From the NCBI RefSeq assembly GCF_000827125.1, contig NZ_CP010311.1, positions 1 to 64,000 on the forward strand: a stretch of 64,000 nucleotides of DNA, read 5' to 3'. The translations under genes were made by a program, and so were the position numbers. This stretch comes from Geoalkalibacter subterraneus (lineage in GTDB: Bacteria > Desulfobacterota > Desulfuromonadia > Desulfuromonadales > Geoalkalibacteraceae). Under the pieces are notes generated by a model. The model did not search any database and was not told the DNA's origin. It worked only from the letters and a program-made list of their open reading frames with translations. Positions 1 to 64,000 of the stretch are shown here, piece after piece. Each line of letters begins with the position of its first letter. Within the stretch, counting starts at the first letter, position 1.

Positions 1-76
1 CCTGTTCACAATATTGTTAAAAACCTGGTAGGCAGATGTGGACTGCTCTTCTACCTCAAAAAAACGAATCGATTTT

Positions 77-1444
77 ATGGATACTCTCTGGCGTGAGACT
101 CTCGAACAGCTGGAACAGAAGCTGAGCCCACAACTTTTTTCGACCTGGATAAAACCCATCGAATTTATCCGGGTAGAAAAGTCAAATGTCTTCCTTCGGG
201 TTCCCAACCGTTTTTTTCTTGACTGGATCCGGGACAACTACGTTCGCAAAATAGAAGAAACCCTGGCCGACGTAGGCGCCGTCGAGTACAAAGTTGAATT
301 TGAAGTTTCATCGCGCCCCCGGCAGCAGGAAAATTCGCCGGCTAAAAATTCGGAACAGACAAAAAAGGAATCTTTCACGCCCGCACCTCAGGCGGCGTCC
401 GCCAAACCCGCGGCAGAAAACTGGAATACCAATCTCAACCCAAAGTACATTTTTACCGATTTCGTATCAGGATCTTCCAATCAGTTTGCCCATGCAGCCG
501 CCATGGCAGTGGCCAACAATCCCGCCACGACCTACAACCCCCTGTTTATTTACGGCGGAGTGGGGCTGGGCAAAACTCACCTGGTCAATGCCATCGGCAA
601 CGCGATCCTCAAGAAAAACAGCTCCATGCGGGTGTGCTATTATACGTCCGAAAAATTTATGAATGAATTGATCAATTCCCTGCGTTATGCACGAATGGAT
701 GAATTCCGCAATAAATTCCGCTCAATGGACGTTCTTCTCATCGACGATGTTCAATTCATTGCAGGTAAGGAGCGCACCCAGGAAGAATTTTTTCATACCT
801 TTAACGCTCTGTATGAATCACACAAACAGATTGTCGTCACCTCGGATAAATTTCCTAAAGAAATTCCGGGTCTGGAAGAGCGATTGAGATCGCGCTTTGA
901 ATGGGGCTTGATCGCCGATATCCAGCCGCCGGATGTTGAGACAAAGCAGGCTATCCTCAAAATGAAGGCTGAGAAGAACAGGATCAACCTTCCCGAAGAA
1001 GTCATCCAGTTTCTGTCCAATTCAATCACCAGCAACGTCCGTGAACTGGAAGGTTTCCTGATCCGCCTCGGTGCATACGCCAGCCTGACCTCTACGCCGA
1101 TCACCCTGGATCTGGCTCGGGAGGTGCTCAAGGACATCCTGGTAGAAAAAAACAAGGAGATCACCGTCGAAGAAATACAGAAGGTGGTCGCCCAGCATTT
1201 CAGTCTCAAGGTTGCCGATCTCAAGTCGCCCAAAAGGCTCAAGGCGCTGGTGCTCCCTCGTCAGATCGCCATGTACCTGTCGCGCCAGCTGACCTCCCAG
1301 TCTTTTCCGGAAATCGGCGATAAATTCGGTGGTAAAGACCATTCCACAATAATCCATGCCATCAAAAAGGTGGAAAAGCTCATGGAGGATGATTTTCAAC
1401 TGCGTACCACCGTCGGCAATCTCAAAAATGCCCTGAGTCGCTGA
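77..1444 (+). CDS. dnaA: Chromosomal replication initiator protein DnaA
   Basis: This is the AAA+ ATPase that binds DnaA boxes at oriC, melts the origin and recruits helicase. The protein is 455 aa. The N-terminal domain I opens with MDTLWRETLEQLEQKLSP, followed by a low-complexity linker rich in P, A and K. A Walker A motif GGVGLGKTHL lies near residue 160, Walker B VLLIDDVQF near 218, and the C-terminal DnaA signature GKDHSTIIHAI near 418. I chose the ATG at 77 because homologues start there; an in-frame GTG at 38 would add 13 unconserved residues. No clear ribosome binding site precedes either start. It heads a dnaA-dnaN-recF-gyrB-gyrA order typical of an origin region. Confidence 0.97.
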   Translation: MDTLWRETLEQLEQKLSPQLFSTWIKPIEFIRVEKSNVFLRVPNRFFLDWIRDNYVRKIEETLADVGAVEYKVEFEVSSRPRQQENSPAKNSEQTKKESFTPAPQAASAKPAAENWNTNLNPKYIFTDFVSGSSNQFAHAAAMAVANNPATTYNPLFIYGGVGLGKTHLVNAIGNAILKKNSSMRVCYYTSEKFMNELINSLRYARMDEFRNKFRSMDVLLIDDVQFIAGKERTQEEFFHTFNALYESHKQIVVTSDKFPKEIPGLEERLRSRFEWGLIADIQPPDVETKQAILKMKAEKNRINLPEEVIQFLSNSITSNVRELEGFLIRLGAYASLTSTPITLDLAREVLKDILVEKNKEITVEEIQKVVAQHFSLKVADLKSPKRLKALVLPRQIAMYLSRQLTSQSFPEIGDKFGGKDHSTIIHAIKKVEKLMEDDFQLRTTVGNLKNALSR

Positions 1445-1683
1445 CACGGAATAAGCTGTGGATGGAGGAGTGCACCCACCGGGGATAAACCAGCCGCCGT
1501 GAGTCATCCACAAATTGCCGGTTTTTATGCCGCCTCCAACCACGATTCAATCAACATAGCAAACGCGGGCGGTAACCGGACTCAACCATGCTGTTCACAG
1601 TTTCCACAGACAACGACTATTTGCTACTATAAGTATCTTTAAAACCCATAGTCTATAATCATTTCCTGTTGATCGGAGGATTC
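1445..1683. promoter_or_regulatory. dnaA-dnaN intergenic region with DnaA-box-like sites
   Basis: This 239-bp stretch has no gene. It holds several near matches to the DnaA box TTATCCACA: TCATCCACA at 1504-1512 (8 of 9), the complement of TGTGGATGG at 1457-1465 (7 of 9) and GTTTCCACA at 1600-1608 (7 of 9). CTGTTCACA at 1591 also occurs at the very start of the window. The last 60 bases are AT-rich and contain TATAAT at 1654-1659, a likely -10 for dnaN, without a convincing -35. The region could autoregulate dnaN, be part of oriC, or both. No perfect box is present, so an origin assignment is only tentative. Confidence 0.5.
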
Positions 1684-2802
1684 ATGAAATTCGCGGTGGA
1701 AAAACAGGTCTTCCTCAAAGGCCTGGCAAAAATTCAGGGAATCGTTGAGAAAAAAAACACTATCCCCGTCCTGGCCAATGTTCTGATCACAGCGGAAGAG
1801 GACCGTCTCTGTCTCACCGCCACCGATCTCGAAGTCGGTATGCGAGCGTTTTATCCGGCTCGCATCGAGAGTGCCGGATCAATCACCGTATCTGCTAAAA
1901 AACTGTACGAAATTATCCGGGAACTTCCTGAAGGCGAAATTTCTTTTCGCGCCAAGGAAAACTGCTGGATCGAAATCCGGGGAGGAAAAGCGCTCTTCAA
2001 CCTGGTCGGCCTTTCCCCGGAAGAATTTCCCTTTTTTCCCACCGCCGACGATAATGAAACCATCAGCCTGCAGAGCGATATTCTCTCAACAATGGTCGAG
2101 AAGACCGCATTTGCCATGTCCGCGGACGAAACAAAATACAACCTGAACGGTATCTTTTTTAAAACCCGCGAAGAAGATGGAAAACACGCCCTGGTCATGG
2201 CCGCCACAGACGGCCATCGCCTGGCAAAAATTCAGCGGCCTATCGACCAGACTTCCATTCCCCAGTTGGAGAAAGGAGTCATCTTTCCTCGCAAAGGTAT
2301 CTTCGAACTGAAAAAAATCGCCGAAGAAGGGGATAATGAAATTAAACTCGGATTTCTGGAAAACAGCGCTATTATCAACAAAGGTGACACGACCGTCGTA
2401 ATGAGACTGGTCGATGGAGAGTTTCCCGAATATGAGCGGGTGATACCGACCAGCAACAATCTGACCGCTCACATCCCTTCTGAAACTTTTCTTCACGCCT
2501 TACGGCGTATGGCAACTCTCTCAAGCGAGAAATCCAAAGGCGTTCGCATCGCTCTCAAGGAAGGACTGATGGAAATCTCGTCCTCAAATCCTGAACTGGG
2601 CGACGCCCGCGAGGATATTGAAGTTGACTATTCGGGTCAGGAGGTTGCCATCGGTTTTAACGCTCGCTATCTTCTCGATATCCTGCAGAGCATCGACGAG
2701 GAGCAGGTTGCTTTTCATCTCAAAGACAATCTGTCGCCCGGTTTGATGACCCCGGTCGAAGATAAAAATTATCTGGCAGTGATTATGCCGATGCGTTTAT
2801 AA
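1684..2802 (+). CDS. dnaN: DNA polymerase III beta subunit (sliding clamp)
   Basis: This is the ring-shaped processivity clamp that tethers the replicative polymerase to DNA. The protein is 372 aa, the usual length for three tandem clamp domains. It begins MKFAVEKQVFLKGLAKIQG and ends with the typical C-terminus VIMPMRL. The ATG at 1684 is preceded by GGAGGA at 1675-1680; an upstream in-frame start at 1669 would place the start before that site. The gene follows dnaA and is separated from recF by a short hairpin terminator. Confidence 0.97.
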   Translation: MKFAVEKQVFLKGLAKIQGIVEKKNTIPVLANVLITAEEDRLCLTATDLEVGMRAFYPARIESAGSITVSAKKLYEIIRELPEGEISFRAKENCWIEIRGGKALFNLVGLSPEEFPFFPTADDNETISLQSDILSTMVEKTAFAMSADETKYNLNGIFFKTREEDGKHALVMAATDGHRLAKIQRPIDQTSIPQLEKGVIFPRKGIFELKKIAEEGDNEIKLGFLENSAIINKGDTTVVMRLVDGEFPEYERVIPTSNNLTAHIPSETFLHALRRMATLSSEKSKGVRIALKEGLMEISSSNPELGDAREDIEVDYSGQEVAIGFNARYLLDILQSIDEEQVAFHLKDNLSPGLMTPVEDKNYLAVIMPMRL

Positions 2803-2827
2803 TGAGCAATTGGGCTTCGAAAACTTG

Positions 2828-2858
2828 AAAAAGCCTTTGATTAAAAGGCTTTTTTTTT
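2828..2858 (+). terminator. Rho-independent terminator after dnaN
   Basis: An 11-bp stem (AAAAAGCCTTT at 2828-2838 with AAAGGCTTTTT at 2844-2854) and loop GATTA are followed by a run of T to 2858. It sits between dnaN and recF, only 16 bases before the recF start. It probably ends or attenuates dnaN transcription, leaving recF-gyrB to read-through or an internal promoter. Confidence 0.75.
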
Positions 2859-2873
2859 GGGAGTCCGCCTGAT

Positions 2874-6360
<3,487 letters not shown>

Positions 6361-6426
6361 AAATCGCCGGGCGTGCGGCGGCGAATAATGCCGTCGGCGC
6401 CTGCTCTTACAGAGGATCAGCGAACC

Positions 6427-8940
6427 ATGCAGGAACAACCACCTTCAAATCGCTTCACTGTCAATATCGAAGACGAAATGCGCAAGTCCTATATGGACTA
6501 CGCCATGAGCGTCATCATCGGACGTGCATTGCCCGATGTACGCGACGGCCTCAAACCGGTGCACCGGCGAGTGCTGTTCGCCATGCACGACCTGGGCAAC
6601 GAATGGAACAAACCGTACAAGAAATCGGCGCGTGTGGTCGGTGACGTTATCGGTAAGTATCACCCCCACGGCGATTCGGCGGTCTACGATACCATCGTGC
6701 GCATGGCGCAGGATTTTTCCATGCGCCATCCGCTGGTGGACGGTCAGGGCAATTTCGGTTCAATCGACGGCGATTCCGCCGCCGCCATGCGTTACACCGA
6801 GGTGCGCATGGCACGGCTGGCTTCGGAGCTGCTGGCCGATATCGAGAAAGAAACCGTCGATCACGGGCTTAACTACGATGAATCGTTGAGTGAACCCCTG
6901 GTTCTGCCGGCTAAATTTCCCAACCTGCTGGTCAACGGCTCCGAGGGGATTGCGGTCGGCATGGCGACCAAAATTCCCCCCCATAACCTGGGAGAAGTAA
7001 TCGACGGCCTGGTGGCCATCATCGATGATCCGCGTCTGCAGATCGAAGAGTTGATCGAAAAGATCCCGGGACCGGATTTTCCCACCGCCGGCTTTATTTT
7101 CGGTGTCGAGGGGATTCGCGAAGCCTACCGCAATGGCCGCGGCATCATCCACATGCGGGCGCGCGCCCTGGTGGAAGTGGACAAGCGCACCGGTAGGGAA
7201 GCGATCATCATCACCGAAATCCCTTATCAGGTGAACAAGGCAAGGCTCATCGAAAAGATCGCCGACCTGGTCAAGGAGAAGAAGATCGAGGGGATCAGCG
7301 ACCTGCGCGACGAGTCGGACCGCGACGGGATGCGCATCGTCATCGAACTCAAGCGAGACACCATCCCGGCGGTTATTCTCAACCAGCTCTACAAGATGAC
7401 GGCGATGCAGTCCTCCTTCGGCATCATCATGCTCGCTATCGTCAACGGGCAGCCGCAGATTCTCGACTTGCGCCGCCTGCTCGATCTGTTCATCGATCAC
7501 CGCAAGGAAGTGGTGACGCGGCGCTGCATTTTCGATCTGAAGAAGGCCGAAGCCCGCGCCCATGTTCTGGAAGGCCTCAAGATCGCCCTCGAGAATCTTG
7601 ACGAGGTGATCGCGATTATCAAGGGCAGCTCCAACTCCGGGGAAGCCAAGGAGCGCCTCATCGCGCGTTTCCAGTTTTCCGACATCCAGGCTCAGGCCAT
7701 TCTCGATATGCGCCTACACCGCCTGACCGGTCTGGAGCGCGACAAGATCATGGCCGAGTACCAGGAGGTGCTGGCCCTGATCGCGCGACTCAAGGAGATT
7801 CTGGCCAGCGAAGTGGAAATTCTCAAGATCATTCGCGCCGAACTGATCGAGGTGAAGGAAAAGTTCGCTAATCCGCGCCGTACCGAGATCGTGGCCCGCA
7901 CCGGTGAACTGTCGTTGGAAGACCTGATCGTCGAAGAGGATATGGTGGTCACCGTCTCTCACAGCGGCTATATCAAGCGCAATGCCGTCTCCCTCTACCG
8001 CGCCCAGCGCCGCGGCGGCAAGGGCAAAACCGGCATGCGCCCCAAGGACGAGGATTTCGTCGAGCGGCTCTTCATCGCCTCGACGCACAGCAACGTGCTG
8101 TTCTTTACCGACCAGGGCAAAGTCTACTGGCTCAAGGTCCATGAGATTCCCCAAGGGGGCCGCGCTTCGCGGGGCAAGGCGATTGTCAACCTGCTCAATC
8201 TCGCCCCCGGCGAGAAGGTGATGACGGTGCTGCCGGTGAAGGATTTCGTTCCCGGCAAATATATTTTGACAGCCACCCAGAACGGCATCGTCAAAAAGAC
8301 CGACCTGATGGCTTATTCCAACCCCCGTGCCGGCGGTATCATCGCCTTGACCATCGATGAAGGAGATCGCCTGATCGCAGCGCGTCTTACCGATGGCGAC
8401 ATGGATATCCTGCTCGCCAGTCGCAACGGCAAGTCAATCCGCTTCCATGAAACGGATGTGCGTTCCATGGGTCGCACTGCGCGCGGTGTACGCGGCATGG
8501 CGTTGGAAGGTGATGATCTGGTGATCGGTATGGAGACGGTCACCGAATCCACTGCCGCCACGCTGGTGACCGTAACTGAGAACGGCTACGGCAAGCGCAC
8601 CAGTCTGGACGAGTACCGGGTGCAGAGCCGCGGCGGCAAAGGGATCATCACCATCAAGGCTTCGGAGCGCAACGGCAAGGTTGTTGATATCAAGCTGTGC
8701 GAAGAGGATTCGGATCTGATGTTCATCACCGACCGTGGCAAGGTGCTGCGCACATCGGTCGGCCATCTTTCCATTATCGGGCGCAATACCCAGGGGGTAC
8801 GCCTGATGGTCCTGGAACCGGATGAGCGGATTGTGGCGGTGGCCAAACTCGCCGAGAAGGAAGAGGATCAGGAACTCGACGAGGTGCTGGAGCAGGCCGA
8901 TGGGGACGCAATCGACGACAATCCCGACGAAACGCCGTAA
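6427..8940 (+). CDS. gyrA: DNA gyrase subunit A
   Basis: GyrA is the DNA breakage-reunion subunit of gyrase. The start at 6427 is chosen because AGAGGA lies about 10 nt upstream and the protein then begins [10 protein letters not shown]; an upstream ATG at 6373 would add 18 unconserved residues. The protein is 837 aa. The catalytic tyrosine lies in [10 protein letters not shown]. The quinolone-resistance region reads [17 protein letters not shown], with serine and aspartate at the positions equivalent to E. coli 83 and 87, as in sensitive enzymes. The GyrA-box QRRGGKG is present in the beta-pinwheel C-terminal domain, and the tail is acidic. Confidence 0.98.
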
Positions 8941-9757
8941 ACAACCGCGAGGCATCATTTTTGCCGCGCTGTTGTTCATCATTGCCGCGGCCCTGGCCGG
9001 TGCTTGGGGATACTTCAACCAACCGCATCAGCGCATCTTACGCGGCAAGGCTCAGGTCGAGCGGCTTTTGATGGAACAGCGCTTCACGGAAGCGGCTCAA
9101 TTGCTTCGCTCGATGCAGCAGGAAAATCCTCTCTTTTCCCAAGGGGCGGATTTTCTTTTGCAGGCGGGTGATGTGAGCCGGATTCATCTCGACCAACCGC
9201 AGTGGGCGCTGCTCGACTACCTTCTGCTCATTCAGAAATATCCCGATGACCCGGCGGCGCTGAAAGCACAGCGGCGAATTGCCGATCTGTATTTCGATCG
9301 ATTGCAGGATTACCCGCGGGCGATCACTTTTTACCATGAGCTGCTGGAAGCCGGGGCTCCCGACCAGGGCCTGCTGCATTATCGTCTCGGTGAAGCCTAT
9401 TTTCGCCAGGACAATTTTGAGCAGGCCTGTATCGAATGGGGACAGGCTCTGGAGTTCTATCCCGATTCGCCGCTGGTACCCGAAATTCTCTACCGTCTCG
9501 CCCGGACGCGCGCCCTGCAGGGACATGCTGATGAAGCCATTCAGTTTTATCAGACCCTGACGGAAGATCATGCCGGCGATCCTTTTGCGAAAGAGGGGCG
9601 CATCGGCCTGGCAGCAACCCTCGAGGAGCAGGGCAGACTGCGGGAAGCCCTTGATGTCCTGGAAAATTTGCAGGAAGATTCGCTCGACAGTCCTGCGCTC
9701 ATGAGACGCATCGAACAGGTACGCGGGCGCATGGAACGAAAAAAAGAGGCGATCTGA
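8900..9757 (+). CDS. Membrane-anchored TPR-repeat protein
   Basis: The 285-aa protein has a basic N-terminus (KRRKQPR), one transmembrane helix at about residues 18-38, and then TPR-like helical repeats to the end. Repeat-type segments include [23 protein letters not shown], then [17 protein letters not shown] and further units, broken here for length. These folds usually scaffold protein assemblies in the periplasm. The start at 8900 lies 41 nt inside gyrA and is preceded by GGAG, so translation is probably coupled to gyrA. It precedes gpsA by 18 nt. The specific partner is unknown. Confidence 0.8.
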
Positions 9758-9775
9758 AAAAAGCTGGGGGAAACC

Positions 9776-10777
9776 ATGAATATTGCAGTGATTGGAGCAG
9801 GCAGCTGGGGGACCACTCTGGCAGATCTACTGGCGCGTAAGGGCTACCAGGTGACCCTGTGGGCGTATGAAGCCGACCTGGTTGAACGAATGAGCGCCAA
9901 CCGGGTGAACGACCTGTATCTACCGGGCACCGTTCTGCATGAAAACCTGGCTTTCAGCAACGATCTGCCGCAGACCGTAACAGGTAGGGAGGTTGTGCTG
10001 CTGGTCCCCCCGTCCCAGGTCATGGCGGGCCTGATTCGCATCGCTGCTCCGCATTTTTGCGAAGATGCGCTGATCATTTCCGCTTCCAAAGGGATTGAGA
10101 CCGAAACCCTGCGCATGATGTCAGAGGTGCTCGAGGATGAGCTGCCTGCCGCGCGTCATGAGGGGTTGACTTTCCTGTCCGGCCCCTCCTTTGCCAAGGA
10201 GGTGGCTTCAGGCATGCCGACGGCGGTGGTGGTCGCCAGCCGTGATCCGCAGCAGGCGCTACGGGCTCAGCAGATCATGAGTACCGAAAGTTTTCGGACG
10301 TATACCAACAACGACATTATCGGGGTCGAACTCGGCGGTGCCCTTAAAAACGTCATTGCGCTCGCCGCCGGGGTGGCCGACGGCCTCGGTTTCGGATACA
10401 ACAGCCGGGCGGCCCTCATAACACGGGGGTTGGCCGAGATAACACGGCTTGGCATAGCCAAGGGAGCCAGTCCCGACACTTTCGCCGGACTGGCCGGCAT
10501 GGGTGACCTTGTGCTGACCTGTACCGGTGATCTGTCCCGCAACCGCTCGGTGGGGATCGAACTCGGCCGCGGCCGCAGCCTCGAGGAGATTATGTCCGGT
10601 ATGAACATGGTTGTAGAGGGGGTTAAAACGACCCTCGCAACCTACCGCCTGGCCTCCAAGCTGGGTGTTGATGTCCCGATCACCGAGCAGATGTACAAAA
10701 TTCTGTATGAGGGAAAACCTCCACGGCAGGCCGTTTCTGACCTGATGGCGCGTGATCTCAAAGGGGAAGGGTTTTAA
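9776..10777 (+). CDS. gpsA: Glycerol-3-phosphate dehydrogenase [NAD(P)+]
   Basis: GpsA reduces dihydroxyacetone phosphate to sn-glycerol-3-phosphate for phospholipid synthesis. The 333-aa protein begins MNIAVIGAGSWGTTLADLL, a Rossmann GxGxWG motif. It has the catalytic-lysine segment ELGGALKNVIALAAGVADG and the C-terminal domain with GMGDLVLTCTGDLSRNR. A GGGG-rich site lies just before the ATG. It follows the TPR gene and is 9 nt from the prolyl isomerase gene, probably co-transcribed. Confidence 0.96.
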   Translation: MNIAVIGAGSWGTTLADLLARKGYQVTLWAYEADLVERMSANRVNDLYLPGTVLHENLAFSNDLPQTVTGREVVLLVPPSQVMAGLIRIAAPHFCEDALIISASKGIETETLRMMSEVLEDELPAARHEGLTFLSGPSFAKEVASGMPTAVVVASRDPQQALRAQQIMSTESFRTYTNNDIIGVELGGALKNVIALAAGVADGLGFGYNSRAALITRGLAEITRLGIAKGASPDTFAGLAGMGDLVLTCTGDLSRNRSVGIELGRGRSLEEIMSGMNMVVEGVKTTLATYRLASKLGVDVPITEQMYKILYEGKPPRQAVSDLMARDLKGEGF

Positions 10778-10786
10778 GGAGTGGTT

Positions 10787-11299
10787 ATGAAATTGATCAA
10801 GGGACTCGTTCTGTTTCTGCTTCTGTCCGCATCTACGGTTATGGCTTCAGAACCTCAGGCGGTGATTCTTACCGATCACGGGGAGATCCATCTGGAACTC
10901 TACGAAGAGCAGGCGCCGCAAACGGTGGCCAATTTCAGGAAACTTGCCAAACAGGGTTTTTACGACGGCCTCAGTTTTCATCGGGTGGTTCCCGGTTTTG
11001 TCGTCCAGGGTGGAGATCCGGCCGGTAATGGCTCCGGAGGGCCGGGATATGATCTGCCGGCCGAAATAGACCCGCAGCTCAAACACCGCACCGGTACCCT
11101 GGCCATGGCCCGCAAAGGCGATCAGGTGAACCCTCAAAGGCGCTCCTCGGGCTCGCAATTCTACATCTGTCTTGCCCCGCAGCCCCACCTGGATGGTGCC
11201 TATACCATTTTCGGCCAGGTTAAGGAAGGGATGGATGCAGTTCGCAAGGTACGCGCCGGGGACCGTATTCTTGAAATCAAATTTGTCGAGGAGCGTTGA
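10787..11299 (+). CDS. Exported cyclophilin-type peptidyl-prolyl isomerase
   Basis: The 170-aa protein has a signal peptide (MKLIKGLVLFLLLSASTVMA, cut near ASEP), then a compact cyclophilin domain. Typical motifs are NFRKLAKQGFYDGLSFHRVV, GGDPAGNGSGGPGYDLPAE and GSQFYICLAPQPHLDG. It should catalyse cis-trans isomerisation of X-Pro bonds in the periplasm. The ATG at 10787 has AAGGAG about 5 nt upstream, which favours it over the GTG at 10781. It is 9 nt downstream of gpsA. Confidence 0.92.
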   Translation: MKLIKGLVLFLLLSASTVMASEPQAVILTDHGEIHLELYEEQAPQTVANFRKLAKQGFYDGLSFHRVVPGFVVQGGDPAGNGSGGPGYDLPAEIDPQLKHRTGTLAMARKGDQVNPQRRSSGSQFYICLAPQPHLDGAYTIFGQVKEGMDAVRKVRAGDRILEIKFVEER

Positions 11300-11441
11300 A
11301 AAATCGCTCTTCAATTTGATTGATGTCTGGTGTTTTGCGTTGAATATTTTATAATTTCCACTGCTTGTCGTTAAACAGCCCCACACTGGAAGGACCCTGC
11401 GCTAAAGGGCTGAAATCGGATTTTTCAGGGGAGCAGCGGAA

Positions 11442-12182
11442 ATGTCTTCGACCATCATCCGCATTATGACCTATCAGGTCGACCATTGCCGGGGGCGTGA
11501 CGGAAAGGTCGATCCCGACCGCATCTCCCAAGTCATCGCCTGTGCCCGACCGGATATCGTCGCCCTTCAGGGAATCGATGCCGAAGCCCCCTTTGACCAT
11601 CTGATCCGTCTTGAGCAGCGCCTGGGGCTGAAAGCCTACAGTCCAGGGCGTCGCGATTGCAATGCCTACCTCTCCTCCTTGCGCCTCGCCGGACTGCGCG
11701 AATACGATCTCGGTCAACAGGGTGTGTGTCTGCGCGCGGACGCCGATGTCCATGGCAAACGCCTGCATCTGTTCAATATTCGCCTGCAACCGACTCTGGC
11801 CGGCAGAATCCGCCAGATTCATGCCCTGCTCGGCAGCGAGCTTCTCGGTGACGACGCGTTGGTCTGTCCGGTCATAGTCCTTGGTGACTTCGGCGATTTT
11901 TTCTGGAATTTAGGCAATCTGGAACTCAACATGCGGTTGCGTCCGGTGGCACGACCCCTCTGGCGTGCGACCTACCCGGCCTGCTTTCCGGTGATCGGCC
12001 GGGATCGCGCCTATCTGCGCGGCCAGGTCAAGGTGACGGATTCCTTTATCGAACGCTCCCCTCTGGCGCGGGAAGCATCCAGCCACCTGCCGTTGATTCT
12101 GACCACGGAAATCCATGAACCCGCACGCACTCTGCGCGTCAAGGAGATCAAGCGCACCGGCATGGAGGTGGCTGCGGGATAG
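11442..12182 (+). CDS. Degenerate endonuclease/exonuclease/phosphatase-fold protein
   Basis: The 246-aa protein resembles the EEP (DNase I-like) family: an opening beta strand, a DGKVDPDRISQVIACARPDIVALQ segment broken here for length, and late GDF and SHLPL segments. Several catalytic positions are altered. The metal-binding LQE is LQG, the early YN is YQ, GDFN is GDFG, and the final SDH is SSH. This pattern suggests a non-catalytic or strongly changed member. No cysteine-rich or membrane segment is seen. It stands alone after the isomerase gene, with TATAAT at 11350-11355 upstream, and nth begins just after its stop. Confidence 0.65.
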   Translation: MSSTIIRIMTYQVDHCRGRDGKVDPDRISQVIACARPDIVALQGIDAEAPFDHLIRLEQRLGLKAYSPGRRDCNAYLSSLRLAGLREYDLGQQGVCLRADADVHGKRLHLFNIRLQPTLAGRIRQIHALLGSELLGDDALVCPVIVLGDFGDFFWNLGNLELNMRLRPVARPLWRATYPACFPVIGRDRAYLRGQVKVTDSFIERSPLAREASSHLPLILTTEIHEPARTLRVKEIKRTGMEVAAG

Positions 12183-12197
12183 CGATCGTAAAAGGGT

Positions 12198-12206
12198 TGT
12201 GGATAA
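12198..12206 (-). promoter_or_regulatory. Perfect DnaA box (TTATCCACA)
   Basis: The complement of TGTGGATAA reads TTATCCACA, the strong-affinity DnaA consensus. It overlaps the probable nth start and is followed by TGTGAAAAA. A very similar arrangement recurs at 20191. Whether it is bound is not shown by the sequence. Confidence 0.5.
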
Positions 12207-12888
12207 ATCTGTGAAAAATGTGAATAAACACTTTGATCCGTCAAATGAAGTTGATTGTAACAAGGCTCTTCGGGTTCTCGGTGCACTGGAACTTGCCCAC
12301 CAGGACGCCCATTGCGCGCTGCATCATGAATCCGCCTGGCAGCTTCTGGTGGCGACCATTCTCTCCGCCCAGTGTACCGATGAGCGGGTCAATCAGGTGA
12401 CACCCGCGCTGTTTGATCGTTTTCCCGGTCCGCTAGCCATGTGCCAGGCCCCGGTGCAGGACGTCGAAGAGTTGATTCGATCGACCGGATTTTTCCGCAA
12501 TAAGGCGCGTCATCTGCTGGGGTGCGGATGTGCGCTGGCTGAAAAGTATCAAGGGCAGGTTCCCATAAGAATGAACGATCTTGTTCAACTGCCGGGGGTG
12601 GGGCGCAAAACGGCCAATGTGATTCGCGGGGTTGCCTTCGGACGTCCGGCGGTGGTGGTTGACACGCATGTCAAACGCATTGCACAAAGGCTGGGATGGA
12701 CTCGTAAAAACGATCCTGTCGGCATCGAACGGGATCTGATGCGGTTGCTGCCCCGCAATCGCTGGACTCACACCGGGCATGTGATGATTTTTCATGGGCG
12801 CCGCATCTGCCGTGCCCCCACACCGCAATGTTCAATTTGTCCCGTAGCGTCTTATTGTCCCCGCTACGGTGTGGACAGATCACGGTGA
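12199..12888 (+). CDS. nth: Endonuclease III
   Basis: This is a DNA glycosylase/AP lyase for oxidised pyrimidines in base excision repair. The protein is about 229 aa from GTG 12199. It has the helix-hairpin-helix LPGVGRKTANVI with the catalytic lysine, the catalytic aspartate in VVDTHVKRIAQRLG, and a C-terminal [4Fe-4S] motif C-x6-C-x2-C-x5-C (CRAPTPQC, CSIC, CPVASYC). The start is uncertain: GTG 12199 follows AAAGGG closely, and later GTGs at 12211 and 12220 are possible. An earlier ATG at 12115 lies inside the previous gene. Confidence 0.93.
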   Translation: MDKSVKNVNKHFDPSNEVDCNKALRVLGALELAHQDAHCALHHESAWQLLVATILSAQCTDERVNQVTPALFDRFPGPLAMCQAPVQDVEELIRSTGFFRNKARHLLGCGCALAEKYQGQVPIRMNDLVQLPGVGRKTANVIRGVAFGRPAVVVDTHVKRIAQRLGWTRKNDPVGIERDLMRLLPRNRWTHTGHVMIFHGRRICRAPTPQCSICPVASYCPRYGVDRSR

Positions 12889-12893
12889 TATTT

Positions 12894-13889
12894 ATGAAAA
12901 TACGGATTTTGCCAGTTGTCTTGGCTGCACTGTCATGCATTTCTGCCGGCGCGGGGTGCGAGAAGCGCGGGCAGGGACTGCGCCTGGGGGGAGGACCCAG
13001 CGGCGGTACGTTTGTTGTTGCGGCACAGGCGGTCGCTGAAATCCTGCAGGAGGATATCACGGGGTTGCGGATCATCGTGGAACGCAGCGGCGGATCTCTG
13101 GCCAACTTGCAGGGCATTGAAGAAAAAGAACTGGATATGGCGCTGGTGTATGGTGCCGATCTGTATCTGGCGGCAACACCGTCGGATGGGGGCAGCAGGC
13201 TGCCTTCTCTGCAGCATACCCGGATTCTGGCCCGTCTTTACCCGGCCGCCGCACAACTGGTCGTTCTTGATGACAGCCGGATCAGGCTGCCGAGCCAACT
13301 GCGCGGGGCCCGTGTTGGAATCGGCAGCCCGGGCTCCGGTGCGTCCCTGGCTGCGGAGCGTTATTTTCGGGCCCTCGGCATCTGGGACCAACTTACACCG
13401 GTCTATATCGGCTATGAAGCGGCGATGGCCGAATTGATGCGGGGAAATCTCTCGGCGGTCTGGGAGATAGTCGGCGTGCCGAGCCCGTCGGTCACCCAGG
13501 CATCATCCAAGATCCCTCTGCGACTGCTCAACCTGCGCAGTTTGGCGGAACACGGCAATTTTTTTATTTCCAACCCTTTTTACCAGCCGATGGATATTGC
13601 ACCCCATACCTATCCGGGGCAGGACAAAGCGGTGGAGACCTTCAGCGACAGCGCTTTTCTAGTGGTCAGCGATACTTTCCCCGCGGCTGATGCGGCACGT
13701 GTCCTCCAGGTCATCCTGTCCGAAAAGGGAATAGAGCGCCTGCGTGCTGCCCATCCGGCCTTAAGCACATTCTCGGCTGGAGAGGCGCATAAACAGGTGC
13801 CGGCACCTCTCCATGAGGGTGTGAATGAATTGCAGAATTTCGTGGCGCCACCCCAGGTTTCGCCCCAATCCCAATCCCAGTCCCGATAA
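12894..13889 (+). CDS. TAXI-family TRAP transporter solute-binding lipoprotein
   Basis: The 331-aa protein has a lipoprotein signal with a lipobox near SAGAGC. It then carries TAXI-type motifs: LGGGPSGGTF near the mature N-terminus, ERSGGSLANL, LRGARVGIGSPGSGASLAA and PHTYPGQDKAVET. Family members bind substrates (often carboxylates) in the periplasm and deliver them to a DctM-like permease. No such permease lies nearby, so it is an orphan or works with one encoded elsewhere. It starts 5 nt after nth and converges with the PBP1A gene, 7 nt away. The C-terminus ends in a Q/S-rich tail. Confidence 0.82.
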   Translation: MKIRILPVVLAALSCISAGAGCEKRGQGLRLGGGPSGGTFVVAAQAVAEILQEDITGLRIIVERSGGSLANLQGIEEKELDMALVYGADLYLAATPSDGGSRLPSLQHTRILARLYPAAAQLVVLDDSRIRLPSQLRGARVGIGSPGSGASLAAERYFRALGIWDQLTPVYIGYEAAMAELMRGNLSAVWEIVGVPSPSVTQASSKIPLRLLNLRSLAEHGNFFISNPFYQPMDIAPHTYPGQDKAVETFSDSAFLVVSDTFPAADAARVLQVILSEKGIERLRAAHPALSTFSAGEAHKQVPAPLHEGVNELQNFVAPPQVSPQSQSQSR

Positions 13890-13896
13890 CGACCCA

Positions 13897-16302
13897 TCAT
13901 AGATCGAGGCGGAAAAAATCCTCGGCTCGCGGTTTTTCCTTATCCATGCTGTAGCTTGTCGGTGCCGTACCGGGAGCAAAAGCTTCTATGTAGAGGTCCG
14001 GAGCGTCTTCGACGGCCAGCAGACCGTTTTTTGGATCGATGGGCGCAAATTCGATGCTGTCGGGGACGGTGAAATGACGGGGCGCAACCTCGCGCAGGGC
14101 GCTTTGCATAAATTCAACCCAGGCTGGCGCTGCGGCCCGCGAACCGGTTTCCTGGCGACCCAGGGGGCGCTCCTGATCGTAGCCGACCCAGGAGACAGCC
14201 AGCAGCTGCGGCACGTACCCGACAAACCAGGCGTCTTTAAGATCGTTGGTGGTTCCGGTTTTCCCGGCCACCGGACGTCCCAGCGACCGGGCGCGCCAGC
14301 CGGTCCCTTCCTGCACAACGCTTTCCATGAGATTGGTCGTCAGGTAGGCGGTTTCCGGTGAAATGACCCGCACCGGCTCCTGGCGCAGCAGGCGCTGGTC
14401 GGCTTGCAGTCCCTGGCTGAAATCAGCCGGGTCGATCGATTCAAGTACCCGTCCGTCGCGATCTTCGATCCGTTTGATATAAGCCGGACTGACGCGAACG
14501 CCGCCGTTGGCGAAGACGCTGAATGCGGTCGCCATCTCCATGGGGGTCACCGCGCTGGAGCCCAGCGCCAGGGTCAGATCGCGCGCCAGCGGGCTTTCGA
14601 TACCGAGTTTGCGGGCATAATTAATCGCATAGCCGACCCCGATATCCTCAAGAATCTTGACCGTGACCACATTGCGCGAGTGGGCCAGGGCCTCGCGCAA
14701 TGTGGTCATGCCGTGAAATTTGTTCTCATAATTTTTCGGCTTCCACACATTGAGCTCGCCAGATTCAGCTTGCTCACGGTAGATCAACGGATTATCGAGA
14801 ATCATGGTTGCCGGAGTGTAGCCTTTATCGAGAGCCGCGGCAAAAATGATCGGCTTGATCGCGGATCCGGGAAGTCTCTGCGCCTGAACGGCACGATTGA
14901 ACTGGCTCTGTGAAAAATCTGCCCCCCCCACCATGGCTGTGACAAGTCCCGTTTTCGGATCCATGGCAACCAGCGCGCCCTGGGCCAGCGGAGGTTGTTC
15001 GAGTTCCACCCGCAATGCACCTTCCTCTGGTTCTTCAGAGGATATGAGGCGCACTTCAACGATGGAACCCAGGGGCAGACGGGTTTTGCCTCCGTCCACG
15101 TTGCCTGAGGGTGCGGCATCCGCCGGGACCACTTCGATGGACCCGGCCCATTTGGCCTGCTGCTTGTCGAAAACGGCCTGCCAGCGACCCAGGCGCAGTT
15201 TGACCGTAGATTTTGTGGAACCGGTGACCACCGCGCGAACCGGTTCCGTCACTGCGGCCAGACCGTCGGCAAACGTGCCGTTCATCTGCTCGTCAAGAAA
15301 ATCCCCCACCTGTTCTTCCGTCAGGATGTCGAGGGGCCCGCGGAAGCCGCGTCTTTTGTCATGGGCGCGCAGGTTCTCCCGCACCGCTGTCTGCGCTGCC
15401 AACTGCTGATCGAGATCCATGGAGGTGTGGACTTCAAGTCCCTGGGTGTAGAGCACCTCTTCACCAAAACGGTTCTCGAGGTAGCGGCGCACCTGTTCTG
15501 TGAAATAGGCGGCGTCGCGGATATAACGATTTTCCCGTGGGTGGATTTCGATCGCCTGCTCGAAGGCCTGCACAGCCTGCGCGGCATCGATGAAGCCTTC
15601 CTTGACCATGCGCTCCAGGACATACTGCTGGCGGACTTTGGCGCGTTCGAAGTTCCGGTAGGGGGAGTAGCGGCTGGGTGCCTGCGGCAGACCGGCCAGC
15701 ATGGCGCATTCGGCCAGGGTCAGATCCTTCACGTCCTTGTTGTAGTAGTTTTCCGCGGCGGCCTGCACACCGTAGGCGCCGTGACCGAGGTAGATCTGAT
15801 TGAGGTAGAGGTAGAGGATTCCTTCCTTGGAAAGCCTCTGTTCCATGCGCCAGGCCAGAATCGCTTCCTTGAATTTACGCGAGAATTTGCGCTCCGGAGT
15901 GAGCAGCAGACTTTTGGCCACCTGCTGGGTGATGGTGCTGCCCCCCTGAACGATTCCGCCGGCACGCAGGTTTTTAAGTGCCGCGCGGGCAATTGAGGGC
16001 AGGTCGATCCCCTCATGCTGGAAAAAATTGGCATCCTCCGCTGCAACGAAGGCCTGAATCAGCTGCCGCGGCATGCGCTCCACCGGAACCACGATACGTC
16101 GCTCCTTGAAATATTCGGCGATAATCTCACCGTTGGAGCTGTAAACGCGGGTAATGACCGGCGGGCGGTAGTCGGAAAGCGTGTCGACCTTCGGCAGGGA
16201 GGCGGAAACGTAGTAGTAGGCGCCGACAAGGGCGACGGCAGGGATCAGGATGGCCGCTGCCAGGGCCAGGGCAATGTATTTGACGACAGGACGTAGAGAC
16301 AT
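13897..16302 (-). CDS. mrcA: Penicillin-binding protein 1A (bifunctional transglycosylase/transpeptidase)
   Basis: This class A PBP polymerises and cross-links peptidoglycan. The 801-aa protein has an N-terminal transmembrane anchor. Its GT51 domain shows EDANFFQHEGID, GGSTITQQVAKSLLL and the LYLNQIYLGHGAYGVQAAA segment. The transpeptidase domain has SxxK in PGSAIKPI, SxN in HSRN and KTG in GKTGTTNDLKDAWF. I use ATG 16302 (MSLRPVVKY); a GTG at 16338 would add 12 residues. Neither start has a strong ribosome site. Two short inverted repeats (around 16305-16320 and 16321-16340) overlap this start region. The gene is monocistronic and converges with the TAXI gene. Confidence 0.95.
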   Translation of the reverse strand: MSLRPVVKYIALALAAAILIPAVALVGAYYYVSASLPKVDTLSDYRPPVITRVYSSNGEIIAEYFKERRIVVPVERMPRQLIQAFVAAEDANFFQHEGIDLPSIARAALKNLRAGGIVQGGSTITQQVAKSLLLTPERKFSRKFKEAILAWRMEQRLSKEGILYLYLNQIYLGHGAYGVQAAAENYYNKDVKDLTLAECAMLAGLPQAPSRYSPYRNFERAKVRQQYVLERMVKEGFIDAAQAVQAFEQAIEIHPRENRYIRDAAYFTEQVRRYLENRFGEEVLYTQGLEVHTSMDLDQQLAAQTAVRENLRAHDKRRGFRGPLDILTEEQVGDFLDEQMNGTFADGLAAVTEPVRAVVTGSTKSTVKLRLGRWQAVFDKQQAKWAGSIEVVPADAAPSGNVDGGKTRLPLGSIVEVRLISSEEPEEGALRVELEQPPLAQGALVAMDPKTGLVTAMVGGADFSQSQFNRAVQAQRLPGSAIKPIIFAAALDKGYTPATMILDNPLIYREQAESGELNVWKPKNYENKFHGMTTLREALAHSRNVVTVKILEDIGVGYAINYARKLGIESPLARDLTLALGSSAVTPMEMATAFSVFANGGVRVSPAYIKRIEDRDGRVLESIDPADFSQGLQADQRLLRQEPVRVISPETAYLTTNLMESVVQEGTGWRARSLGRPVAGKTGTTNDLKDAWFVGYVPQLLAVSWVGYDQERPLGRQETGSRAAAPAWVEFMQSALREVAPRHFTVPDSIEFAPIDPKNGLLAVEDAPDLYIEAFAPGTAPTSYSMDKEKPRAEDFFRLDL

Positions 16303-16444
16303 GGAAAAAAGCCTTTTTTCAGGTGTTTCGACGAACACCTATGATACCATGAGGACAAAAGGCCAGCAACTGTTTTGCCGTTTCCCTTCATAGGGTGCTG
16401 TGATATGCTTTATAAGTATGTATATGCAAGGCAACTGTTCAGCA

Positions 16445-16549
16445 TGGGGTCGCAACTCCCATGTCAAGGGACACTTTTCGCCGTCCCTGGCCGTTTGACT
16501 GGCGCCCTCCATGGCGCCAGACACCCTTGTCATGGGAGCTGCGACCCCA
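16445..16549. repeat. Palindromic 103-bp repeat, copy A
   Basis: About 25-nt arms begin GGGGTCGCAACTCCCATG and end CATGGGAGCTGCGACCCC, with two mismatches between arms. The middle has a second hairpin, CTGGCGCC-ctccat-GGCGCCAG. It lies between the divergent PBP1A gene and the diheme lipoprotein gene. It matches copies at 34490, 45923 and, reversed and shortened, 50997. Confidence 0.9.
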
Positions 16550-16616
16550 CACAAGGTGAATAAATACTATGCAAGATTGTTTCTGCGGCCTAATTCAACG
16601 ACAGGTGTTGCTCGTG

Positions 16617-16943
16617 ATGAAAAAAATTCTCTTGTTTTCAGTCCTTTGTGCTTATCTTGTGCTGATCGGCTGTGCCATGTTCGGCAGTTGGAAGGCGATT
16701 CCTGCTCCGGGCGGGTGTGATCAGTGCCATGAAGCAGAGATCAACAACGATTGGAGCATCAAGGTTTCGCCGGTTGCTCTTAACGATGAGAGCGGTACGC
16801 CAAGCTTTCAAAAACCGACTTCAATGCTGCCGCGGGCCATTTCTCCCCTTGAACAGCAGAAGGTCACTGATCAGCGCTGTTTCCGCTGCCACAAAGGTCC
16901 GGACAAGGCTCATACCGAGTACAAGGGACGTTATCACCACTGA
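16617..16943 (+). CDS. Small diheme c-type cytochrome lipoprotein
   Basis: The 108-aa protein starts MKKILLFSVLCAYLVLIGC, a lipoprotein signal with lipobox LIGC. Two CXXCH heme-attachment motifs follow: CDQCH near residue 31 and CFRCH near residue 91. It is likely an outer- or inner-membrane-anchored periplasmic electron carrier; the redox partner is unknown. The ATG at 16617 fits the signal peptide better than an upstream in-frame ATG at 16569. It ends 16 nt before pyruvate kinase, so the two may be co-transcribed. Confidence 0.8.
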   Translation: MKKILLFSVLCAYLVLIGCAMFGSWKAIPAPGGCDQCHEAEINNDWSIKVSPVALNDESGTPSFQKPTSMLPRAISPLEQQKVTDQRCFRCHKGPDKAHTEYKGRYHH

Positions 16944-16959
16944 TTTGCGGAGAAGAGGC

Positions 16960-18408
16960 ATGTTCAGGCGAACCAAGATCGTTGCAACGGTAGGGCCGGC
17001 CTCTGCCGATAAAGAACAGCTGCGTGCTCTGATGGAGGCCGGGGCCGATGTGTTCCGGCTCAATTTTTCTCACGGTAGCCATGCTGATAAGGCACAGTGG
17101 ATCAAGGATATCCGTGAGCTGTCCGTTCAGCGGCGCCAGGCGGTCGGAATCCTCGGCGATCTGCAGGGGCCCAAGATCCGCGCCGGCCTGATGGCGGGCG
17201 GTGCCATGCTGCTTGAAACCGGACAGCAGGTGGTTTTGACCACCCGCGATGTCCTGGGTACAGACGGTGTCATCCCCACGACTTACGAGGCACTGCCCCG
17301 TGATGTGATCGTCGGCAACCGGATCCTGCTGGATGACGGCCTGCTGGAACTGGAAGTTCTCAGGGTAGAAGATGAGGACGTCTTCTGCCGGGTTAAAGTC
17401 GGGGGCGTGCTTAAAGACCGCAAGGGGATCAACCTGCCGGGGGTCAAGGTCTCGGCTCCGGCCCTGACCGAAAAAGACGTGGCGGATCTCGATTTCTGCA
17501 TTGAACACGAGCTCGATTATGTGGCTCTCTCCTTCGTGCGCCACCCCCGTGATATCTGGGAATTGAAAAACCGGCTGTTTCAGGTCAAGGCGGATCCGCT
17601 GGTGATTGCCAAAATCGAGAAACCGGAAGCGGTTGAGAATTTTGCCGACATTCTTGAAGCCTGTGACGGGATCATGGTGGCGCGCGGCGATCTCGGCGTG
17701 GAGATGCAGCCGGAGAAGGTGCCGCTGATTCAGAAAAATATCATCCGCGCCTGCAACGCCGCCGGAAAACCGGTGATTACCGCCACCCAGATGCTCGAGA
17801 GCATGGTCAGCAACCCGCGCCCGACCCGCGCCGAAACCTCCGATGTCGCCAATGCCATTCTCGATGGCACCGATGCGGTGATGCTTTCGGCGGAAACCGC
17901 CTCCGGCAGCTACCCGGTGGAAGCGGTTTCGCTGATGGCCCGGGTGGCCGAGGATGTGGAGACCGATCCCGCCCTGCGCAAGGTGGTCTTTCATCCCATC
18001 TCGGAAAACCGGGGCTATCGCCACCTGCCCGAGGCGATCGGCCAGGCCGCCTGCCAGGTGGCCTCAACCCTGGACGCTGCGGGCATACTCGCCTTCACTC
18101 AGACCGGCAGCACTGCGGCCCTGGTGGCCAAATTCCGGCCCAATGTCTCCATCTATGCGGTCACTCCCGCCCAGAAGGTTCGGCGGCGGCTGGCTCTCTA
18201 TGCAGGAATCCGTTCTTTGCGGGTTGATATTGAGGGGGATACTGAAGCGCAGATCCGTTCCGTCGAAAAGGCGGTGCTTGATGCCGGCGTTCTCAAACGG
18301 GGCGAGGTCGTGGTCATTACCATGGGCAGCCCGGTTTCCGCTCCCGGGACCACCAATCTGATGAAGGTCCATCGTCTCGGCACCGGTGATTTTTATGAAG
18401 TGCATTGA
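16960..18408 (+). CDS. pyk: Pyruvate kinase
   Basis: This enzyme transfers phosphate from phosphoenolpyruvate to ADP in the last step of glycolysis. The 482-aa protein begins MFRRTKIVATVGPASADKEQ. It contains MEAGADVFRLNFSHGSHADK, GDLQGPKIRAG and the active-site segment IAKIEKPEAVENF-x-DGIMVARGDLGVE. The start at 16960 follows AGAAGAGG; longer in-frame extensions overlap the cytochrome gene in another frame and are not conserved. The C-terminal allosteric domain is complete. queC follows 30 nt later. Confidence 0.96.
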   Translation: MFRRTKIVATVGPASADKEQLRALMEAGADVFRLNFSHGSHADKAQWIKDIRELSVQRRQAVGILGDLQGPKIRAGLMAGGAMLLETGQQVVLTTRDVLGTDGVIPTTYEALPRDVIVGNRILLDDGLLELEVLRVEDEDVFCRVKVGGVLKDRKGINLPGVKVSAPALTEKDVADLDFCIEHELDYVALSFVRHPRDIWELKNRLFQVKADPLVIAKIEKPEAVENFADILEACDGIMVARGDLGVEMQPEKVPLIQKNIIRACNAAGKPVITATQMLESMVSNPRPTRAETSDVANAILDGTDAVMLSAETASGSYPVEAVSLMARVAEDVETDPALRKVVFHPISENRGYRHLPEAIGQAACQVASTLDAAGILAFTQTGSTAALVAKFRPNVSIYAVTPAQKVRRRLALYAGIRSLRVDIEGDTEAQIRSVEKAVLDAGVLKRGEVVVITMGSPVSAPGTTNLMKVHRLGTGDFYEVH

Positions 18409-18438
18409 AAAATGACGGATGCGGAGAAAACGACAGAG

Positions 18439-19113
18439 ATGAAAAAAGCCGTTGTTCTTTACAGTGGCGGGCTTGATTCGACCACCTGTATGGCCATCGC
18501 CCGCAGTGAGGGATTTACCCCTTACGCCCTGTCTTTTGCCTACGGGCAGCGCCATTCGATCGAGCTGCAGAAGGCCCGCGAATATGCGCCGCGCATCGGC
18601 GCCGCCGACCACCTGGTGGTCGAGGTGGACCTGCGCCGCATCGGCGGCAGCGCCTTGACCACCGACCTTGAAGTGCCCAAGGCCGGGGTAGAGCCCGATG
18701 AGATCCCGGTCACCTATGTGCCGGCGCGCAATACCGTTTTTCTCTCCTTTGCGCTGGGCTGGGCCGAGGTGCTGGGGGCCTTCGATATCTTCATCGGCGT
18801 CAACGCCCTGGACTATTCCGGCTATCCCGACTGCCGCCCGGAGTATATCGCCTCCTTCGAACAGACCGCCAATCTGGCTACCCGCGCCGCCGTGCAGGGA
18901 GAAGGACGCTATCGTATCCATGCGCCCCTGATCGACCTGACCAAGGGCGAGATCATCCGCCGGGGCATGGAGCTGGGGGTGGATTATTCGTTGACACACT
19001 CCTGCTACGATCCCACCCCGGAGGGGCTGGCCTGCGGCACCTGCGATTCCTGCCGCCTGCGCCTCAAAGGCTTCGCCGAAGCCGGAGTCAGCGACCCGGT
19101 CACTTATCGTTGA
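18439..19113 (+). CDS. queC: 7-cyano-7-deazaguanine synthase
   Basis: QueC converts 7-carboxy-7-deazaguanine to preQ0, using ATP and ammonia, in queuosine biosynthesis. From [19 protein letters not shown] the protein is 224 aa, with the PP-loop SGGLDS at the start. The zinc-binding cysteines are near the C-terminus in [17 protein letters not shown]. An ATG at 18412 would add nine residues; neither start has a strong ribosome site. It lies between pyk and folE2. FolE2 makes the dihydroneopterin triphosphate used early in the same pathway, so the pairing is functional. Confidence 0.94.
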
Positions 19114-19122
19114 CAAGTTTTT

Positions 19123-19355
19123 TTAGCCACTAAGACTCTAAGATCACTAAGAAAACCATAAAATCTTTTTCAACGCAGAGGCGCAGAGATTTTGACGCGG
19201 AGACGGAGAGAATTTAATATTAAAAACAAGGTTTTTTAGGTTTTAAACCCAAAAGATAGTTTTTGATTTTCTCTCTGCGCCTCTGCGCTAAGTCCTCTGC
19301 GTCTCTCCGTTAAATCTTTTGATTTTCTTAGTGATCTTAGAGTCTTCGTGGCTAA
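19123..19355. repeat. Long inverted repeat between queC and folE2
   Basis: Outer arms of 33 nt (19123-19155 and 19323-19355) are complementary except at one position. Inner imperfect arms rich in CGCAGAGGCGCAGAGA (19174-19189; complement at 19272-19287) extend the palindrome. The AT-rich centre is about 60 nt. No open reading frame of note lies within. Such CACTAAGACTCTAAGA-like palindromes resemble dispersed repeats I recall from Geobacter-type genomes. Only one copy is seen in this window. Confidence 0.8.
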
Positions 19356-19382
19356 TCATATCCCCCACGAAGAGGTCCAATC

Positions 19383-20165
19383 ATGGCAGAGATGCCCGAT
19401 CTGCAGCAGTCCCCCGATACCCGCAACGTTGCCATCGACAAGGTCGGCGTGAAAAATATCCGCTATCCCATCGTGGTAAGCGACAAGAGCAAGGTGCGCC
19501 AGCACACCGTGGCGCGGGTCAACATGTATGTGGATCTGCCCCATCACTTCAAGGGCACCCACATGAGCCGTTTCATCGAGGTGCTCAATCTCTATCACGG
19601 TGAGATCAGCATCGAGAGCCTCGACACCATTCTGCACGAGATGAAAAAACGCCTCGAAGCGAGCCGTGCCTACCTGGAGCTGGATTTCCCCTATTTCATC
19701 GAGAAAACAGCGCCGGTTTCCGGGGCGGTCGGTTTGATGGAGTATCAATGCCGCATGCTGGGGATCCTGGGGGAAAAGCAGGATTTCGTGCTGGGGGTGA
19801 CGGTACCGGTGACATCCCTGTGCCCCTGTTCGCGCGAGATCAGTGCCCGTGGTGCCCATAACCAGCGCAGCCTGATCAGCGTGCAGATACGCTATCGCGA
19901 CCACGTCTGGATTGAAGACCTGGTCGGCTGGCTCGAGGAGTGCGCCAGCGCTCCTGTTTACTCTCTGCTCAAGCGCGAAGATGAGAAGGCGGTGACGGAG
20001 CAGGCCTATGACAACCCCATGTTTGTGGAGGATATCGTGCGTGCGGTGACCGTGCGCCTGTCCTCCATCGCCCGCATCACCTGGTTTCAGGTGGAATGTG
20101 AGAATTTTGAATCGATCCACAACCACTCCGCCTATGCCCTGGTTGAGCACAGGGAACAGCGATGA
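19383..20165 (+). CDS. folE2: GTP cyclohydrolase FolE2 (type IB)
   Basis: This enzyme converts GTP to 7,8-dihydroneopterin triphosphate, the first step of folate and queuosine synthesis. The 260-aa protein carries family motifs: NVAIDKVGVKNIRYP, HFKGTHMSRF, VPVTSLCPCSREIS and GAHNQRSLI. The conserved cysteine is in SLCPCS. FolE2 is known as the metal-flexible alternative to zinc-dependent FolE. The ATG has AGAGG about 12 nt upstream. It lies downstream of queC across the long inverted repeat. Confidence 0.94.
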   Translation: MAEMPDLQQSPDTRNVAIDKVGVKNIRYPIVVSDKSKVRQHTVARVNMYVDLPHHFKGTHMSRFIEVLNLYHGEISIESLDTILHEMKKRLEASRAYLELDFPYFIEKTAPVSGAVGLMEYQCRMLGILGEKQDFVLGVTVPVTSLCPCSREISARGAHNQRSLISVQIRYRDHVWIEDLVGWLEECASAPVYSLLKREDEKAVTEQAYDNPMFVEDIVRAVTVRLSSIARITWFQVECENFESIHNHSAYALVEHREQR

Positions 20166-20190
20166 TTTCCTCCCGCCACGAAGGGCCTGC

Positions 20191-20199
20191 TGTGGATAA
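20191..20199 (-). promoter_or_regulatory. Perfect DnaA box (TTATCCACA)
   Basis: TGTGGATAA on the plus strand is the complement of the DnaA consensus. As at 12198 it is followed by TGTGAAAAA. It lies about 100 nt upstream of the PAS gene and just before its likely promoter. Confidence 0.5.
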
Positions 20200-20228
20200 A
20201 GCTGTGAAAAAAGTTGATAACTCCTGAG

Positions 20229-20257
20229 TTGCAAAAAGTTTAAAAGTGGTTTAATAT
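20229..20257 (+). promoter_or_regulatory. Sigma-70-type promoter of the PAS gene
   Basis: TTGCAA at 20229-20234 and TAATAT at 20252-20257 are separated by 17 nt. Downstream, ATGGAAGCT (20260-20268) and AGCTTCCAT (20287-20295) form a 9-bp inverted repeat that covers part of the ribosome site and the start codon. Confidence 0.5.
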
Positions 20258-20293
20258 TCATGGAAGCTAATATGGATATTCAAAGGAGCTTCC

Positions 20294-21337
20294 ATGCGCT
20301 CAGTTAAACTTCTGATTTTAAACACCTTCATTGCAGCTCTGGTGCTCGGCCTTGTTTTTTCCTGGCATTATCACAATGCAATGGCAAAGGGAGAAAAAGA
20401 GTTTTTTTCCCAACAGATGCGTCTTGCACGTCAAAGTGCACTTTTGATCGAACAACAAAGTGAGGGTGTCGCGCCTGAAACGGTCATGGTGCAGTTGTTC
20501 GGCGATCGCAGCCAGGGGCTGCTGGGGAATAATCAGATCGCCTTTTACAGCCGTGAAAAACAGAGCTTCTCGCAACCTGCGAATTTACCGGCACCATTGA
20601 TGCCGCCTCTGGAAAGCAGTCGCGATCTGGCCCAACGCCTGCAGCGCGGCGCTCATGGAAGCCTTTCTGTTGATTCGGAAAAGGGCAGGCTCCTGTTGAC
20701 GTTTCTGCCCCTGGATCATAAAACAACGCTGGTTGTGGCTGCTGCACGAGATGAGGCTCTAGCGCCGATAAAATTTATGGGACGGTCCCTCTGGCTTCTG
20801 GTATTGCTGCTGCCAGCAGTGTTTTTGATGGCACTGCCCTTCAGGCGCGAACATTCTGAGACCGGCGGGGTGGAAAATAGCGAGATTGATTCTGAGTCGA
20901 TGTCCGACCTGAAGGATCAAAACCGGTTGCTGGAGCAGGAAAATTCCATGCTGTCTGTTGCCCGCCGTGAATATCAACTGCTGGTTGAAGGGAGCAACAT
21001 CGGGCTGGCGCGTCTCAATTCCAACGGTCAGATCCAGTTCTGCAGTCATGCCCTGCTTGACCTGGCGGGGTGCCGGCGTCAGGACATTACTGGTCGCAAC
21101 CTGCTCGATCTTGATATTTTCTCCGCAGCGGATCAGGAAATTCTGCGCAATGCCGTGGCAGAGGTGCGTGAAGGCATTCCGGCCAGGCCGGTGATCACAA
21201 CTCTTCATCCGGGGGAAACGGATAACTCGGTGGAAGTTTATTTCTCTCCTCTTCACATCGAAGGAACCCTGACCGGCATGATTGCATGGTTGCGCCCCGT
21301 TGATGGAAGGCTGAATCTCTCCGCTCAAGCCGGCTGA
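20294..21337 (+). CDS. Membrane protein with periplasmic sensor region and cytoplasmic PAS domain
   Basis: The 347-aa protein has a transmembrane helix at about residues 5-24, a periplasmic region of about 135 residues, and a second helix at about 162-182. A short coiled-coil stretch (LKDQNRLLEQENSML) follows, then a PAS domain from about 222 to 335 (EGSNIGLARLNSNGQIQFC, DLAGCRRQDITGRN). There is no kinase, GGDEF, EAL or DNA-binding output domain, so it may signal through a partner. AAAGGAG lies 5-9 nt before the ATG. It precedes the tol operon but probably has its own promoter. Confidence 0.75.
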   Translation: MRSVKLLILNTFIAALVLGLVFSWHYHNAMAKGEKEFFSQQMRLARQSALLIEQQSEGVAPETVMVQLFGDRSQGLLGNNQIAFYSREKQSFSQPANLPAPLMPPLESSRDLAQRLQRGAHGSLSVDSEKGRLLLTFLPLDHKTTLVVAAARDEALAPIKFMGRSLWLLVLLLPAVFLMALPFRREHSETGGVENSEIDSESMSDLKDQNRLLEQENSMLSVARREYQLLVEGSNIGLARLNSNGQIQFCSHALLDLAGCRRQDITGRNLLDLDIFSAADQEILRNAVAEVREGIPARPVITTLHPGETDNSVEVYFSPLHIEGTLTGMIAWLRPVDGRLNLSAQAG

Positions 21338-21451
21338 ATCCCTCCTCCCTGACATGATGCCCGACCGCCGCCTCCGGCGAGAATTGCCCAACTTACTGTC
21401 GGATCTCGAAAAAACGTCGGGTCTGCCCGGGTGTTGACGCATCTGCCGTTG

Positions 21452-21480
21452 TTGACTTGTCCTGTGTGATCCTCGATAAT
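21452..21480 (+). promoter_or_regulatory. Sigma-70-type promoter of the tol operon
   Basis: TTGACT (21452-21457) and GATAAT (21475-21480) are separated by 17 nt and lie 50 nt before the tolQ start. Confidence 0.55.
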
Positions 21481-21529
21481 CTGCACGTTGTCCTCAAGCC
21501 AATCTTTTTTCCTCAGTGGGAGGCGATCC

Positions 21530-22192
21530 TTGTTCGAGCTGATTCTCGACGCCGGGCCGGTAGTCAAGCTGGTCCTGGTGATACTGGTTTATTTCTCCGT
21601 CGTATCCTGGGCCATCATATTTTACAAGTGGCGGGTGGTTTACCGCGCTCTGGCTGATTCAGAGCGTTTCCTCGATTTTTTCTGGGCGAAAAAACGCTTT
21701 GACGCCATCGGCCAGGGATTGCGTGATTTTCCTCATACTCCCCTGACCACCCTGTTTCGGGAAGGGTATCAGGAAATGGTCAAGGGGCGGCAGCGCCGTG
21801 AAGGGGAGGACCCCGGGGCCGATTTCGGGTTCGGCGGCAATGTGGAACGCGCCCTGCGACGGGCAACCACTTCCGAGATTCAACGGCTGGAAAAATTTCT
21901 GCCCTTTCTCGCCACCACTGGCTCCACCGCACCCTTTATCGGGCTGTTCGGCACCGTGTGGGGGATTATGGATGCATTTCACGGCATCGGTGAAAGTGGC
22001 AGCGCCTCGCTGGCAGTGGTGGCGCCCGGTATCTCCGAGGCCCTTGTTGCAACAGCCATCGGTCTGGCGGCGGCGATTCCGGCGGTGGTCGGCTACAATC
22101 ACTTCATTGCCAAGGTGAATAACCTGACCAACGAGATGGATAATTTCAGCCAGGAATTCCTCAACATCGTTGACCGCATGGGAAGGCGCTAG
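21530..22192 (+). CDS. tolQ: TolQ-type proton channel protein
   Basis: TolQ with TolR forms the proton-driven inner-membrane motor of the Tol-Pal system, which links the envelope layers at division. The 220-aa protein has the MotA/TolQ/ExbB layout: a first helix (VKLVLVILVYFSVVSWAIIF), a cytoplasmic loop, and two later helices including SGSASLAVVAPGISEALVAT. I chose TTG 21530 because GGGAGG lies 6-7 nt upstream; a TTG at 21488 would add residues without homology. tolR follows after 2 nt. Confidence 0.9.
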   Translation: MFELILDAGPVVKLVLVILVYFSVVSWAIIFYKWRVVYRALADSERFLDFFWAKKRFDAIGQGLRDFPHTPLTTLFREGYQEMVKGRQRREGEDPGADFGFGGNVERALRRATTSEIQRLEKFLPFLATTGSTAPFIGLFGTVWGIMDAFHGIGESGSASLAVVAPGISEALVATAIGLAAAIPAVVGYNHFIAKVNNLTNEMDNFSQEFLNIVDRMGRR

Positions 22193-22194
22193 CC

Positions 22195-22635
22195 GTGGAA
22201 GTGGGTCGACGCGACAGTGGCCGGCGGGTGCTGTCCCAGATCAATGTGACGCCTTTTGTCGACGTCATGCTGGTGCTGTTGATCATTTTCATGGTCACCG
22301 CGCCCATGATGGAGACCGGCGTCGATGTCAATCTGCCTGAAGTCAGCGATGCGCCGACTCTGGAGCAGGCCGATGAACCGGTGATTGTCTCCATCACCCG
22401 CGATGGCCAGATAGCGGTGGGACGTTCACGGGTGGAAGGGGTTGACAAGCTGGTTCCGGTGCTGCGCCAGATTCTTTCCGCCCGGGAAAAAGAGGAAGTC
22501 TTCCTCGAGGCCGACCGTGATGTGGCCTACGGCGTGGTGGTGCAGGTCATGGCGGCCATCAAGGGGGCCGGCGTGGCCAAACTCGGCATGGTGGCCCAGC
22601 CGCAGGAAAAGGAAAGCGGTCGGCGTGATCGCTGA
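22195..22635 (+). CDS. tolR: TolR-type biopolymer transport protein
   Basis: The 146-aa protein has a single transmembrane helix with the conserved motor aspartate in NVTPFVDVMLVLLIIFMV, followed by a periplasmic ExbD/TolR domain. It starts with GTG, with GGAAGG upstream, 2 nt after tolQ. It partners with TolQ and the TonB-box-binding-like TolA product next to it. Confidence 0.92.
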   Translation: MEVGRRDSGRRVLSQINVTPFVDVMLVLLIIFMVTAPMMETGVDVNLPEVSDAPTLEQADEPVIVSITRDGQIAVGRSRVEGVDKLVPVLRQILSAREKEEVFLEADRDVAYGVVVQVMAAIKGAGVAKLGMVAQPQEKESGRRDR

Positions 22636-22647
22636 TTTTCTTCGACT

Positions 22648-23574
22648 ATGAACTTGAATCTGTCCGGACCGCGGGAGGCAAAGAAAAACGGGTCTGATCC
22701 GTCGCTGACACCGATGGTGGCCACCTCGCTGTTGCTCCATCTGCTGCTGATCCTGCTGTTTGCCGGGTTTCTCATCCCTCGTTCCACCCCCGACCAGCGC
22801 CCTGTTTACTACGTTGATCTTTCCCAGCTGCCGGTCGCTAACCCCCAGGCGGGACGTCCGGAAGCCGCGGTAAAGAAATCTCCTCCTGTAAGTGAACCTC
22901 CCCGGGCGGCACCGGCTCCCAAGCCGGAGCCCAAGCCGGAACCCAAGCCGGAACCCAAGCCGGAACCCAAGCCGGAGCCCAAACCGGAGCCCAAACCGGA
23001 GCCCAAACCGGAACCTAAGCCGGAGCCTAAGCCGGAGCCTAAGCCGGAGCCTAAGCCGGAGCCTAAGCCGGAGCCTAAGCCGGAGCCTAAGCCGGAGCCT
23101 AAGCCGGAGCCTAAGCCGGAGCCTAAGCCGGAAAAGGGCTACGATGACACCCTGAGTGCCATCGAGAAACTGCGGCAGAAGCGCGAGATTGATGCACTCA
23201 AGGAAAAAATTGCCGCTCTTGCCGCAGGAAACGAAGGACCTGCCTCGCCAGTCTCAGATGCCCCGGTGGGAATGCCCGACGGGCAAGGCGACGAGGCCGG
23301 AGCCTCCTATCAGGCCTGGCTGCAGACGTTTTTCAAGGCGCAATGGAACCTGTCGCGCTACCAGGTCAGCCGTCGCGACCTCGAAGCGCGTGTCAGGGTG
23401 ACCTACAGCGCCGACGGACGCCTGATCACCTACCAGTTTCTGGATGAATCCGGTGACCGGGTATTTGACGATTCGGTGCGCTCGGCTATTCTACGGGAGA
23501 GGAATCTACCTTTCGAACTGGAGCGCCGCAGTGATTTTACGATCGTTTTCAACCTCAAGGATCTTCTGGAGTAG
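22648..23574 (+). CDS. tolA: TolA/TonB-family energy transducer with long KPEP repeat
   Basis: The 308-aa protein has an N-terminal helix (about residues 24-43), a proline-rich periplasmic arm, and a C-terminal TonB/TolA domain ending [18 protein letters not shown]. The arm is a tandem run of KPEP, 17 full units. Position in the tolQRAB-pal operon indicates TolA; TonB-like arms of KP/EP repeats are rigid and span the periplasm. The C-terminal domain includes the [19 protein letters not shown] segment. It starts 12 nt after tolR. Confidence 0.85.
22921..23124 (+). repeat. 12-bp tandem repeat encoding KPEP (17 units)
   Basis: Seventeen 12-bp units of the AAGCCGGAGCCT type run without interruption. 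The first eight differ by synonymous changes; the last nine are identical, implying recent expansion. A partial unit AAGCCGGAA follows. Confidence 0.95.
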
Positions 23575-23580
23575 AACCTT

Positions 23581-24870
23581 ATGTTTCGTTTTATCCTGAC
23601 CTTTTTTCTGCTGCTGGCCTTTGCCGCTGGAGCCGGAGCGGAGATTGAAATCCGCGCACCGGGACAGCAGACCATTCCGTTGGCGTTGACGAGCTTTATT
23701 CCCCAGGGTGCCGATGCTCCTGCAGGGGTGGCCGAAGAGATCAACGCGGTGCTGCAGGCCGACCTGGAACTCTCAGGTCTGTTCAACTTCATCGATCCCG
23801 CCTCATTCCTCTCCGATGCACGGAATGAAGGGCTAAGCAGCACCCAGGTCGACTTTTCACAGTGGCGCATGCTCGGCGCCGAATCCCTGGTCAAGGGGGT
23901 TTATCGCCTCGAAGGGGAGCAGTTGATTGTCGAAGCACGCCTGTTCGACGTCACCCGCCGGCGCATGCTCGACGGCCGGCGTTATGTCGGCAAGCCTGCC
24001 GATGCGCGGCGCATGGCGCATGCCTTCGCCGATCAGATCCTGCGCCGTCTGACCGGCGAACCGGGACCGTTCAACAGCAAGATCGCCTATATTTCCAATG
24101 CCACCGGTCACAAGGAACTCTATTTGATGGATGTGGATGGGCATGGGCCGGTTCGCATTACCAATCACCGCTCCATCGTACTCAACCCGGACTTTTCACC
24201 GGTGGGCAAAGAGTTGATTTTCACGTCCTACAAACAAAACAGTCCCGATCTCTACCGCAAGGAGATCTACTCCGGGCGCGAAGCGCGCCTGTCCGCCCGT
24301 GAGGGGCTCAATATCAGCGGACGCTATGCGCCTGACGGGCGAGAGATCGCTCTGACCCTGAGCTACCAGGGCAACCCGGAAATTTATCTAATAGGAACTG
24401 ACGGCTCACTGCGCAAGCGGCTGACCGACGACTGGAACATCGATGTCGATGTCAGTTGGAGTCCAGGCGGCGATCGGCTGGCCTTCGTCTCCGACCGGCA
24501 GGGGGGCCCGCATGTCTTTGTCATGGATATCAACGGCAAAAACCTGCGGCGACTCACTCCCGCCCGCACCTACAACGCCACGCCGGACTGGAGTCCGCAG
24601 GGTGATCGCATTGTCTTCAGCCGTTTGAAGGATGGGCGCTTCGATCTTTACACGGTGCGTCCCGACGGCAGCGGCGAACGCCGCCTGACCTTCGGCAAGG
24701 GCAGCAAGGAGCACCCGCGGTGGAGCCCCGATGGACGCTTCATTGTCTATTCGTCAGACGAAACGGGGGAAAAGGCGATTTTCGTCATGCGAGCCGACGG
24801 GACCGGCGCCCGCCGCATCTCCCCTCCCGGGGGGGCGGCCAGCCATCCGGCCTGGTCCGAGAACTGGTAG
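23581..24870 (+). CDS. tolB: Tol-Pal system beta-propeller protein TolB
   Basis: TolB is a periplasmic protein that binds Pal and TolA. The 429-aa protein has a signal peptide (cut near AGAGAEIEI), an N-terminal alpha/beta domain (ALTSFIPQGADAPAGVAEEI) and a six-bladed beta-propeller of WSPDG-type repeats (DVSWSPGGDRLAFVSDRQGG, ATPDWSPQGDRIVFS, HPRWSPDGRFIVYSSD). It starts 6 nt after tolA. Confidence 0.94.
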   Translation: MFRFILTFFLLLAFAAGAGAEIEIRAPGQQTIPLALTSFIPQGADAPAGVAEEINAVLQADLELSGLFNFIDPASFLSDARNEGLSSTQVDFSQWRMLGAESLVKGVYRLEGEQLIVEARLFDVTRRRMLDGRRYVGKPADARRMAHAFADQILRRLTGEPGPFNSKIAYISNATGHKELYLMDVDGHGPVRITNHRSIVLNPDFSPVGKELIFTSYKQNSPDLYRKEIYSGREARLSAREGLNISGRYAPDGREIALTLSYQGNPEIYLIGTDGSLRKRLTDDWNIDVDVSWSPGGDRLAFVSDRQGGPHVFVMDINGKNLRRLTPARTYNATPDWSPQGDRIVFSRLKDGRFDLYTVRPDGSGERRLTFGKGSKEHPRWSPDGRFIVYSSDETGEKAIFVMRADGTGARRISPPGGAASHPAWSENW

Positions 24871-24893
24871 CGGTCCAACCGCGCTGGTTGTTG

Positions 24894-24921
24894 TTGTTTT
24901 TTACGCTGTGTTCGCTATAAT
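24894..24921 (+). promoter_or_regulatory. Possible promoter of pal
   Basis: A perfect TATAAT at 24916-24921 has TTGTTT 16 nt upstream, in the 123-nt gap between tolB and pal. It may give Pal extra expression beyond the operon transcript. Confidence 0.4.
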
Positions 24922-24993
24922 GGGCGGGTTTTTACCGGTTCGACTTGATGACCGATATATATGAGAGCTGGAATCTTTTAAGGAGTAGATCCA

Positions 24994-25572
24994 ATGAAAA
25001 TCAAACAGCGGATGAGACTGACAGTATTGCTGGTTATGGCAGCATTTCTTGGTTTTGCCGGATGCGCCAAAAAACCGGCGACTGAGGATTACGACGACTA
25101 CAGTCAGCCTGTGGAGGAAACACGCCTCAGCGAGGAGGATCTTGCGGGATATCAGGATGGCGACATCAGCGAAAGTGCTGTGGCGGAAGATATGCGCGAG
25201 GATGAGCGCTTTCGGGACGGATATGGCGAGGATGCCTTTGAAGCGCTGCAGCGCATTTTCTTTGAATTCGACCAGTACACCCTGTCCACCGAGGCACGCC
25301 GGACCCTGGCCCGCAATGCCGATTACCTGAAAGAGAATCCTCAGATCAAGGTCCTTATTGAAGGCCACTGCGATGAGCGCGGTTCCGATGAATACAACCT
25401 GGCCCTGGGTGAAAAGCGGGCCCAGGCGGTTAAAAACTACCTGGTGTCGCTGGGGGTGGAACCGGGGCGGCTGTCCGTGATCTCCTACGGCGAAGAATTG
25501 CCGCTGGATCCAGGAACGGGTGAAGAGGCCTGGTCGCGCAATCGGCGAGCCGAATTCAAGCCGGTCGAATAG
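24994..25572 (+). CDS. pal: Peptidoglycan-associated lipoprotein Pal
   Basis: Pal anchors the outer membrane to peptidoglycan. The 192-aa protein has a lipoprotein signal with lipobox LGFAGC, an acidic linker rich in D, E and Y, and an OmpA-like C-terminal domain. The domain shows FFEFDQYTLSTEARRTL, EGHCDERGSDEYNLALGEKR and NRRAEFKPVE. AAGGAG precedes the ATG. It lies between tolB and cpoB. Confidence 0.95.
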   Translation: MKIKQRMRLTVLLVMAAFLGFAGCAKKPATEDYDDYSQPVEETRLSEEDLAGYQDGDISESAVAEDMREDERFRDGYGEDAFEALQRIFFEFDQYTLSTEARRTLARNADYLKENPQIKVLIEGHCDERGSDEYNLALGEKRAQAVKNYLVSLGVEPGRLSVISYGEELPLDPGTGEEAWSRNRRAEFKPVE

Positions 25573-25596
25573 TTTCTTCCAAAGATGATCAACCAG

Positions 25597-25621
25597 GGGC
25601 CGCGCATCGCGCGGCCCTTTT
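25597..25621 (+). terminator. GC-rich hairpin terminator between pal and cpoB
   Basis: A perfect 9-bp stem (GGGCCGCGC and GCGCGGCCC) with loop ATC is followed by TTTT. It would reduce read-through from pal into cpoB. Confidence 0.7.
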
Positions 25622-25644
25622 GCCTGAAGGGGAGGTCAATCGTG

Positions 25645-26517
25645 ATGCGAAAGACCGTAATTTTTTCGATACTGCTCACATTCGTGGTGGGATCCCTGCT
25701 GCTAGGCGGATGCATCCCATCGCAGACCCAGTTGCGCATGGAGCAGGATCAGCAGGAGATGAAACGCCGCCTGGCGGAGATCGAACGCCGCGTTCTCGGG
25801 CGTTCCGAGGAGCGGGCCCAGGAAACCGGTGCACGACTTGAGACTCTCTCCCGGCGTTTGGCTGAACAGCAGGCCGCACTCGATACTCTGCGTGTCGACC
25901 TGCAGACCATCAATGGTCGCCTGGAAGATATGTCACGGGAAAATAATGCCTTGCGGGACAATATGGATTTGATTCGGGATGACCTCGATCTGCGCCTCAG
26001 TGCTCTGGAAGATCGGTTAAGTGCTTCCGAGCAGGCAGGTTCTTCCGCATTGCGGGCGGCACAGCAGCCCATAGCCGAGGGTGGCGGCGTCAAACCGGCC
26101 GCTGAGTTATCCGGTGAGCCGAAAAGTGCCGCGCAGGATTCTTCTCCCAAGGCTCTATATGAGCAGGGGCGCGACGCAATCCTGCGCAATGGCGAATTTG
26201 CCCGTGGGCGTGAAACGCTTGGTAAATTCCTGCAGCAGTACCCTGATCACGAGCTGGCGGTCAATGCCCTCTATTGGATCGGTGAGGCCTATTACGGCGA
26301 GAAGAAGTATGAGAACGCCATTCTCCAGTTTCAGGATGTCATCGAAAAATACAGTGACCATCCCAAATCCGCCGCTGCCATGCTGAAACAGGCCCTGGCG
26401 TTTGATGCCCTGGGTGATCGCGACAACGCCCTGGTCATTCTGCGTCGTGTCGGTGAGCGTTACCCGTTGTCCGAAGAGGCGCGCAAAGCAGAGGAATTTC
26501 TCGATAAATGGTCTTGA
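25645..26517 (+). CDS. cpoB: Cell division coordinator CpoB-like (YbgF) TPR lipoprotein
   Basis: The 290-aa protein has a lipoprotein signal (SLLLGGC), a long coiled-coil region (about residues 30-130) that would trimerise, and a C-terminal TPR domain (YEQGRDAILRNGEFARGRE, then NALYWIGEAYYGEKKYENAI). CpoB couples Tol function to PBP1B in E. coli, where it lies downstream of pal as here. The E. coli protein is not lipidated, but lipobox versions occur elsewhere. GGGGAGG lies upstream of ATG 25645; a GTG at 25642 is an alternative. Confidence 0.88.
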   Translation: MRKTVIFSILLTFVVGSLLLGGCIPSQTQLRMEQDQQEMKRRLAEIERRVLGRSEERAQETGARLETLSRRLAEQQAALDTLRVDLQTINGRLEDMSRENNALRDNMDLIRDDLDLRLSALEDRLSASEQAGSSALRAAQQPIAEGGGVKPAAELSGEPKSAAQDSSPKALYEQGRDAILRNGEFARGRETLGKFLQQYPDHELAVNALYWIGEAYYGEKKYENAILQFQDVIEKYSDHPKSAAAMLKQALAFDALGDRDNALVILRRVGERYPLSEEARKAEEFLDKWS

Positions 26518-26683
26518 TTCAGGGTTGAGCCACTTTTTTTTCTTGAGGAATGTGTTTTTATACAGTTCCGAAAGGCGGGAAAGCGGCTTTTCTTTTCTAG
26601 AAAAATCTATATATTTCTATTTATGAACCCAAGTTCGACCTGACGGGTAAAACATTAAAATTGCTTATGACGGAGTGTGCGGG

Positions 26684-27091
26684 ATGAAAAAAGTATTTTT
26701 GGGGTTGATGCTGTTGCTGTTGATGGGGTGTTCCGAGGATTCGACAACGCAGGGAGGCGAGCAGGCCGCAACTGCTGCACCCGCGACGCTGGCCGTTCCG
26801 GGTGACGAGGACTACGCGCTGGTGTTTTTTCTCGATCCCAATGGCGGACCCTGCCGCATGCAGAATGATATTATCCAGCGCATGTCTGACGAATTGGAGG
26901 GCAAGGTCCATCTGCGCTATGTTTCCACCCGAGAACCGCAGGATATTAACTTCTTTTATGCCCACGGCGTGCGCGGTCTGCCCCAACTGATGCTGGCTGA
27001 TGCCGAGGGACGCGAGATCAAGCGTTTGACGCCCGGGGTCAAGACCGCCGATGATATACGGCGCATGCTCTCCAGTGCCGGGGCGATCTGA
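26684..27091 (+). CDS. Thioredoxin-fold lipoprotein with a single active-site cysteine
   Basis: The 135-aa protein has a lipoprotein signal (lipobox LLMGC), a short A/T-rich linker and a thioredoxin-like domain (YALVFFLDPNGGPCRMQNDI, then GVRGLPQLMLADAEGREI with the cis-proline). In the active site the usual CxxC is GGPC: the first cysteine is replaced by glycine. A reductase role would need a monothiol mechanism. It is 5 nt from a CcdA-like gene, suggesting they work together in periplasmic thiol transfer. Confidence 0.75.
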   Translation: MKKVFLGLMLLLLMGCSEDSTTQGGEQAATAAPATLAVPGDEDYALVFFLDPNGGPCRMQNDIIQRMSDELEGKVHLRYVSTREPQDINFFYAHGVRGLPQLMLADAEGREIKRLTPGVKTADDIRRMLSSAGAI

Positions 27092-27096
27092 TTGTC

Positions 27097-27759
27097 ATGA
27101 CACCGCTCGATTTTTCACTGACGTCAATGGTCATGGTGCTGCTGGCCGGTCTCGCCAGCATCGCTTCTCCCTGCGTGCTGCCGGTGGTGCCCATCATTGT
27201 AACCGGCACCGAGCGGGACCACCGCCACCGCCCCCTGCTGATCGTGTTCGGTTTGAGCCTGAGCTTCATCGCCATGGGCGTTGTGACCTCCCTGTTCGGT
27301 GGGGCGGTGGCCGGAGTGATGCCGCTGCTGGAAAAGATCGCCGGGGTGGTGGTGATCCTTTTCGGTGTGCTGATGCTGTGCGACATCAATGTTTTCAAGC
27401 GATTCACTCTTTTTTCGCACATCCGCATCTCCAATGACGGGCGCTGGTCGGGGCTGGTTCTCGGCCTGACTCTTGGACTGGTGTGGATCCCCTGCGTCGG
27501 TCCCATGCTTTCGGGGGTACTGGCCATGGTGGCTTCCGATGGGCGTCTCGCTACCGGGGTGGTCCTGTTGGCGATCTACTCCCTGGGGTTTGCTATCCCC
27601 ATGCTGCTGGCGGGTTATGCCACTCAAAGCATGCGCAGCCGCTTTCAGGCGGTGGCCCGTCATCAACTGGCTGTGCGGGTTTTCAGCGGCCTGCTGCTGG
27701 TGGGATTCGGCACCTACATTCTCACCGCCGGTATGCTCTCCATCGGTTTCAGCAGCTGA
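27097..27759 (+). CDS. CcdA/DsbD-type membrane thiol-electron transporter
   Basis: The 220-aa integral membrane protein has about six helices. Two conserved cysteines sit in helices 1 and 4 (GLASIASPCVLPVVP and LGLVWIPCVGPMLSGVL), the pair that carries electrons from cytoplasmic thioredoxin to periplasmic partners. CcdA proteins support cytochrome c maturation. Its partner is likely the adjacent thioredoxin-fold lipoprotein. The btu promoter and riboswitch begin right after it. Confidence 0.88.
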   Translation: MTPLDFSLTSMVMVLLAGLASIASPCVLPVVPIIVTGTERDHRHRPLLIVFGLSLSFIAMGVVTSLFGGAVAGVMPLLEKIAGVVVILFGVLMLCDINVFKRFTLFSHIRISNDGRWSGLVLGLTLGLVWIPCVGPMLSGVLAMVASDGRLATGVVLLAIYSLGFAIPMLLAGYATQSMRSRFQAVARHQLAVRVFSGLLLVGFGTYILTAGMLSIGFSS

Positions 27760-27787
27760 GGCGCGGCATCCGCAGAGGATTTTTCTC

Positions 27788-27815
27788 TTGACAGCCAAAC
27801 AACCCCCGCTGTATT
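27788..27815 (+). promoter_or_regulatory. Promoter of the btu operon
   Basis: TTGACA (27788-27793) and TGTATT (27810-27815) with a 16-nt spacer lie directly upstream of the cobalamin riboswitch. Confidence 0.6.
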
Positions 27816-27870
27816 GAAACGAACAGATGAAGCCGCCCCTTCGGGGCATATGACGAAAACTGAACAGTCC

Positions 27871-28021
27871 ACCGGTGCCCGCAAGGGCTTGATAGGGAAG
27901 AGGGGTGCAAATCCCCCGCGGACCCGCCGCTGTGAGCGAGGACGAAGGGCCGGATACCACTGATCGAACGGATCGGGAAGGCGGCCTGGAGGATGAATCG
28001 CGAGCCAGAAGACCTGCCGGT
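27871..28021 (+). ncRNA. Cobalamin (adenosylcobalamin) riboswitch aptamer
   Basis: This leader shows the B12-box signatures in order: GGTGCCCGCAAGGGC, TTGATAGGGAAG, GGTGCAAATCCCCCGC, the GCCGCTGTGAGCGAGGAC segment, CACTGATCG, GGGAAGG and GAGCCAGAAGACCTGCC. P1 can form between ACCGG (27871-27875) and CCGGT (28017-28021). A GCCCC-TTC-GGGGC hairpin lies just upstream. Binding of coenzyme B12 is expected to turn off btuB, which encodes the cobalamin receptor. A terminator at 28088 is the likely expression platform. Confidence 0.93.
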
Positions 28022-28087
28022 CGGACACCCCCACGACAAGCCTCCCCGGGAATGGGAGGGTGGACAAAGCGGCCCTTCGAAAACGCG

Positions 28088-28126
28088 AAGCCCGCGCACC
28101 TTGAACCGAGGTGCGCGGGCTTTTTT
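28088..28126 (+). terminator. Riboswitch-controlled terminator before btuB
   Basis: A perfect 12-bp stem (GCCCGCGCACCT with AGGTGCGCGGGC, plus AA/TT extension) with loop TGAACCG is followed by six T. It lies between the aptamer and btuB. A smaller hairpin (CCTCCC...GGGAGG, about 28044-28063) between the two may belong to the switching element. Confidence 0.85.
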
Positions 28127-28185
28127 CGTTGCGTCTGACCTGTGTGCCCCCTTCCGTCTCCTGTCGCGGAGCACGGAGGAAAAAC

Positions 28186-30015
28186 ATGGCAAAATTGAAG
28201 ACATGGGTGCTGGCTGCCGGAGTTGCAGCCCTTTGGGGATCGACAACCTACGGTTTGGCGGCGGATGCGCTTGAGCCGGTGGTGGTGACTGCGACGCGCA
28301 CGGCAAAGCCTGCATCGCAGGCCTCTGCCTCGGTGGTGACCATTACTGCTGACGAGATCGCTAAACGGGGCGCGACCCGCCTCGAAGAGGTGCTGCGCGA
28401 CGCCGTGGGTGTGCAGGTGGTGTCCAACGGGCCGGTCGGCGCCGTGGCGACCCCCTCGATTCGCGGAGCGACCGGCTCGCAGGTGCTGGTGCTGCTTGAC
28501 GGGGTGCGGCTCAACTCCGCTCAGCTCGGTCAGTTCAATCTCAGCGATCTGCCGGTGCCCCTGTCCGAGATCGAGCGCATCGAGGTGTTGCGGGGCCCCG
28601 CCTCCGCCCTGTATGGAACCAATGCGCTGGGGGGCGTGATCCAGATTTTTACCCGCACCCCGCAGCAGCAGCCCCTGACCCAGCTCAGTTGGAGCGAGGG
28701 GCGCTTCAACACCCGCGACGTCGGGTTCTCCACCTCGGCCCGCCGCGGCCCGGGGCGCTATCGCCTCAGTGCCTCCCGTGAGCGCTCCGACGGTTACCGG
28801 GACAACTCGGATCTTGAGCAGACCATCATCGAAGGAATGCTGGGCTTTGATCTGCCCGGTGGTTTCGACCTGCAGGCCACGGCCAGCCATCTGGATAAGG
28901 AAAATGGTGTTCCCGGTTCGATCGAGTGGCCCAGCCCCGAAGCGCGCCAGACCGATCGCAACACGTTGGCATCGGTCACCCTGAGCGGACCGGTCGGGGC
29001 GGTGGATATGACTGTGCGGGGTCACTATGACCGGCGGCGCAATACCTACCGGGATCCCGGCGCTTTTACACCGGCGGATGACCGCCATCTGTTGAAAACC
29101 CTGGGGGTGGAAGCGCAGGGGGAATACGGATTCGAGCGTCACAGTTTTCTGTTCGGCGGTGATTTCTACAAGGATAAACTTGACTCCACCAGCAGCGGCG
29201 ATCCCGAGGATGAGCGCTGGTCGCTGTTTGCCCAGTATGAATTGGAAGCCACCTCCTGGGCAACCCTGTTGACGGGGCTGCGCTACGATGTTCATTCTGA
29301 TTTCAGCAATGAATGGAGCCCCCGTGCGGCGCTGCTGCTCACCCCCACGGACTCCACCATAGTGCGCTTTTCTGCCAGCCGTGCCTTTCGCGCCCCGACC
29401 CTCAACGACCGCTTCTGGCCGGATACGGGATGGACAAGGGGCAACCCCGACCTCGACCCGGAAACAGCCTGGGAATACGAAGCCGCCGTGGAGCAGCAGC
29501 TGGGTGAGCGAACCGAGGTAAGCCTGGCGGCATTTCGGCGTGAGGTGCGCGACCTGATCGAATGGACCGAGGACGGAATGGGTGTATGGCAGCCGGACAA
29601 TGTCAGTCGCGCCCGCATCTGGGGGATCGAAACCGGCGGCCGCGTACAGCTTCATGAGCTGCTGGCCGCCGGCGCCAACTACACCTATCTGCACCCCAAG
29701 AATCGCGACACCGGCGACTATCTGGAAAACAAGATCCGCCACCAGACCCATCTTTTCATGGAGATCGGGCCGATCCTGCAGACGCACCTGCGGCTCGACG
29801 GACGTCACCTGCACTACTACTCTCAGCCAACCCGGCGGCATAACAGCCATATCGTGCTGGATGCGGCACTCAGCCGACCCTTTATGCTGGGAGATGGCTG
29901 GGAATTGGAAGGGAAAATCACCGCCAAGAACCTGCTCGACAAGGATTATGAGTCGACGCCGGGATACCCGATGCCTCCGCGGGAGATCTTCGTGGAGTTG
30001 ACGGCCTATTTCTAA
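28186..30015 (+). CDS. btuB: TonB-dependent vitamin B12 receptor
   Basis: The 609-aa protein has a signal peptide, a plug domain with TonB-box-like EPVVVTA near the mature N-terminus, and a beta-barrel ending in the expected aromatic residue (VELTAYF). The plug carries IRGATGSQVLVLLDGVRLN and RIEVLRGPASALYGTNALGG. The B12 riboswitch and the btuFCD genes identify the substrate as cobalamin. GGAGGA lies 5-10 nt before ATG 28186. Confidence 0.93.
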   Translation: MAKLKTWVLAAGVAALWGSTTYGLAADALEPVVVTATRTAKPASQASASVVTITADEIAKRGATRLEEVLRDAVGVQVVSNGPVGAVATPSIRGATGSQVLVLLDGVRLNSAQLGQFNLSDLPVPLSEIERIEVLRGPASALYGTNALGGVIQIFTRTPQQQPLTQLSWSEGRFNTRDVGFSTSARRGPGRYRLSASRERSDGYRDNSDLEQTIIEGMLGFDLPGGFDLQATASHLDKENGVPGSIEWPSPEARQTDRNTLASVTLSGPVGAVDMTVRGHYDRRRNTYRDPGAFTPADDRHLLKTLGVEAQGEYGFERHSFLFGGDFYKDKLDSTSSGDPEDERWSLFAQYELEATSWATLLTGLRYDVHSDFSNEWSPRAALLLTPTDSTIVRFSASRAFRAPTLNDRFWPDTGWTRGNPDLDPETAWEYEAAVEQQLGERTEVSLAAFRREVRDLIEWTEDGMGVWQPDNVSRARIWGIETGGRVQLHELLAAGANYTYLHPKNRDTGDYLENKIRHQTHLFMEIGPILQTHLRLDGRHLHYYSQPTRRHNSHIVLDAALSRPFMLGDGWELEGKITAKNLLDKDYESTPGYPMPPREIFVELTAYF

Positions 30016-30053
30016 AAATCTCGGCGTAAAGTCAGGGGAAAAGTCCCAATCAC

Positions 30054-30091
30054 GGCAATGCCCGAGGTAAGAAAGCACCTCGGGCATTGCC
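30054..30091 (+). terminator. Stem-loop between btuB and btuF
   Basis: A perfect 15-bp stem (GGCAATGCCCGAGGT with ACCTCGGGCATTGCC) and loop AAGAAAGC are followed by TCTTCGGG, without a strong T run. It may be a terminator/attenuator or a stabilising stem that lowers btuFCD expression relative to btuB. Confidence 0.6.
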
Positions 30092-30167
30092 TCTTCGGGT
30101 GTCGGCGTGAGAAGATTCAGGGGTTTCTACGGACCTTTTTTTAGTCAGACGGGAAAGGCTGCTGGTT

Positions 30168-31088
30168 ATGATTCAACCCCTGTGCGGGCGACATTGTGTT
30201 GTAAAAGCTCTTTGGGGGGCTTTATTGCTGCTTTGGCTGAGCTGCACCCAGTTGCCGGCCGCGCAATGGACCGACGCCATCGGGCGCACCATCTCCCTCG
30301 AAGAACCCCCGCAGCGCATTGTGTCACTGGTGCCCGCGGTGACTGAAACTCTGTTTGCGCTGGGTCTCGGCGACAGAGTCGTGGGGGTGACCGATTTCTG
30401 CACCTTTCCGCCCGAGGCGAGGCAGAAGCCGAGCGTGGGCGGCTATGCCGATCCCGGCCTGGAAGCGGTGGCGACCCGCAGGCCCGACCTGGTTTTTCTG
30501 GCCGCCGATATGGGCAGTCCGGCCCTGCTCAGTCGCCTGGAGCAGCTGGGAGTCAAGATCTATGTGCTCTATCCGCGCGGGCTGGAAGAGGCGATTGCAG
30601 GCATGCGTGCGGTGGCCGCGGTGTGCGGCGTGGCGGAGGCGGGAGAGCGGCTGGCGAAAGAGCTGGAGGATGAAATTGCCCGTGTCGAGAGAGCGGTTGC
30701 TGGAAAGCCCCGTCCCCGGGTGCTGTTCGCGGTGATGCCCCAGCCCCTGACGGTGGCGGGACCGGACACCCTGGTCGGGGATCTGCTCGCGGCGGCGGGA
30801 GCCCGCAACGTAGTGCCGCCTGGCGCCAACCGCTATCCGACCTGGGGGATCGAGTCGCTTCTGCCGGTAGACCCCGATTTTATCGTTCTTTCTCCCCATA
30901 CCGGGCTGCCCGACCCCGAAAATGTGCTGTCCGGCTGGCCGGAGCTGACCGCGGTGCGCGAGGGGCGCATCATCTCGGTTGATCCCGATTGGGTGCACCG
31001 CCCGGGGCCGCGCCTGAAACTGGGTCTGCGTGCGCTGGCCAATGCTTTTCACGGGCTGGACCTGTCTCTTGCGGAAAATCAACCATGA
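30168..31088 (+). CDS. btuF: Cobalamin ABC transporter substrate-binding protein
   Basis: The 306-aa protein has a hydrophobic signal segment (possible lipobox LWLSC) and a BtuF-like periplasmic binding fold: PQRIVSLVPAVTETLFALGL, RVVGVTDFCTFPPEA, GGYADPGLEAVATRRPDLV and WGIESLLPVDPDFIVLS. It delivers B12 from the periplasm to BtuCD. It overlaps btuC by 4 nt (ATGA). Confidence 0.9.
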   Translation: MIQPLCGRHCVVKALWGALLLLWLSCTQLPAAQWTDAIGRTISLEEPPQRIVSLVPAVTETLFALGLGDRVVGVTDFCTFPPEARQKPSVGGYADPGLEAVATRRPDLVFLAADMGSPALLSRLEQLGVKIYVLYPRGLEEAIAGMRAVAAVCGVAEAGERLAKELEDEIARVERAVAGKPRPRVLFAVMPQPLTVAGPDTLVGDLLAAAGARNVVPPGANRYPTWGIESLLPVDPDFIVLSPHTGLPDPENVLSGWPELTAVREGRIISVDPDWVHRPGPRLKLGLRALANAFHGLDLSLAENQP

Positions 31089-32080
31089 TCCTCACCCTCG
31101 GGCGTCGTTTCTGGTTTCCGCTGCTGCTGGCCGTGCTGCTGCTGGCCATGCTTGGCTCGCTGTTGGCGGGGCCTTTCGCTTTGTCGCTGGGGGATCTGTA
31201 TGCCGCGTTGATCGGGCAGCCGCACTCGCCGATTCATGAGGCGGTGGTGTTCAAGATCCGCCTGCCGCGGGTTCTGCTGGCGGCGCTGGTGGGTGCGGCG
31301 CTGGCCGTATCGGGCGGCGCTTTTCAGGCGGTGCTGCGCAACCCGCTGGCCGACCCTTATATTCTCGGGGTGTCCGGCGGGGCCGCCCTCGGCGCGGTGG
31401 CCGCGCTGGCGCTGGGCATTATTCCGATGCAGGCGATGGCGTTTGCCTCCTTCGCCGGTGCGCTGGGCGCTCTGACCCTGGTCTACTGGGTGGCGCGGGG
31501 GGCGCACGGGACGCCCCATGCGCTGATTTTAGCCGGTGTGATGGTGGGGAGTCTCGCTTCTGCGCTGCTGTTGTTCCTGCTGTGGACGGCACCGGCCGAT
31601 CCCACCCGCACGGCCGTGTTCTGGCTGGCGGGCAATCTCGCCATGGCCGATCCTGCCTGGCTGCCCTGGTCGGCTGTTGCTTCCGCCCTGGCCTTTGGCT
31701 GGCTGTGGTCCCGTGCGCGCTCTCTCGATCTGTTTACTCAAGGGGAGGAGGTGGCCGCTGATCTGGGGCTGGATGTGGGGCGGGCGCGCATGAGCGTGTT
31801 TATGGCCGCCGGGGCATTGACCGCCGCTGCGGTGGCGATGGCCGGGCTGGTCGGCTTTGTCGGCCTGACCGTGCCTCATGTGGTGCGCCTGCTGTGGGGC
31901 CCGTCCCACCGGCGCCTGCTGCCGGCCTCGGCCCTGCTGGGCGCCGCTTTTCTCATGATCGCCGATGCCCTGTCGCGAACCCTGCTGGCACCGGCAGAGA
32001 TTCCAGTGGGGGTGGTGACGGCCCTGCTGGGTGCGCCGTTTTTCCTCTATCTACTGCGTCGGCGGGAGGAGAGGGGATGA
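31085..32080 (+). CDS. btuC: Cobalamin ABC transporter permease
   Basis: This 331-aa FecCD-type permease has about ten transmembrane helices and the family motifs FKIRLPRVLLAALVGAALA, QAVLRNPLADPYILGVSGGA and GLVGFVGLTVPHVVRLLWG. The latter contains the coupling helix that contacts the ATPase. It overlaps btuF and btuD (ATGA overlaps), indicating tight co-translation. Confidence 0.93.
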   Translation: MILTLGRRFWFPLLLAVLLLAMLGSLLAGPFALSLGDLYAALIGQPHSPIHEAVVFKIRLPRVLLAALVGAALAVSGGAFQAVLRNPLADPYILGVSGGAALGAVAALALGIIPMQAMAFASFAGALGALTLVYWVARGAHGTPHALILAGVMVGSLASALLLFLLWTAPADPTRTAVFWLAGNLAMADPAWLPWSAVASALAFGWLWSRARSLDLFTQGEEVAADLGLDVGRARMSVFMAAGALTAAAVAMAGLVGFVGLTVPHVVRLLWGPSHRRLLPASALLGAAFLMIADALSRTLLAPAEIPVGVVTALLGAPFFLYLLRRREERG

Positions 32081-33351
32081 TCCGCATCGAACAGCTTGAA
32101 TTCGCCTATGGCGACACGCCGGTGTTGCGCGGCATCGACCTGGAGGTGAGGGCAGGGGAGATCTTCGGTGTTCTCGGTTCCAACGGCTGCGGCAAGTCGA
32201 CCCTGCTGCGGCTGATGCGCGGTCTGCTGGCCCCGTGCCGCGGACGGGTGCTGTGGGAGGGGCGCGATGTGCGACGCCTGAGTCGCAAGGCGCTGGCGCG
32301 CCGGGCGGCAGTGGTGCCGCAGGGTGCCGCCGCCGGATTTCCCTTTGCCGTGCGGGAGATGGTTTCTCTTGGGCGTTTTGCTCATCAGGGCGGGTTTGTC
32401 GGCGCTCATCCCGGCGACCGGGCGGCGGTGGAAAAAGCGCTGGCTTTGACCGACACCCTGCACCTGGCTGAACGGGAGGTCACCGGACTGAGCGGCGGCG
32501 AGCTGCAGCGGGTTCTGCTGGCGCGCGCCCTGGCGCAGCAGGCGCCGGTGCTGCTGCTCGATGAGGCCACCAGCCACCTTGACATCGATCACCGCCTCGA
32601 GATCGGCGAGCTACTGGTGCGCCTCAATCGTGAACAGGGGCTGACCGTGGTGCATATCTCCCACGATCTCGACCAGGCCGCAGAAATTTCCCACCGCTTG
32701 CTGCTGCTCAATGCGGACGGGTCGCCCTGGGCGCTGGGGACGCCGGACGAGGTTTTTACCCCGGCCAATCTGCAGCAGGTTTTCCGGGTGGATGTCCATG
32801 TCGAGAAAAACCCCTATACCGGGGCTCCGCGCGTGTACCCGGTGGCTCGCCAGCGCGCGGACTGGGGGCAGGGGCTCAGTGTTCATCTGCTGTGCGGCGG
32901 TGGCAGCGGGGGGGATCTTCTGCGTCGTCTTTATCGCAGCGGCGCACGCATCAGCGTCGGGCCGCTCAATCGGGGCGATTCCGATCTGCTGCTGGCGGAT
33001 GCCCTGGGGCTGGAGGCGGTGCGGGAGGCCCCTTTCTGCCCGATCTCAGCACAAACACTGAATGATGCTTTCAACCTGTCTCGCAAGGCCGAGCTGATGG
33101 TGGTGGCGCCCACCGTGTGGGGTTCCGGCAACCTGGCCTGTCTGGAGTTGGCCGATGCGGCATTGAAGGAGGGACGGCCGGTGCTGGTGGTTGATCCCCG
33201 GGCGGAACGCGATTACACCGGGGGCCGGGCATGGCAGACTTTGAGCGAACTGCTCGCGAAGGGTGCACAGCGCTGTGCGGATACAGCGGAGGTGGTGGAC
33301 AGGCTGGAGAAAATGGCCGCCATGGAGAAACCTCCCCAGGGCGGCCTTTAA
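32077..33351 (+). CDS. btuD: Cobalamin ABC transporter ATPase with C-terminal extension
   Basis: The first 240 residues are a standard importer ATPase: Walker [12 protein letters not shown], signature [17 protein letters not shown], Walker [14 protein letters not shown] and the H-loop in VVHISHDL. The 424-aa total is about 165 residues longer than usual. The extra domain starts near [19 protein letters not shown] and shows an alternating alpha/beta pattern with [40 protein letters not shown] and [15 protein letters not shown]. Its function is unknown to me; it could bind nucleotide or cobalamin. GGAGGAGAGGGG precedes the ATG. Confidence 0.88.
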
Positions 33352-33357
33352 GACGGG

Positions 33358-33618
33358 TTACTCGCCCAGCTGGCGCGCCAGGTATTCATCCATGCGCACG
33401 CGCGAGGTGGCGATATCGAGAGGAACGAACTGTTCGTTGACCAGCACGGTGGTGGAGCCGCGCAGCACGTAGTCGCGCGCCGCCTCCGAGGTGTTGAGGT
33501 AGACTTCCACATCCAGTTTGCCATCGTATTTCTGCTTCATCTTTTCGGCCACGACCGTGGCCGCACGGCAGGGGCTTCAACCACTGCTGCCGCTGTGAAA
33601 AACTTTCATTTTCAGCAT
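33358..33618 (-). CDS. Selenocysteine-containing thioredoxin-like protein (UxxC)
   Basis: Reading from ATG 33618, with GAAAGGAG 7 nt upstream, the frame is open for 87 codons except for one TGA at 33579-33577 (codon 14). Read as selenocysteine it gives MLKMKVFHSGSSG-U-SPCRAATVV, a small thioredoxin-like protein of 86 aa with a U-S-P-C redox motif. The downstream part (KLDVEVYLNTSEAARDYVL, then STTVLVNEQFVPLDIA) fits small thioredoxin-fold proteins. A SECIS-like hairpin follows the TGA. The gene is 75 nt downstream of an ArsR-rhodanese gene, so it is probably regulated with it. A plain pseudogene is the alternative but is unlikely given the intact remainder. Confidence 0.8.
33546..33579 (-). 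promoter_or_regulatory. Bacterial SECIS-like element, thioredoxin-like gene
   Basis: From the UGA: 13-nt spacer, 7-bp stem CGGCCAC/GUGGCCG, loop GGUC. Guanines at the loop start, about 20 nt after UGA, match what is known of SelB-recognised bacterial SECIS hairpins. Confidence 0.75.
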
Positions 33619-33693
33619 CTTTTTTCTCCTTTCAAAGTGACTGCTCAGGACAGAGTTGCGACCCTGTAGATACCGTTCAGATCGCTGCTGCGG

Positions 33694-34392
33694 TCAGGGT
33701 GAATCGATACTGCGGGGATCCCGGGAAGCCTTCTCCACCGGCAGACCCTGCTGCTGCCACTCCTGCACCCCGTCTTCCATGCGCACCGCCTGGAATCCTT
33801 CCGCTCGCAGCATCTCCACTGCCTCGGCGGAGAGAACGCAGTAGGGGCCGCGGCAGTAGGCGACGATCTCCCGGTCGCGGGGCAGCTCCGCCAGTCGCCT
33901 GCGCAGTTCGGGCAGTGGGATGGAGAGGGCGCCCGGCAGATGCCCCGCCTGGTATTCCTCCGGCGGGCGCACGTCGATGACTGCCGCGATGCCGGTGCGC
34001 ACTCGATCCAGCAGGGTATGGCGGTCCACGGCTTCCAGCTCGTTGCGGTCATTGAAGAAACGCCGGCTTAGCTGTTCGACCTCCGCCAGCTGGGTCTGCG
34101 CCAGGGTGCGCAGCGCATGGAAGAATTCCGCCACCTGCGGATCGGCGATGCGGTAGACCACATGCAGGCCCTGTTTGCGGGCTTCGGCCAGGTGCGCGCC
34201 TCGCAGCACCTGCAGATGTTGCGAGGTGTTGGCGACGGACAGGCCCGCTTCCCGGGCAAGAGTTTCCACCGTGCGCTCACCCTGGCACAGCAGGTCGAGC
34301 AGCTCCAGCCGCTTCGGGCTGGCAACCGCCTTGCCGATGCGGGCGAATTGGGCGTAAATGGCTTCCTTGTAATGCTGCTTTGTTCTTGACAT
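33694..34392 (-). CDS. ArsR-family regulator fused to a rhodanese domain
   Basis: The 232-aa protein has an N-terminal winged-helix ArsR domain (ASPKRLELLDLLCQGERTVE, SVANTSQHLQVLRGAHL) and a C-terminal rhodanese domain (AAVIDVRPPEEYQAGHLPGA) with active-site loop YCRGPYC. The fusion suggests transcription control by a sulfane-sulfur or persulfide signal. I use ATG 34392; a TTG at 34407 is possible and neither has a clear ribosome site. The Sec-thioredoxin-like gene follows on the same strand; trxB diverges across repeat copy B. Confidence 0.85.
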   Translation of the reverse strand: MSRTKQHYKEAIYAQFARIGKAVASPKRLELLDLLCQGERTVETLAREAGLSVANTSQHLQVLRGAHLAEARKQGLHVVYRIADPQVAEFFHALRTLAQTQLAEVEQLSRRFFNDRNELEAVDRHTLLDRVRTGIAAVIDVRPPEEYQAGHLPGALSIPLPELRRRLAELPRDREIVAYCRGPYCVLSAEAVEMLRAEGFQAVRMEDGVQEWQQQGLPVEKASRDPRSIDSP

Positions 34393-34489
34393 AGGCGTCT
34401 TTTTCAACTATTCAATGAATTACTTGAATAAAAACCACGAAGCGGGTTGTTTGTCAAGCCCGATTGTCGTTGTCTCCCTTGTCGTGAAG

Positions 34490-34592
34490 GGGGGCGCAAC
34501 TCCCATGACAAGGGGCACTTTTCGCCATCCCTGGCCGTTTGATTGGCGCCCTCCCTGGCGCCAAACACCCTTGTCATGGGAGTTGCGCCCCC
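34490..34592. repeat. Palindromic 103-bp repeat, copy B
   Basis: The arms begin GGGGGCGCAACTCCCATG and are perfectly complementary over 25 nt. The inner hairpin is TTGGCGCC-ctccct-GGCGCCAA. It lies between the ArsR-rhodanese gene and trxB, ahead of the trxB start. Confidence 0.92.
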
Positions 34593-34660
34593 TGCCGGAC
34601 AGTGACGCTCGATTTTTCAGTCTCTGAGGTACACCTTGGCTGCATTCCAGGAGGTTTAAC

Positions 34661-35584
34661 GTGGACAAGACGGTTTTTGATGTGGTGATCATCGGCGGCG
34701 GCCCGGCGGGGCTGACTGCCGGACTCTATACTTCGCGCGCGCGGCTCGAAACGCTGCTGGTGGAGCGCATGATCCCCGGCGGGCAGGTGATGACCACCAC
34801 CAAGGTGGAAAACTACCCCGGTTTCCCCGGCGGCATCGACGGTCCCGACCTGATGATGCGCTTCCAGGAGCACTGCCAGGAATTCGGCCTGCGCATCGAA
34901 ACCGGCGAAGTGGAAGGGCTCGAAGACCAGGGCGAATACAAGGTTCTCACGATTGACGGCGAGCCGGTCAAGGCACGGGCGGTGATCATTGCCACCGGAG
35001 CCGAGCCGCGCAAGCTCGGCGTGACCGGGGAGTCGGAATTCACCGGACGCGGCGTGTCCTACTGCGCCACCTGCGACGGCGCCTTTTTCCGTGACGCGAC
35101 CGTCGCCATCGTCGGCGGGGGGGACACGGCTGCTGAAGAGGCCCTGTTTCTGACCCGCTTTGCCAAAAAAGTCTACCTCATTCACCGCCGCGACGAACTG
35201 CGCGCCACGGCCATCCTGCAGGATCGCGTGCTCAAAAATGAAAAGGTCGAACCGGTGTGGAATGCCGAGGTGACCGAGATCAAGGGCGACAGCAGCGGCA
35301 TGAAATCGGTGCAGCTCAAGGACCGGGTGAGCGGCGAAGAGCGGACTCTGGACCTGGAAGGGATGTTTATCGCCATCGGGGTGACGCCCAAAGCGCAATT
35401 TCTTGCCGAACTGCTGGAACTGGACAGCGAAGGCTACATCCAGACCGACACCGAGTGCCGCACCTCGATCCCTGGTGTGTTTGCCGCCGGTGACGTGCGC
35501 AAGAAGATCCTCAAGCAGATCGCCACCGCGGTAGGCGATGGCGCCATTGCCGCCATCATGGTGGAAAAATACCTGGACGGATGA
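34661..35584 (+). CDS. trxB: Thioredoxin reductase
   Basis: This NADPH-dependent flavoenzyme reduces thioredoxin. The 307-aa protein has the FAD motif GGGPAGLTAGLYTSRARL, the redox-active CATC at residues 135-138, the NADPH motif GGGDTAAEEALFLTRFAKK and the C-terminal FAD motif GVFAAGDVRKK. The start is GTG, 4-6 nt after AGGAGG at 34649. Its position opposite the Sec-thioredoxin-like gene hints that it may reduce that protein. Confidence 0.96.
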   Translation: MDKTVFDVVIIGGGPAGLTAGLYTSRARLETLLVERMIPGGQVMTTTKVENYPGFPGGIDGPDLMMRFQEHCQEFGLRIETGEVEGLEDQGEYKVLTIDGEPVKARAVIIATGAEPRKLGVTGESEFTGRGVSYCATCDGAFFRDATVAIVGGGDTAAEEALFLTRFAKKVYLIHRRDELRATAILQDRVLKNEKVEPVWNAEVTEIKGDSSGMKSVQLKDRVSGEERTLDLEGMFIAIGVTPKAQFLAELLELDSEGYIQTDTECRTSIPGVFAAGDVRKKILKQIATAVGDGAIAAIMVEKYLDG

Positions 35585-35741
35585 ACCGCGAGCCTTTGCA
35601 GAAGGCCAGGATGCACTTTCTCAGGATCAAAAACCGGCAACAGCGTCACTTTACGTTCTACTTGGCGAGAAAAAAGAGAGTAAATGGACTAAAGCGCTTT
35701 GATCAGACTCGCTGTGCTCATTTTGGGTGTGCATTATGGCG

Positions 35742-35767
35742 CTCATCCGTTAACATTTACGGATGAG
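35742..35767. other. Stem-loop between trxB and the mla operon
   Basis: A 9-bp inverted repeat (CTCATCCGT with ACGGATGAG) lies 49 nt before mlaE. There is no T run, so it may be an operator or RNA stem. The rest of the 231-nt gap shows nothing clear; a 61-codon frame from 35581 lacks homology. Confidence 0.4.
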
Positions 35768-35815
35768 AATTAAATCCGGCTTGTTGGGCGGAGAACCTGT
35801 GGGAGCAGGCCGCTT

Positions 35816-36973
35816 ATGACAGGTATTGAAATGCATCAACAAGATGAGTTGGCTGAGGTCGAGGATTATTTCAGTCGTCTTGAGGACGGCACCATTGCGC
35901 TGCGCCTGTACGGCGACTGGAGTGCCGGCCGCATTCCGGTCTCCCTCTGGGAGGTGGAGGAGCAGCTGACGGTTGCGCAGGTTTCGCGGCTTGTTTTTGA
36001 AACCACGGAACTGCAGTCCTGGGATAGCGGACTGCTGACTTTCCTGCTCAAACTTAAAAGCCTGTGCGCCAGGTTGGATATTGAGTTCCACGAGGACAAC
36101 CTGCCGCCCGGAGCGCGACGGCTGCTGGCAATGGCTGCCGACAGGCCGGCCCGGTCGCAACAGGCAGGAAGAAAGCCGCCGCCGCTTCTGGAACGCGTTG
36201 CCGACCGCGCCATCAGCGCCTGGCGGACAGCCATGGAGATGCTGGCCTTCCTGGGTGAGGCGACCGTTGCCTTCGCCCGCCTGCTCAGCGGACGCGCGCG
36301 CTTCCGCATGGTGGACCTGTGGGAGATTATGCGCGAGTGCGGCGCCGGCGCCCTGCCCATTGTTTCCCTGATCAGCCTGCTGGTGGGGATGATCTTCGCC
36401 TTCGTGGGGGCGGTGCAGCTCTCCATGTTCGGCGCGGAAATCTATGTCGCCAGCCTGGTGGGAATCTCCATCGTACGGGTGATGGGCGCCATCATGACCG
36501 GCATCATCATGGCGGGCCGCACCGGCGCCGCCTTCGCCGCGCGCATCGGCACCATGCAGGTCAATGAAGAGATCGACGCCCTCTCCACCCTCGGCATCTC
36601 GCCCATTGAATTTCTCGTTCTTCCCCGCATCATCGCCCTGACTCTCATGATGCCCCTGCTTTGCCTCTATGCCGACCTGATGGGTATCCTGGGGGGGCTG
36701 CTGGTCGGCGTGACCATGCTCGACCTCAATGTCATGGAATATCTCGAAATGACCAAAAATACGGTGCGGCTCAAGGATTTCTGGGTCGGCCTGTTCCACA
36801 GCGCGGTGTTCGGCGTGCTGGTGGCGTTGTCGGGCTGCCTGCGCGGCATTCAGTGCGGGCGCAGCGCCTCGGCCGTGGGGGATGCCGCCACTTCGGCGGT
36901 GGTGACCAGCATCGTCAACATCATCGTGGCCACTGCGGTCATCACGGTGATCTGCAATATTCTCGGGATTTAG
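35816..36973 (+). CDS. mlaE: MlaE-type ABC permease with N-terminal STAS-like domain
   Basis: The 385-aa protein fuses a STAS-like domain (about residues 10-105, RLYGDWSAGRIPVSLWEVEE) to the MlaE permease (about 130-385). The permease shows VDLWEIMRECGAGALPIVSL, MAGRTGAAFAARIGTMQVNE and EEIDALSTLGISPIEFLVLP. Mla systems move phospholipids between membranes. In E. coli the STAS protein MlaB is separate; here it is fused. A start at 35831 is also possible. mlaF follows after 3 nt. Confidence 0.9.
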   Translation: MTGIEMHQQDELAEVEDYFSRLEDGTIALRLYGDWSAGRIPVSLWEVEEQLTVAQVSRLVFETTELQSWDSGLLTFLLKLKSLCARLDIEFHEDNLPPGARRLLAMAADRPARSQQAGRKPPPLLERVADRAISAWRTAMEMLAFLGEATVAFARLLSGRARFRMVDLWEIMRECGAGALPIVSLISLLVGMIFAFVGAVQLSMFGAEIYVASLVGISIVRVMGAIMTGIIMAGRTGAAFAARIGTMQVNEEIDALSTLGISPIEFLVLPRIIALTLMMPLLCLYADLMGILGGLLVGVTMLDLNVMEYLEMTKNTVRLKDFWVGLFHSAVFGVLVALSGCLRGIQCGRSASAVGDAATSAVVTSIVNIIVATAVITVICNILGI

Positions 36974-36976
36974 GGC

Positions 36977-37777
36977 ATGGTAGACTCAGGACACAGCGCA
37001 TCAGCGGCCATTGAAGTAAATAACCTGACCATGGCCTACGGCGATCAGGTCATTCAGCGTGATCTGACTTTTACCGTACAGCGGGAGGATATCTTTATCA
37101 TCATGGGCGGCAGCGGCTGCGGCAAGAGCACCCTGCTGCGGCACCTGATCGGCCTGCACCGCCCGGCTGCGGGCACGGTGCGTTTTGACGGCACCGATTT
37201 CTGGGTCCTGCCGGCTGACGAACGGCAGCAGTTCATGCGCCACTTCGGCGTGTTGTACCAGAGCGGCGCCCTGTGGAGTTCCATGACGCTGGCGGAAAAT
37301 ATCGCTCTGCCGCTGGAGGAATACACCCGCCTGCCGCAGTCCGAAATCGCGGAGCTGGTAAGTTTCAAACTGGCCCTGGTCGGTCTGGCGGGATTCGAGG
37401 ATTACTATCCCCGCGAGATCAGCGGCGGCATGAAGAAACGCGCCGGGCTGGCCCGCGCCATGGCCCTTGATCCCGACATTCTCTTTTTCGACGAGCCCTC
37501 GGCGGGCCTTGATCCGATCAGCTCGCGTCAGCTCGACGAGTTGATTCTCGAACTGCGCGACAGCCTCGGCACTACCCTGGTGGTGGTGACCCACGAACTG
37601 GCAAGCATTTTCGCCATCGGCAGCAATTCGGTGTTTCTCGATGCCGAAACCCGCACCATGATTGCAGCCGGCGATCCAAAAAAGCTGCGGGATGAATCTG
37701 ACGATCCACGGGTGCGCCGCTTCCTGACCCGCGGCGAGAACGGCGATACAGAGACGGAAGGAGGCGTGAAGCGATGA
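36977..37777 (+). CDS. mlaF: Mla-type phospholipid transport ATPase
   Basis: The 266-aa ABC ATPase has Walker [15 protein letters not shown], signature EISGGMKKRAGLARAMALDP, Walker B ILFFDEPSAGLDP and the H-loop VVVTHELAS. The GGMKKRAGLARA signature is typical of MlaF. It overlaps mlaD by 4 nt. Confidence 0.93.
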   Translation: MVDSGHSASAAIEVNNLTMAYGDQVIQRDLTFTVQREDIFIIMGGSGCGKSTLLRHLIGLHRPAAGTVRFDGTDFWVLPADERQQFMRHFGVLYQSGALWSSMTLAENIALPLEEYTRLPQSEIAELVSFKLALVGLAGFEDYYPREISGGMKKRAGLARAMALDPDILFFDEPSAGLDPISSRQLDELILELRDSLGTTLVVVTHELASIFAIGSNSVFLDAETRTMIAAGDPKKLRDESDDPRVRRFLTRGENGDTETEGGVKR

Positions 37778-38769
37778 GCGCTAAGACCGGCAAGGCGATA
37801 ATCGGTGCCTTTGTGCTGGGGGCCCTGTGCCTGGCGGTGGCCGGGGTGGTGCTGTTCGGTTCGGGGAAATTCTTTTCACCACAGAAAAAATACGTCATGT
37901 ATTTTGACGGTTCGGTGAAAGGGCTTTCGGTGGGGGCGCCGGTGCTGTTCCGCGGCGTGAAGATCGGTTCCGTCACCGATATCCAGATCCAGGGGGATAT
38001 GCAGGAGATGGTCTTTCGCGTGCCTGTGATCGCCGAGATCGATCTGAGCCGCTTTCAGTTTGCGGACGAGAGGGGCCATTCGCCTGAATTCCACCAGTCC
38101 CTCGTCAACCGCGGACTGAGGGCCCAGATGCAGACTCAGAGCCTGGTGACCGGGCAACTCATGATCAACCTCGATTTCCACCAGGACCGACCGGCCCGGT
38201 TTGTCTCAGGGACCCCCGAGTTCTCTCAGATCCCGACCATTCCGTCCACCACTGCCTTGCTGGCGCAGAAGCTGGAAGAACTCCCCCTGCAGCAACTGGT
38301 GGAGCGGACCAATCGGCTGGTCGGAGGGATGGAGCGCCTGGTCAATGATGATGATATGCAGCAGATGCCGCGCAACCTGAACCTGGCAGCCGCCGCCGCG
38401 CGCGACCTGATGGCGAAATTGGACCGTGAAGCGGGTCTGCTGTCGGCGGAGGCCCGAAAAACCATCAGGGCGGCGACTGCAACCCTGGAGCAGGCCGATC
38501 GTGTGCTGGCCTTCGTGGAGGGCCCCACCGGCGAGCTGGCGGACAACCTGAACCAGACCCTGGCCCAGGCGCGCCAATCCCTGAATACGCTGGATCAGAC
38601 TCTTGAGGCGGTGCAGGAGACCGCCGCCGATGAGCAATCCAAGTATCAGCTTCGCTATGCCCTCAGTGAATTAGGGGATGCCGCTCGTGCTCTCGGTTCC
38701 CTGGTGGAATACCTGGGACGCCACCCGGAAGCGCTGCTGCGCGGCAAAATCGATCTGGAGGAGAGATGA
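37774..38769 (+). CDS. mlaD: MCE-domain lipid-binding protein
   Basis: The 331-aa protein has one N-terminal transmembrane helix and an MCE domain (VMYFDGSVKGLSVGAPVLFR, GVKIGSVTDIQIQGD). A long helical C-terminal region follows (FAEGPTG-like and RQSLNTLDQTLEAVQETA segments). It is about twice the length of E. coli MlaD; the helical extension resembles PqiB/YebT-type proteins that form periplasmic bridges. It overlaps the downstream lipoprotein gene by 4 nt. Confidence 0.9.
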   Translation: MSAKTGKAIIGAFVLGALCLAVAGVVLFGSGKFFSPQKKYVMYFDGSVKGLSVGAPVLFRGVKIGSVTDIQIQGDMQEMVFRVPVIAEIDLSRFQFADERGHSPEFHQSLVNRGLRAQMQTQSLVTGQLMINLDFHQDRPARFVSGTPEFSQIPTIPSTTALLAQKLEELPLQQLVERTNRLVGGMERLVNDDDMQQMPRNLNLAAAAARDLMAKLDREAGLLSAEARKTIRAATATLEQADRVLAFVEGPTGELADNLNQTLAQARQSLNTLDQTLEAVQETAADEQSKYQLRYALSELGDAARALGSLVEYLGRHPEALLRGKIDLEER

Positions 38770-39419
38770 GCATGAAAATTCATTCGTCGCTCGCTACCCT
38801 GCTTCTGCTGTTCGTTGTGCTGCAGTTGGCTGCCTGCGCCCGAACGCCGCCGGCCCGCTTCTATACCCTGTCCTCCCTGTCCCTGGACCAATCGACACAC
38901 AGAAATGCTGCGGCGGACCGCTCCCGCCAGGTAATCGCGATCGGTCCCGTGGCCATGGCGAAGTATCTCGAGCACCCCGCGATTACGACCCGCAGCGGTG
39001 CCACGACCCTGAAGCGTTCGGAACTCGACCGCTGGGGCGGCCCCCTGGGCGACGAAATCACCCGGGTGCTGGTGGAGAACGTGGCGGCACTGGTTTCGGC
39101 AGAGGGAGCTCTAGTTCTGCCGTGGCTGGAAACCTCGGACGCCGATTATCGTCTTCAGCTTCACATCACCCGCTTTGACGGACCCCTGGAAGGCCCGGTG
39201 ACCTTCAACGCCGCCTGGATGATTTTTGCCGGGAAACGCAACAAACTCGCATCCTCAGGCGATATCTCCATTGACGAACCTGTCGAGGCGCCGGACTATG
39301 CCGCCTTTTCCGAAGCCATGAGCCGGGCCCTGGTGGAGTTGAGCCACCGTGTGGCAGCGGAGATTGATGCCGTCCACGGTGCGGCTGACACGCCCGTTGC
39401 CGCGCAAGACCGGCCATGA
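38766..39419 (+). CDS. PqiC/YmbA-like ABC transport auxiliary lipoprotein
   Basis: The 217-aa protein has a lipoprotein signal (LQLAAC) and the ABC_trans_aux fold: ARFYTLSSLSLDQ near the N-terminus, IAIGPVAMAKYLEHPAITTR, and a C-terminal VELSHRVAAEIDAV. Such proteins act with MCE transporters on the outer-membrane side. It is the last gene of the mla-like operon. Confidence 0.85.
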   Translation: MSMKIHSSLATLLLLFVVLQLAACARTPPARFYTLSSLSLDQSTHRNAAADRSRQVIAIGPVAMAKYLEHPAITTRSGATTLKRSELDRWGGPLGDEITRVLVENVAALVSAEGALVLPWLETSDADYRLQLHITRFDGPLEGPVTFNAAWMIFAGKRNKLASSGDISIDEPVEAPDYAAFSEAMSRALVELSHRVAAEIDAVHGAADTPVAAQDRP

Positions 39420-39520
39420 TGATGGCAACGTAAACAGACCCTGTTCGGAATGTTTGGTGTACAAAAGAAGGGGCGGCCTCAAACCGCCCTTCTTGTATTT
39501 TGGTTTTGATTTCAGAGAAG

Positions 39521-40333
39521 CTATTTTGTGTGATCGTCGTGGCAGGTCAGGCAGTCATTGAGCCCCTTTTCGTTGTACATGGCATCCGATCCGTGGCAGC
39601 TCAGGCAGCTTTCCGTTTCTTCGCTGCGTTTGGCGCCGATAAAAGCATACTTGCCTACCAGGTGCTCATTGAGCATCTCAACAGTTCGGTAGGCCGTATC
39701 ACCCGCCACTTTGGCGCAGCGATCTTTTCTCTGCTTCTCGGTATAGGACGCTCCGGCCGCCATCATCCAGGTCGAGACCGACGCATGGCACAGCGGGGAA
39801 TTGGGGATTTTTTGTATCTGATCCTTGTTTGCTGCAAGGTCGTCATAACGCTTGGAGGGGAAATTTTCCTGGCTGTACCAGTGAATCAGGTCCGCCACCA
39901 GTTTTGAATGGGTTTTCTTGTCGTCGTAGGCCACCAGGTTGATAATGGCGGCACAGGAGCCGATGGAGCCGCACAGGGTGCCTTCTCCGCCGTAGCCGCC
40001 GGCGGCATGGTGAAACATGTCATCAGGAAGCAGGATATAAGGGAAGCCGATCTCTTCTTTCATGAGGCTGAGGACCCCCAGCCAGGCGCCGGTGCCTCAG
40101 CCGCCTTTTTCATGGTAATAGTTGAACGCTCTTCTGCCGGCTTCCATCGGGTCGAGTTTCTTCCACGGCCAGGGCAGCGTCGGCGCCGTAACGGGCGACT
40201 GCTTGCTTTTGCCGATGTCGGCCATGGCAACGCTTCCCGCCAGGGCGCTTCCCGCCACGGCCATGCCGGTGGCGGCGATAAAGCGGCGACGGTTTACAGG
40301 ACTGCCGTCTTTTTCTGCAAGATGTTTGAGCAT
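39521..40333 (-). CDS. Tat-exported split-Soret-type cytochrome c with selenocysteine
   Basis: From ATG 40333 (GGAG 5-9 nt upstream) the frame runs 270 aa except for one TGA at 40099-40097 (residue 79). Read as selenocysteine it gives YYHEKGG-U-GTGAWLGVL, where C_GCAxxG_C_C-family and split-Soret cytochromes have cysteine. The N-terminus has a twin-arginine signal (NRRRFIAATGMAVAGSALAG). Later features are GTLCGSIGSCAAI and two CXXCH heme motifs (CLSCH at 243-247, CLTCH at 261-265). A SECIS-like hairpin follows the TGA. It diverges from the yeeE operon. Its likely role is periplasmic electron transfer; the substrate is unknown. Confidence 0.8.
40066..40099 (-). promoter_or_regulatory. Bacterial SECIS-like element, split-Soret cytochrome gene
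   Basis: From the UGA: 13-nt spacer, 7-bp stem GGCUGGG/CUCAGCC (one G-U pair), loop GGUC. The geometry is identical to the element at 33546, though the stem sequences differ. Confidence 0.75.
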
Positions 40334-40785
40334 GGTGTCTCCTTTTTTCTGCAAGGGGCAAATCCCGGAGAATCTGCCTCAGTTGAAAACAGGCCGCTGC
40401 ATCCTGTAATGAAATGTCTCTTTGCTGTCGGACATCGCACAGGCCATGCCATGCGCTCTCCAGGGCGAAGTTCCTTCCGCTTTTTAGTTTTTATTGATTT
40501 TTAGTTTTTGTTTTAAAAACAATAGCTTATGGAGGATATCAAAAATAAAATAACGGAGACGCATGAAATTTCTGAAAGGTGATGACATGCTCGAAATGTA
40601 TTTGGCATTTCTTTCATTGTGAACGAATATTTCAAATTGAAAGAAATGGCGCGGATAGGAAACTGAAAAATTAGAGCACAGGGAAGAATTTTTTAATATT
40701 TATGTGATAAAATCTTCTTAAGTTCATGGTGGCTGAACGCGATTCGACGTCTCAGCCTATTTTCTGATCGGCAGAGAGGCGCTCA
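40334..40785. promoter_or_regulatory. Divergent intergenic region between Sec-cytochrome and yeeE
   Basis: This 452-bp region should hold both promoters. It contains an 11-bp inverted repeat (CATTTCTTTCA at 40606-40616 with TGAAAGAAATG at 40638-40648), a candidate binding site for the downstream NtrC-type regulator. A 19-codon frame at 40563-40622 (MKFLKGDDMLEMYLAFLSL) has GGAG upstream and could be a leader peptide, but this is weak. I found no convincing -24/-12 sigma-54 promoter. AT content is higher than in the flanks. Confidence 0.4.
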
Positions 40786-41892
40786 ATGCTGCTATCGGGC
40801 TTGTGGTCCTGGTTTTTCTTTTATTTGGGCCTGGGGATGATTATTGGGACGGCGCTGTACCGAAGCGACTTCTGCATGGCCGGTATCCTCCGGGATGTTT
40901 TTTTGTTCAAGGATTATGAGCGTCTCCGGCATCTTTTCCTGGCTGTCATCCTGACTCTGTTGTTTTTTACCCTGCTGCGCACCTTTGATCTGGCACCTGC
41001 GAACAATTTTTCTGCCGGGCATAAAAGCTTTCTGCTTGGGAGCGTGGGCGGGGTGGTGTTCGGATTCGGCATGGTGTTGGCCGGCGGCTGTGTTTTCGGC
41101 ACTCTCTACAAGATGGCAGCCGGCAATCTGACTTATTTGCTGGCCTTTGTCGGCCTTGTCGCAGGCAGTCTCCTGTATGCGGAGCTACACCCCTGGTTGC
41201 GTTCCATTCCTGCGAACGAACCCTGGCACGGAGAGCTGAATCTGCTTGAACAGTGGCCGGGTTTTGTCGGTGCCTCCAGCTGGATTTTGGTCGGAATCTT
41301 GCTGGTCCTGTTTATCTGGTGGCGCCGGCAGGGAAAATGGACGGTTGCTGCCGCGCCGGAAGGTTACATGCAGCCCTGGCTGACCGCCGTGCTTCTTGCC
41401 GCGGCCAACCTGGCGGCATACGCGGTGAGCGGCCTGCCGGTGAGCATTTCCACCATGTATGCGAAACTGGGGGCATGGCTGGAGAGCCTGGTTGCGCCCG
41501 TCCATGTGGCAACCCTGGATTATTTCAGCCGACCGTCTTTTGTGGTCGACATCGGTTCCGCAACATTTCCGGTTGGCGGCGGGCCGCAACTCGATTTTTA
41601 CGCCTTCACCGAAGGCGGCCTGATGCTGGGTGTGCTGGCGGGCGCTTTTCTCAACGCCCTGTGGCTCAAAGAGTTTCGCCTTTCCGGCTGGCCGCCTCCC
41701 CGGCAGGCGGCCTCTGCCCTGGTCGGCGGCGTGTTCATGGCACTGGGGGCCCGCATGGGTAACGGCTGCAATATCAAGCACCTGCTGGGCGGCGTGCCGC
41801 TGCTGTCGCTGCATTCCATGCTCTTCGTCTGCGGCATGCTGTTGGGGGCCTGGCTTGGCGCCCAGGTGCTGCCGCGCATCATTTTGAGGTGA
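40786..41892 (+). CDS. YeeE/YedE-family sulfur/selenium compound transporter
   Basis: The 368-aa membrane protein has about nine to ten helices and duplicated YeeE motifs: VLAGGCVFGTLYKMAAGN in the first half and GARMGNGCNIKHLLGG in the second, each with a conserved cysteine. Family members import thiosulfate (YeeE/TsuA), and YedE homologues are linked to selenium metabolism. The adjacent TusA-like gene fits either. AGAGAGG lies upstream of the ATG. First gene of a four-gene operon. Confidence 0.85.
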   Translation: MLLSGLWSWFFFYLGLGMIIGTALYRSDFCMAGILRDVFLFKDYERLRHLFLAVILTLLFFTLLRTFDLAPANNFSAGHKSFLLGSVGGVVFGFGMVLAGGCVFGTLYKMAAGNLTYLLAFVGLVAGSLLYAELHPWLRSIPANEPWHGELNLLEQWPGFVGASSWILVGILLVLFIWWRRQGKWTVAAAPEGYMQPWLTAVLLAAANLAAYAVSGLPVSISTMYAKLGAWLESLVAPVHVATLDYFSRPSFVVDIGSATFPVGGGPQLDFYAFTEGGLMLGVLAGAFLNALWLKEFRLSGWPPPRQAASALVGGVFMALGARMGNGCNIKHLLGGVPLLSLHSMLFVCGMLLGAWLGAQVLPRIILR

Positions 41893-41897
41893 GACCT

Positions 41898-42167
41898 ATG
41901 GAATCCCGTGAAATTGTCGAAATCGTTGATCTGAATATTCTCGGCCAGGTCTGCCCGGCCTGCCTGCTGGTGGCCCTCGATGCGCTCAACAACCATGAGG
42001 AAAGCCTGCGCTGCGGCACAAAGCGGCTGGTGGTGCGCACCGATCACCGCGACAGCACCCGCACCATCCCCAAGGCGGCACGCAAGATGGGCTATGACGT
42101 GGAGGTCAAAAAAGTTGATAGCTGCTACGAAATCTCGATCGGGAGAAAGTATGAACCAACCCGATGA
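41898..42167 (+). CDS. TusA/SirA-like sulfur carrier with CPAC motif
   Basis: The 89-aa protein has the TusA fold motif near its N-terminus, but the usual CPxP is CPAC (ILGQVCPACLLVALDAL), giving a second cysteine. TusA-like proteins carry persulfide sulfur; YedF relatives are linked to selenium. It is 5 nt after yeeE and overlaps the histidine kinase gene by 17 nt. GAGGTGAG precedes ATG 41898. Confidence 0.82.
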   Translation: MESREIVEIVDLNILGQVCPACLLVALDALNNHEESLRCGTKRLVVRTDHRDSTRTIPKAARKMGYDVEVKKVDSCYEISIGRKYEPTR

Positions 42168-43857
42168 GGAAAAAGATGCGCTGCGCAGGCGCTGCGCCGA
42201 ACTGGAAGCTGAAAACCGGGCCTACGCCCGCTACATCCGCGACAAGACCAATCATCTGCTCGGGGTGATCGGCACCAAGGAGCTTGAGGAGGATGAGCTT
42301 GACGACCAGGCCCTGATCAAGCTGGACCCTATCGGTATTGTGGCCCGGTCTTTCCTGCAGATTCTGACCAATCTCAACCAGACCATTGACGAACTGCGTG
42401 AGGCGAAAAACGAGCTGCAGGCCATCTTCGATGCGACCGGAGTCGGCATCTCCATTGTCGACCGCAATTTCGTCGTTGAGCGCTGCAATGAAAAACAGCG
42501 TGAAATGCTGGTGGATTCCAGTGTTGAAGAGGTCGTCGGGCGTCACTGTTTTGAGGTTTACTGCGACCGCAACGCACCGACTTCGGAATGTCCCGCCCTT
42601 GATTCTTTTGAGACGGGTAAAGCCGCCCTGGTGCGCGAGGTTCAGAAAAAGGGGCGCTGGTTCCAGTTGGTGACGACCCCCTTTTCCCGCGCGGAGGATG
42701 GGAGCATCAACCGGGTGATCGAAGTGTCCATGGATATCACCGAAAAGAAAAAGGTCGAGGATGCTGAAAAAGAACTGCGGGAATTCTGCCAGACTGAAAG
42801 ACGAAAGCTTGCGACCGTCATCGAAAGCCTTTCGGAGGGGCTGCTGGTGGTCGATGAGCAAGGGCGGATTGTGTCCTGCAACCTCGCTGCGGATGAAATA
42901 ACCGAGCAGCGTATCGGGGAAAATTGCAACCGTCCGCTGGACGATGCGATCGCTGAATTCGCGCCTCTGCTGCGCAGTGATGCCGGCAACGTCCAGGGCG
43001 TGGAGGTCATGACCCGCACCCGCCAGGGTTACGATCTGCTGCTTTCCGTCAATGTGGGGTGCCTGTCGGACAACGAGGGGCGTCCTCTCGGCCATGTTCT
43101 GACCTTCCGCGACATTACCGAGGAGAAAAAACGTGCCGAACTCTATCACCGCGCCGAAAAACTGGCGGCCATCGGGCAGCTTTCCGCAGGGGTGGCGCAC
43201 GAACTCAACACCCCTCTGGGCAGCGTGCTGGGGTATGCGCGTCTGCTGCTCAAAGACAAAGCACTGCCTGACAATCTTAAAAACTGGGCTGAGATCATCG
43301 CGGAGCAGGCAAAAAAGAGCAGTACCATTATTCAGGGGTTGCTGCGCTTCGCCCGCCAGTCCAACCCGGCCCACCGCTGCCTCGAGCACTGCTTCCTCAA
43401 TGATGTGATTCAGCGAACGCTGCCGGTGTTGTCCACCGAGTTGGACAAGCGGAAAATTGAACTGATCAGCGAGCTTAACCCCGTGGCTCCGGTTGTGGCG
43501 GACCCGCAGGAGCTGGAGCAGCTTGTTCTCAACCTGACCATGAATGCCATGCAGGCCATAGGCGAGAAGGGATGCGTGCGCATTGAGACGGCCCAGGCTG
43601 GTTCGAAGGTGGTCATGAAAATTTCGGATGACGGGCCAGGTGTTCCAGAGGAGATCCGGTTCCGCATCTTCGATCCTTTCTTTACCACAAAAGCTCCGGG
43701 CGAGGGGACCGGCCTCGGCCTGTCCCTGTGTTCCGGCATTGTCAGCGACATGGGAGGCGCCATCGATATCGCCGGGGGTGAAGACCGGGGCGCGACCTTT
43801 ATCGTCTCCCTGCCGGCGAGCGACGCTGTAGAGGGCTCAGGTGACCTGCATGAATGA
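42151..43857 (+). CDS. PAS-domain sensor histidine kinase
   Basis: The 568-aa cytoplasmic kinase has an N-terminal coiled-coil region, two PAS domains (from about residue 91, IFDATGVGISIVDRNFV, and about 220-330), a HisKA domain with phospho-acceptor H350 in SAGVAHELNTPLGSVLG, and a HATPase domain (NLTMNAMQAIGEKG, DDGPGVPEEI, GTGLGLSLCSGIV). It has no transmembrane segment, so it senses an internal signal. It overlaps the response-regulator gene by 8 nt; the two are a cognate pair. Confidence 0.93.
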   Translation: MNQPDEEKDALRRRCAELEAENRAYARYIRDKTNHLLGVIGTKELEEDELDDQALIKLDPIGIVARSFLQILTNLNQTIDELREAKNELQAIFDATGVGISIVDRNFVVERCNEKQREMLVDSSVEEVVGRHCFEVYCDRNAPTSECPALDSFETGKAALVREVQKKGRWFQLVTTPFSRAEDGSINRVIEVSMDITEKKKVEDAEKELREFCQTERRKLATVIESLSEGLLVVDEQGRIVSCNLAADEITEQRIGENCNRPLDDAIAEFAPLLRSDAGNVQGVEVMTRTRQGYDLLLSVNVGCLSDNEGRPLGHVLTFRDITEEKKRAELYHRAEKLAAIGQLSAGVAHELNTPLGSVLGYARLLLKDKALPDNLKNWAEIIAEQAKKSSTIIQGLLRFARQSNPAHRCLEHCFLNDVIQRTLPVLSTELDKRKIELISELNPVAPVVADPQELEQLVLNLTMNAMQAIGEKGCVRIETAQAGSKVVMKISDDGPGVPEEIRFRIFDPFFTTKAPGEGTGLGLSLCSGIVSDMGGAIDIAGGEDRGATFIVSLPASDAVEGSGDLHE

Positions 43858-45193
43858 TTCAAGCTCCATCCTGATTGTTGAAGATGATTCCACCATGCGC
43901 CACCTTATCCGCGACACTCTCGCGGCGGAGGGGATCGCGGCGCAGATGAGCGAAGACAGCCGTGCCGCCGCCAGCCTCATTGAGCAGAGCCGGGTCGATA
44001 TCGTCCTCACCGACCTGAAGATGCCCCACCTGGACGGTATGGAAATCCTGGCCAGGGCACGGCATCACAATCCTGATTGTGTGGTGATCGTGATCACCGG
44101 CTACGGCACCATTGAGTCGGCGGTGGAGGCGATTCGCAAGGGGGCCTACGACTATGTGCAGAAACCCTTTGAGCCGGATGCCCTGGTGCTGACCGTTCAA
44201 CGGGCGATGGAACATGCCCGACTGGTGCGGGAGAACAAAAGGCTGCGGGAGCAGGCCGGCGAGCGCCGGGGGGGAGATCTCATCGGCAGCAGCCGCAAGA
44301 TGGTGGAACTGAAGAATTTCATCGCCAGGATCGCACCCTTCGACACCACTGTTCTGATTCAGGGTGAGACGGGCACCGGCAAAGAGCTGGTAGCCAAGTT
44401 CATCCATCAGTGGAGTTCCAGGGTCGGGCGGCGTTTCCTGCCGGTCAACTGCGGCGCGCTGACCGAAACGCTGCTGGAGTCGGAGCTTTTCGGCCATGTG
44501 CGCGGCGCCTTCACCGGGGCCGACAGCGACAAGAAGGGGCTGTTCGAAACGGTGGATAAGGGGACGATCTTTCTCGATGAAATCAACTCCATCTCCCCTG
44601 CCTTTCAGGTCAAACTGCTGCGGGTTCTGCAGGAAGGGACCTATCTCAGGGTGGGAGGGCGCGATCCGCGCACGGTGGATGTGCGGGTGATCGCCGCCGC
44701 CAACGCCGATCTGGAAAAGGAAGTGGAAGCAGGCCTATTCCGCAGCGATCTCTATTATCGGCTCAATGTGGTGCCGGTGATGATCCCGCCGCTGCGCGAG
44801 CGGCGTGAAGATATTGCCCTGCTGGCGCATCATTTTCTGTCGGTCTACGGCGCCAAATACGGCAAGACGATATCGAGCATCAGCGGCGGTGCGCTCGATC
44901 TGCTGCGGGCCTATTCCTGGCCGGGCAACGTGCGGGAGTTGGAGAACGTGATGGAGCGCGCCATCATCGTCGCCGACGAGAATGAGCTGCAGCCGGGGCA
45001 TCTGCCCCGCCTGTCAGCTTCGGGGCAGGAACCGATGGAGTCGGACGACGTGCTGATGTCGCTGGAGGAGATGGAAAAACGGTTGATCGTCAAAGGGCTG
45101 CGCCACACCGGCGGGCATAAAGGTAGAACGGCGGAGATTCTCGGCATCAGCCCGGTTTCGCTGTGGCGCAAAATAAAAAAATACGATCTTTAA
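43850..45193 (+). CDS. NtrC-family sigma-54-dependent response regulator
   Basis: The 447-aa protein has a receiver domain with phosphorylatable D55 (LTDLKMPHLDG), a sigma-54 AAA+ domain (Walker A GETGTGKE near residue 172, GAFTGA loop ESELFGHVRGAFTGA, Walker B GTIFLDEINSI) and a C-terminal Fis-type helix-turn-helix (GRTAEILGISPVSLWRKI). It probably activates a sigma-54 promoter in this locus or elsewhere. Start at ATG 43850; a GTG at 43841 is possible. Confidence 0.94.
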   Translation: MNDSSSILIVEDDSTMRHLIRDTLAAEGIAAQMSEDSRAAASLIEQSRVDIVLTDLKMPHLDGMEILARARHHNPDCVVIVITGYGTIESAVEAIRKGAYDYVQKPFEPDALVLTVQRAMEHARLVRENKRLREQAGERRGGDLIGSSRKMVELKNFIARIAPFDTTVLIQGETGTGKELVAKFIHQWSSRVGRRFLPVNCGALTETLLESELFGHVRGAFTGADSDKKGLFETVDKGTIFLDEINSISPAFQVKLLRVLQEGTYLRVGGRDPRTVDVRVIAAANADLEKEVEAGLFRSDLYYRLNVVPVMIPPLRERREDIALLAHHFLSVYGAKYGKTISSISGGALDLLRAYSWPGNVRELENVMERAIIVADENELQPGHLPRLSASGQEPMESDDVLMSLEEMEKRLIVKGLRHTGGHKGRTAEILGISPVSLWRKIKKYDL

Positions 45194-45199
45194 TTTCTT

Positions 45200-45403
45200 G
45201 GCTCCCAGGCCGTCTTGTTTCGAGAGGATTTTAGCGAAGTGGCGCGTCCGGCAGTAATCGAAAAAGGCGCGCAGAACGCCGGTGCGATACTTCTCCCGGT
45301 GGATGACAAGGAAGAAATTACGCTCCAGATCCAGAAACGGCGTGGGCAGTTCCACCAGCGTTCCTTGCGGGCCAGGGCCATAAAGGAAAGACAGCTGATC
45401 CAC
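45200..45403 (-). pseudogene. Remnant of a LysR-type regulator C-terminus
   Basis: The minus strand encodes about 65 residues (FLYGPGPQGTLVELPTPFLD, FLVIHREKYRTGVLRAFFDY) that resemble the end of a LysR substrate-binding domain. Upstream the frame meets a stop near 45421 and no N-terminal HTH domain is present. It is therefore a gene fragment. LysR regulators linked to selenium metabolism occur beside yedE/yedF in some genomes, but the identity of this one cannot be told. Confidence 0.5.
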
Positions 45404-45452
45404 CCCCCCAGGCTGTTATGCGCCGACGGGGTAGGATGAGCGTTGTTTTTTC

Positions 45453-45827
45453 CTATTGTTGGACGAGTTCGACCAGGTATCCGTCAGGGTCGGCGATAAA
45501 ATAGAACTGAACCCCTTTTCCCGGCAGCCCCTTGAGAGGTTTGGGGGCGAACCCCATCTCCTCGTGGCGCCGGTGCGCGGCTTCGAGGTCATCTACCCCT
45601 AAAGCCAGGTGAGAGTACCCGTTGCCGAGTTCGTACGGTTCGGTCTGGTCGTGATTCCAGGTAAGTTCCAGCTCGAAGTCTCCCTCCGGGGCGCGCAGGT
45701 AACTCAAGGTAAAATCAGAAAATTCGAGCCGGCGCGCGATTTCGAAACCGAAGGCCTCCGTGTAGAATTTTTCCGACTTTTCCAGGTTCATCACGCGGAT
45801 GCAGGTGTGGATCATCTTGAAGTTCAT
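45453..45827 (-). CDS. gloA: Glyoxalase I (lactoylglutathione lyase) family protein
   Basis: The 124-aa protein begins MNFKMIHTCIRVMNLEKS and has the vicinal-oxygen-chelate pattern: FYTEAFGFEIARRLEF, ELTWNHDQTEPYELGNGYSH, HLALGVDDLEAA and DPDGYLVELVQQ. Its metal ligands are the usual His/Glu positions. It should detoxify methylglyoxal with a thiol cofactor. Start at ATG 45827 with GGAGAGGA upstream. The open frame continues through repeat copy C but this is not a true fusion. Confidence 0.9.
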   Translation of the reverse strand: MNFKMIHTCIRVMNLEKSEKFYTEAFGFEIARRLEFSDFTLSYLRAPEGDFELELTWNHDQTEPYELGNGYSHLALGVDDLEAAHRRHEEMGFAPKPLKGLPGKGVQFYFIADPDGYLVELVQQ

Positions 45828-45922
45828 CTTTGTCCTCTCCATATAAAGTGGTATCAACGAAGTTATCTCTCCCAAAGCACCTCCGGCTTTTGCGCAGAGG
45901 CCGGGAAAGTAAAAAAAAGCAT

Positions 45923-46025
45923 GGGGTCGTAACACCCATGACAAGGGCCACTTTTCGCCATCCCTGGCCGTTTGATTGGCGCCCTCCCTGGCGCCAAACA
46001 CCCTTGTCATGGGTGTTACGACCCC
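45923..46025. repeat. Palindromic 103-bp repeat, copy C
   Basis: Arms begin GGGGTCGTAACACCCATG and are perfectly complementary over 25 nt. They differ from copy B at three positions, with matching changes on the other arm. It lies between the gloA and methyltransferase genes, both on the minus strand. Confidence 0.92.
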
Positions 46026-46050
46026 GCGAGGTTGATAGATAAAAGTAAAT

Positions 46051-46680
46051 TTACCGTCGCGAGAAAAAGGCCATCTGGGTGGAGCTGCCGAACTGCGGGT
46101 CTGCGGTGCCGACGGCTTCGATGGCGACAGCATAACCGTTGCGCTGGGCGGTGCCTTGCGCCCATTTGCCAAACTTGGCGCGGGTCCACTCAAATTTGTG
46201 ATCCTGATGCCGGAACATTCCTTCCGGGATGCCGTGCAGCAGGTTGTATTCGAAATTCGGGGTGGTGACGATGACTGTTTGCGGACGGTAGCCCGCAAAA
46301 ACCGCCTTTTCCACCAGGGAGAGCCGGTTGGGGGGAATATGCTCGATGGTCTCCAGCAGCACCGCCGCATCAAACCCCGCCAGCTCCTCCATAAAAGAGG
46401 TGAACGATCCATAGTACAGCCCAATGCGCTGCTGCCTGGTCTCTTTGTCGAGCCCCAGAAGCTGTCGCGCCGCCGCCAGTGCCTCCTGCGAAGTCTCCAG
46501 GCCGGCAATCCTCTTGAACTGCGGTTCGCCCGCCAGCCGCAGCAGCAGCTCACCCGTGCCGCACCCCAGGTCAAGCACACTCTCGGCCCCGCTCGACCGC
46601 AGCACGCCGATCACCGCCGCCAGCCTCTCTTCATGAAGAGAGGAGGGCAGTTCGTTCATTCTGTCATGGTATTTTTTCAT
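46051..46680 (-). CDS. Hen1-type RNA 2'-O-methyltransferase domain protein
   Basis: The 209-aa class I SAM methyltransferase has motif I DLGCGTGELLLRLAG, then ETIEHIPPNRLSLVEKAVF, VIVTTPNFEYN and RHQDHKFEWTRAKFGKWA. The E..EH...H pattern and DHKFEWTR are those I know from Hen1, which methylates the 3'-terminal ribose. Bacterial Hen1 usually has a large N-terminal ligase-associated domain and a Pnkp partner; neither is present here. The substrate may therefore be different. No strong ribosome site precedes ATG 46680. Confidence 0.75.
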   Translation of the reverse strand: MKKYHDRMNELPSSLHEERLAAVIGVLRSSGAESVLDLGCGTGELLLRLAGEPQFKRIAGLETSQEALAAARQLLGLDKETRQQRIGLYYGSFTSFMEELAGFDAAVLLETIEHIPPNRLSLVEKAVFAGYRPQTVIVTTPNFEYNLLHGIPEGMFRHQDHKFEWTRAKFGKWAQGTAQRNGYAVAIEAVGTADPQFGSSTQMAFFSRR

Positions 46681-46863
46681 GGTGGGGGCAGAATAAGCCG
46701 CCTGGTTGCGTGACTTGTCATGAGTCGCTACCGAGAATATCCTACCAAGGGTCTTTAGGCAGGCTATTTGTTATTGAGAACAGCAGAATAGTTGCTTCTG
46801 CGGCCTAAAGCAATATATGTGTTTCTAAAAAGAAGGTTTTTTCGGGGTCCCTTTTGTCATGCG

Positions 46864-47052
46864 TCAGCGAATAAACAGGCGCGCCACCAAACCGGCACAG
46901 AATGCGGCGGGTACGCACAAAACGGCGGCGAGGATGAAGGCGGCAGCGGCGCAGGCCCACAGCGGCGATTCCGGAGAAAGGCGGGCGGCAAGCAGGGTTA
47001 TGGCGACCCAGAGGACAAGCAGGGTCAGCAGGCCGGGGAGATGGTTCTTCAT
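46864..47052 (-). CDS. Small two-helix membrane protein
   Basis: The 62-aa protein has two hydrophobic segments (LLTLLVLWVAITLLAARL and a second, alanine-rich one). AAAGGA precedes ATG 47052. No family is recognised. Upstream, a longer frame from 47124 is possible. The 180 nt between it and the methyltransferase gene show only a short inverted repeat (CTTTAGGC...GCCTAAAG, about 46757-46817). Confidence 0.45.
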   Translation of the reverse strand: MKNHLPGLLTLLVLWVAITLLAARLSPESPLWACAAAAFILAAVLCVPAAFCAGLVARLFIR

Positions 47053-47173
47053 GACAGCAGTCCTTTCTGGTCGATGACTGTTCGGCATGGGCGCAACTTG
47101 GCATAAATTCTGGACATTTTGCATTTCAGGCGATACCCTGACCTCTGTTTTTCATGCCTGTGGGAGGGGTGCC

Positions 47174-47980
47174 ATGTCCGAAAAAAGCGGAAGTTACGTG
47201 CGGTCCCCTGCCGATATGGAGGCCTTTGACGGGAACTGGAAGGCGTCCGGCGGCGCTGAACGGGCCAACTACCAACTCTTCCTTGCAGAACTCTGCCGGC
47301 AGCTCGGCATCCCCCAGCCGGAGCCGACCCGGCCCGACGACAACGAAAACGGCTACGTCTTTGAACGTACTGTAACCCTCCAGCACGGCGACGGCAACAC
47401 CTCCCCCAACTATATCGACCTCTACAAACGCGGCTGCTTCGTTCTCGAGGCCAAGCAGGGCAGCGACAAACCCGGACCGGAGCAGTTCCGGGAGCTGGAG
47501 AAGAAGTATAAAACCGGCACCGCCAGGCGCGGCACCCGGGGGTGGGATCGCGCCATGCAGGCCGCCAAGAATCAGGCCGAGCGCTACGCCAAAGCCCTGC
47601 CCCTCGGCGAGGCGATTCTGGAGCGGCTGGTGGCGCTCAACAATGAGCGCGCCGCAGAAGAGGCGCAGGGCCGGGTGCGCTGGCTGAGTCCCGACTACCA
47701 GAATCCCGGCGGGGCAACCGAAGCCGCGCAGGAGACGCTGCCCGGCGCTGCTAAAGCCGCCGCCCCGGTCGTCACCGAAAAACTCCCCTGGCCCACGACC
47801 CTCCCCGAACAGATTGCGGCCGTGCGCACCGCTCTCGCCCGCCAAACCGTGCCCATCGGCGCCAAGGAACTCAAAAAACTTTTCAAAAACGCCCGCGAAG
47901 CCAAAGCCCTCGAAATCCTTCAGGCCCTTGCCTCCATCGGCCAGGCCCGCGAAATCGAGGACGGACGTTACCTGATTTAA
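47174..47980 (+). CDS. MmeI-type restriction-modification protein lacking its methyltransferase core
   Basis: The 268-aa protein joins the N-terminal part of an MmeI-like (type IIG) enzyme to its C-terminal part. The first 140 residues carry [36 protein letters not shown] and a nuclease motif D82...E92-A-K94 ([15 protein letters not shown]). The last 110 start at [20 protein letters not shown] and end with a short C-terminal domain. Full-length relatives are about 900-1200 aa; the helicase-spacer, methyltransferase and recognition domains are missing. The frame is intact. GGGAGGGG precedes the ATG. Confidence 0.7.
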
Positions 47981-48035
47981 GAAAAAAGGGGGAGTGTAGA
48001 CGCCTTGCGTTCATACTATTTAAAGGTATATTGTT

Positions 48036-48314
48036 ATGACATGGAATGTGCACTTTAGTCGACAGGCTCAGAAACAGACCGCCCGCTTGCCTGTAAAAAT
48101 TCAGGGGATATTACAGGTGTTGGTGATCGATCTGGAAAAAAACGGGCCCGTGCGAGGCAACTGGGCGAACTACGGCAAGCTGACAGGCCGTCGGCACCAT
48201 TGCCACCTGAAAAAAGGCAAGCCCTGTTACGTCGCGGTTTGGGAAGTCGCGGACAAGGAAATCAAACTGATCGAGGTGGTTTATGCGGGTACCCATGAAA
48301 AAGCACCCTACTGA
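48036..48314 (+). CDS. RelE/HigB-type toxin
   Basis: The 92-aa protein has the RelE-like fold pattern (VHFSRQAQKQTARLPVKIQG, YGKLTGRRHHCHLKKGK, YVAVWEVADKEIKLIEVVY). Such toxins cleave mRNA at the ribosome. It overlaps the HTH gene by 32 nt, and toxin-first order is that of HigBA-type modules. Confidence 0.8.
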   Translation: MTWNVHFSRQAQKQTARLPVKIQGILQVLVIDLEKNGPVRGNWANYGKLTGRRHHCHLKKGKPCYVAVWEVADKEIKLIEVVYAGTHEKAPY

Positions 48315-48624
48315 AGAGGCCCGGTTTCGCGGCAATCCTGCGGCAATTGCCCGATTGCGCGAACTGGCGCGCGACCTTGGCGCTAAAGAACTTGACAGCA
48401 TTCCCGCCAACGAGGTCTTTCCCGAACTGGCGACCAACCGCGCCGGAGTGGCGTTGCGCGGCATGCGCTACCGCGAGGATCTGACCCAGGCGCAACTGGC
48501 CGAGCGCACCGGCATCCCCCAGCGGCATATCAGCGAAATGGAAAACGGCAAACGCGGCATCGGCAAGGAAAACGCCCGCAAACTGGCACCGGCGCTGAAT
48601 GCCGACTATCGGTTGTTTCTGTAG
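48283..48624 (+). CDS. Xre-family antitoxin
   Basis: The 113-aa protein has a C-terminal helix-turn-helix (REDLTQAQLAERTGIPQRHI, SEMENGKRGIGKENA) and a basic N-terminus. It would neutralise the RelE/HigB toxin and repress the pair. ATG 48283 has GAGG upstream; ATG 48295 is an alternative. Confidence 0.78.
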   Translation: MRVPMKKHPTEEARFRGNPAAIARLRELARDLGAKELDSIPANEVFPELATNRAGVALRGMRYREDLTQAQLAERTGIPQRHISEMENGKRGIGKENARKLAPALNADYRLFL

Positions 48625-48715
48625 TAGTGATTTGCGAAAAGAGACAGGCCGGGTGCTGCGAAAGGGCCTGTAACCACGATGACATCGCCGGAGCATTGCG
48701 GTGGCTGGAGGAAAA

Positions 48716-48970
48716 ATGACTGTTTTTGATCGCTTGTCGGACGCACTGGAGAAAGCCCAGGCCGAACAGGATCTGCCGGATTTTATCGCCAAGGAGATCT
48801 CAACTGTTCTGCAACGTCGGAAAGATTTTGCTGGACGGGAGAATGAGCTGGAAGAGCTGGCGGAACAGATCTCCCTGTATGACACCTACGGCCAGACAGG
48901 GTACCTCGGCATGGGGGTTAACCATGTCATCCTGCAGAAGACCCTGGATCGATTGTTAAAGCAGCCCTGA
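48716..48970 (+). CDS. Hypothetical protein
   Basis: The 84-aa protein is mostly helical and charged (VFDRLSDALEKAQAEQDLPD, RENELEELAEQISLYDTYGQ). GGAGG lies 6 nt before ATG 48716, and codon use looks normal. No family is recognised. It lies between the toxin-antitoxin pair and a repeat-like stretch, within the accessory patch. Confidence 0.5.
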   Translation: MTVFDRLSDALEKAQAEQDLPDFIAKEISTVLQRRKDFAGRENELEELAEQISLYDTYGQTGYLGMGVNHVILQKTLDRLLKQP

Positions 48971-49068
48971 AACAGGCACATGGAGAAGTTACTGAAATAC
49001 CCGTAATCTCCGGCGACCATCTGGAAATGGAGGCATGGCTGATGCTTTCGCAAAAAAGCATCAATGTC

Positions 49069-49195
49069 GATGGCTAAGCAAAAAGCGCCAAATGCAAGGC
49101 GCGCGATTGTCGAGCAATGAGGCGTACTTACGTACGTCGAAGCGGTGAGAGCAATTGCAGCAACGCAGCAGTTGGTGAGTTTTTGCGACGCCATG
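49069..49195. repeat. Probable dispersed repeat sequence
   Basis: This gene-free stretch contains GGCGTACTTACGTACGTCG (near-palindromic) flanked by GCGCCAAATGCAAGGCGCGC and GCAACGCAGCAGTTGGTGAG. I recall similar sequences recurring between genes of deltaproteobacteria. No second copy is present here, so the repeat call rests on memory. A 102-codon minus-strand frame across it (48886-49194) is probably spurious. Confidence 0.4.
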
Positions 49196-49236
49196 ATGGC
49201 TGGACAATTGCCTCAAAGCAGGGGGCAAAAACTCCG

Positions 49237-49926
49237 CTAAGGAGTTGATGGACCGGAGAGTTCTTCGGTTACCCTTTTCAATGTCGAAAAAATTTCCTCC
49301 CTGCTGGCCTGGTTTTCTATGGCGGCTCTGAAACCTGGATCTCTCAAGGCGAAACTGAGCACCGAAAGCAGATGCAGGTGGGCCCGCAGGGTCGGAGAAA
49401 TCAGGCAGAACAAGGTGTGAACCGGCTTGCCGTCCAGAGCATGAAAGTCCACGGGCTTTTCCAGGAAGGCAAGGGTGACGCTTGGTTTGGTGATATGCAA
49501 AAGGACCGGGTTGCGGGGGTGGGGTATGGCAATGCCGCCGCCGACACCGGTCGAGGCGAGCTGTTCGCGGGCGTTGAGCACCTTGAGCAGGTATTCCCGG
49601 TCGACTTCTTCAGGCAACCGCAATTCGTCAACAAGTCGGGCCAGAACCGTCTTGCGGGTATTGCCGTCCAGTCGGTAAACAATCCCCCCGGTCTCAAGAG
49701 ACTCAAACAAGGTTGGCAGGGCGGCGCCGCTGGCCTCCGGTTCGTGAAATGCCTCCGGTGAGATGCCCATGCGCCGGGACGTCGCCCATTCCAGCAGTTC
49801 CGCGCGATTGAACCGGTACTGTTCGTTGACCTTGTAGACGGGGAGAATCTCTTGTTTAATCCAGCGATAAATCGTCTTTTCCGAAACACGCAACAGTTCT
49901 GCAGCTTCTTTTACAGAAGTATTCAT
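49237..49926 (-). CDS. HTH (excisionase/MerR-like)-PTS EIIA regulator, copy 1
   Basis: The 229-aa protein has an N-terminal helix-turn-helix of the MerR/excisionase type (VKEAAELLRVSEKTIYRWIK, RFNRAELLEWATSRR) and a C-terminal PtsN-like EIIA domain with the phosphorylatable histidine in GIAIPHPRNP. It may combine DNA binding with phosphorylation-state sensing. Copy 2 at 50260 is a close paralogue on the other strand. Confidence 0.85.
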   Translation of the reverse strand: MNTSVKEAAELLRVSEKTIYRWIKQEILPVYKVNEQYRFNRAELLEWATSRRMGISPEAFHEPEASGAALPTLFESLETGGIVYRLDGNTRKTVLARLVDELRLPEEVDREYLLKVLNAREQLASTGVGGGIAIPHPRNPVLLHITKPSVTLAFLEKPVDFHALDGKPVHTLFCLISPTLRAHLHLLSVLSFALRDPGFRAAIENQASREEIFSTLKRVTEELSGPSTP

Positions 49927-49955
49927 ACTCTCCCTTGAAAATCAATGTAAGCGGT

Positions 49956-49998
49956 GGACAAGTTTGGACATTATCAAGTTGTTGAAATGATATGTCAA
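49956..49998 (-). promoter_or_regulatory. Promoter and operator of HTH-EIIA copy 1
   Basis: On the minus strand TTGACA (49998-49993) and GATAAT (49975-49970) are 17 nt apart. The -10 runs into a direct repeat TGTCC-N5-TGTCC (49970-49966 and 49960-49956). The same repeat lies at the promoter of copy 2. Confidence 0.6.
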
Positions 49999-50183
49999 TT
50001 GTCATGGCGCCCCCTGCCCGGAGCAGGGAGCGGGCGCAGCACAGCGGCTGAGTCATTCGGCAGTGAATTCCATCCCACCGCGCATATCCCCCCCCGGACC
50101 GGCGAGCCGCCAAAGCTTTTGAATTTACCAAATCCCCCCTTGAACCGACTATTTACACGCAATCCCCTGGCCCGACTTTGTTG

Positions 50184-50225
50184 TTGACAATTGTCTCTGC
50201 CCGGGAGTAGTGTCCAAAGATGTCC
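50184..50225 (+). promoter_or_regulatory. Promoter and operator of HTH-EIIA copy 2
   Basis: TTGACA (50184-50189) and TAGTGT (50208-50213, a weak -10) are 18 nt apart. TGTCC occurs at 50211-50215 and 50221-50225 with 5 nt between, as at copy 1. A palindrome GACAATTGTC (50186-50195) overlaps the -35. Confidence 0.55.
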
Positions 50226-50259
50226 CATCGGTAAGAAATTTGATCTTCCTGAGGCATCA

Positions 50260-50967
50260 ATGAACCTTTCGGTTAAAGACGCCGCGGTGCTGCTGTCGGT
50301 TTCGGAAAAAACCATCTACCGTTGGCTTAAGCAGAATATTCTCCCGACCATCAAAATCCAGGGGAGTTATCGTTTCAACCGGGCTGAACTGCTGGAATGG
50401 GCGACCTCCAGGCGATTGGGAGTGTCGGCCGATGCCTTCAGTGAACCGGAATCCGAAGCCCAGCCGCTGCCGACTCTTTACGAGGCACTGGAAGCCGGGG
50501 GAATCTTCTACCGCATTGAAGGCCAAACCAGGGACGAGGCCCTTGCCGACGCAGTGAGCCACCTACGCCTGCCCGAAGATGTCGACCGCCAATACCTGAG
50601 TCAGGTTCTGCTCGCCCGTGAACAGCTTGCCTCCACGGCGATCGGCGAGGGGATCGCCATTCCTCACCCCCGCAGCCCCGGATTATTGAGCATCGTTCGG
50701 CCAACAGTGACCCTGTGCTTTCTGGAACAGGCGATCGACTATCACGCGCTGGACGGCCAGGCGGTCAATATCCTGCTGATCATCCTTTCTCCGAACCTCC
50801 GCTCACATCTTCATCTTCTGTCAAGACTGGGGTTTGTTCTCCAGTCCCCGGCGTTTCGGGCCGTTTTGCAGGACCAGGATAGCCGCGAGAGGATTTTTGG
50901 AGCTTTGGCGTCCGCTGAAGAAAAAATCAGTCAAACTCACCCTGCGGGAGACAAAATGAGCCTATGA
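50260..50967 (+). CDS. HTH (excisionase/MerR-like)-PTS EIIA regulator, copy 2
   Basis: The 235-aa paralogue of copy 1 has the same helix-turn-helix (VKDAAVLLSVSEKTIYRWLK, RFNRAELLEWATSRR) and EIIA domain with active histidine in GIAIPHPRSP. The two differ throughout but align end to end, so they arose by an old duplication. It lies upstream of the Ehr operon, in the same direction. Start at ATG 50260 with GAGG 6 nt upstream. Confidence 0.85.
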   Translation: MNLSVKDAAVLLSVSEKTIYRWLKQNILPTIKIQGSYRFNRAELLEWATSRRLGVSADAFSEPESEAQPLPTLYEALEAGGIFYRIEGQTRDEALADAVSHLRLPEDVDRQYLSQVLLAREQLASTAIGEGIAIPHPRSPGLLSIVRPTVTLCFLEQAIDYHALDGQAVNILLIILSPNLRSHLHLLSRLGFVLQSPAFRAVLQDQDSRERIFGALASAEEKISQTHPAGDKMSL

Positions 50968-51200
50968 GCCTCTTTTTTAGTAACTATTCACCTCGCGGGG
51001 TCGCAGCTTCCATGTCAAGGGATGGCGAAGAGTGGCCCTTGTCATGGGAGCTGCGATCCCATGCTGCCCCCTCTTTTATTGGTCTGGCCTTCGGTGCATA
51101 TCTTCAGGGGCAGCTATGGATCTACCTGTTCTATATTTTCATCGCCAGCACGATACTGATGGCCTGGAGTGTCGGGGCCGGAGGACACGGGGGAGGATGA
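50964..51200 (+). CDS. Possible small membrane protein containing repeat copy D
   Basis: A 78-codon frame overlaps the end of copy 2 (ATGA). Residues about 11-35 are translated from repeat copy D. Residues about 36-70 form a hydrophobic helix (FIGLAFGAYLQGQLWIYLFY), followed by a glycine-rich tail. It may be a real small gene interrupted by the repeat, or chance. It precedes ehrA by 1 nt. Confidence 0.3.
   Translation: MSLFFSNYSPRGVAASMSRDGEEWPLSWELRSHAAPSFIGLAFGAYLQGQLWIYLFYIFIASTILMAWSVGAGGHGGG
50997..51060. repeat. Palindromic repeat, copy D (inverted, internally deleted)
   Basis: This 64-bp copy matches the complement of copies A-C but lacks the internal hairpin (about 38 nt). The outer arms (GGGGTCGCAGCTTCCATG and CATGGGAGCTGCGATCCC) are mostly complementary. 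The junction lies in the repeated CCCT motif. Confidence 0.85.
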
Positions 51201-51201
51201 T

Positions 51202-53169
51202 ATGACCTGGCTCGTGGGAGCAATTTTGCTGACTTCGCTTGCCGGTGTGCCGGGGCTTTTCTGCCGCCGGGAAGGTGCCGGCGCAGAGCGGCTCGCCTGT
51301 CTGATGACTCTGACTGGATGCGCCTGTGGGCTGGTGGCCGGAGCTCTCTCCCTGAGTCACAGCGTTGAACTCTCTCTCAATTTTCGCTGGTCTGTGCCTG
51401 GGGGTTCCCTGGCCTTGGGTCTCGATCCTCTCAGCGCGATTTTTCTGCTCTCTCTGTTCCTGGTGGCGGCAACCGGGTCCGTCTATGGGCTGCGGTATTG
51501 GCCCCAGCAGGAACATCCCGCCAACGGTCGTAAGTTGCGTCTTTTCTACGGGCTGATCTGCGGGGCGATGATCCTTCTTTTTTCGGCGCGCAATGGAATC
51601 CTGTTCCTGATGGCCTGGGAGGTGATGGCGCTGGCCGGCTTTTTTCTCATCACCACGGAAGACCACAAGGACGAGGTGCGACGGGCCGGGTTTGTCTACC
51701 TGATCGCCACCCATACCGGCACGCTGGCTCTCTTCGGCCTATTCGCCCTGCTTGGCCAATACGCAGGTTCCCTGAACTTCCCTGCTGCAGCAACGCTGCC
51801 GGCGGCCGGGAGCAGCCTTGTGTTTTTGTTCGGTCTGTTCGGATTCGGCATGAAGGCCGGCCTGATGCCGCTGCACATCTGGTTGCCCGGCGCCCACGCT
51901 GCGGCTCCAAGCCATGCCTCGGCGCTGCTCTCCGGAGTGATGATCAAGACAGGGATCTACGGGCTGGTGCGGCTCACCTCCTTTTTTGCCGAGATCCCCT
52001 TCTGGTGGGGCTGGACGGTCCTGGCGCTGGGGGCGGTCTCGGGAGTCATGGGGGTGGCCCTGGCGCTGGCTCAGCACGATATCAAGCGCCTTTTGGCCTA
52101 CCACAGTGTTGAGAACATCGGCATCATCGCCCTCGGGCTCGGCCTTGCCCTGCTCGGTCGCAGCTACCAGGTGCCGGAGCTGACGGCCCTCGCTCTCGCG
52201 GGGAGCCTGCTGCACGTCGCCAACCACGGACTTTTCAAGTCGCTCCTGTTTCTGAGTGCCGGTTCAGTGATTCACGCCGTGGGCACGCGGGAAATCGATC
52301 GTTACGGCGGTCTGCTCAAACGCCAGCCCTGGACGGGGGCCCTGTTCCTGGGCGGCGCGGTGGCGATCAGTGGCTTGCCGCCGTTCAATGGTTTCGTCAG
52401 TGAATGGCTGATTTATCTCGGGGCTTTCCAGGCCTTGGACACGGCTGCCCCGGTGGTTGCGGTCGCGGCTTTGACAGCGCCGGCGCTTGCCCTGATCGGT
52501 GGCCTGGCTCTTGCCTGTTTCGTCAAGGTGTTCGGCATCACTTTTCTCGGCGAACCCCGCTGCGAGACTGCGGCAGAAGCCCACGAAGCACCTTTGTCAA
52601 TGGTGATCCCCATGGCGGCGCTTCTTGTTGCCTGCGCCTGGATCGGATTACTGCCGACGACCCTGACCCCTCTGCTGGGCGCCGCCGTCACCGATTGGGG
52701 CGGTGATGCCGCGGCAGCATTGAGCCCCGAGGTTTTCGATCCCCTGGTGTGGGTGAGCCTTGGCGGGTGGCTGCTGCTGGGCCTTGTTGCCGGGGTCGGT
52801 TTCTGGCTGTATCGGCGCAGTCGCCAGGCCCCGCGTGACGCCTCCACCTGGGGCTGCGGGTACCGGTTCCCTGAGCCGCGCATGCAGTATACCGCCGGTT
52901 CGTTCGCCGACAGCCTGGTGCGGCTGTTCCAATTCGGCCTCTGGAACGAACGTCGGGGCGGCAGGGTTTCGGGGTTGTTCCCGACCGCTGCTAAATTCTC
53001 GAGTCACACCCCCGATGCGGTCCTCGATCGGCTGCTGTCTCCTTTGTTTCGCCTCGCCGCCGGGCTGTTTCGTCGGATTCGCGCGATCGTCCAGAACGGC
53101 GTGATTGCCATCTACCTGATTTATGTTGCTCTCGCCGTGATGGCGCTGCTGGCGTTAGGCGCCTTATGA
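51202..53169 (+). CDS. ehrA: Ehr complex antiporter-like subunit (HyfB/NuoL-like)
   Basis: The 655-aa polytopic protein has the proton-antiporter core (MAWEVMALAGFFLITTEDHK, IWLPGAHAAAPSHASALLSG, HDIKRLLAYHSVENIGIIAL). It is the first subunit of an energy-converting hydrogenase related membrane complex in which the six genes run ehrA-B-C-D-L-S. GGGAGG precedes ATG 51202; a start at 51169 is less likely. The complex may couple ion pumping to electron transfer. Confidence 0.88.
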   Translation: MTWLVGAILLTSLAGVPGLFCRREGAGAERLACLMTLTGCACGLVAGALSLSHSVELSLNFRWSVPGGSLALGLDPLSAIFLLSLFLVAATGSVYGLRYWPQQEHPANGRKLRLFYGLICGAMILLFSARNGILFLMAWEVMALAGFFLITTEDHKDEVRRAGFVYLIATHTGTLALFGLFALLGQYAGSLNFPAAATLPAAGSSLVFLFGLFGFGMKAGLMPLHIWLPGAHAAAPSHASALLSGVMIKTGIYGLVRLTSFFAEIPFWWGWTVLALGAVSGVMGVALALAQHDIKRLLAYHSVENIGIIALGLGLALLGRSYQVPELTALALAGSLLHVANHGLFKSLLFLSAGSVIHAVGTREIDRYGGLLKRQPWTGALFLGGAVAISGLPPFNGFVSEWLIYLGAFQALDTAAPVVAVAALTAPALALIGGLALACFVKVFGITFLGEPRCETAAEAHEAPLSMVIPMAALLVACAWIGLLPTTLTPLLGAAVTDWGGDAAAALSPEVFDPLVWVSLGGWLLLGLVAGVGFWLYRRSRQAPRDASTWGCGYRFPEPRMQYTAGSFADSLVRLFQFGLWNERRGGRVSGLFPTAAKFSSHTPDAVLDRLLSPLFRLAAGLFRRIRAIVQNGVIAIYLIYVALAVMALLALGAL

Positions 53170-54098
53170 AAGGGGATCTTCACATGATCGGCAGTCTCGT
53201 TCTGCATTTGGCTCTATTGCTTCTGTTTGCCCCGCTGATGCAGGGAGTGATTACCAAAACCAAGGCCTGGTTTGGGGGGCGGGTCGGAGCCCCGTTGCTG
53301 CAGCCCTATTTCGATCTGGCCCGACTGTGGCACAAGGGGTTTGTTTTGAGCCGCACAACGACATGGGTCTTTCTGGCCGGTCCGGTGGTCGCTCTGGTGG
53401 TGCCGGTGTTGGCCTCGCTGCTGCTTCCCTTCGGGGCGCTACCGGCGCCGATCTCCTTCGAGGGAGACCTGATCCTGTTTGTCTACCTGTTCGGGCTCTC
53501 CCGGTTCTTCACGGCGACCGCTGCGCTGGACACCGGCTCAAGCTTTGAGGGGATGGGCGCGGCGCGGGAAGTGACGTTCTCCTGCCTGGCCGAACCGACG
53601 GTGCTGTTTGCCCTGCTGGTGCTGGCCCGTCTTTCCGGCGGACTGTCCCTTAATACGCTGTTCGGCGGTCATTTGCTGGAGGCCTGGCACAGTGGAGCCG
53701 GCGCCTCGCTCAGCCTGGTTCTGGTCTGCCTGTTCGTGGTGCTCTTGGTGGAAAATTCGCGAATCCCTTTTGACGATCCCAACACCCATCTGGAATTGAC
53801 GATGATCCACGAGGTGATGGTGCTTGATCATAGCGGTCCCGCTCTAGGCATGGTCCTCTACGGGGCCGCACTCAAGATGATGGTGCTTGGCGCCTTGCTG
53901 GTGCGCCTGGCATTGCCCTGGCAGACAGGATGGTGGGTGAGTGATGCCGCAATTTTTCTGGCCGGGCTGTTCTGTGTCGCGATTCTGATCGGGGTGGTCG
54001 AGTCGACCATGGCGCGCCTGCGGCTGTCGCGCGTACCGCAGGTCCTGATCGGCACTTCGCTGCTCTCCATCTTCGCACTGGTGCTTGTTCTGCGCTGA
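53166..54098 (+). CDS. ehrB: Ehr complex membrane subunit (HyfC/NuoH-like)
   Basis: The 310-aa protein has eight or more helices and NuoH-like motifs (GAPLLQPYFDLARLWHKG, VENSRIPFDDPNTHLELTMI, HEVMVLDHSGPALG). It anchors the hydrophilic arm to the membrane. It overlaps ehrA by 4 nt; ATG 53184 is an alternative start. Confidence 0.9.
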   Translation: MKGDLHMIGSLVLHLALLLLFAPLMQGVITKTKAWFGGRVGAPLLQPYFDLARLWHKGFVLSRTTTWVFLAGPVVALVVPVLASLLLPFGALPAPISFEGDLILFVYLFGLSRFFTATAALDTGSSFEGMGAAREVTFSCLAEPTVLFALLVLARLSGGLSLNTLFGGHLLEAWHSGAGASLSLVLVCLFVVLLVENSRIPFDDPNTHLELTMIHEVMVLDHSGPALGMVLYGAALKMMVLGALLVRLALPWQTGWWVSDAAIFLAGLFCVAILIGVVESTMARLRLSRVPQVLIGTSLLSIFALVLVLR

Positions 54099-54146
54099 GC
54101 AGCCGCCTCGAGGCGGAAGGATTTTCACGTTTCAGGAGAAAAGACC

Positions 54147-54785
54147 ATGACGGATTTGACCAACCCGCTGCTGCTCGCGGTGATCCTTATCAATTTTTTC
54201 ACTCTGGGCAGCGCCAGGCTCGGTGCCTGCATCCGGGTGGTGTCGGTCCAGGGAGCGCTTCTGGCGTTGTTGCCCCTGACCACCCACGGGTTTTCCTTCC
54301 ACTCCATATTGCTGACGACAGGCGCTTTCTGCCTCAAGGGAGTTTTCATCCCCTGGCTGCTGTTCCGTGCCATCCGCGAGGTGCGTATCCGGCGCGAGCT
54401 GGAGCCGACGATCGGCTTCGTTCCGACGATGATCCTCGGAGCGTTGACCACCGCCGGCGCTTTCCTGTTTGCCGACTTTCTTCCCCTGATTTCCGAACAC
54501 CATGAGGGGCTGTTTGTGCCGACCGCTTTGGCGACGATGTTCGCCGGCTTTCTGCTGCTGGTCTCGCGGCGCAAGGCCATTACCCAGGTGCTCGGCTACC
54601 TGATGCTGGAAAATGGCATCTTTGTCATCGGCGTTTTGTTGAGCGATGCCTTGCCTCTGATGGTCGAGGCCGGGGTGTTGCTGGACCTGCTGGTCGCGGT
54701 TTTTGTCATGGGGATTGTGATGAATCACATCAGCCGGGAGTTTTCTACCATCAACACAGAGCGGTTGTCTGCTCTTAAGGAATAA
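54147..54785 (+). CDS. ehrC: Ehr complex membrane subunit (HyfE-like)
   Basis: The 212-aa protein has about six helices (LTNPLLLAVILINFFTLGSA, GYLMLENGIFVIGVLLSDAL) and a NuoK-like C-terminal half. AGGAGA lies before the ATG. ehrD follows after 4 nt. Confidence 0.85.
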   Translation: MTDLTNPLLLAVILINFFTLGSARLGACIRVVSVQGALLALLPLTTHGFSFHSILLTTGAFCLKGVFIPWLLFRAIREVRIRRELEPTIGFVPTMILGALTTAGAFLFADFLPLISEHHEGLFVPTALATMFAGFLLLVSRRKAITQVLGYLMLENGIFVIGVLLSDALPLMVEAGVLLDLLVAVFVMGIVMNHISREFSTINTERLSALKE

Positions 54786-54789
54786 GCCC

Positions 54790-56214
54790 ATGATTGCACT
54801 TCTCGTTGCTCTCCCTTTGGTCGCAGCCGGCTGCAGTTTCATCATTCCCTGGCATCAGGCACGTTCATGGCTTCTGCCGGCCGTCAGTGCGGTACATCTG
54901 CTGCTGTCGACGCTGTTTGCCCTGGGCTATCTTCCGTCCGAAGGGACCTGGATCGGTCTGGACGCCCTTTCGAGTCTGGTGCTGGTGGTGACCAGTCTGC
55001 TCTTTTTCGGTTGTGCGCTGTATGCGGTCGGCTACCTGGACCTGCATCCTGAGCGGGGCAACAAGGTCATGGTCCCCTGCCTTCTGATCTTCCTCGGTGC
55101 GATGAGCCTTGCCGTGACTGCGCGGCATCTCGGTCTGCTCTGGATTGCCGTTGAGGCGACAACCATCGCCAGCGCGCCGCTGATCTATTTCAACCGCAAC
55201 CGTCTTACCATTGAGGCCACCTGGAAATATCTGCTGATCTGTTCAGTGGGGATCGCCCTGGCGATGCTCGGCCTGCTTTTCGTGGCTTATTCGGCCCTCG
55301 GCAGTGGCGTACCGGTCAGCCTGCAGTTTGACAAGCTGCTGAGCCAGGCGACCACCTTGAGCAAGCCCTGGCTACACACCGGTTTTGTCTTCATGCTGGT
55401 CGGTTTCGGCACCAAAATGGGGCTCGCGCCGCTGCATACATGGAAGCCCGATGCCTACGGCGAGGCGCCGGGCCTGGTCGGCGCTTTGCTGGCCGGAGGG
55501 CTGACCAGTGTCGCCTTTCTCGCCATTTTGCGCGGAGTGCAATTGATGACCGCGGCCGGGGACGGCGCCCTGGCGCGCCAGGAACTGCTCGGGATGGGAA
55601 TACTTTCGCTGCTGGTCGCGGCCGTCTTCATGGTGGGTCAGCCCGATATCAAACGCTTGCTGGCATATTCATCGGTCGAGCATATGGGACTTCTGGCGAT
55701 CGGCGTCAGTATCGGCGGCCTGGCCACCTTCGGCGCCATGCTGCACCTGGTCAACAACGCCCTGACCAAAGGCGGGCTGTTTCTTGCGGCGGGCAACATC
55801 CAGCGTGCCTTTGCCAGCAAGCACCTCTCGGAGGTGCGCGGCGCATTAAGCGTCCTGCCGGTTTCAGGCACCCTGTTCCTGGCCGGATTCCTTGCCATCA
55901 CCGGGTCTCCCCCGTTCGGCCCCTTCATGAGCGAGTTTACGATCCTGCGTGGAATCTTCGGCAGTGACCGCCTGGTCGTCGGTCTGCTGGTGCTGCTCCT
56001 TCTCGCCACTGTTTTCATCGGCATGGGAGCGACCGTTCTGGCGGCCACCCAGGGTGAAGCCTCCGAGGCGACCCCCGGTTTTCGAGACAGCCCACTGCTG
56101 TGTATTTCTCCTCTGTGTTTCATGCTGCTGATTCTGCTGATCGGGGTCTATATCCCCGAGCCGATGCAGAACGCGCTGCATCAGGCGGCGGCCCTGCTGG
56201 AGGTGCAACCATGA
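54790..56214 (+). CDS. ehrD: Ehr complex antiporter-like subunit (HyfF-like)
   Basis: The 474-aa polytopic protein is a second antiporter-type subunit (WIAVEATTIASAPLIYFNRN, TKMGLAPLHTWKPDAYGEAP, PDIKRLLAYSSVEHMGLLAI). It probably forms a second ion channel beside EhrA. It overlaps ehrL by 4 nt. Confidence 0.88.
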   Translation: MIALLVALPLVAAGCSFIIPWHQARSWLLPAVSAVHLLLSTLFALGYLPSEGTWIGLDALSSLVLVVTSLLFFGCALYAVGYLDLHPERGNKVMVPCLLIFLGAMSLAVTARHLGLLWIAVEATTIASAPLIYFNRNRLTIEATWKYLLICSVGIALAMLGLLFVAYSALGSGVPVSLQFDKLLSQATTLSKPWLHTGFVFMLVGFGTKMGLAPLHTWKPDAYGEAPGLVGALLAGGLTSVAFLAILRGVQLMTAAGDGALARQELLGMGILSLLVAAVFMVGQPDIKRLLAYSSVEHMGLLAIGVSIGGLATFGAMLHLVNNALTKGGLFLAAGNIQRAFASKHLSEVRGALSVLPVSGTLFLAGFLAITGSPPFGPFMSEFTILRGIFGSDRLVVGLLVLLLLATVFIGMGATVLAATQGEASEATPGFRDSPLLCISPLCFMLLILLIGVYIPEPMQNALHQAAALLEVQP

Positions 56215-57731
56215 ACCCTTCCCGCGTGATCCGCCTTCGGCACGGCGCCTGTGTGCCGCTCGCCGAGTTGCCGCGGCTTGAATTTTCATCCTTTCGCAAC
56301 ACCCTGCTTGATGAGGTCGCGGGCGAGGCACGCGTTGTGAGCCTGTTCGGTCACCCCGGCGGCGAAGGACTGGACCTGTACGCGGTTCTGGCCCGCGACT
56401 GGAAAGGAGAACTGGTGCTGCTGCATACCCGGGTGAAGGAAAGCTTCCCATCGCTGACGCCGGAGTGTCCGCAAGTGCACCTGTTCGAGCGAGAACTCGC
56501 CGAACAGTACGGCGTCCGTCCGCAAGGGCACCCCTGGCTCAAGCCGGTGCGCTTTCATCAGAGATGGGTGAAAGGGGCCGACATCTGGGGGCGCAGGGAC
56601 GATGAGCACCCGATCCCCGGCGATATGGACTTTTATCGGGTCGAGGGGGAGGAGGTTCACGAGGTCGCCGTCGGCCCCGTTCACGCCGGCGTCATCGAAC
56701 CGGGTCATTTCCGTTTTCAGTGTCATGGCGAAGAGGTCATGCATCTGGAGATCTCCCTCGGCTACCAGCATCGCGGCATCGAGCAGATGTTGCGCGGCGG
56801 GCCCCATCCGGCCAGTATCTATCAACTCGAGGCGGCCGCTGGGGACACCACTATCGGCCACGCCACCGCGTACAGTCAGCTCATCGAGAGCTTGGCCGGG
56901 GTGAAGGTTTCACTGCGGACCCATGCCATCCGCGCCATTGCCCTGGAGCTGGAGCGGCTCGCCAACCATGTCGGGGACATCGGAGCCCTGGCCGGTGATG
57001 TCGGTTTTCTGCCGACCGCATCGTTTTGCGGCCGCCTTCGGGGGGATTACCTGAACCTGACCGCCGAACTGTGCGGCAGCCGTTTCGGGCGCGGTCTGGT
57101 GCGTCCCGGCGGGGTTCAATTCGACCTTGATCCGGCGCGGGCCGAGACCCTGACGCAACGACTCAAAGTCCTTGCCGCAGAAACCCGTGGCGCCATCGAG
57201 CTCTGTTTCGACAGCCCTTCGGTGTTGGCTCGCTTCGAGGGGACCGGACGCGTGACCGCCGATGACGCCGAAGCCCTGGGGCTGGTCGGCGTCGCGGCCC
57301 GTGCCTGCGGGCTGGTTCGCGATGTCCGCTTACATCGCAACTTCGGGAACGGCGAGACGCGCTTCGATACCCCGGTGATCGAAACCGATGGCGACGTTTT
57401 CGCACGCGGCAATGTCCGCCGTCGCGAAATCTATGCTTCGCACCGGCTGATCGACGAGGACCTCAAGCGACTTCCGGCCGGGGAGATCCGGACGGCCCTG
57501 CCTGCTCTGGCGCCGGAATCCCTGGGAATTTCCCTCTGTGAAGGATGGCGCGGCGAACTGGTCCATGTCGGGATCACCGATGCCCAGGGGAGGCTGGCGC
57601 GCTACAAGATCGTCGATCCCTCCTTTCATAACTGGAGCGCTCTGGCAATGGCCCTGCGTGGCGAACAGATCTCGGATTTCCCGCTGTGCAACAAGAGCTT
57701 CAATCTCTCCTACTGCGGATTCGACCTATAG
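56211..57731 (+). CDS. ehrL: Ehr complex large subunit (HyfG/NuoCD-like), lacking Ni-Fe ligands
   Basis: The 506-aa protein joins a NuoC-like N-terminal domain (LFERELAEQYGVRPQGHPW) to a NuoD/hydrogenase large-subunit domain (SLGYQHRGIEQMLRGGPH). The first nickel motif RxCGxC is replaced by AAAGDTTIGHATAY, and the C-terminal DPCxxC is absent; the end reads FNLSYCGFDL. It therefore cannot hold a Ni-Fe centre. This matches the Ehr complexes described in Geobacter rather than a hydrogenase. Confidence 0.9.
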   Translation: MNPSRVIRLRHGACVPLAELPRLEFSSFRNTLLDEVAGEARVVSLFGHPGGEGLDLYAVLARDWKGELVLLHTRVKESFPSLTPECPQVHLFERELAEQYGVRPQGHPWLKPVRFHQRWVKGADIWGRRDDEHPIPGDMDFYRVEGEEVHEVAVGPVHAGVIEPGHFRFQCHGEEVMHLEISLGYQHRGIEQMLRGGPHPASIYQLEAAAGDTTIGHATAYSQLIESLAGVKVSLRTHAIRAIALELERLANHVGDIGALAGDVGFLPTASFCGRLRGDYLNLTAELCGSRFGRGLVRPGGVQFDLDPARAETLTQRLKVLAAETRGAIELCFDSPSVLARFEGTGRVTADDAEALGLVGVAARACGLVRDVRLHRNFGNGETRFDTPVIETDGDVFARGNVRRREIYASHRLIDEDLKRLPAGEIRTALPALAPESLGISLCEGWRGELVHVGITDAQGRLARYKIVDPSFHNWSALAMALRGEQISDFPLCNKSFNLSYCGFDL

Positions 57732-57743
57732 GGAGTCATCAAG

Positions 57744-58496
57744 ATGCTGAACATTGTTCGTGAACGCCTGCGCCAGGGGCATCGCACCGGCACCTTTCCC
57801 AAAGAGGCGCCGAAGCTGCCGGAGCGCTTCCGAGGCCTGCCGACCATTGCACAGAACCTGACCCCGGCGGAGTGCGCAGAGGTTGCCGCCGCGTGCCCCT
57901 TCGCTGCCCTGGGCTGCTCCGACAGCCAGCTGCAGATCGATCTGGGCCGCTGCCTCTTTTGCGCCGATTGTCCGGCCGCAGCCCGGGGCGCGCTCACCTT
58001 CAGCGGCGACTACCGGCTGGCGGTGAGAAAGCGCGAGGATCTTCTGCTCGAAGACAAAGCCCACCGGCTGGCCGACAAGCTGGACAAACGGATGCGCAAG
58101 CTCTTCGGCCGCTCGCTCAAGCTGCGCCAGGTCTCCGCCGGCGGGTGCAACGCCTGTGAAGCCGATCTCAACGTGCTTGGAACCCTGGTTTTCGACCTGG
58201 GACGTTTCGGCATCCAGTTCGTCGCCTCGCCCCGTCACGCCGACGGCCTCATCGTCACCGGGGCGGTCACTGAAAACATGAAGGGCGCCCTGCTCGAGAC
58301 CTACGCCGCCGTTCCCGAGCCGAAGCTGGTGATCGCATCGGGCGCCTGCGCCATCGCCGGCGGGCCGTTTCGCGACAGCCCCGAGGCTCATAACGGCATC
58401 GGCGATCTGCTGCCGGTCGACCTCTACATTCCCGGCTGCCCGCCCCATCCCTACACGGCGCTCGACGGCCTGCTGCGTCTGCTCGGGCGGCTTTGA
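57744..58496 (+). CDS. ehrS: Ehr complex small subunit: ferredoxin-like domain fused to HyfI/NuoB domain
   Basis: The 250-aa protein starts with a ferredoxin-like domain (VAAACPFAALGCSDSQLQID, GRCLFCADCPAAARG). The NuoB-like part has cysteines in GGCNACE, ASGACAIAGG and IPGCPPHPYTALDG, the set that binds the proximal [4Fe-4S] cluster. It passes electrons to or from EhrL. Hyf-type systems usually encode the two domains separately (HyfH and HyfI). Last gene of the operon. Confidence 0.88.
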   Translation: MLNIVRERLRQGHRTGTFPKEAPKLPERFRGLPTIAQNLTPAECAEVAAACPFAALGCSDSQLQIDLGRCLFCADCPAAARGALTFSGDYRLAVRKREDLLLEDKAHRLADKLDKRMRKLFGRSLKLRQVSAGGCNACEADLNVLGTLVFDLGRFGIQFVASPRHADGLIVTGAVTENMKGALLETYAAVPEPKLVIASGACAIAGGPFRDSPEAHNGIGDLLPVDLYIPGCPPHPYTALDGLLRLLGRL

Positions 58497-58570
58497 CCGG
58501 GGCGCAAGCCCGCATAGAACAAGTTTGAGCCATCCTCCGGCCTCAGGCCAACATCAAAAGGAGAAAAATC

Positions 58571-60823
58571 ATGTCCAAACGACAGGACGCTCTTGACTAT
58601 CACAGCCAGGGCCGAAAAGGAAAAATCGAAGTCATCACCACCAAACCCTGCGCGACCAGCCGCGACCTTTCGCTGGCGTACAGCCCCGGGGTCGCGGAGC
58701 CCTGTCTGGCCATTGAAAAAGAACCCGGCCTGGCCTACGAGTACACCGCCAAGGGGAACCTGGTGGCGGTGGTGTCCAATGGCACAGCCGTGCTGGGGCT
58801 CGGCGACATCGGCGCCCTGGCCGGCAAGCCGGTCATGGAAGGCAAGGGTGTGCTGTTCAAGCGCTTTGCCGACGTCGATGTGTTCGACATCGAACTTGCC
58901 ACCAAGGATCCGGACGAGATCATCCGCACCGTCAAGCTACTGGAGCCGACCTTCGGCGGAATCAACCTGGAAGATATCAAGGGGCCCGAGTGCTTCTACA
59001 TCGAAGAGCAGCTTAAAGAGATCATGGATATCCCGGTCTTTCACGACGATCAGCACGGCACGGCGATCATCGCCGCCGCCGGCATGCTCAACGCTTTAGA
59101 GCTCGTTGACAAGAAAATCGAGGATGTCAAAATGGTGGTCAACGGAGCCGGCGCTGCCGGCATTGCCTGTGCGAATCTGGTCATCAGCCTCGGCATCAAA
59201 CAAGAAAACGTTATTTTATGTGATACCAAGGGGGTCATCTACAAGGGACGCACCGAGGGAATGAACGCGTACAAGGAGCGCCTGGCGAATGAGACCAGCG
59301 CACGCAGCCTGGGCGAGGCTGTGAAGGGCGCCGACATTTTCTTCGGAGTCTCTGCCAAAGGGGCTCTGACCCAGGAGATGGTCAAGAGCATGGGCAGAGA
59401 CCCGATCATCTTCGCCATGGCCAACCCCGACCCGGAAATCACCCCGCCGGAAGCTCTGGCGGTTCGTCCTGACGCCATTGTCGGCACCGGTCGCAGCGAT
59501 TATCCCAACCAAGTCAACAACGTGCTCTGTTTCCCCTTCCTGTTTCGGGGGGCTCTCGACGTGCATGCCCGGGCGATCAACGAAGAGATGAAAGTGGCCG
59601 CGGTTCATGCCCTGGCCAACCTGGCCCGGCAGGATGTGCCCGACTCGGTGCGCAAGGCTTACGGCGGAGAGGAGATCAGCTTCGGCCGGAATTACATCAT
59701 CCCCAAGCCGTTTGATCCCAGAGTTCTGCTGCATGTCGCACCTGCGGTCGCCCGCGCGGCGATGGACTCCGGGGTGGCCCGCAGACCTGTCGAGGATATG
59801 GACAGATACCGTGAGCAGCTGGAGTCTCTACAGGGTCGATCCAAAGAGGTCATGCGCATCCTCATCAACAAAGCCAGGACCAACCCGAAGAGGGTCGTTT
59901 TCCCGGAAGGAGATCAAGAGAAAATTCTCCGTGCCGTTCAAATTCTCCTGGACGAAGGGATCGCCCGGCCGGTTCTGCTCGGAGAGAAAGAACTTATTCG
60001 CGCCAAAATGGCAGATCTCCACATGGAACCGGATCAGGTCGAAATTATTGATCCGCCGACCAGCCCCGACCTTGAGGGCTATATCGATGAATTCTTCCGG
60101 TTGCGTCAGCGCAAAGGCATCACGCTCGCCGAGGCAAAGCGTCTGATCATGAAGAATCGCAATTATTTCGGCGCGATGATGGTTCACATGGGAGACGCCG
60201 ATACCTTGTTGTCCGGCATTGACCATCATTACCCGGACACCATCCGTCCGGCCCTGGAGGTCATCGGCAGGCAGGACGGCCTGTCCAAAGTCCATGGCGC
60301 CTACATGATGGTCACTAAAAAAGATGTAGTGTTCTTTGCCGACACCACGGTGAATATCGAGCCGAGCGCCGAAGAATTGGCGGAAATCGCTCTTCTTACA
60401 GCCAGGAAGGCTCAACATCTGGATATCGAGCCCCGCGTGGCGATGCTCTCGTTTTCCAACTTCGGCAGCACGCAGCATCCCTTGAGCATCAAGGTCAAAA
60501 AGGCGACGGCTCTCATCAAGGAGCGAGACCCTGCGCTGGTGGTCGATGGCGAAATGCAGGCCAATGTGGCTCTCGACCCGGAGCTGTCGGCGAAACAGTT
60601 CCCTTTTTCCGCAGTGCAGGGTAATGCCAATGTTTTCATCTTCCCTGATTTGCAGTCGGGAAATATCTGCTACAAATTGCTCAATAAGCTGGGCGGCGCC
60701 GAGGCCATCGGACCTATTCTCATGGGCATGAAAAAGCCGATCCATGTTCTGCAGCGCGGTGATGACGTGGCCGACATTGTCAACATGGCCGCTGTTGCCG
60801 TAGTGGATGCGCAGGAATATTGA
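58571..60823 (+). CDS. maeB: NADP-dependent malic enzyme with phosphotransacetylase-like C-terminus
   Basis: The 750-aa protein converts malate to pyruvate. The N-terminal malic domain (to about residue 420) has [56 protein letters not shown] and the NAD(P) motif [15 protein letters not shown]. The C-terminal part (from about 430) resembles phosphotransacetylase and is regulatory in MaeB hybrids. AAAGGAG lies upstream. It follows ehrS by 74 nt. Confidence 0.94.
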
Positions 60824-61006
60824 GTTGCATGCGGATGAAATGGAACATGGCAACACGGCAGCAACTGATGCTTTGAGCTTGGGTTTTGCCAGAAAGATGA
60901 TACCTTTCCTATGAAAGGCCCCTTCTACCTTTTATTTTGATTTAAGCCGCCACTTCCATGGGTGAGCATATCAAGCTGGGGCGCAAACAAAAAAGGTGGA
61001 CGGATA

Positions 61007-63649
61007 ATGAGAGGGCAGAGCCTGAATACGGACAAAAAAAGCAACCGGCGAGATCAGGTTGCCGCAAACCAGGATCTGTCACAGGCCGGGGAGCTTCCTT
61101 TCCCTATCGTCGGCATCGGCGCCTCCGCCGGGGGGCTCGAGGCGCTGGAGCAGTTTCTGCAGCAGGTTCCGCAAGACAGCGGTCTGGCCTTTGTCATCAT
61201 CCAGCACCTCGATCCGACCCACAAGGCCATGCTGACCGAACTGCTCCAGCGCACCACCGGGATGAAAACCTTTCAGGCCCGGGACAGGTTGCAGGTCAAG
61301 CCGAACTGCGTTTACGTGATCCCGCCCAACAAGGACATGTCGATCCTGCACGGCGCGCTGCACCTGTTTGAGCCGAGCGAACCCCGCGGCCTGCGCCTGC
61401 CCATCGATTTTTTTCTACGCTCCCTGGCCGAAGACCGGCAGGAGCGCAGCATCGGTGTCATTCTCTCGGGCATGGGCTCGGACGGTACCCTGGGGCTGAA
61501 GGCGATCAAGGAAAAAGGGGGCCTGGTCCTGGTGCAGGATCCGGCCACCGCCAAGTTCGACAGCATGCCCCGCAGCGCCATTTCCGCCGGCCTCGCCGAC
61601 CTGGTCGCGCCGGCGGAGGAACTGCCCGGCAAGATCATCGATTACCTGCGTCATGCCCGCACCCTTGCCGGTTCCGAACCCCCGCTGGAGGAAAAGGATC
61701 AGAGCGCCCTGGAAAAGGTCGTCATCCTGTTGCGGAACAAAACCGGCCAGGATTTTTCGCTGTATAAAAAAAACACTATCCGCCGCCGCATCGAACGGCG
61801 CATGGGCATTCACCAGCTTGGCAAAATCGCCGACTATGTCCGCTATCTGCAACACAATCCCCAGGAGGTGGAACTGCTCTTCAAGGAGCTGCTAATCGGG
61901 GTGACTAATTTTTTCCGCGATCCGGAAGCCTGGGAGCTGCTGCGCACCGAGGCGCTGCCGGCCCTGCTCGAAAAGCGCCCGGATGGTGGGGGTCTGCGTG
62001 CCTGGTCGGTAGGCTGTTCCAGCGGCGAAGAGGCCTATTCGCTGGCGATCGTCTGCCATGAGGCGCTCACGGAGATTGAGCCGAGGGAGGATTTCAAACC
62101 CCAGATTTTCGCCACCGATCTCGACCAGGACGCCATCGACAAGGCCCGCCGGGGCTGGTATCCTGCCAATATTGCCGCTGATGTTTCCGCCGAGCGCCTG
62201 CGCCGGTACTTTGTCCAGGAGGAGGACGGCTACCGCATCGGCAAGAAAATCCGCGAGATGGTGACCTTCGCCACCCAGAACGTCATCATGGACCCTCCCT
62301 TCACCAAGCTCGACATTCTGGTCTGCCGCAACCTTCTGATCTATCTGATGCCGGAGCTGCAGAAAAAACTTCTGCCGCTCTTTCACTACAGCCTCAAACC
62401 CGACGGCATCCTGTTTCTGGGCAATGCCGAAGCCGTCAGCGCCGCCGCCGATCTGTTTACTCCCATCAATCTCAAACTGCGCCTTTTCCGGCGGCGGGAA
62501 TCGGTCCTGCCGGTGGCCCCGGTGGATTTCCCCGCTTCGTTTGTTTCCCCCAGGGCGCAGGACGCCAAGGAGCCAACCAAGGTGAAAGCTGCATCCAACC
62601 TTCAGTTGCTTGCGGACCAATTGCTCCTGCAGCATTTTTCTCCGCCGGCCGTGCTGGTCAACGACCAGGGCGATATCCTCTACATCAGTGGGCGCACCGG
62701 CAAGTACCTCGAACCGGCGGCCGGCAAGGCCAACTGGAACATTTTCGCCATGGCTCGCCAGGGGATCAATTTTGATCTGGGCGTCGCCTTCCACAAGGTG
62801 CTCCGACAAAAAGAGCCCATTACCCTCAGAGGACTCAAGGTCGGCACCGACGGCGGCAGCCAGACCCTGGACGTCACTCTCAAGACGATCGAGGAACCTG
62901 AAGCGCTGCGCGGAATGGTGATGATCGTCTTTCACGACGTGGCGGAGCCGCCGAAGAATAAAACGCGCGGCCCCGCCGGTGGACCTGCAGCCGACAATGC
63001 CCGGATCGCAGAGTTGGAGCAGGAAGTCGCGCGATTGCGTGAAGAGCTGCATACCACCCGCGAGGAAATGCAATCTTCGCAGGAAGAACTCAAGTCGACC
63101 AACGAGGAGCTGCAGTCTGCCAACGAGGAGCTGCAGTCCACCAACGAGGAGCTGACCACCTCCAAGGAAGAAATGCAGTCCCTCAACGAGGAACTGCAGA
63201 CGGTCAACGCCGAGCAGCAGTCCAAAATGGACGAGCTGACCCGGACCGAAGACGATCTGCGCAACCTGCTCAACAGCACCGAGATCACCACCGTGTTCCT
63301 GGATAACGACCTCCATGTGCGACGCTTCACCGAAGGGGCTCAAAAAATCTTCAAACTGATTCCCGGCGACGTGGGGCGTCCCCTCTCCGACATCACCAGC
63401 GACCTGCTCTACCCCGAGATGGCCAAAGACACCGAGGCGGTGTTGCGCACCCTGGTCTTTTCGGAAAAGGAGATTGCCACCGACGACGGACGCTGGTTTT
63501 CGGTGCGCATCATGCCCTATCGCACCATTGACGACGTCATCGGCGGGGTGGTGATCACCTTTGCCGATATCACCGAGGCCAAGACACTGGAGAACGAACT
63601 GCGCGGACAGGTCGAACAACTCAAACATCAGTTCGAGGGGGGCGGCTAG
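61007..63649 (+). CDS. CheB-CheR-PAS fusion protein
   Basis: The 880-aa protein begins with a CheB methylesterase domain (catalytic Ser in GIGASAGGLEALEQF, His in IIQHLDPTHKAML, Asp in LSGMGSDGTLGLKAIK). A CheR methyltransferase domain follows (WSVGCSSGEEAYSLAIVCHE, DILVCRNLLIYLMPELQK). Then come a PAS-like region, a long coiled coil of repeated STNEELQSANEELQ type (from about residue 680), and a C-terminal PAS. There is no kinase domain. AGGTGGA precedes ATG 61007. Such fusions act in chemosensory-like signalling with a partner kinase. Confidence 0.9.
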   Translation: MRGQSLNTDKKSNRRDQVAANQDLSQAGELPFPIVGIGASAGGLEALEQFLQQVPQDSGLAFVIIQHLDPTHKAMLTELLQRTTGMKTFQARDRLQVKPNCVYVIPPNKDMSILHGALHLFEPSEPRGLRLPIDFFLRSLAEDRQERSIGVILSGMGSDGTLGLKAIKEKGGLVLVQDPATAKFDSMPRSAISAGLADLVAPAEELPGKIIDYLRHARTLAGSEPPLEEKDQSALEKVVILLRNKTGQDFSLYKKNTIRRRIERRMGIHQLGKIADYVRYLQHNPQEVELLFKELLIGVTNFFRDPEAWELLRTEALPALLEKRPDGGGLRAWSVGCSSGEEAYSLAIVCHEALTEIEPREDFKPQIFATDLDQDAIDKARRGWYPANIAADVSAERLRRYFVQEEDGYRIGKKIREMVTFATQNVIMDPPFTKLDILVCRNLLIYLMPELQKKLLPLFHYSLKPDGILFLGNAEAVSAAADLFTPINLKLRLFRRRESVLPVAPVDFPASFVSPRAQDAKEPTKVKAASNLQLLADQLLLQHFSPPAVLVNDQGDILYISGRTGKYLEPAAGKANWNIFAMARQGINFDLGVAFHKVLRQKEPITLRGLKVGTDGGSQTLDVTLKTIEEPEALRGMVMIVFHDVAEPPKNKTRGPAGGPAADNARIAELEQEVARLREELHTTREEMQSSQEELKSTNEELQSANEELQSTNEELTTSKEEMQSLNEELQTVNAEQQSKMDELTRTEDDLRNLLNSTEITTVFLDNDLHVRRFTEGAQKIFKLIPGDVGRPLSDITSDLLYPEMAKDTEAVLRTLVFSEKEIATDDGRWFSVRIMPYRTIDDVIGGVVITFADITEAKTLENELRGQVEQLKHQFEGGG

Positions 63650-63651
63650 CT

Positions 63652-64000
63652 TTGGCCATCGACAAAAACAACAAACCCTTGGCGACGAGCGGCCGGCTGC
63701 GCCGCGAGGCTGAGGCGCAGTTGCGTGCGAAGACCGCGGCACAACCGCCACCGCTGAACCTGGCTGAGGCGCAGCGCCTGCTCCATGAGCTTGAGGTTCA
63801 CCAGATCGAGCTTGAAATGCAGAACGTCGAACTGCGCAGCGCCCGCGAGGAGCTTGAGGTCGCGCACACCAAATACGCCGAACTCTTCGACTTCGCCCCC
63901 CTAGGCTACTTCATCCTCGATCAGCGCGGCCGCATCCAGGAGGCCAATCTGGCCGGGGCGCAGCTGCTGGGCATCGAGCGAAGCCGGCTGGTCGGTAAAA
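63652..64000 (+). CDS. PAS-domain signalling protein, 5' part (runs off the window)
   Basis: From TTG 63652, with a G-rich site upstream, the frame is open to the window end (116 codons). It encodes a coiled coil (LLHELEVHQIELEMQNVELR, SAREELEVAHTKYAEL) and the start of a PAS domain (LFDFAPLGYFILDQRGRIQE). It lies 2 nt after the CheB-CheR gene and is probably its partner sensor, often a histidine kinase. Confidence 0.75.
   Translation, partial: MAIDKNNKPLATSGRLRREAEAQLRAKTAAQPPPLNLAEAQRLLHELEVHQIELEMQNVELRSAREELEVAHTKYAELFDFAPLGYFILDQRGRIQEANLAGAQLLGIERSRLVGK

Follow-up and report, generated by a model that had tools for sequence, protein, structure and literature searches.

A very probable selenoprotein variant of split-Soret cytochrome c in Geoalkalibacter subterraneus

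A reading frame for a putative exported cytochrome of Geoalkalibacter subterraneus is interrupted by an in-frame TGA, which raises the question of whether this codon ends the protein or is read through, and, if it is read through, as which residue. The window that we analysed, meaning the whole stretch of 64,000 nucleotides (contig NZ_CP010311.1, positions 1 to 64,000), carries the frame on its minus strand: it opens with ATG at 40333-40331, meets the TGA at codon 79 (40099-40097, context KGG-U-GTGAW), and runs on to 39521 (Table 1). An earlier note on this DNA had stated that gene callers would split the gene into frames at 40097-40354 and 39521-40063, and the list of open reading frames under the standard code contains exactly these two, of 85 and 180 amino acids, respectively. 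A mechanical scan of the window for TGA-interrupted frames returned 13 candidates and missed the cytochrome gene itself, and thus must be regarded as insensitive.

Table 1. Coordinates of the putative selenocysteine-containing cytochrome gene and of its parts, numbered along the window.
Feature	Position	Strand	Basis
Candidate selenocysteine split-Soret-type cytochrome gene	39521-40333	-	270 residues with TGA as Sec; homology crosses the TGA
TGA codon 79, predicted to be read as Sec	40097-40099	-	17 sequences with TGA (window included), 77 with Cys
SECIS-like hairpin, 7-bp stem, loop GGUC at 40073-40076	40066-40083	-	Conservation; synonymous change suppressed in codons 85-89
Start and twin-arginine part of N-terminal Tat signal	40271-40333	-	Sequence; RR nearly invariant in alignment A1
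Cys121, invariant, Cys of the GCAxxG element	39971-39973	-	Alignments; position counted from ATG 40333
Cys127, extra Cys typical of Sec forms	39953-39955	-	13 of 15 Sec rows vs. 1 of 73 Cys rows
Cys182, invariant	39788-39790	-	Alignments of 34 and 88 rows
Cys206, invariant	39716-39718	-	Alignments of 34 and 88 rows
First heme c site, CLSCH, residues 243-247	39593-39607	-	Sequence
Second heme c site, CLTCH, residues 261-265	39539-39553	-	Sequence

The protein obtained by reading through the TGA has the composition that the earlier note had ascribed to it: a twin-arginine signal (NRRRFIAATG), a C_GCAxxG_C_C motif that matches Pfam domain PF09719 with 35.6 bits (above the gathering score of 27), and the two CXXCH sites looked for in a split-Soret cytochrome. 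In a phmmer search, it matched the split-Soret cytochrome c of Desulfovibrio desulfuricans (PDB 1h21) with an E-value of 1.1e-29. An alignment with split-Soret cytochromes had been proposed in the note as a check of its claim that the TGA replaces a conserved cysteine, and this alignment indeed crosses the TGA and pairs it with a Cys. The AF2 model of the window protein (pLDDT 83.6, pTM 0.78) found 1h21_A as its sole Foldseek match at E < 0.001 (E 1.4e-10), and the comparison of the two with VIA gave a Z of 26.0 and an rmsd of 3.4 over 217 residues, the next-best Z being 3.0. Thus, by homology and by fold, the window protein belongs to the broad split-Soret cytochrome c family, at an identity to 1h21 of about 30% (28% with VIA, 33% with Foldseek). 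It shares with the D. desulfuricans protein the fold over these 217 residues, the two CXXCH motifs and four non-heme Cys positions, and differs from it in an apparent Sec in place of the first of these Cys, and in the additional Cys127. It is a homologue of the NF047622 equivalog (SptSoretCytCDesul; 5.9e-42, 144 bits), and the equivalog label itself was withheld, since the score is below the curated cut-off of 400 bits. Although the structure of split-Soret cytochrome has been solved, we know of no established function of these proteins. The split-Soret genes of Desulfovibrio alaskensis had no fitness effect under the conditions tried, according to the part of PMC4215793 available to us, and D. 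desulfuricans ssc appears with a value of -1.74 in a list of nitric oxide effects within PMC5701242, likewise available in part.

To place codon 79 among its homologues, we used a phylum survey, with a match in 49 of 395 genomes, and class-wide searches overlapping it, with matches in 110 of 257, 27 of 277, 10 of 192 and 4 of 85 genomes (the last at a stricter E of 1e-40); a scan of contigs for relatives added one locus, L047. The 96 matching loci gave 88 protein-distinct rows, eight having been dropped as protein-identical to others. In the earlier note, homologues with neither Cys nor Sec at this site were named as grounds for giving up the selenocysteine reading. In column 79 of the 88 rows, we found TGA in 15, including the window, Cys in 73, and nothing else. 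The six rows added later have TGA (L141, L144) or Cys (L142, L143, L145 and the partial L146), which brings the total to 17 TGA, i.e., the window and 16 relatives, versus 77 Cys; these counts cover the loci fetched, and further genome matches listed without loci lie outside the alignment. Among three matches with inner stops, TGA occupied the site in G476 (L144), and Cys in G620 (L145) and G601 (L146), as it did in L049 (G208) and L074 (G409), which had also been flagged for inner stops. Two genomes, G145 and G611, have four family matches each, one per genome with TGA, so that a Sec form stands beside Cys paralogues. The window gene thus has an in-frame UGA where its homologues have Cys, as selenoprotein genes do. 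This UGA corresponds to the first Cys of the C_GCAxxG_C_C motif, and position 79 (Cys/Sec) is, together with 121, 182 and 206, an invariant non-heme position both in a 34-row alignment (A1) and in the 88 rows. A single CXXCH characterizes a one-heme branch of the family, which comprises 32 of the 73 Cys forms (L022, L026, L031 and relatives).

The comparison of sequences also indicates that the protein is conserved as one unit on either side of UGA 79, in agreement with the claim of the earlier note that the TGA lies inside one gene. Nine pairs were tried for the part 3' of the TGA, and dN was lower than dS in every pair with estimable dS, dS being saturated in some; in the pair L018/L047, for example, dN was 0.084 versus a dS of 1.04. 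Purifying selection was found on both sides of the TGA and was stronger on the downstream side. Together with the alignment to 1h21 through the TGA and the TGA in the 16 relatives, this goes well past what chance would produce.

The genome of G. subterraneus encodes the proteins and the tRNA for selenocysteine insertion. We found a tRNA-Sec with anticodon tca (76.3 bits), i.e., selC, as well as SelB (403.6 bits), SelA (611.2 bits) and SelD (370.8 bits), with selA, selB and selD adjoining at G000:C1:2752781-2757165. The presence of tRNA-Sec does not discriminate between the two forms of the cytochrome, since a match of at least 56 bits was found in 14 of the 15 Sec-form genomes searched (not in G479) and in 13 of the 15 Cys-form genomes searched. 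The SelD gene of G. subterraneus (L139, G000:C1:2756239-2757165) has one in-frame TGA of its own, and SelD is probably itself a selenoprotein, the context of its TGA, as read in one of several frames, probably being SGUAAK.

Downstream of the cytochrome TGA, at a distance of 13 nt, lies the onset of a candidate SECIS-type hairpin. In the 13 Sec members of the main clade (see below), columns 17-34, with the T of TGA as 1, fold into a stem of 7 bp and a loop of 4 nt, and 98.9% of the hairpin cells of these sequences pair, versus 37-71% when the hairpin is slid by 1-3 columns. Codons 85-89 are the stretch of five informative codons with the lowest mean synonymous codon difference in the gene, 0.03 versus 0.54 over 203 columns, and thus the site of its strongest silent-site constraint. 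Twelve of the 13 sequences have the loop GGUC, and L116 has AGUC; L141 has GCUC, and L048 and L119 have hairpins of other sequence close to the same place. We take the loop to resemble known SECIS loops. No compensatory change was seen among the 13 main-clade Sec sequences, and for the 60 nt that surround the hairpin, the folding energy gave an unremarkable z of -1.07, with 29 of 200 shuffles as good. The support for the hairpin is, for these reasons, conservation at the nucleotide level and not covariation.

Taken together, these comparisons make it highly probable that the window gene encodes, as the earlier note had proposed, a selenoprotein belonging to the split-Soret cytochrome c family, in which UGA 79 would be decoded as Sec. 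That the TGA instead specifies Trp or Cys, inserted without selenium by near-cognate reading or in an altered code, would agree with the presence of Cys in all the non-TGA homologues read; however, the genome contains selA, selB, selD and tRNA-Sec, a specific hairpin downstream is constrained within the TGA-bearing clade, and the one Cys row of that clade (L099) retains the stem without the GGUC loop, all of which make such decoding highly improbable. Least probable of all, and close to negligible, is that the TGA is a genuine stop or results from a sequencing error or from mutation in a pseudogene, leaving two short proteins or none: the standard code does yield two frames, but the TGA is at the identical site in 16 relatives, is flanked by purifying selection that is stronger beyond it, and is followed by a constrained hairpin, so that homologues, machinery, RNA constraint and selection combined leave little room for it.

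To follow the distribution of Sec and Cys, we built a tree from the 88 rows after leaving out columns 79 and 127. Thirteen Sec rows and one Cys row, L099, formed a single clade with a support of 100/99, which covers ten family-level groups and in which the window clusters with L097 and L098 (support 99/89). The two other Sec rows behaved differently: L119 was placed elsewhere on the best tree, without firm support, and L048 was attached to the Sec clade by a long branch flagged by the program, with a weak support of 82/60, its placement being unsure. A single origin of Sec is not favoured: the best tree needs three changes between Sec and Cys, two of which are forced by starred branches. A second gain of Sec, in L119, is likely; it is not forced, because one of the forced changes may be a loss in L099. 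The latter (G753:C38:115139-115912) has TGC at the site, and has kept Cys127 and the hairpin stem without the GGUC loop, as would be expected of a Sec-to-Cys reversion with a relic SECIS, which is the likely explanation of this row.

What Sec would do in such a protein is suggested in part by the export signal. Attachment of c-type hemes follows export, and the Tat signal therefore speaks for another cofactor, for instance an iron-sulfur centre, that is loaded in the cytoplasm. The D. desulfuricans split-Soret protein was reportedly found by Abreu et al. in 2003 to have, by EPR, a non-heme iron centre, possibly a [2Fe-2S] cluster. The earlier note had considered Sec in an exported multi-redox cytochrome unusual, on the ground that the protein must be folded with its cofactors before Tat export. 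This argument needs correcting, as R15 and R16 are nearly invariant in the 34 rows of alignment A1, which makes the signal an ordinary one in the family; in the parts of the respective papers available to us, archaeal split-Soret proteins are predicted to have twin-arginine signals (PMC4429474), and SO0939 is among the refined putative Tat substrates of Shewanella (PMC3623810).

We consider the chances about even that Sec79, as a ligand, binds the non-heme iron centre reported for the D. desulfuricans protein, together with Cys121, Cys182 and Cys206. If so, the centre would be loaded in the cytoplasm, the folded protein would then be exported by Tat, and both hemes would be attached after export. 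The product would be a dimeric periplasmic electron carrier, and the selenolate ligand could tune the potential of the centre or its tolerance to oxygen or sulfide.

Alternatively, Sec79 may be not a permanent iron ligand but a catalytic selenol, forming a selenenylsulfide with Cys127 in a periplasmic reductase fed by the hemes. The distribution of Cys127 points in this direction, as this residue is present in 14 of the 17 Sec forms, namely in 13 of the 15 Sec rows of the 88-row alignment, among them the distant L048, and in L141, versus 1 of the 73 Cys forms; many known selenoproteins also resemble thiol oxidoreductases, as stated in the accessible part of PMC13188914. However, Cys127 is lacking in the Sec forms L073 and L119, its counterpart in L144 is shifted one place further on, and the Cys row L099 retains it. 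Moreover, the association follows mostly one clade, and an independent-pairs test fell short of significance, with too few events. Therefore, the association of Sec with Cys127 is suggestive, and we give the catalytic selenol a chance well short of even, though far from negligible. A strict linkage of the two residues was rejected as a rule, being broken by L073, L119, L144 and L099. Returning to Sec79 as an iron ligand, we give a probability somewhat below even to a fuller picture in which Sec ligates the iron centre of a Tat-exported c-type cytochrome and Cys127 is a second, Sec-linked partner, the two hemes and the selenolate-bound iron-sulfur centre together making up a periplasmic redox catalyst.

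The genes around the cytochrome were compared in 15 other loci, among themselves and with nine neighbours in the window. This set offered no firm lead: besides the cytochrome, the most widespread cluster occurred in 4 of the 15 loci, and it matched the histidine kinase and the regulator of the window, which belong to general two-component families. Two loci close on the tree, L051 and L131 (G132 and G947), had four neighbour clusters in common, whose members in L051 (an alpha-amylase-domain protein, an unnamed protein, DUF3300 and DUF3313) offer no functional lead. Genes resembling MlaD/PqiB and PqiC adjoin the cytochrome gene in the window and lie about 5 kb from it in L051, at 30-32% identity between the two loci, and a weak MlaF match was seen near L130; these Mla/Pqi-like matches are too sparse and too weak to conclude from.

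On the plus strand at 40786-45193 of the window, the genes divergent from that of the cytochrome encode a YedE/TsuA-like membrane protein, a small TusA/YedF-like protein, an AtoS-like histidine kinase and an AtoC-like sigma-54 regulator. The YedE/TsuA and TusA/YedF families take their names from selenium or thiosulfate metabolism, but the window proteins score below the curated cut-offs. An element of about 103 nt occurs at 34490-34592, 45923-46025 and 16446-16548 of the window, the first two copies being 93% identical. It was found in at least 40 places in the genome (40 of 68 candidates scored), has inverted ends of about 25 nt, and appears to be a small mobile or REP-type element with dispersed copies. 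The window also carries a cobalamin riboswitch at 27856-28035 on the plus strand (106.3 bits).

As for known selenoproteins, the 2026 inventory counts 119 prokaryotic families and subfamilies, and among these, in the portion available to us, are two C-GCAxxG-C-C forms (forms 1 and 2) and two c-type cytochromes (PMC13188914); the C-GCAxxG-C-C family is also in the available part of a 2022 table (PMC9312934). Forms 1 and 2 share domain PF09719 with the window protein, and one of them could itself be a split-Soret protein. In our own set, L057 (G145:C3:497011-497397) encodes a C_GCAxxG_C_C protein and has its TGA (HUSQAI) where the motif has its first Cys, the position that corresponds to the window TGA; unlike the window protein, it is short and has no CXXCH in its translation. 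As L057 has TGA there, Sec at this site of the domain is by itself no novelty. Nor would the window protein be alone in having Sec in a c-type cytochrome, as the ExtKL multiheme cytochrome and an octaheme cytochrome of the tetrathionate reductase family are given as such in the same portion of PMC13188914; they belong, however, to families other than split-Soret (NF040886 and TIGR04315, respectively). The word "Soret" is absent from the main text of PMC13188914, to the extent that this text was available, and a full-text literature search, with most subscription papers outside its scope, did not find "split-Soret cytochrome" together with "selenocysteine". Thus, the new part is the two-heme Sec form with a Tat signal and an extra Cys, a very probable selenoprotein of which we found no description in the literature searched.

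Such selenoproteins are probably undercounted, because standard gene calling splits their genes, as it does in the window. The case would place Sec at a position that is probably a metal ligand, in a protein folded before its export. The Sec forms point to one residue that matters in split-Soret cytochromes, and the natural Sec/Cys pairs within one clade, 13 rows with Sec and L099 with Cys, would allow the role of the non-heme centre to be tested.
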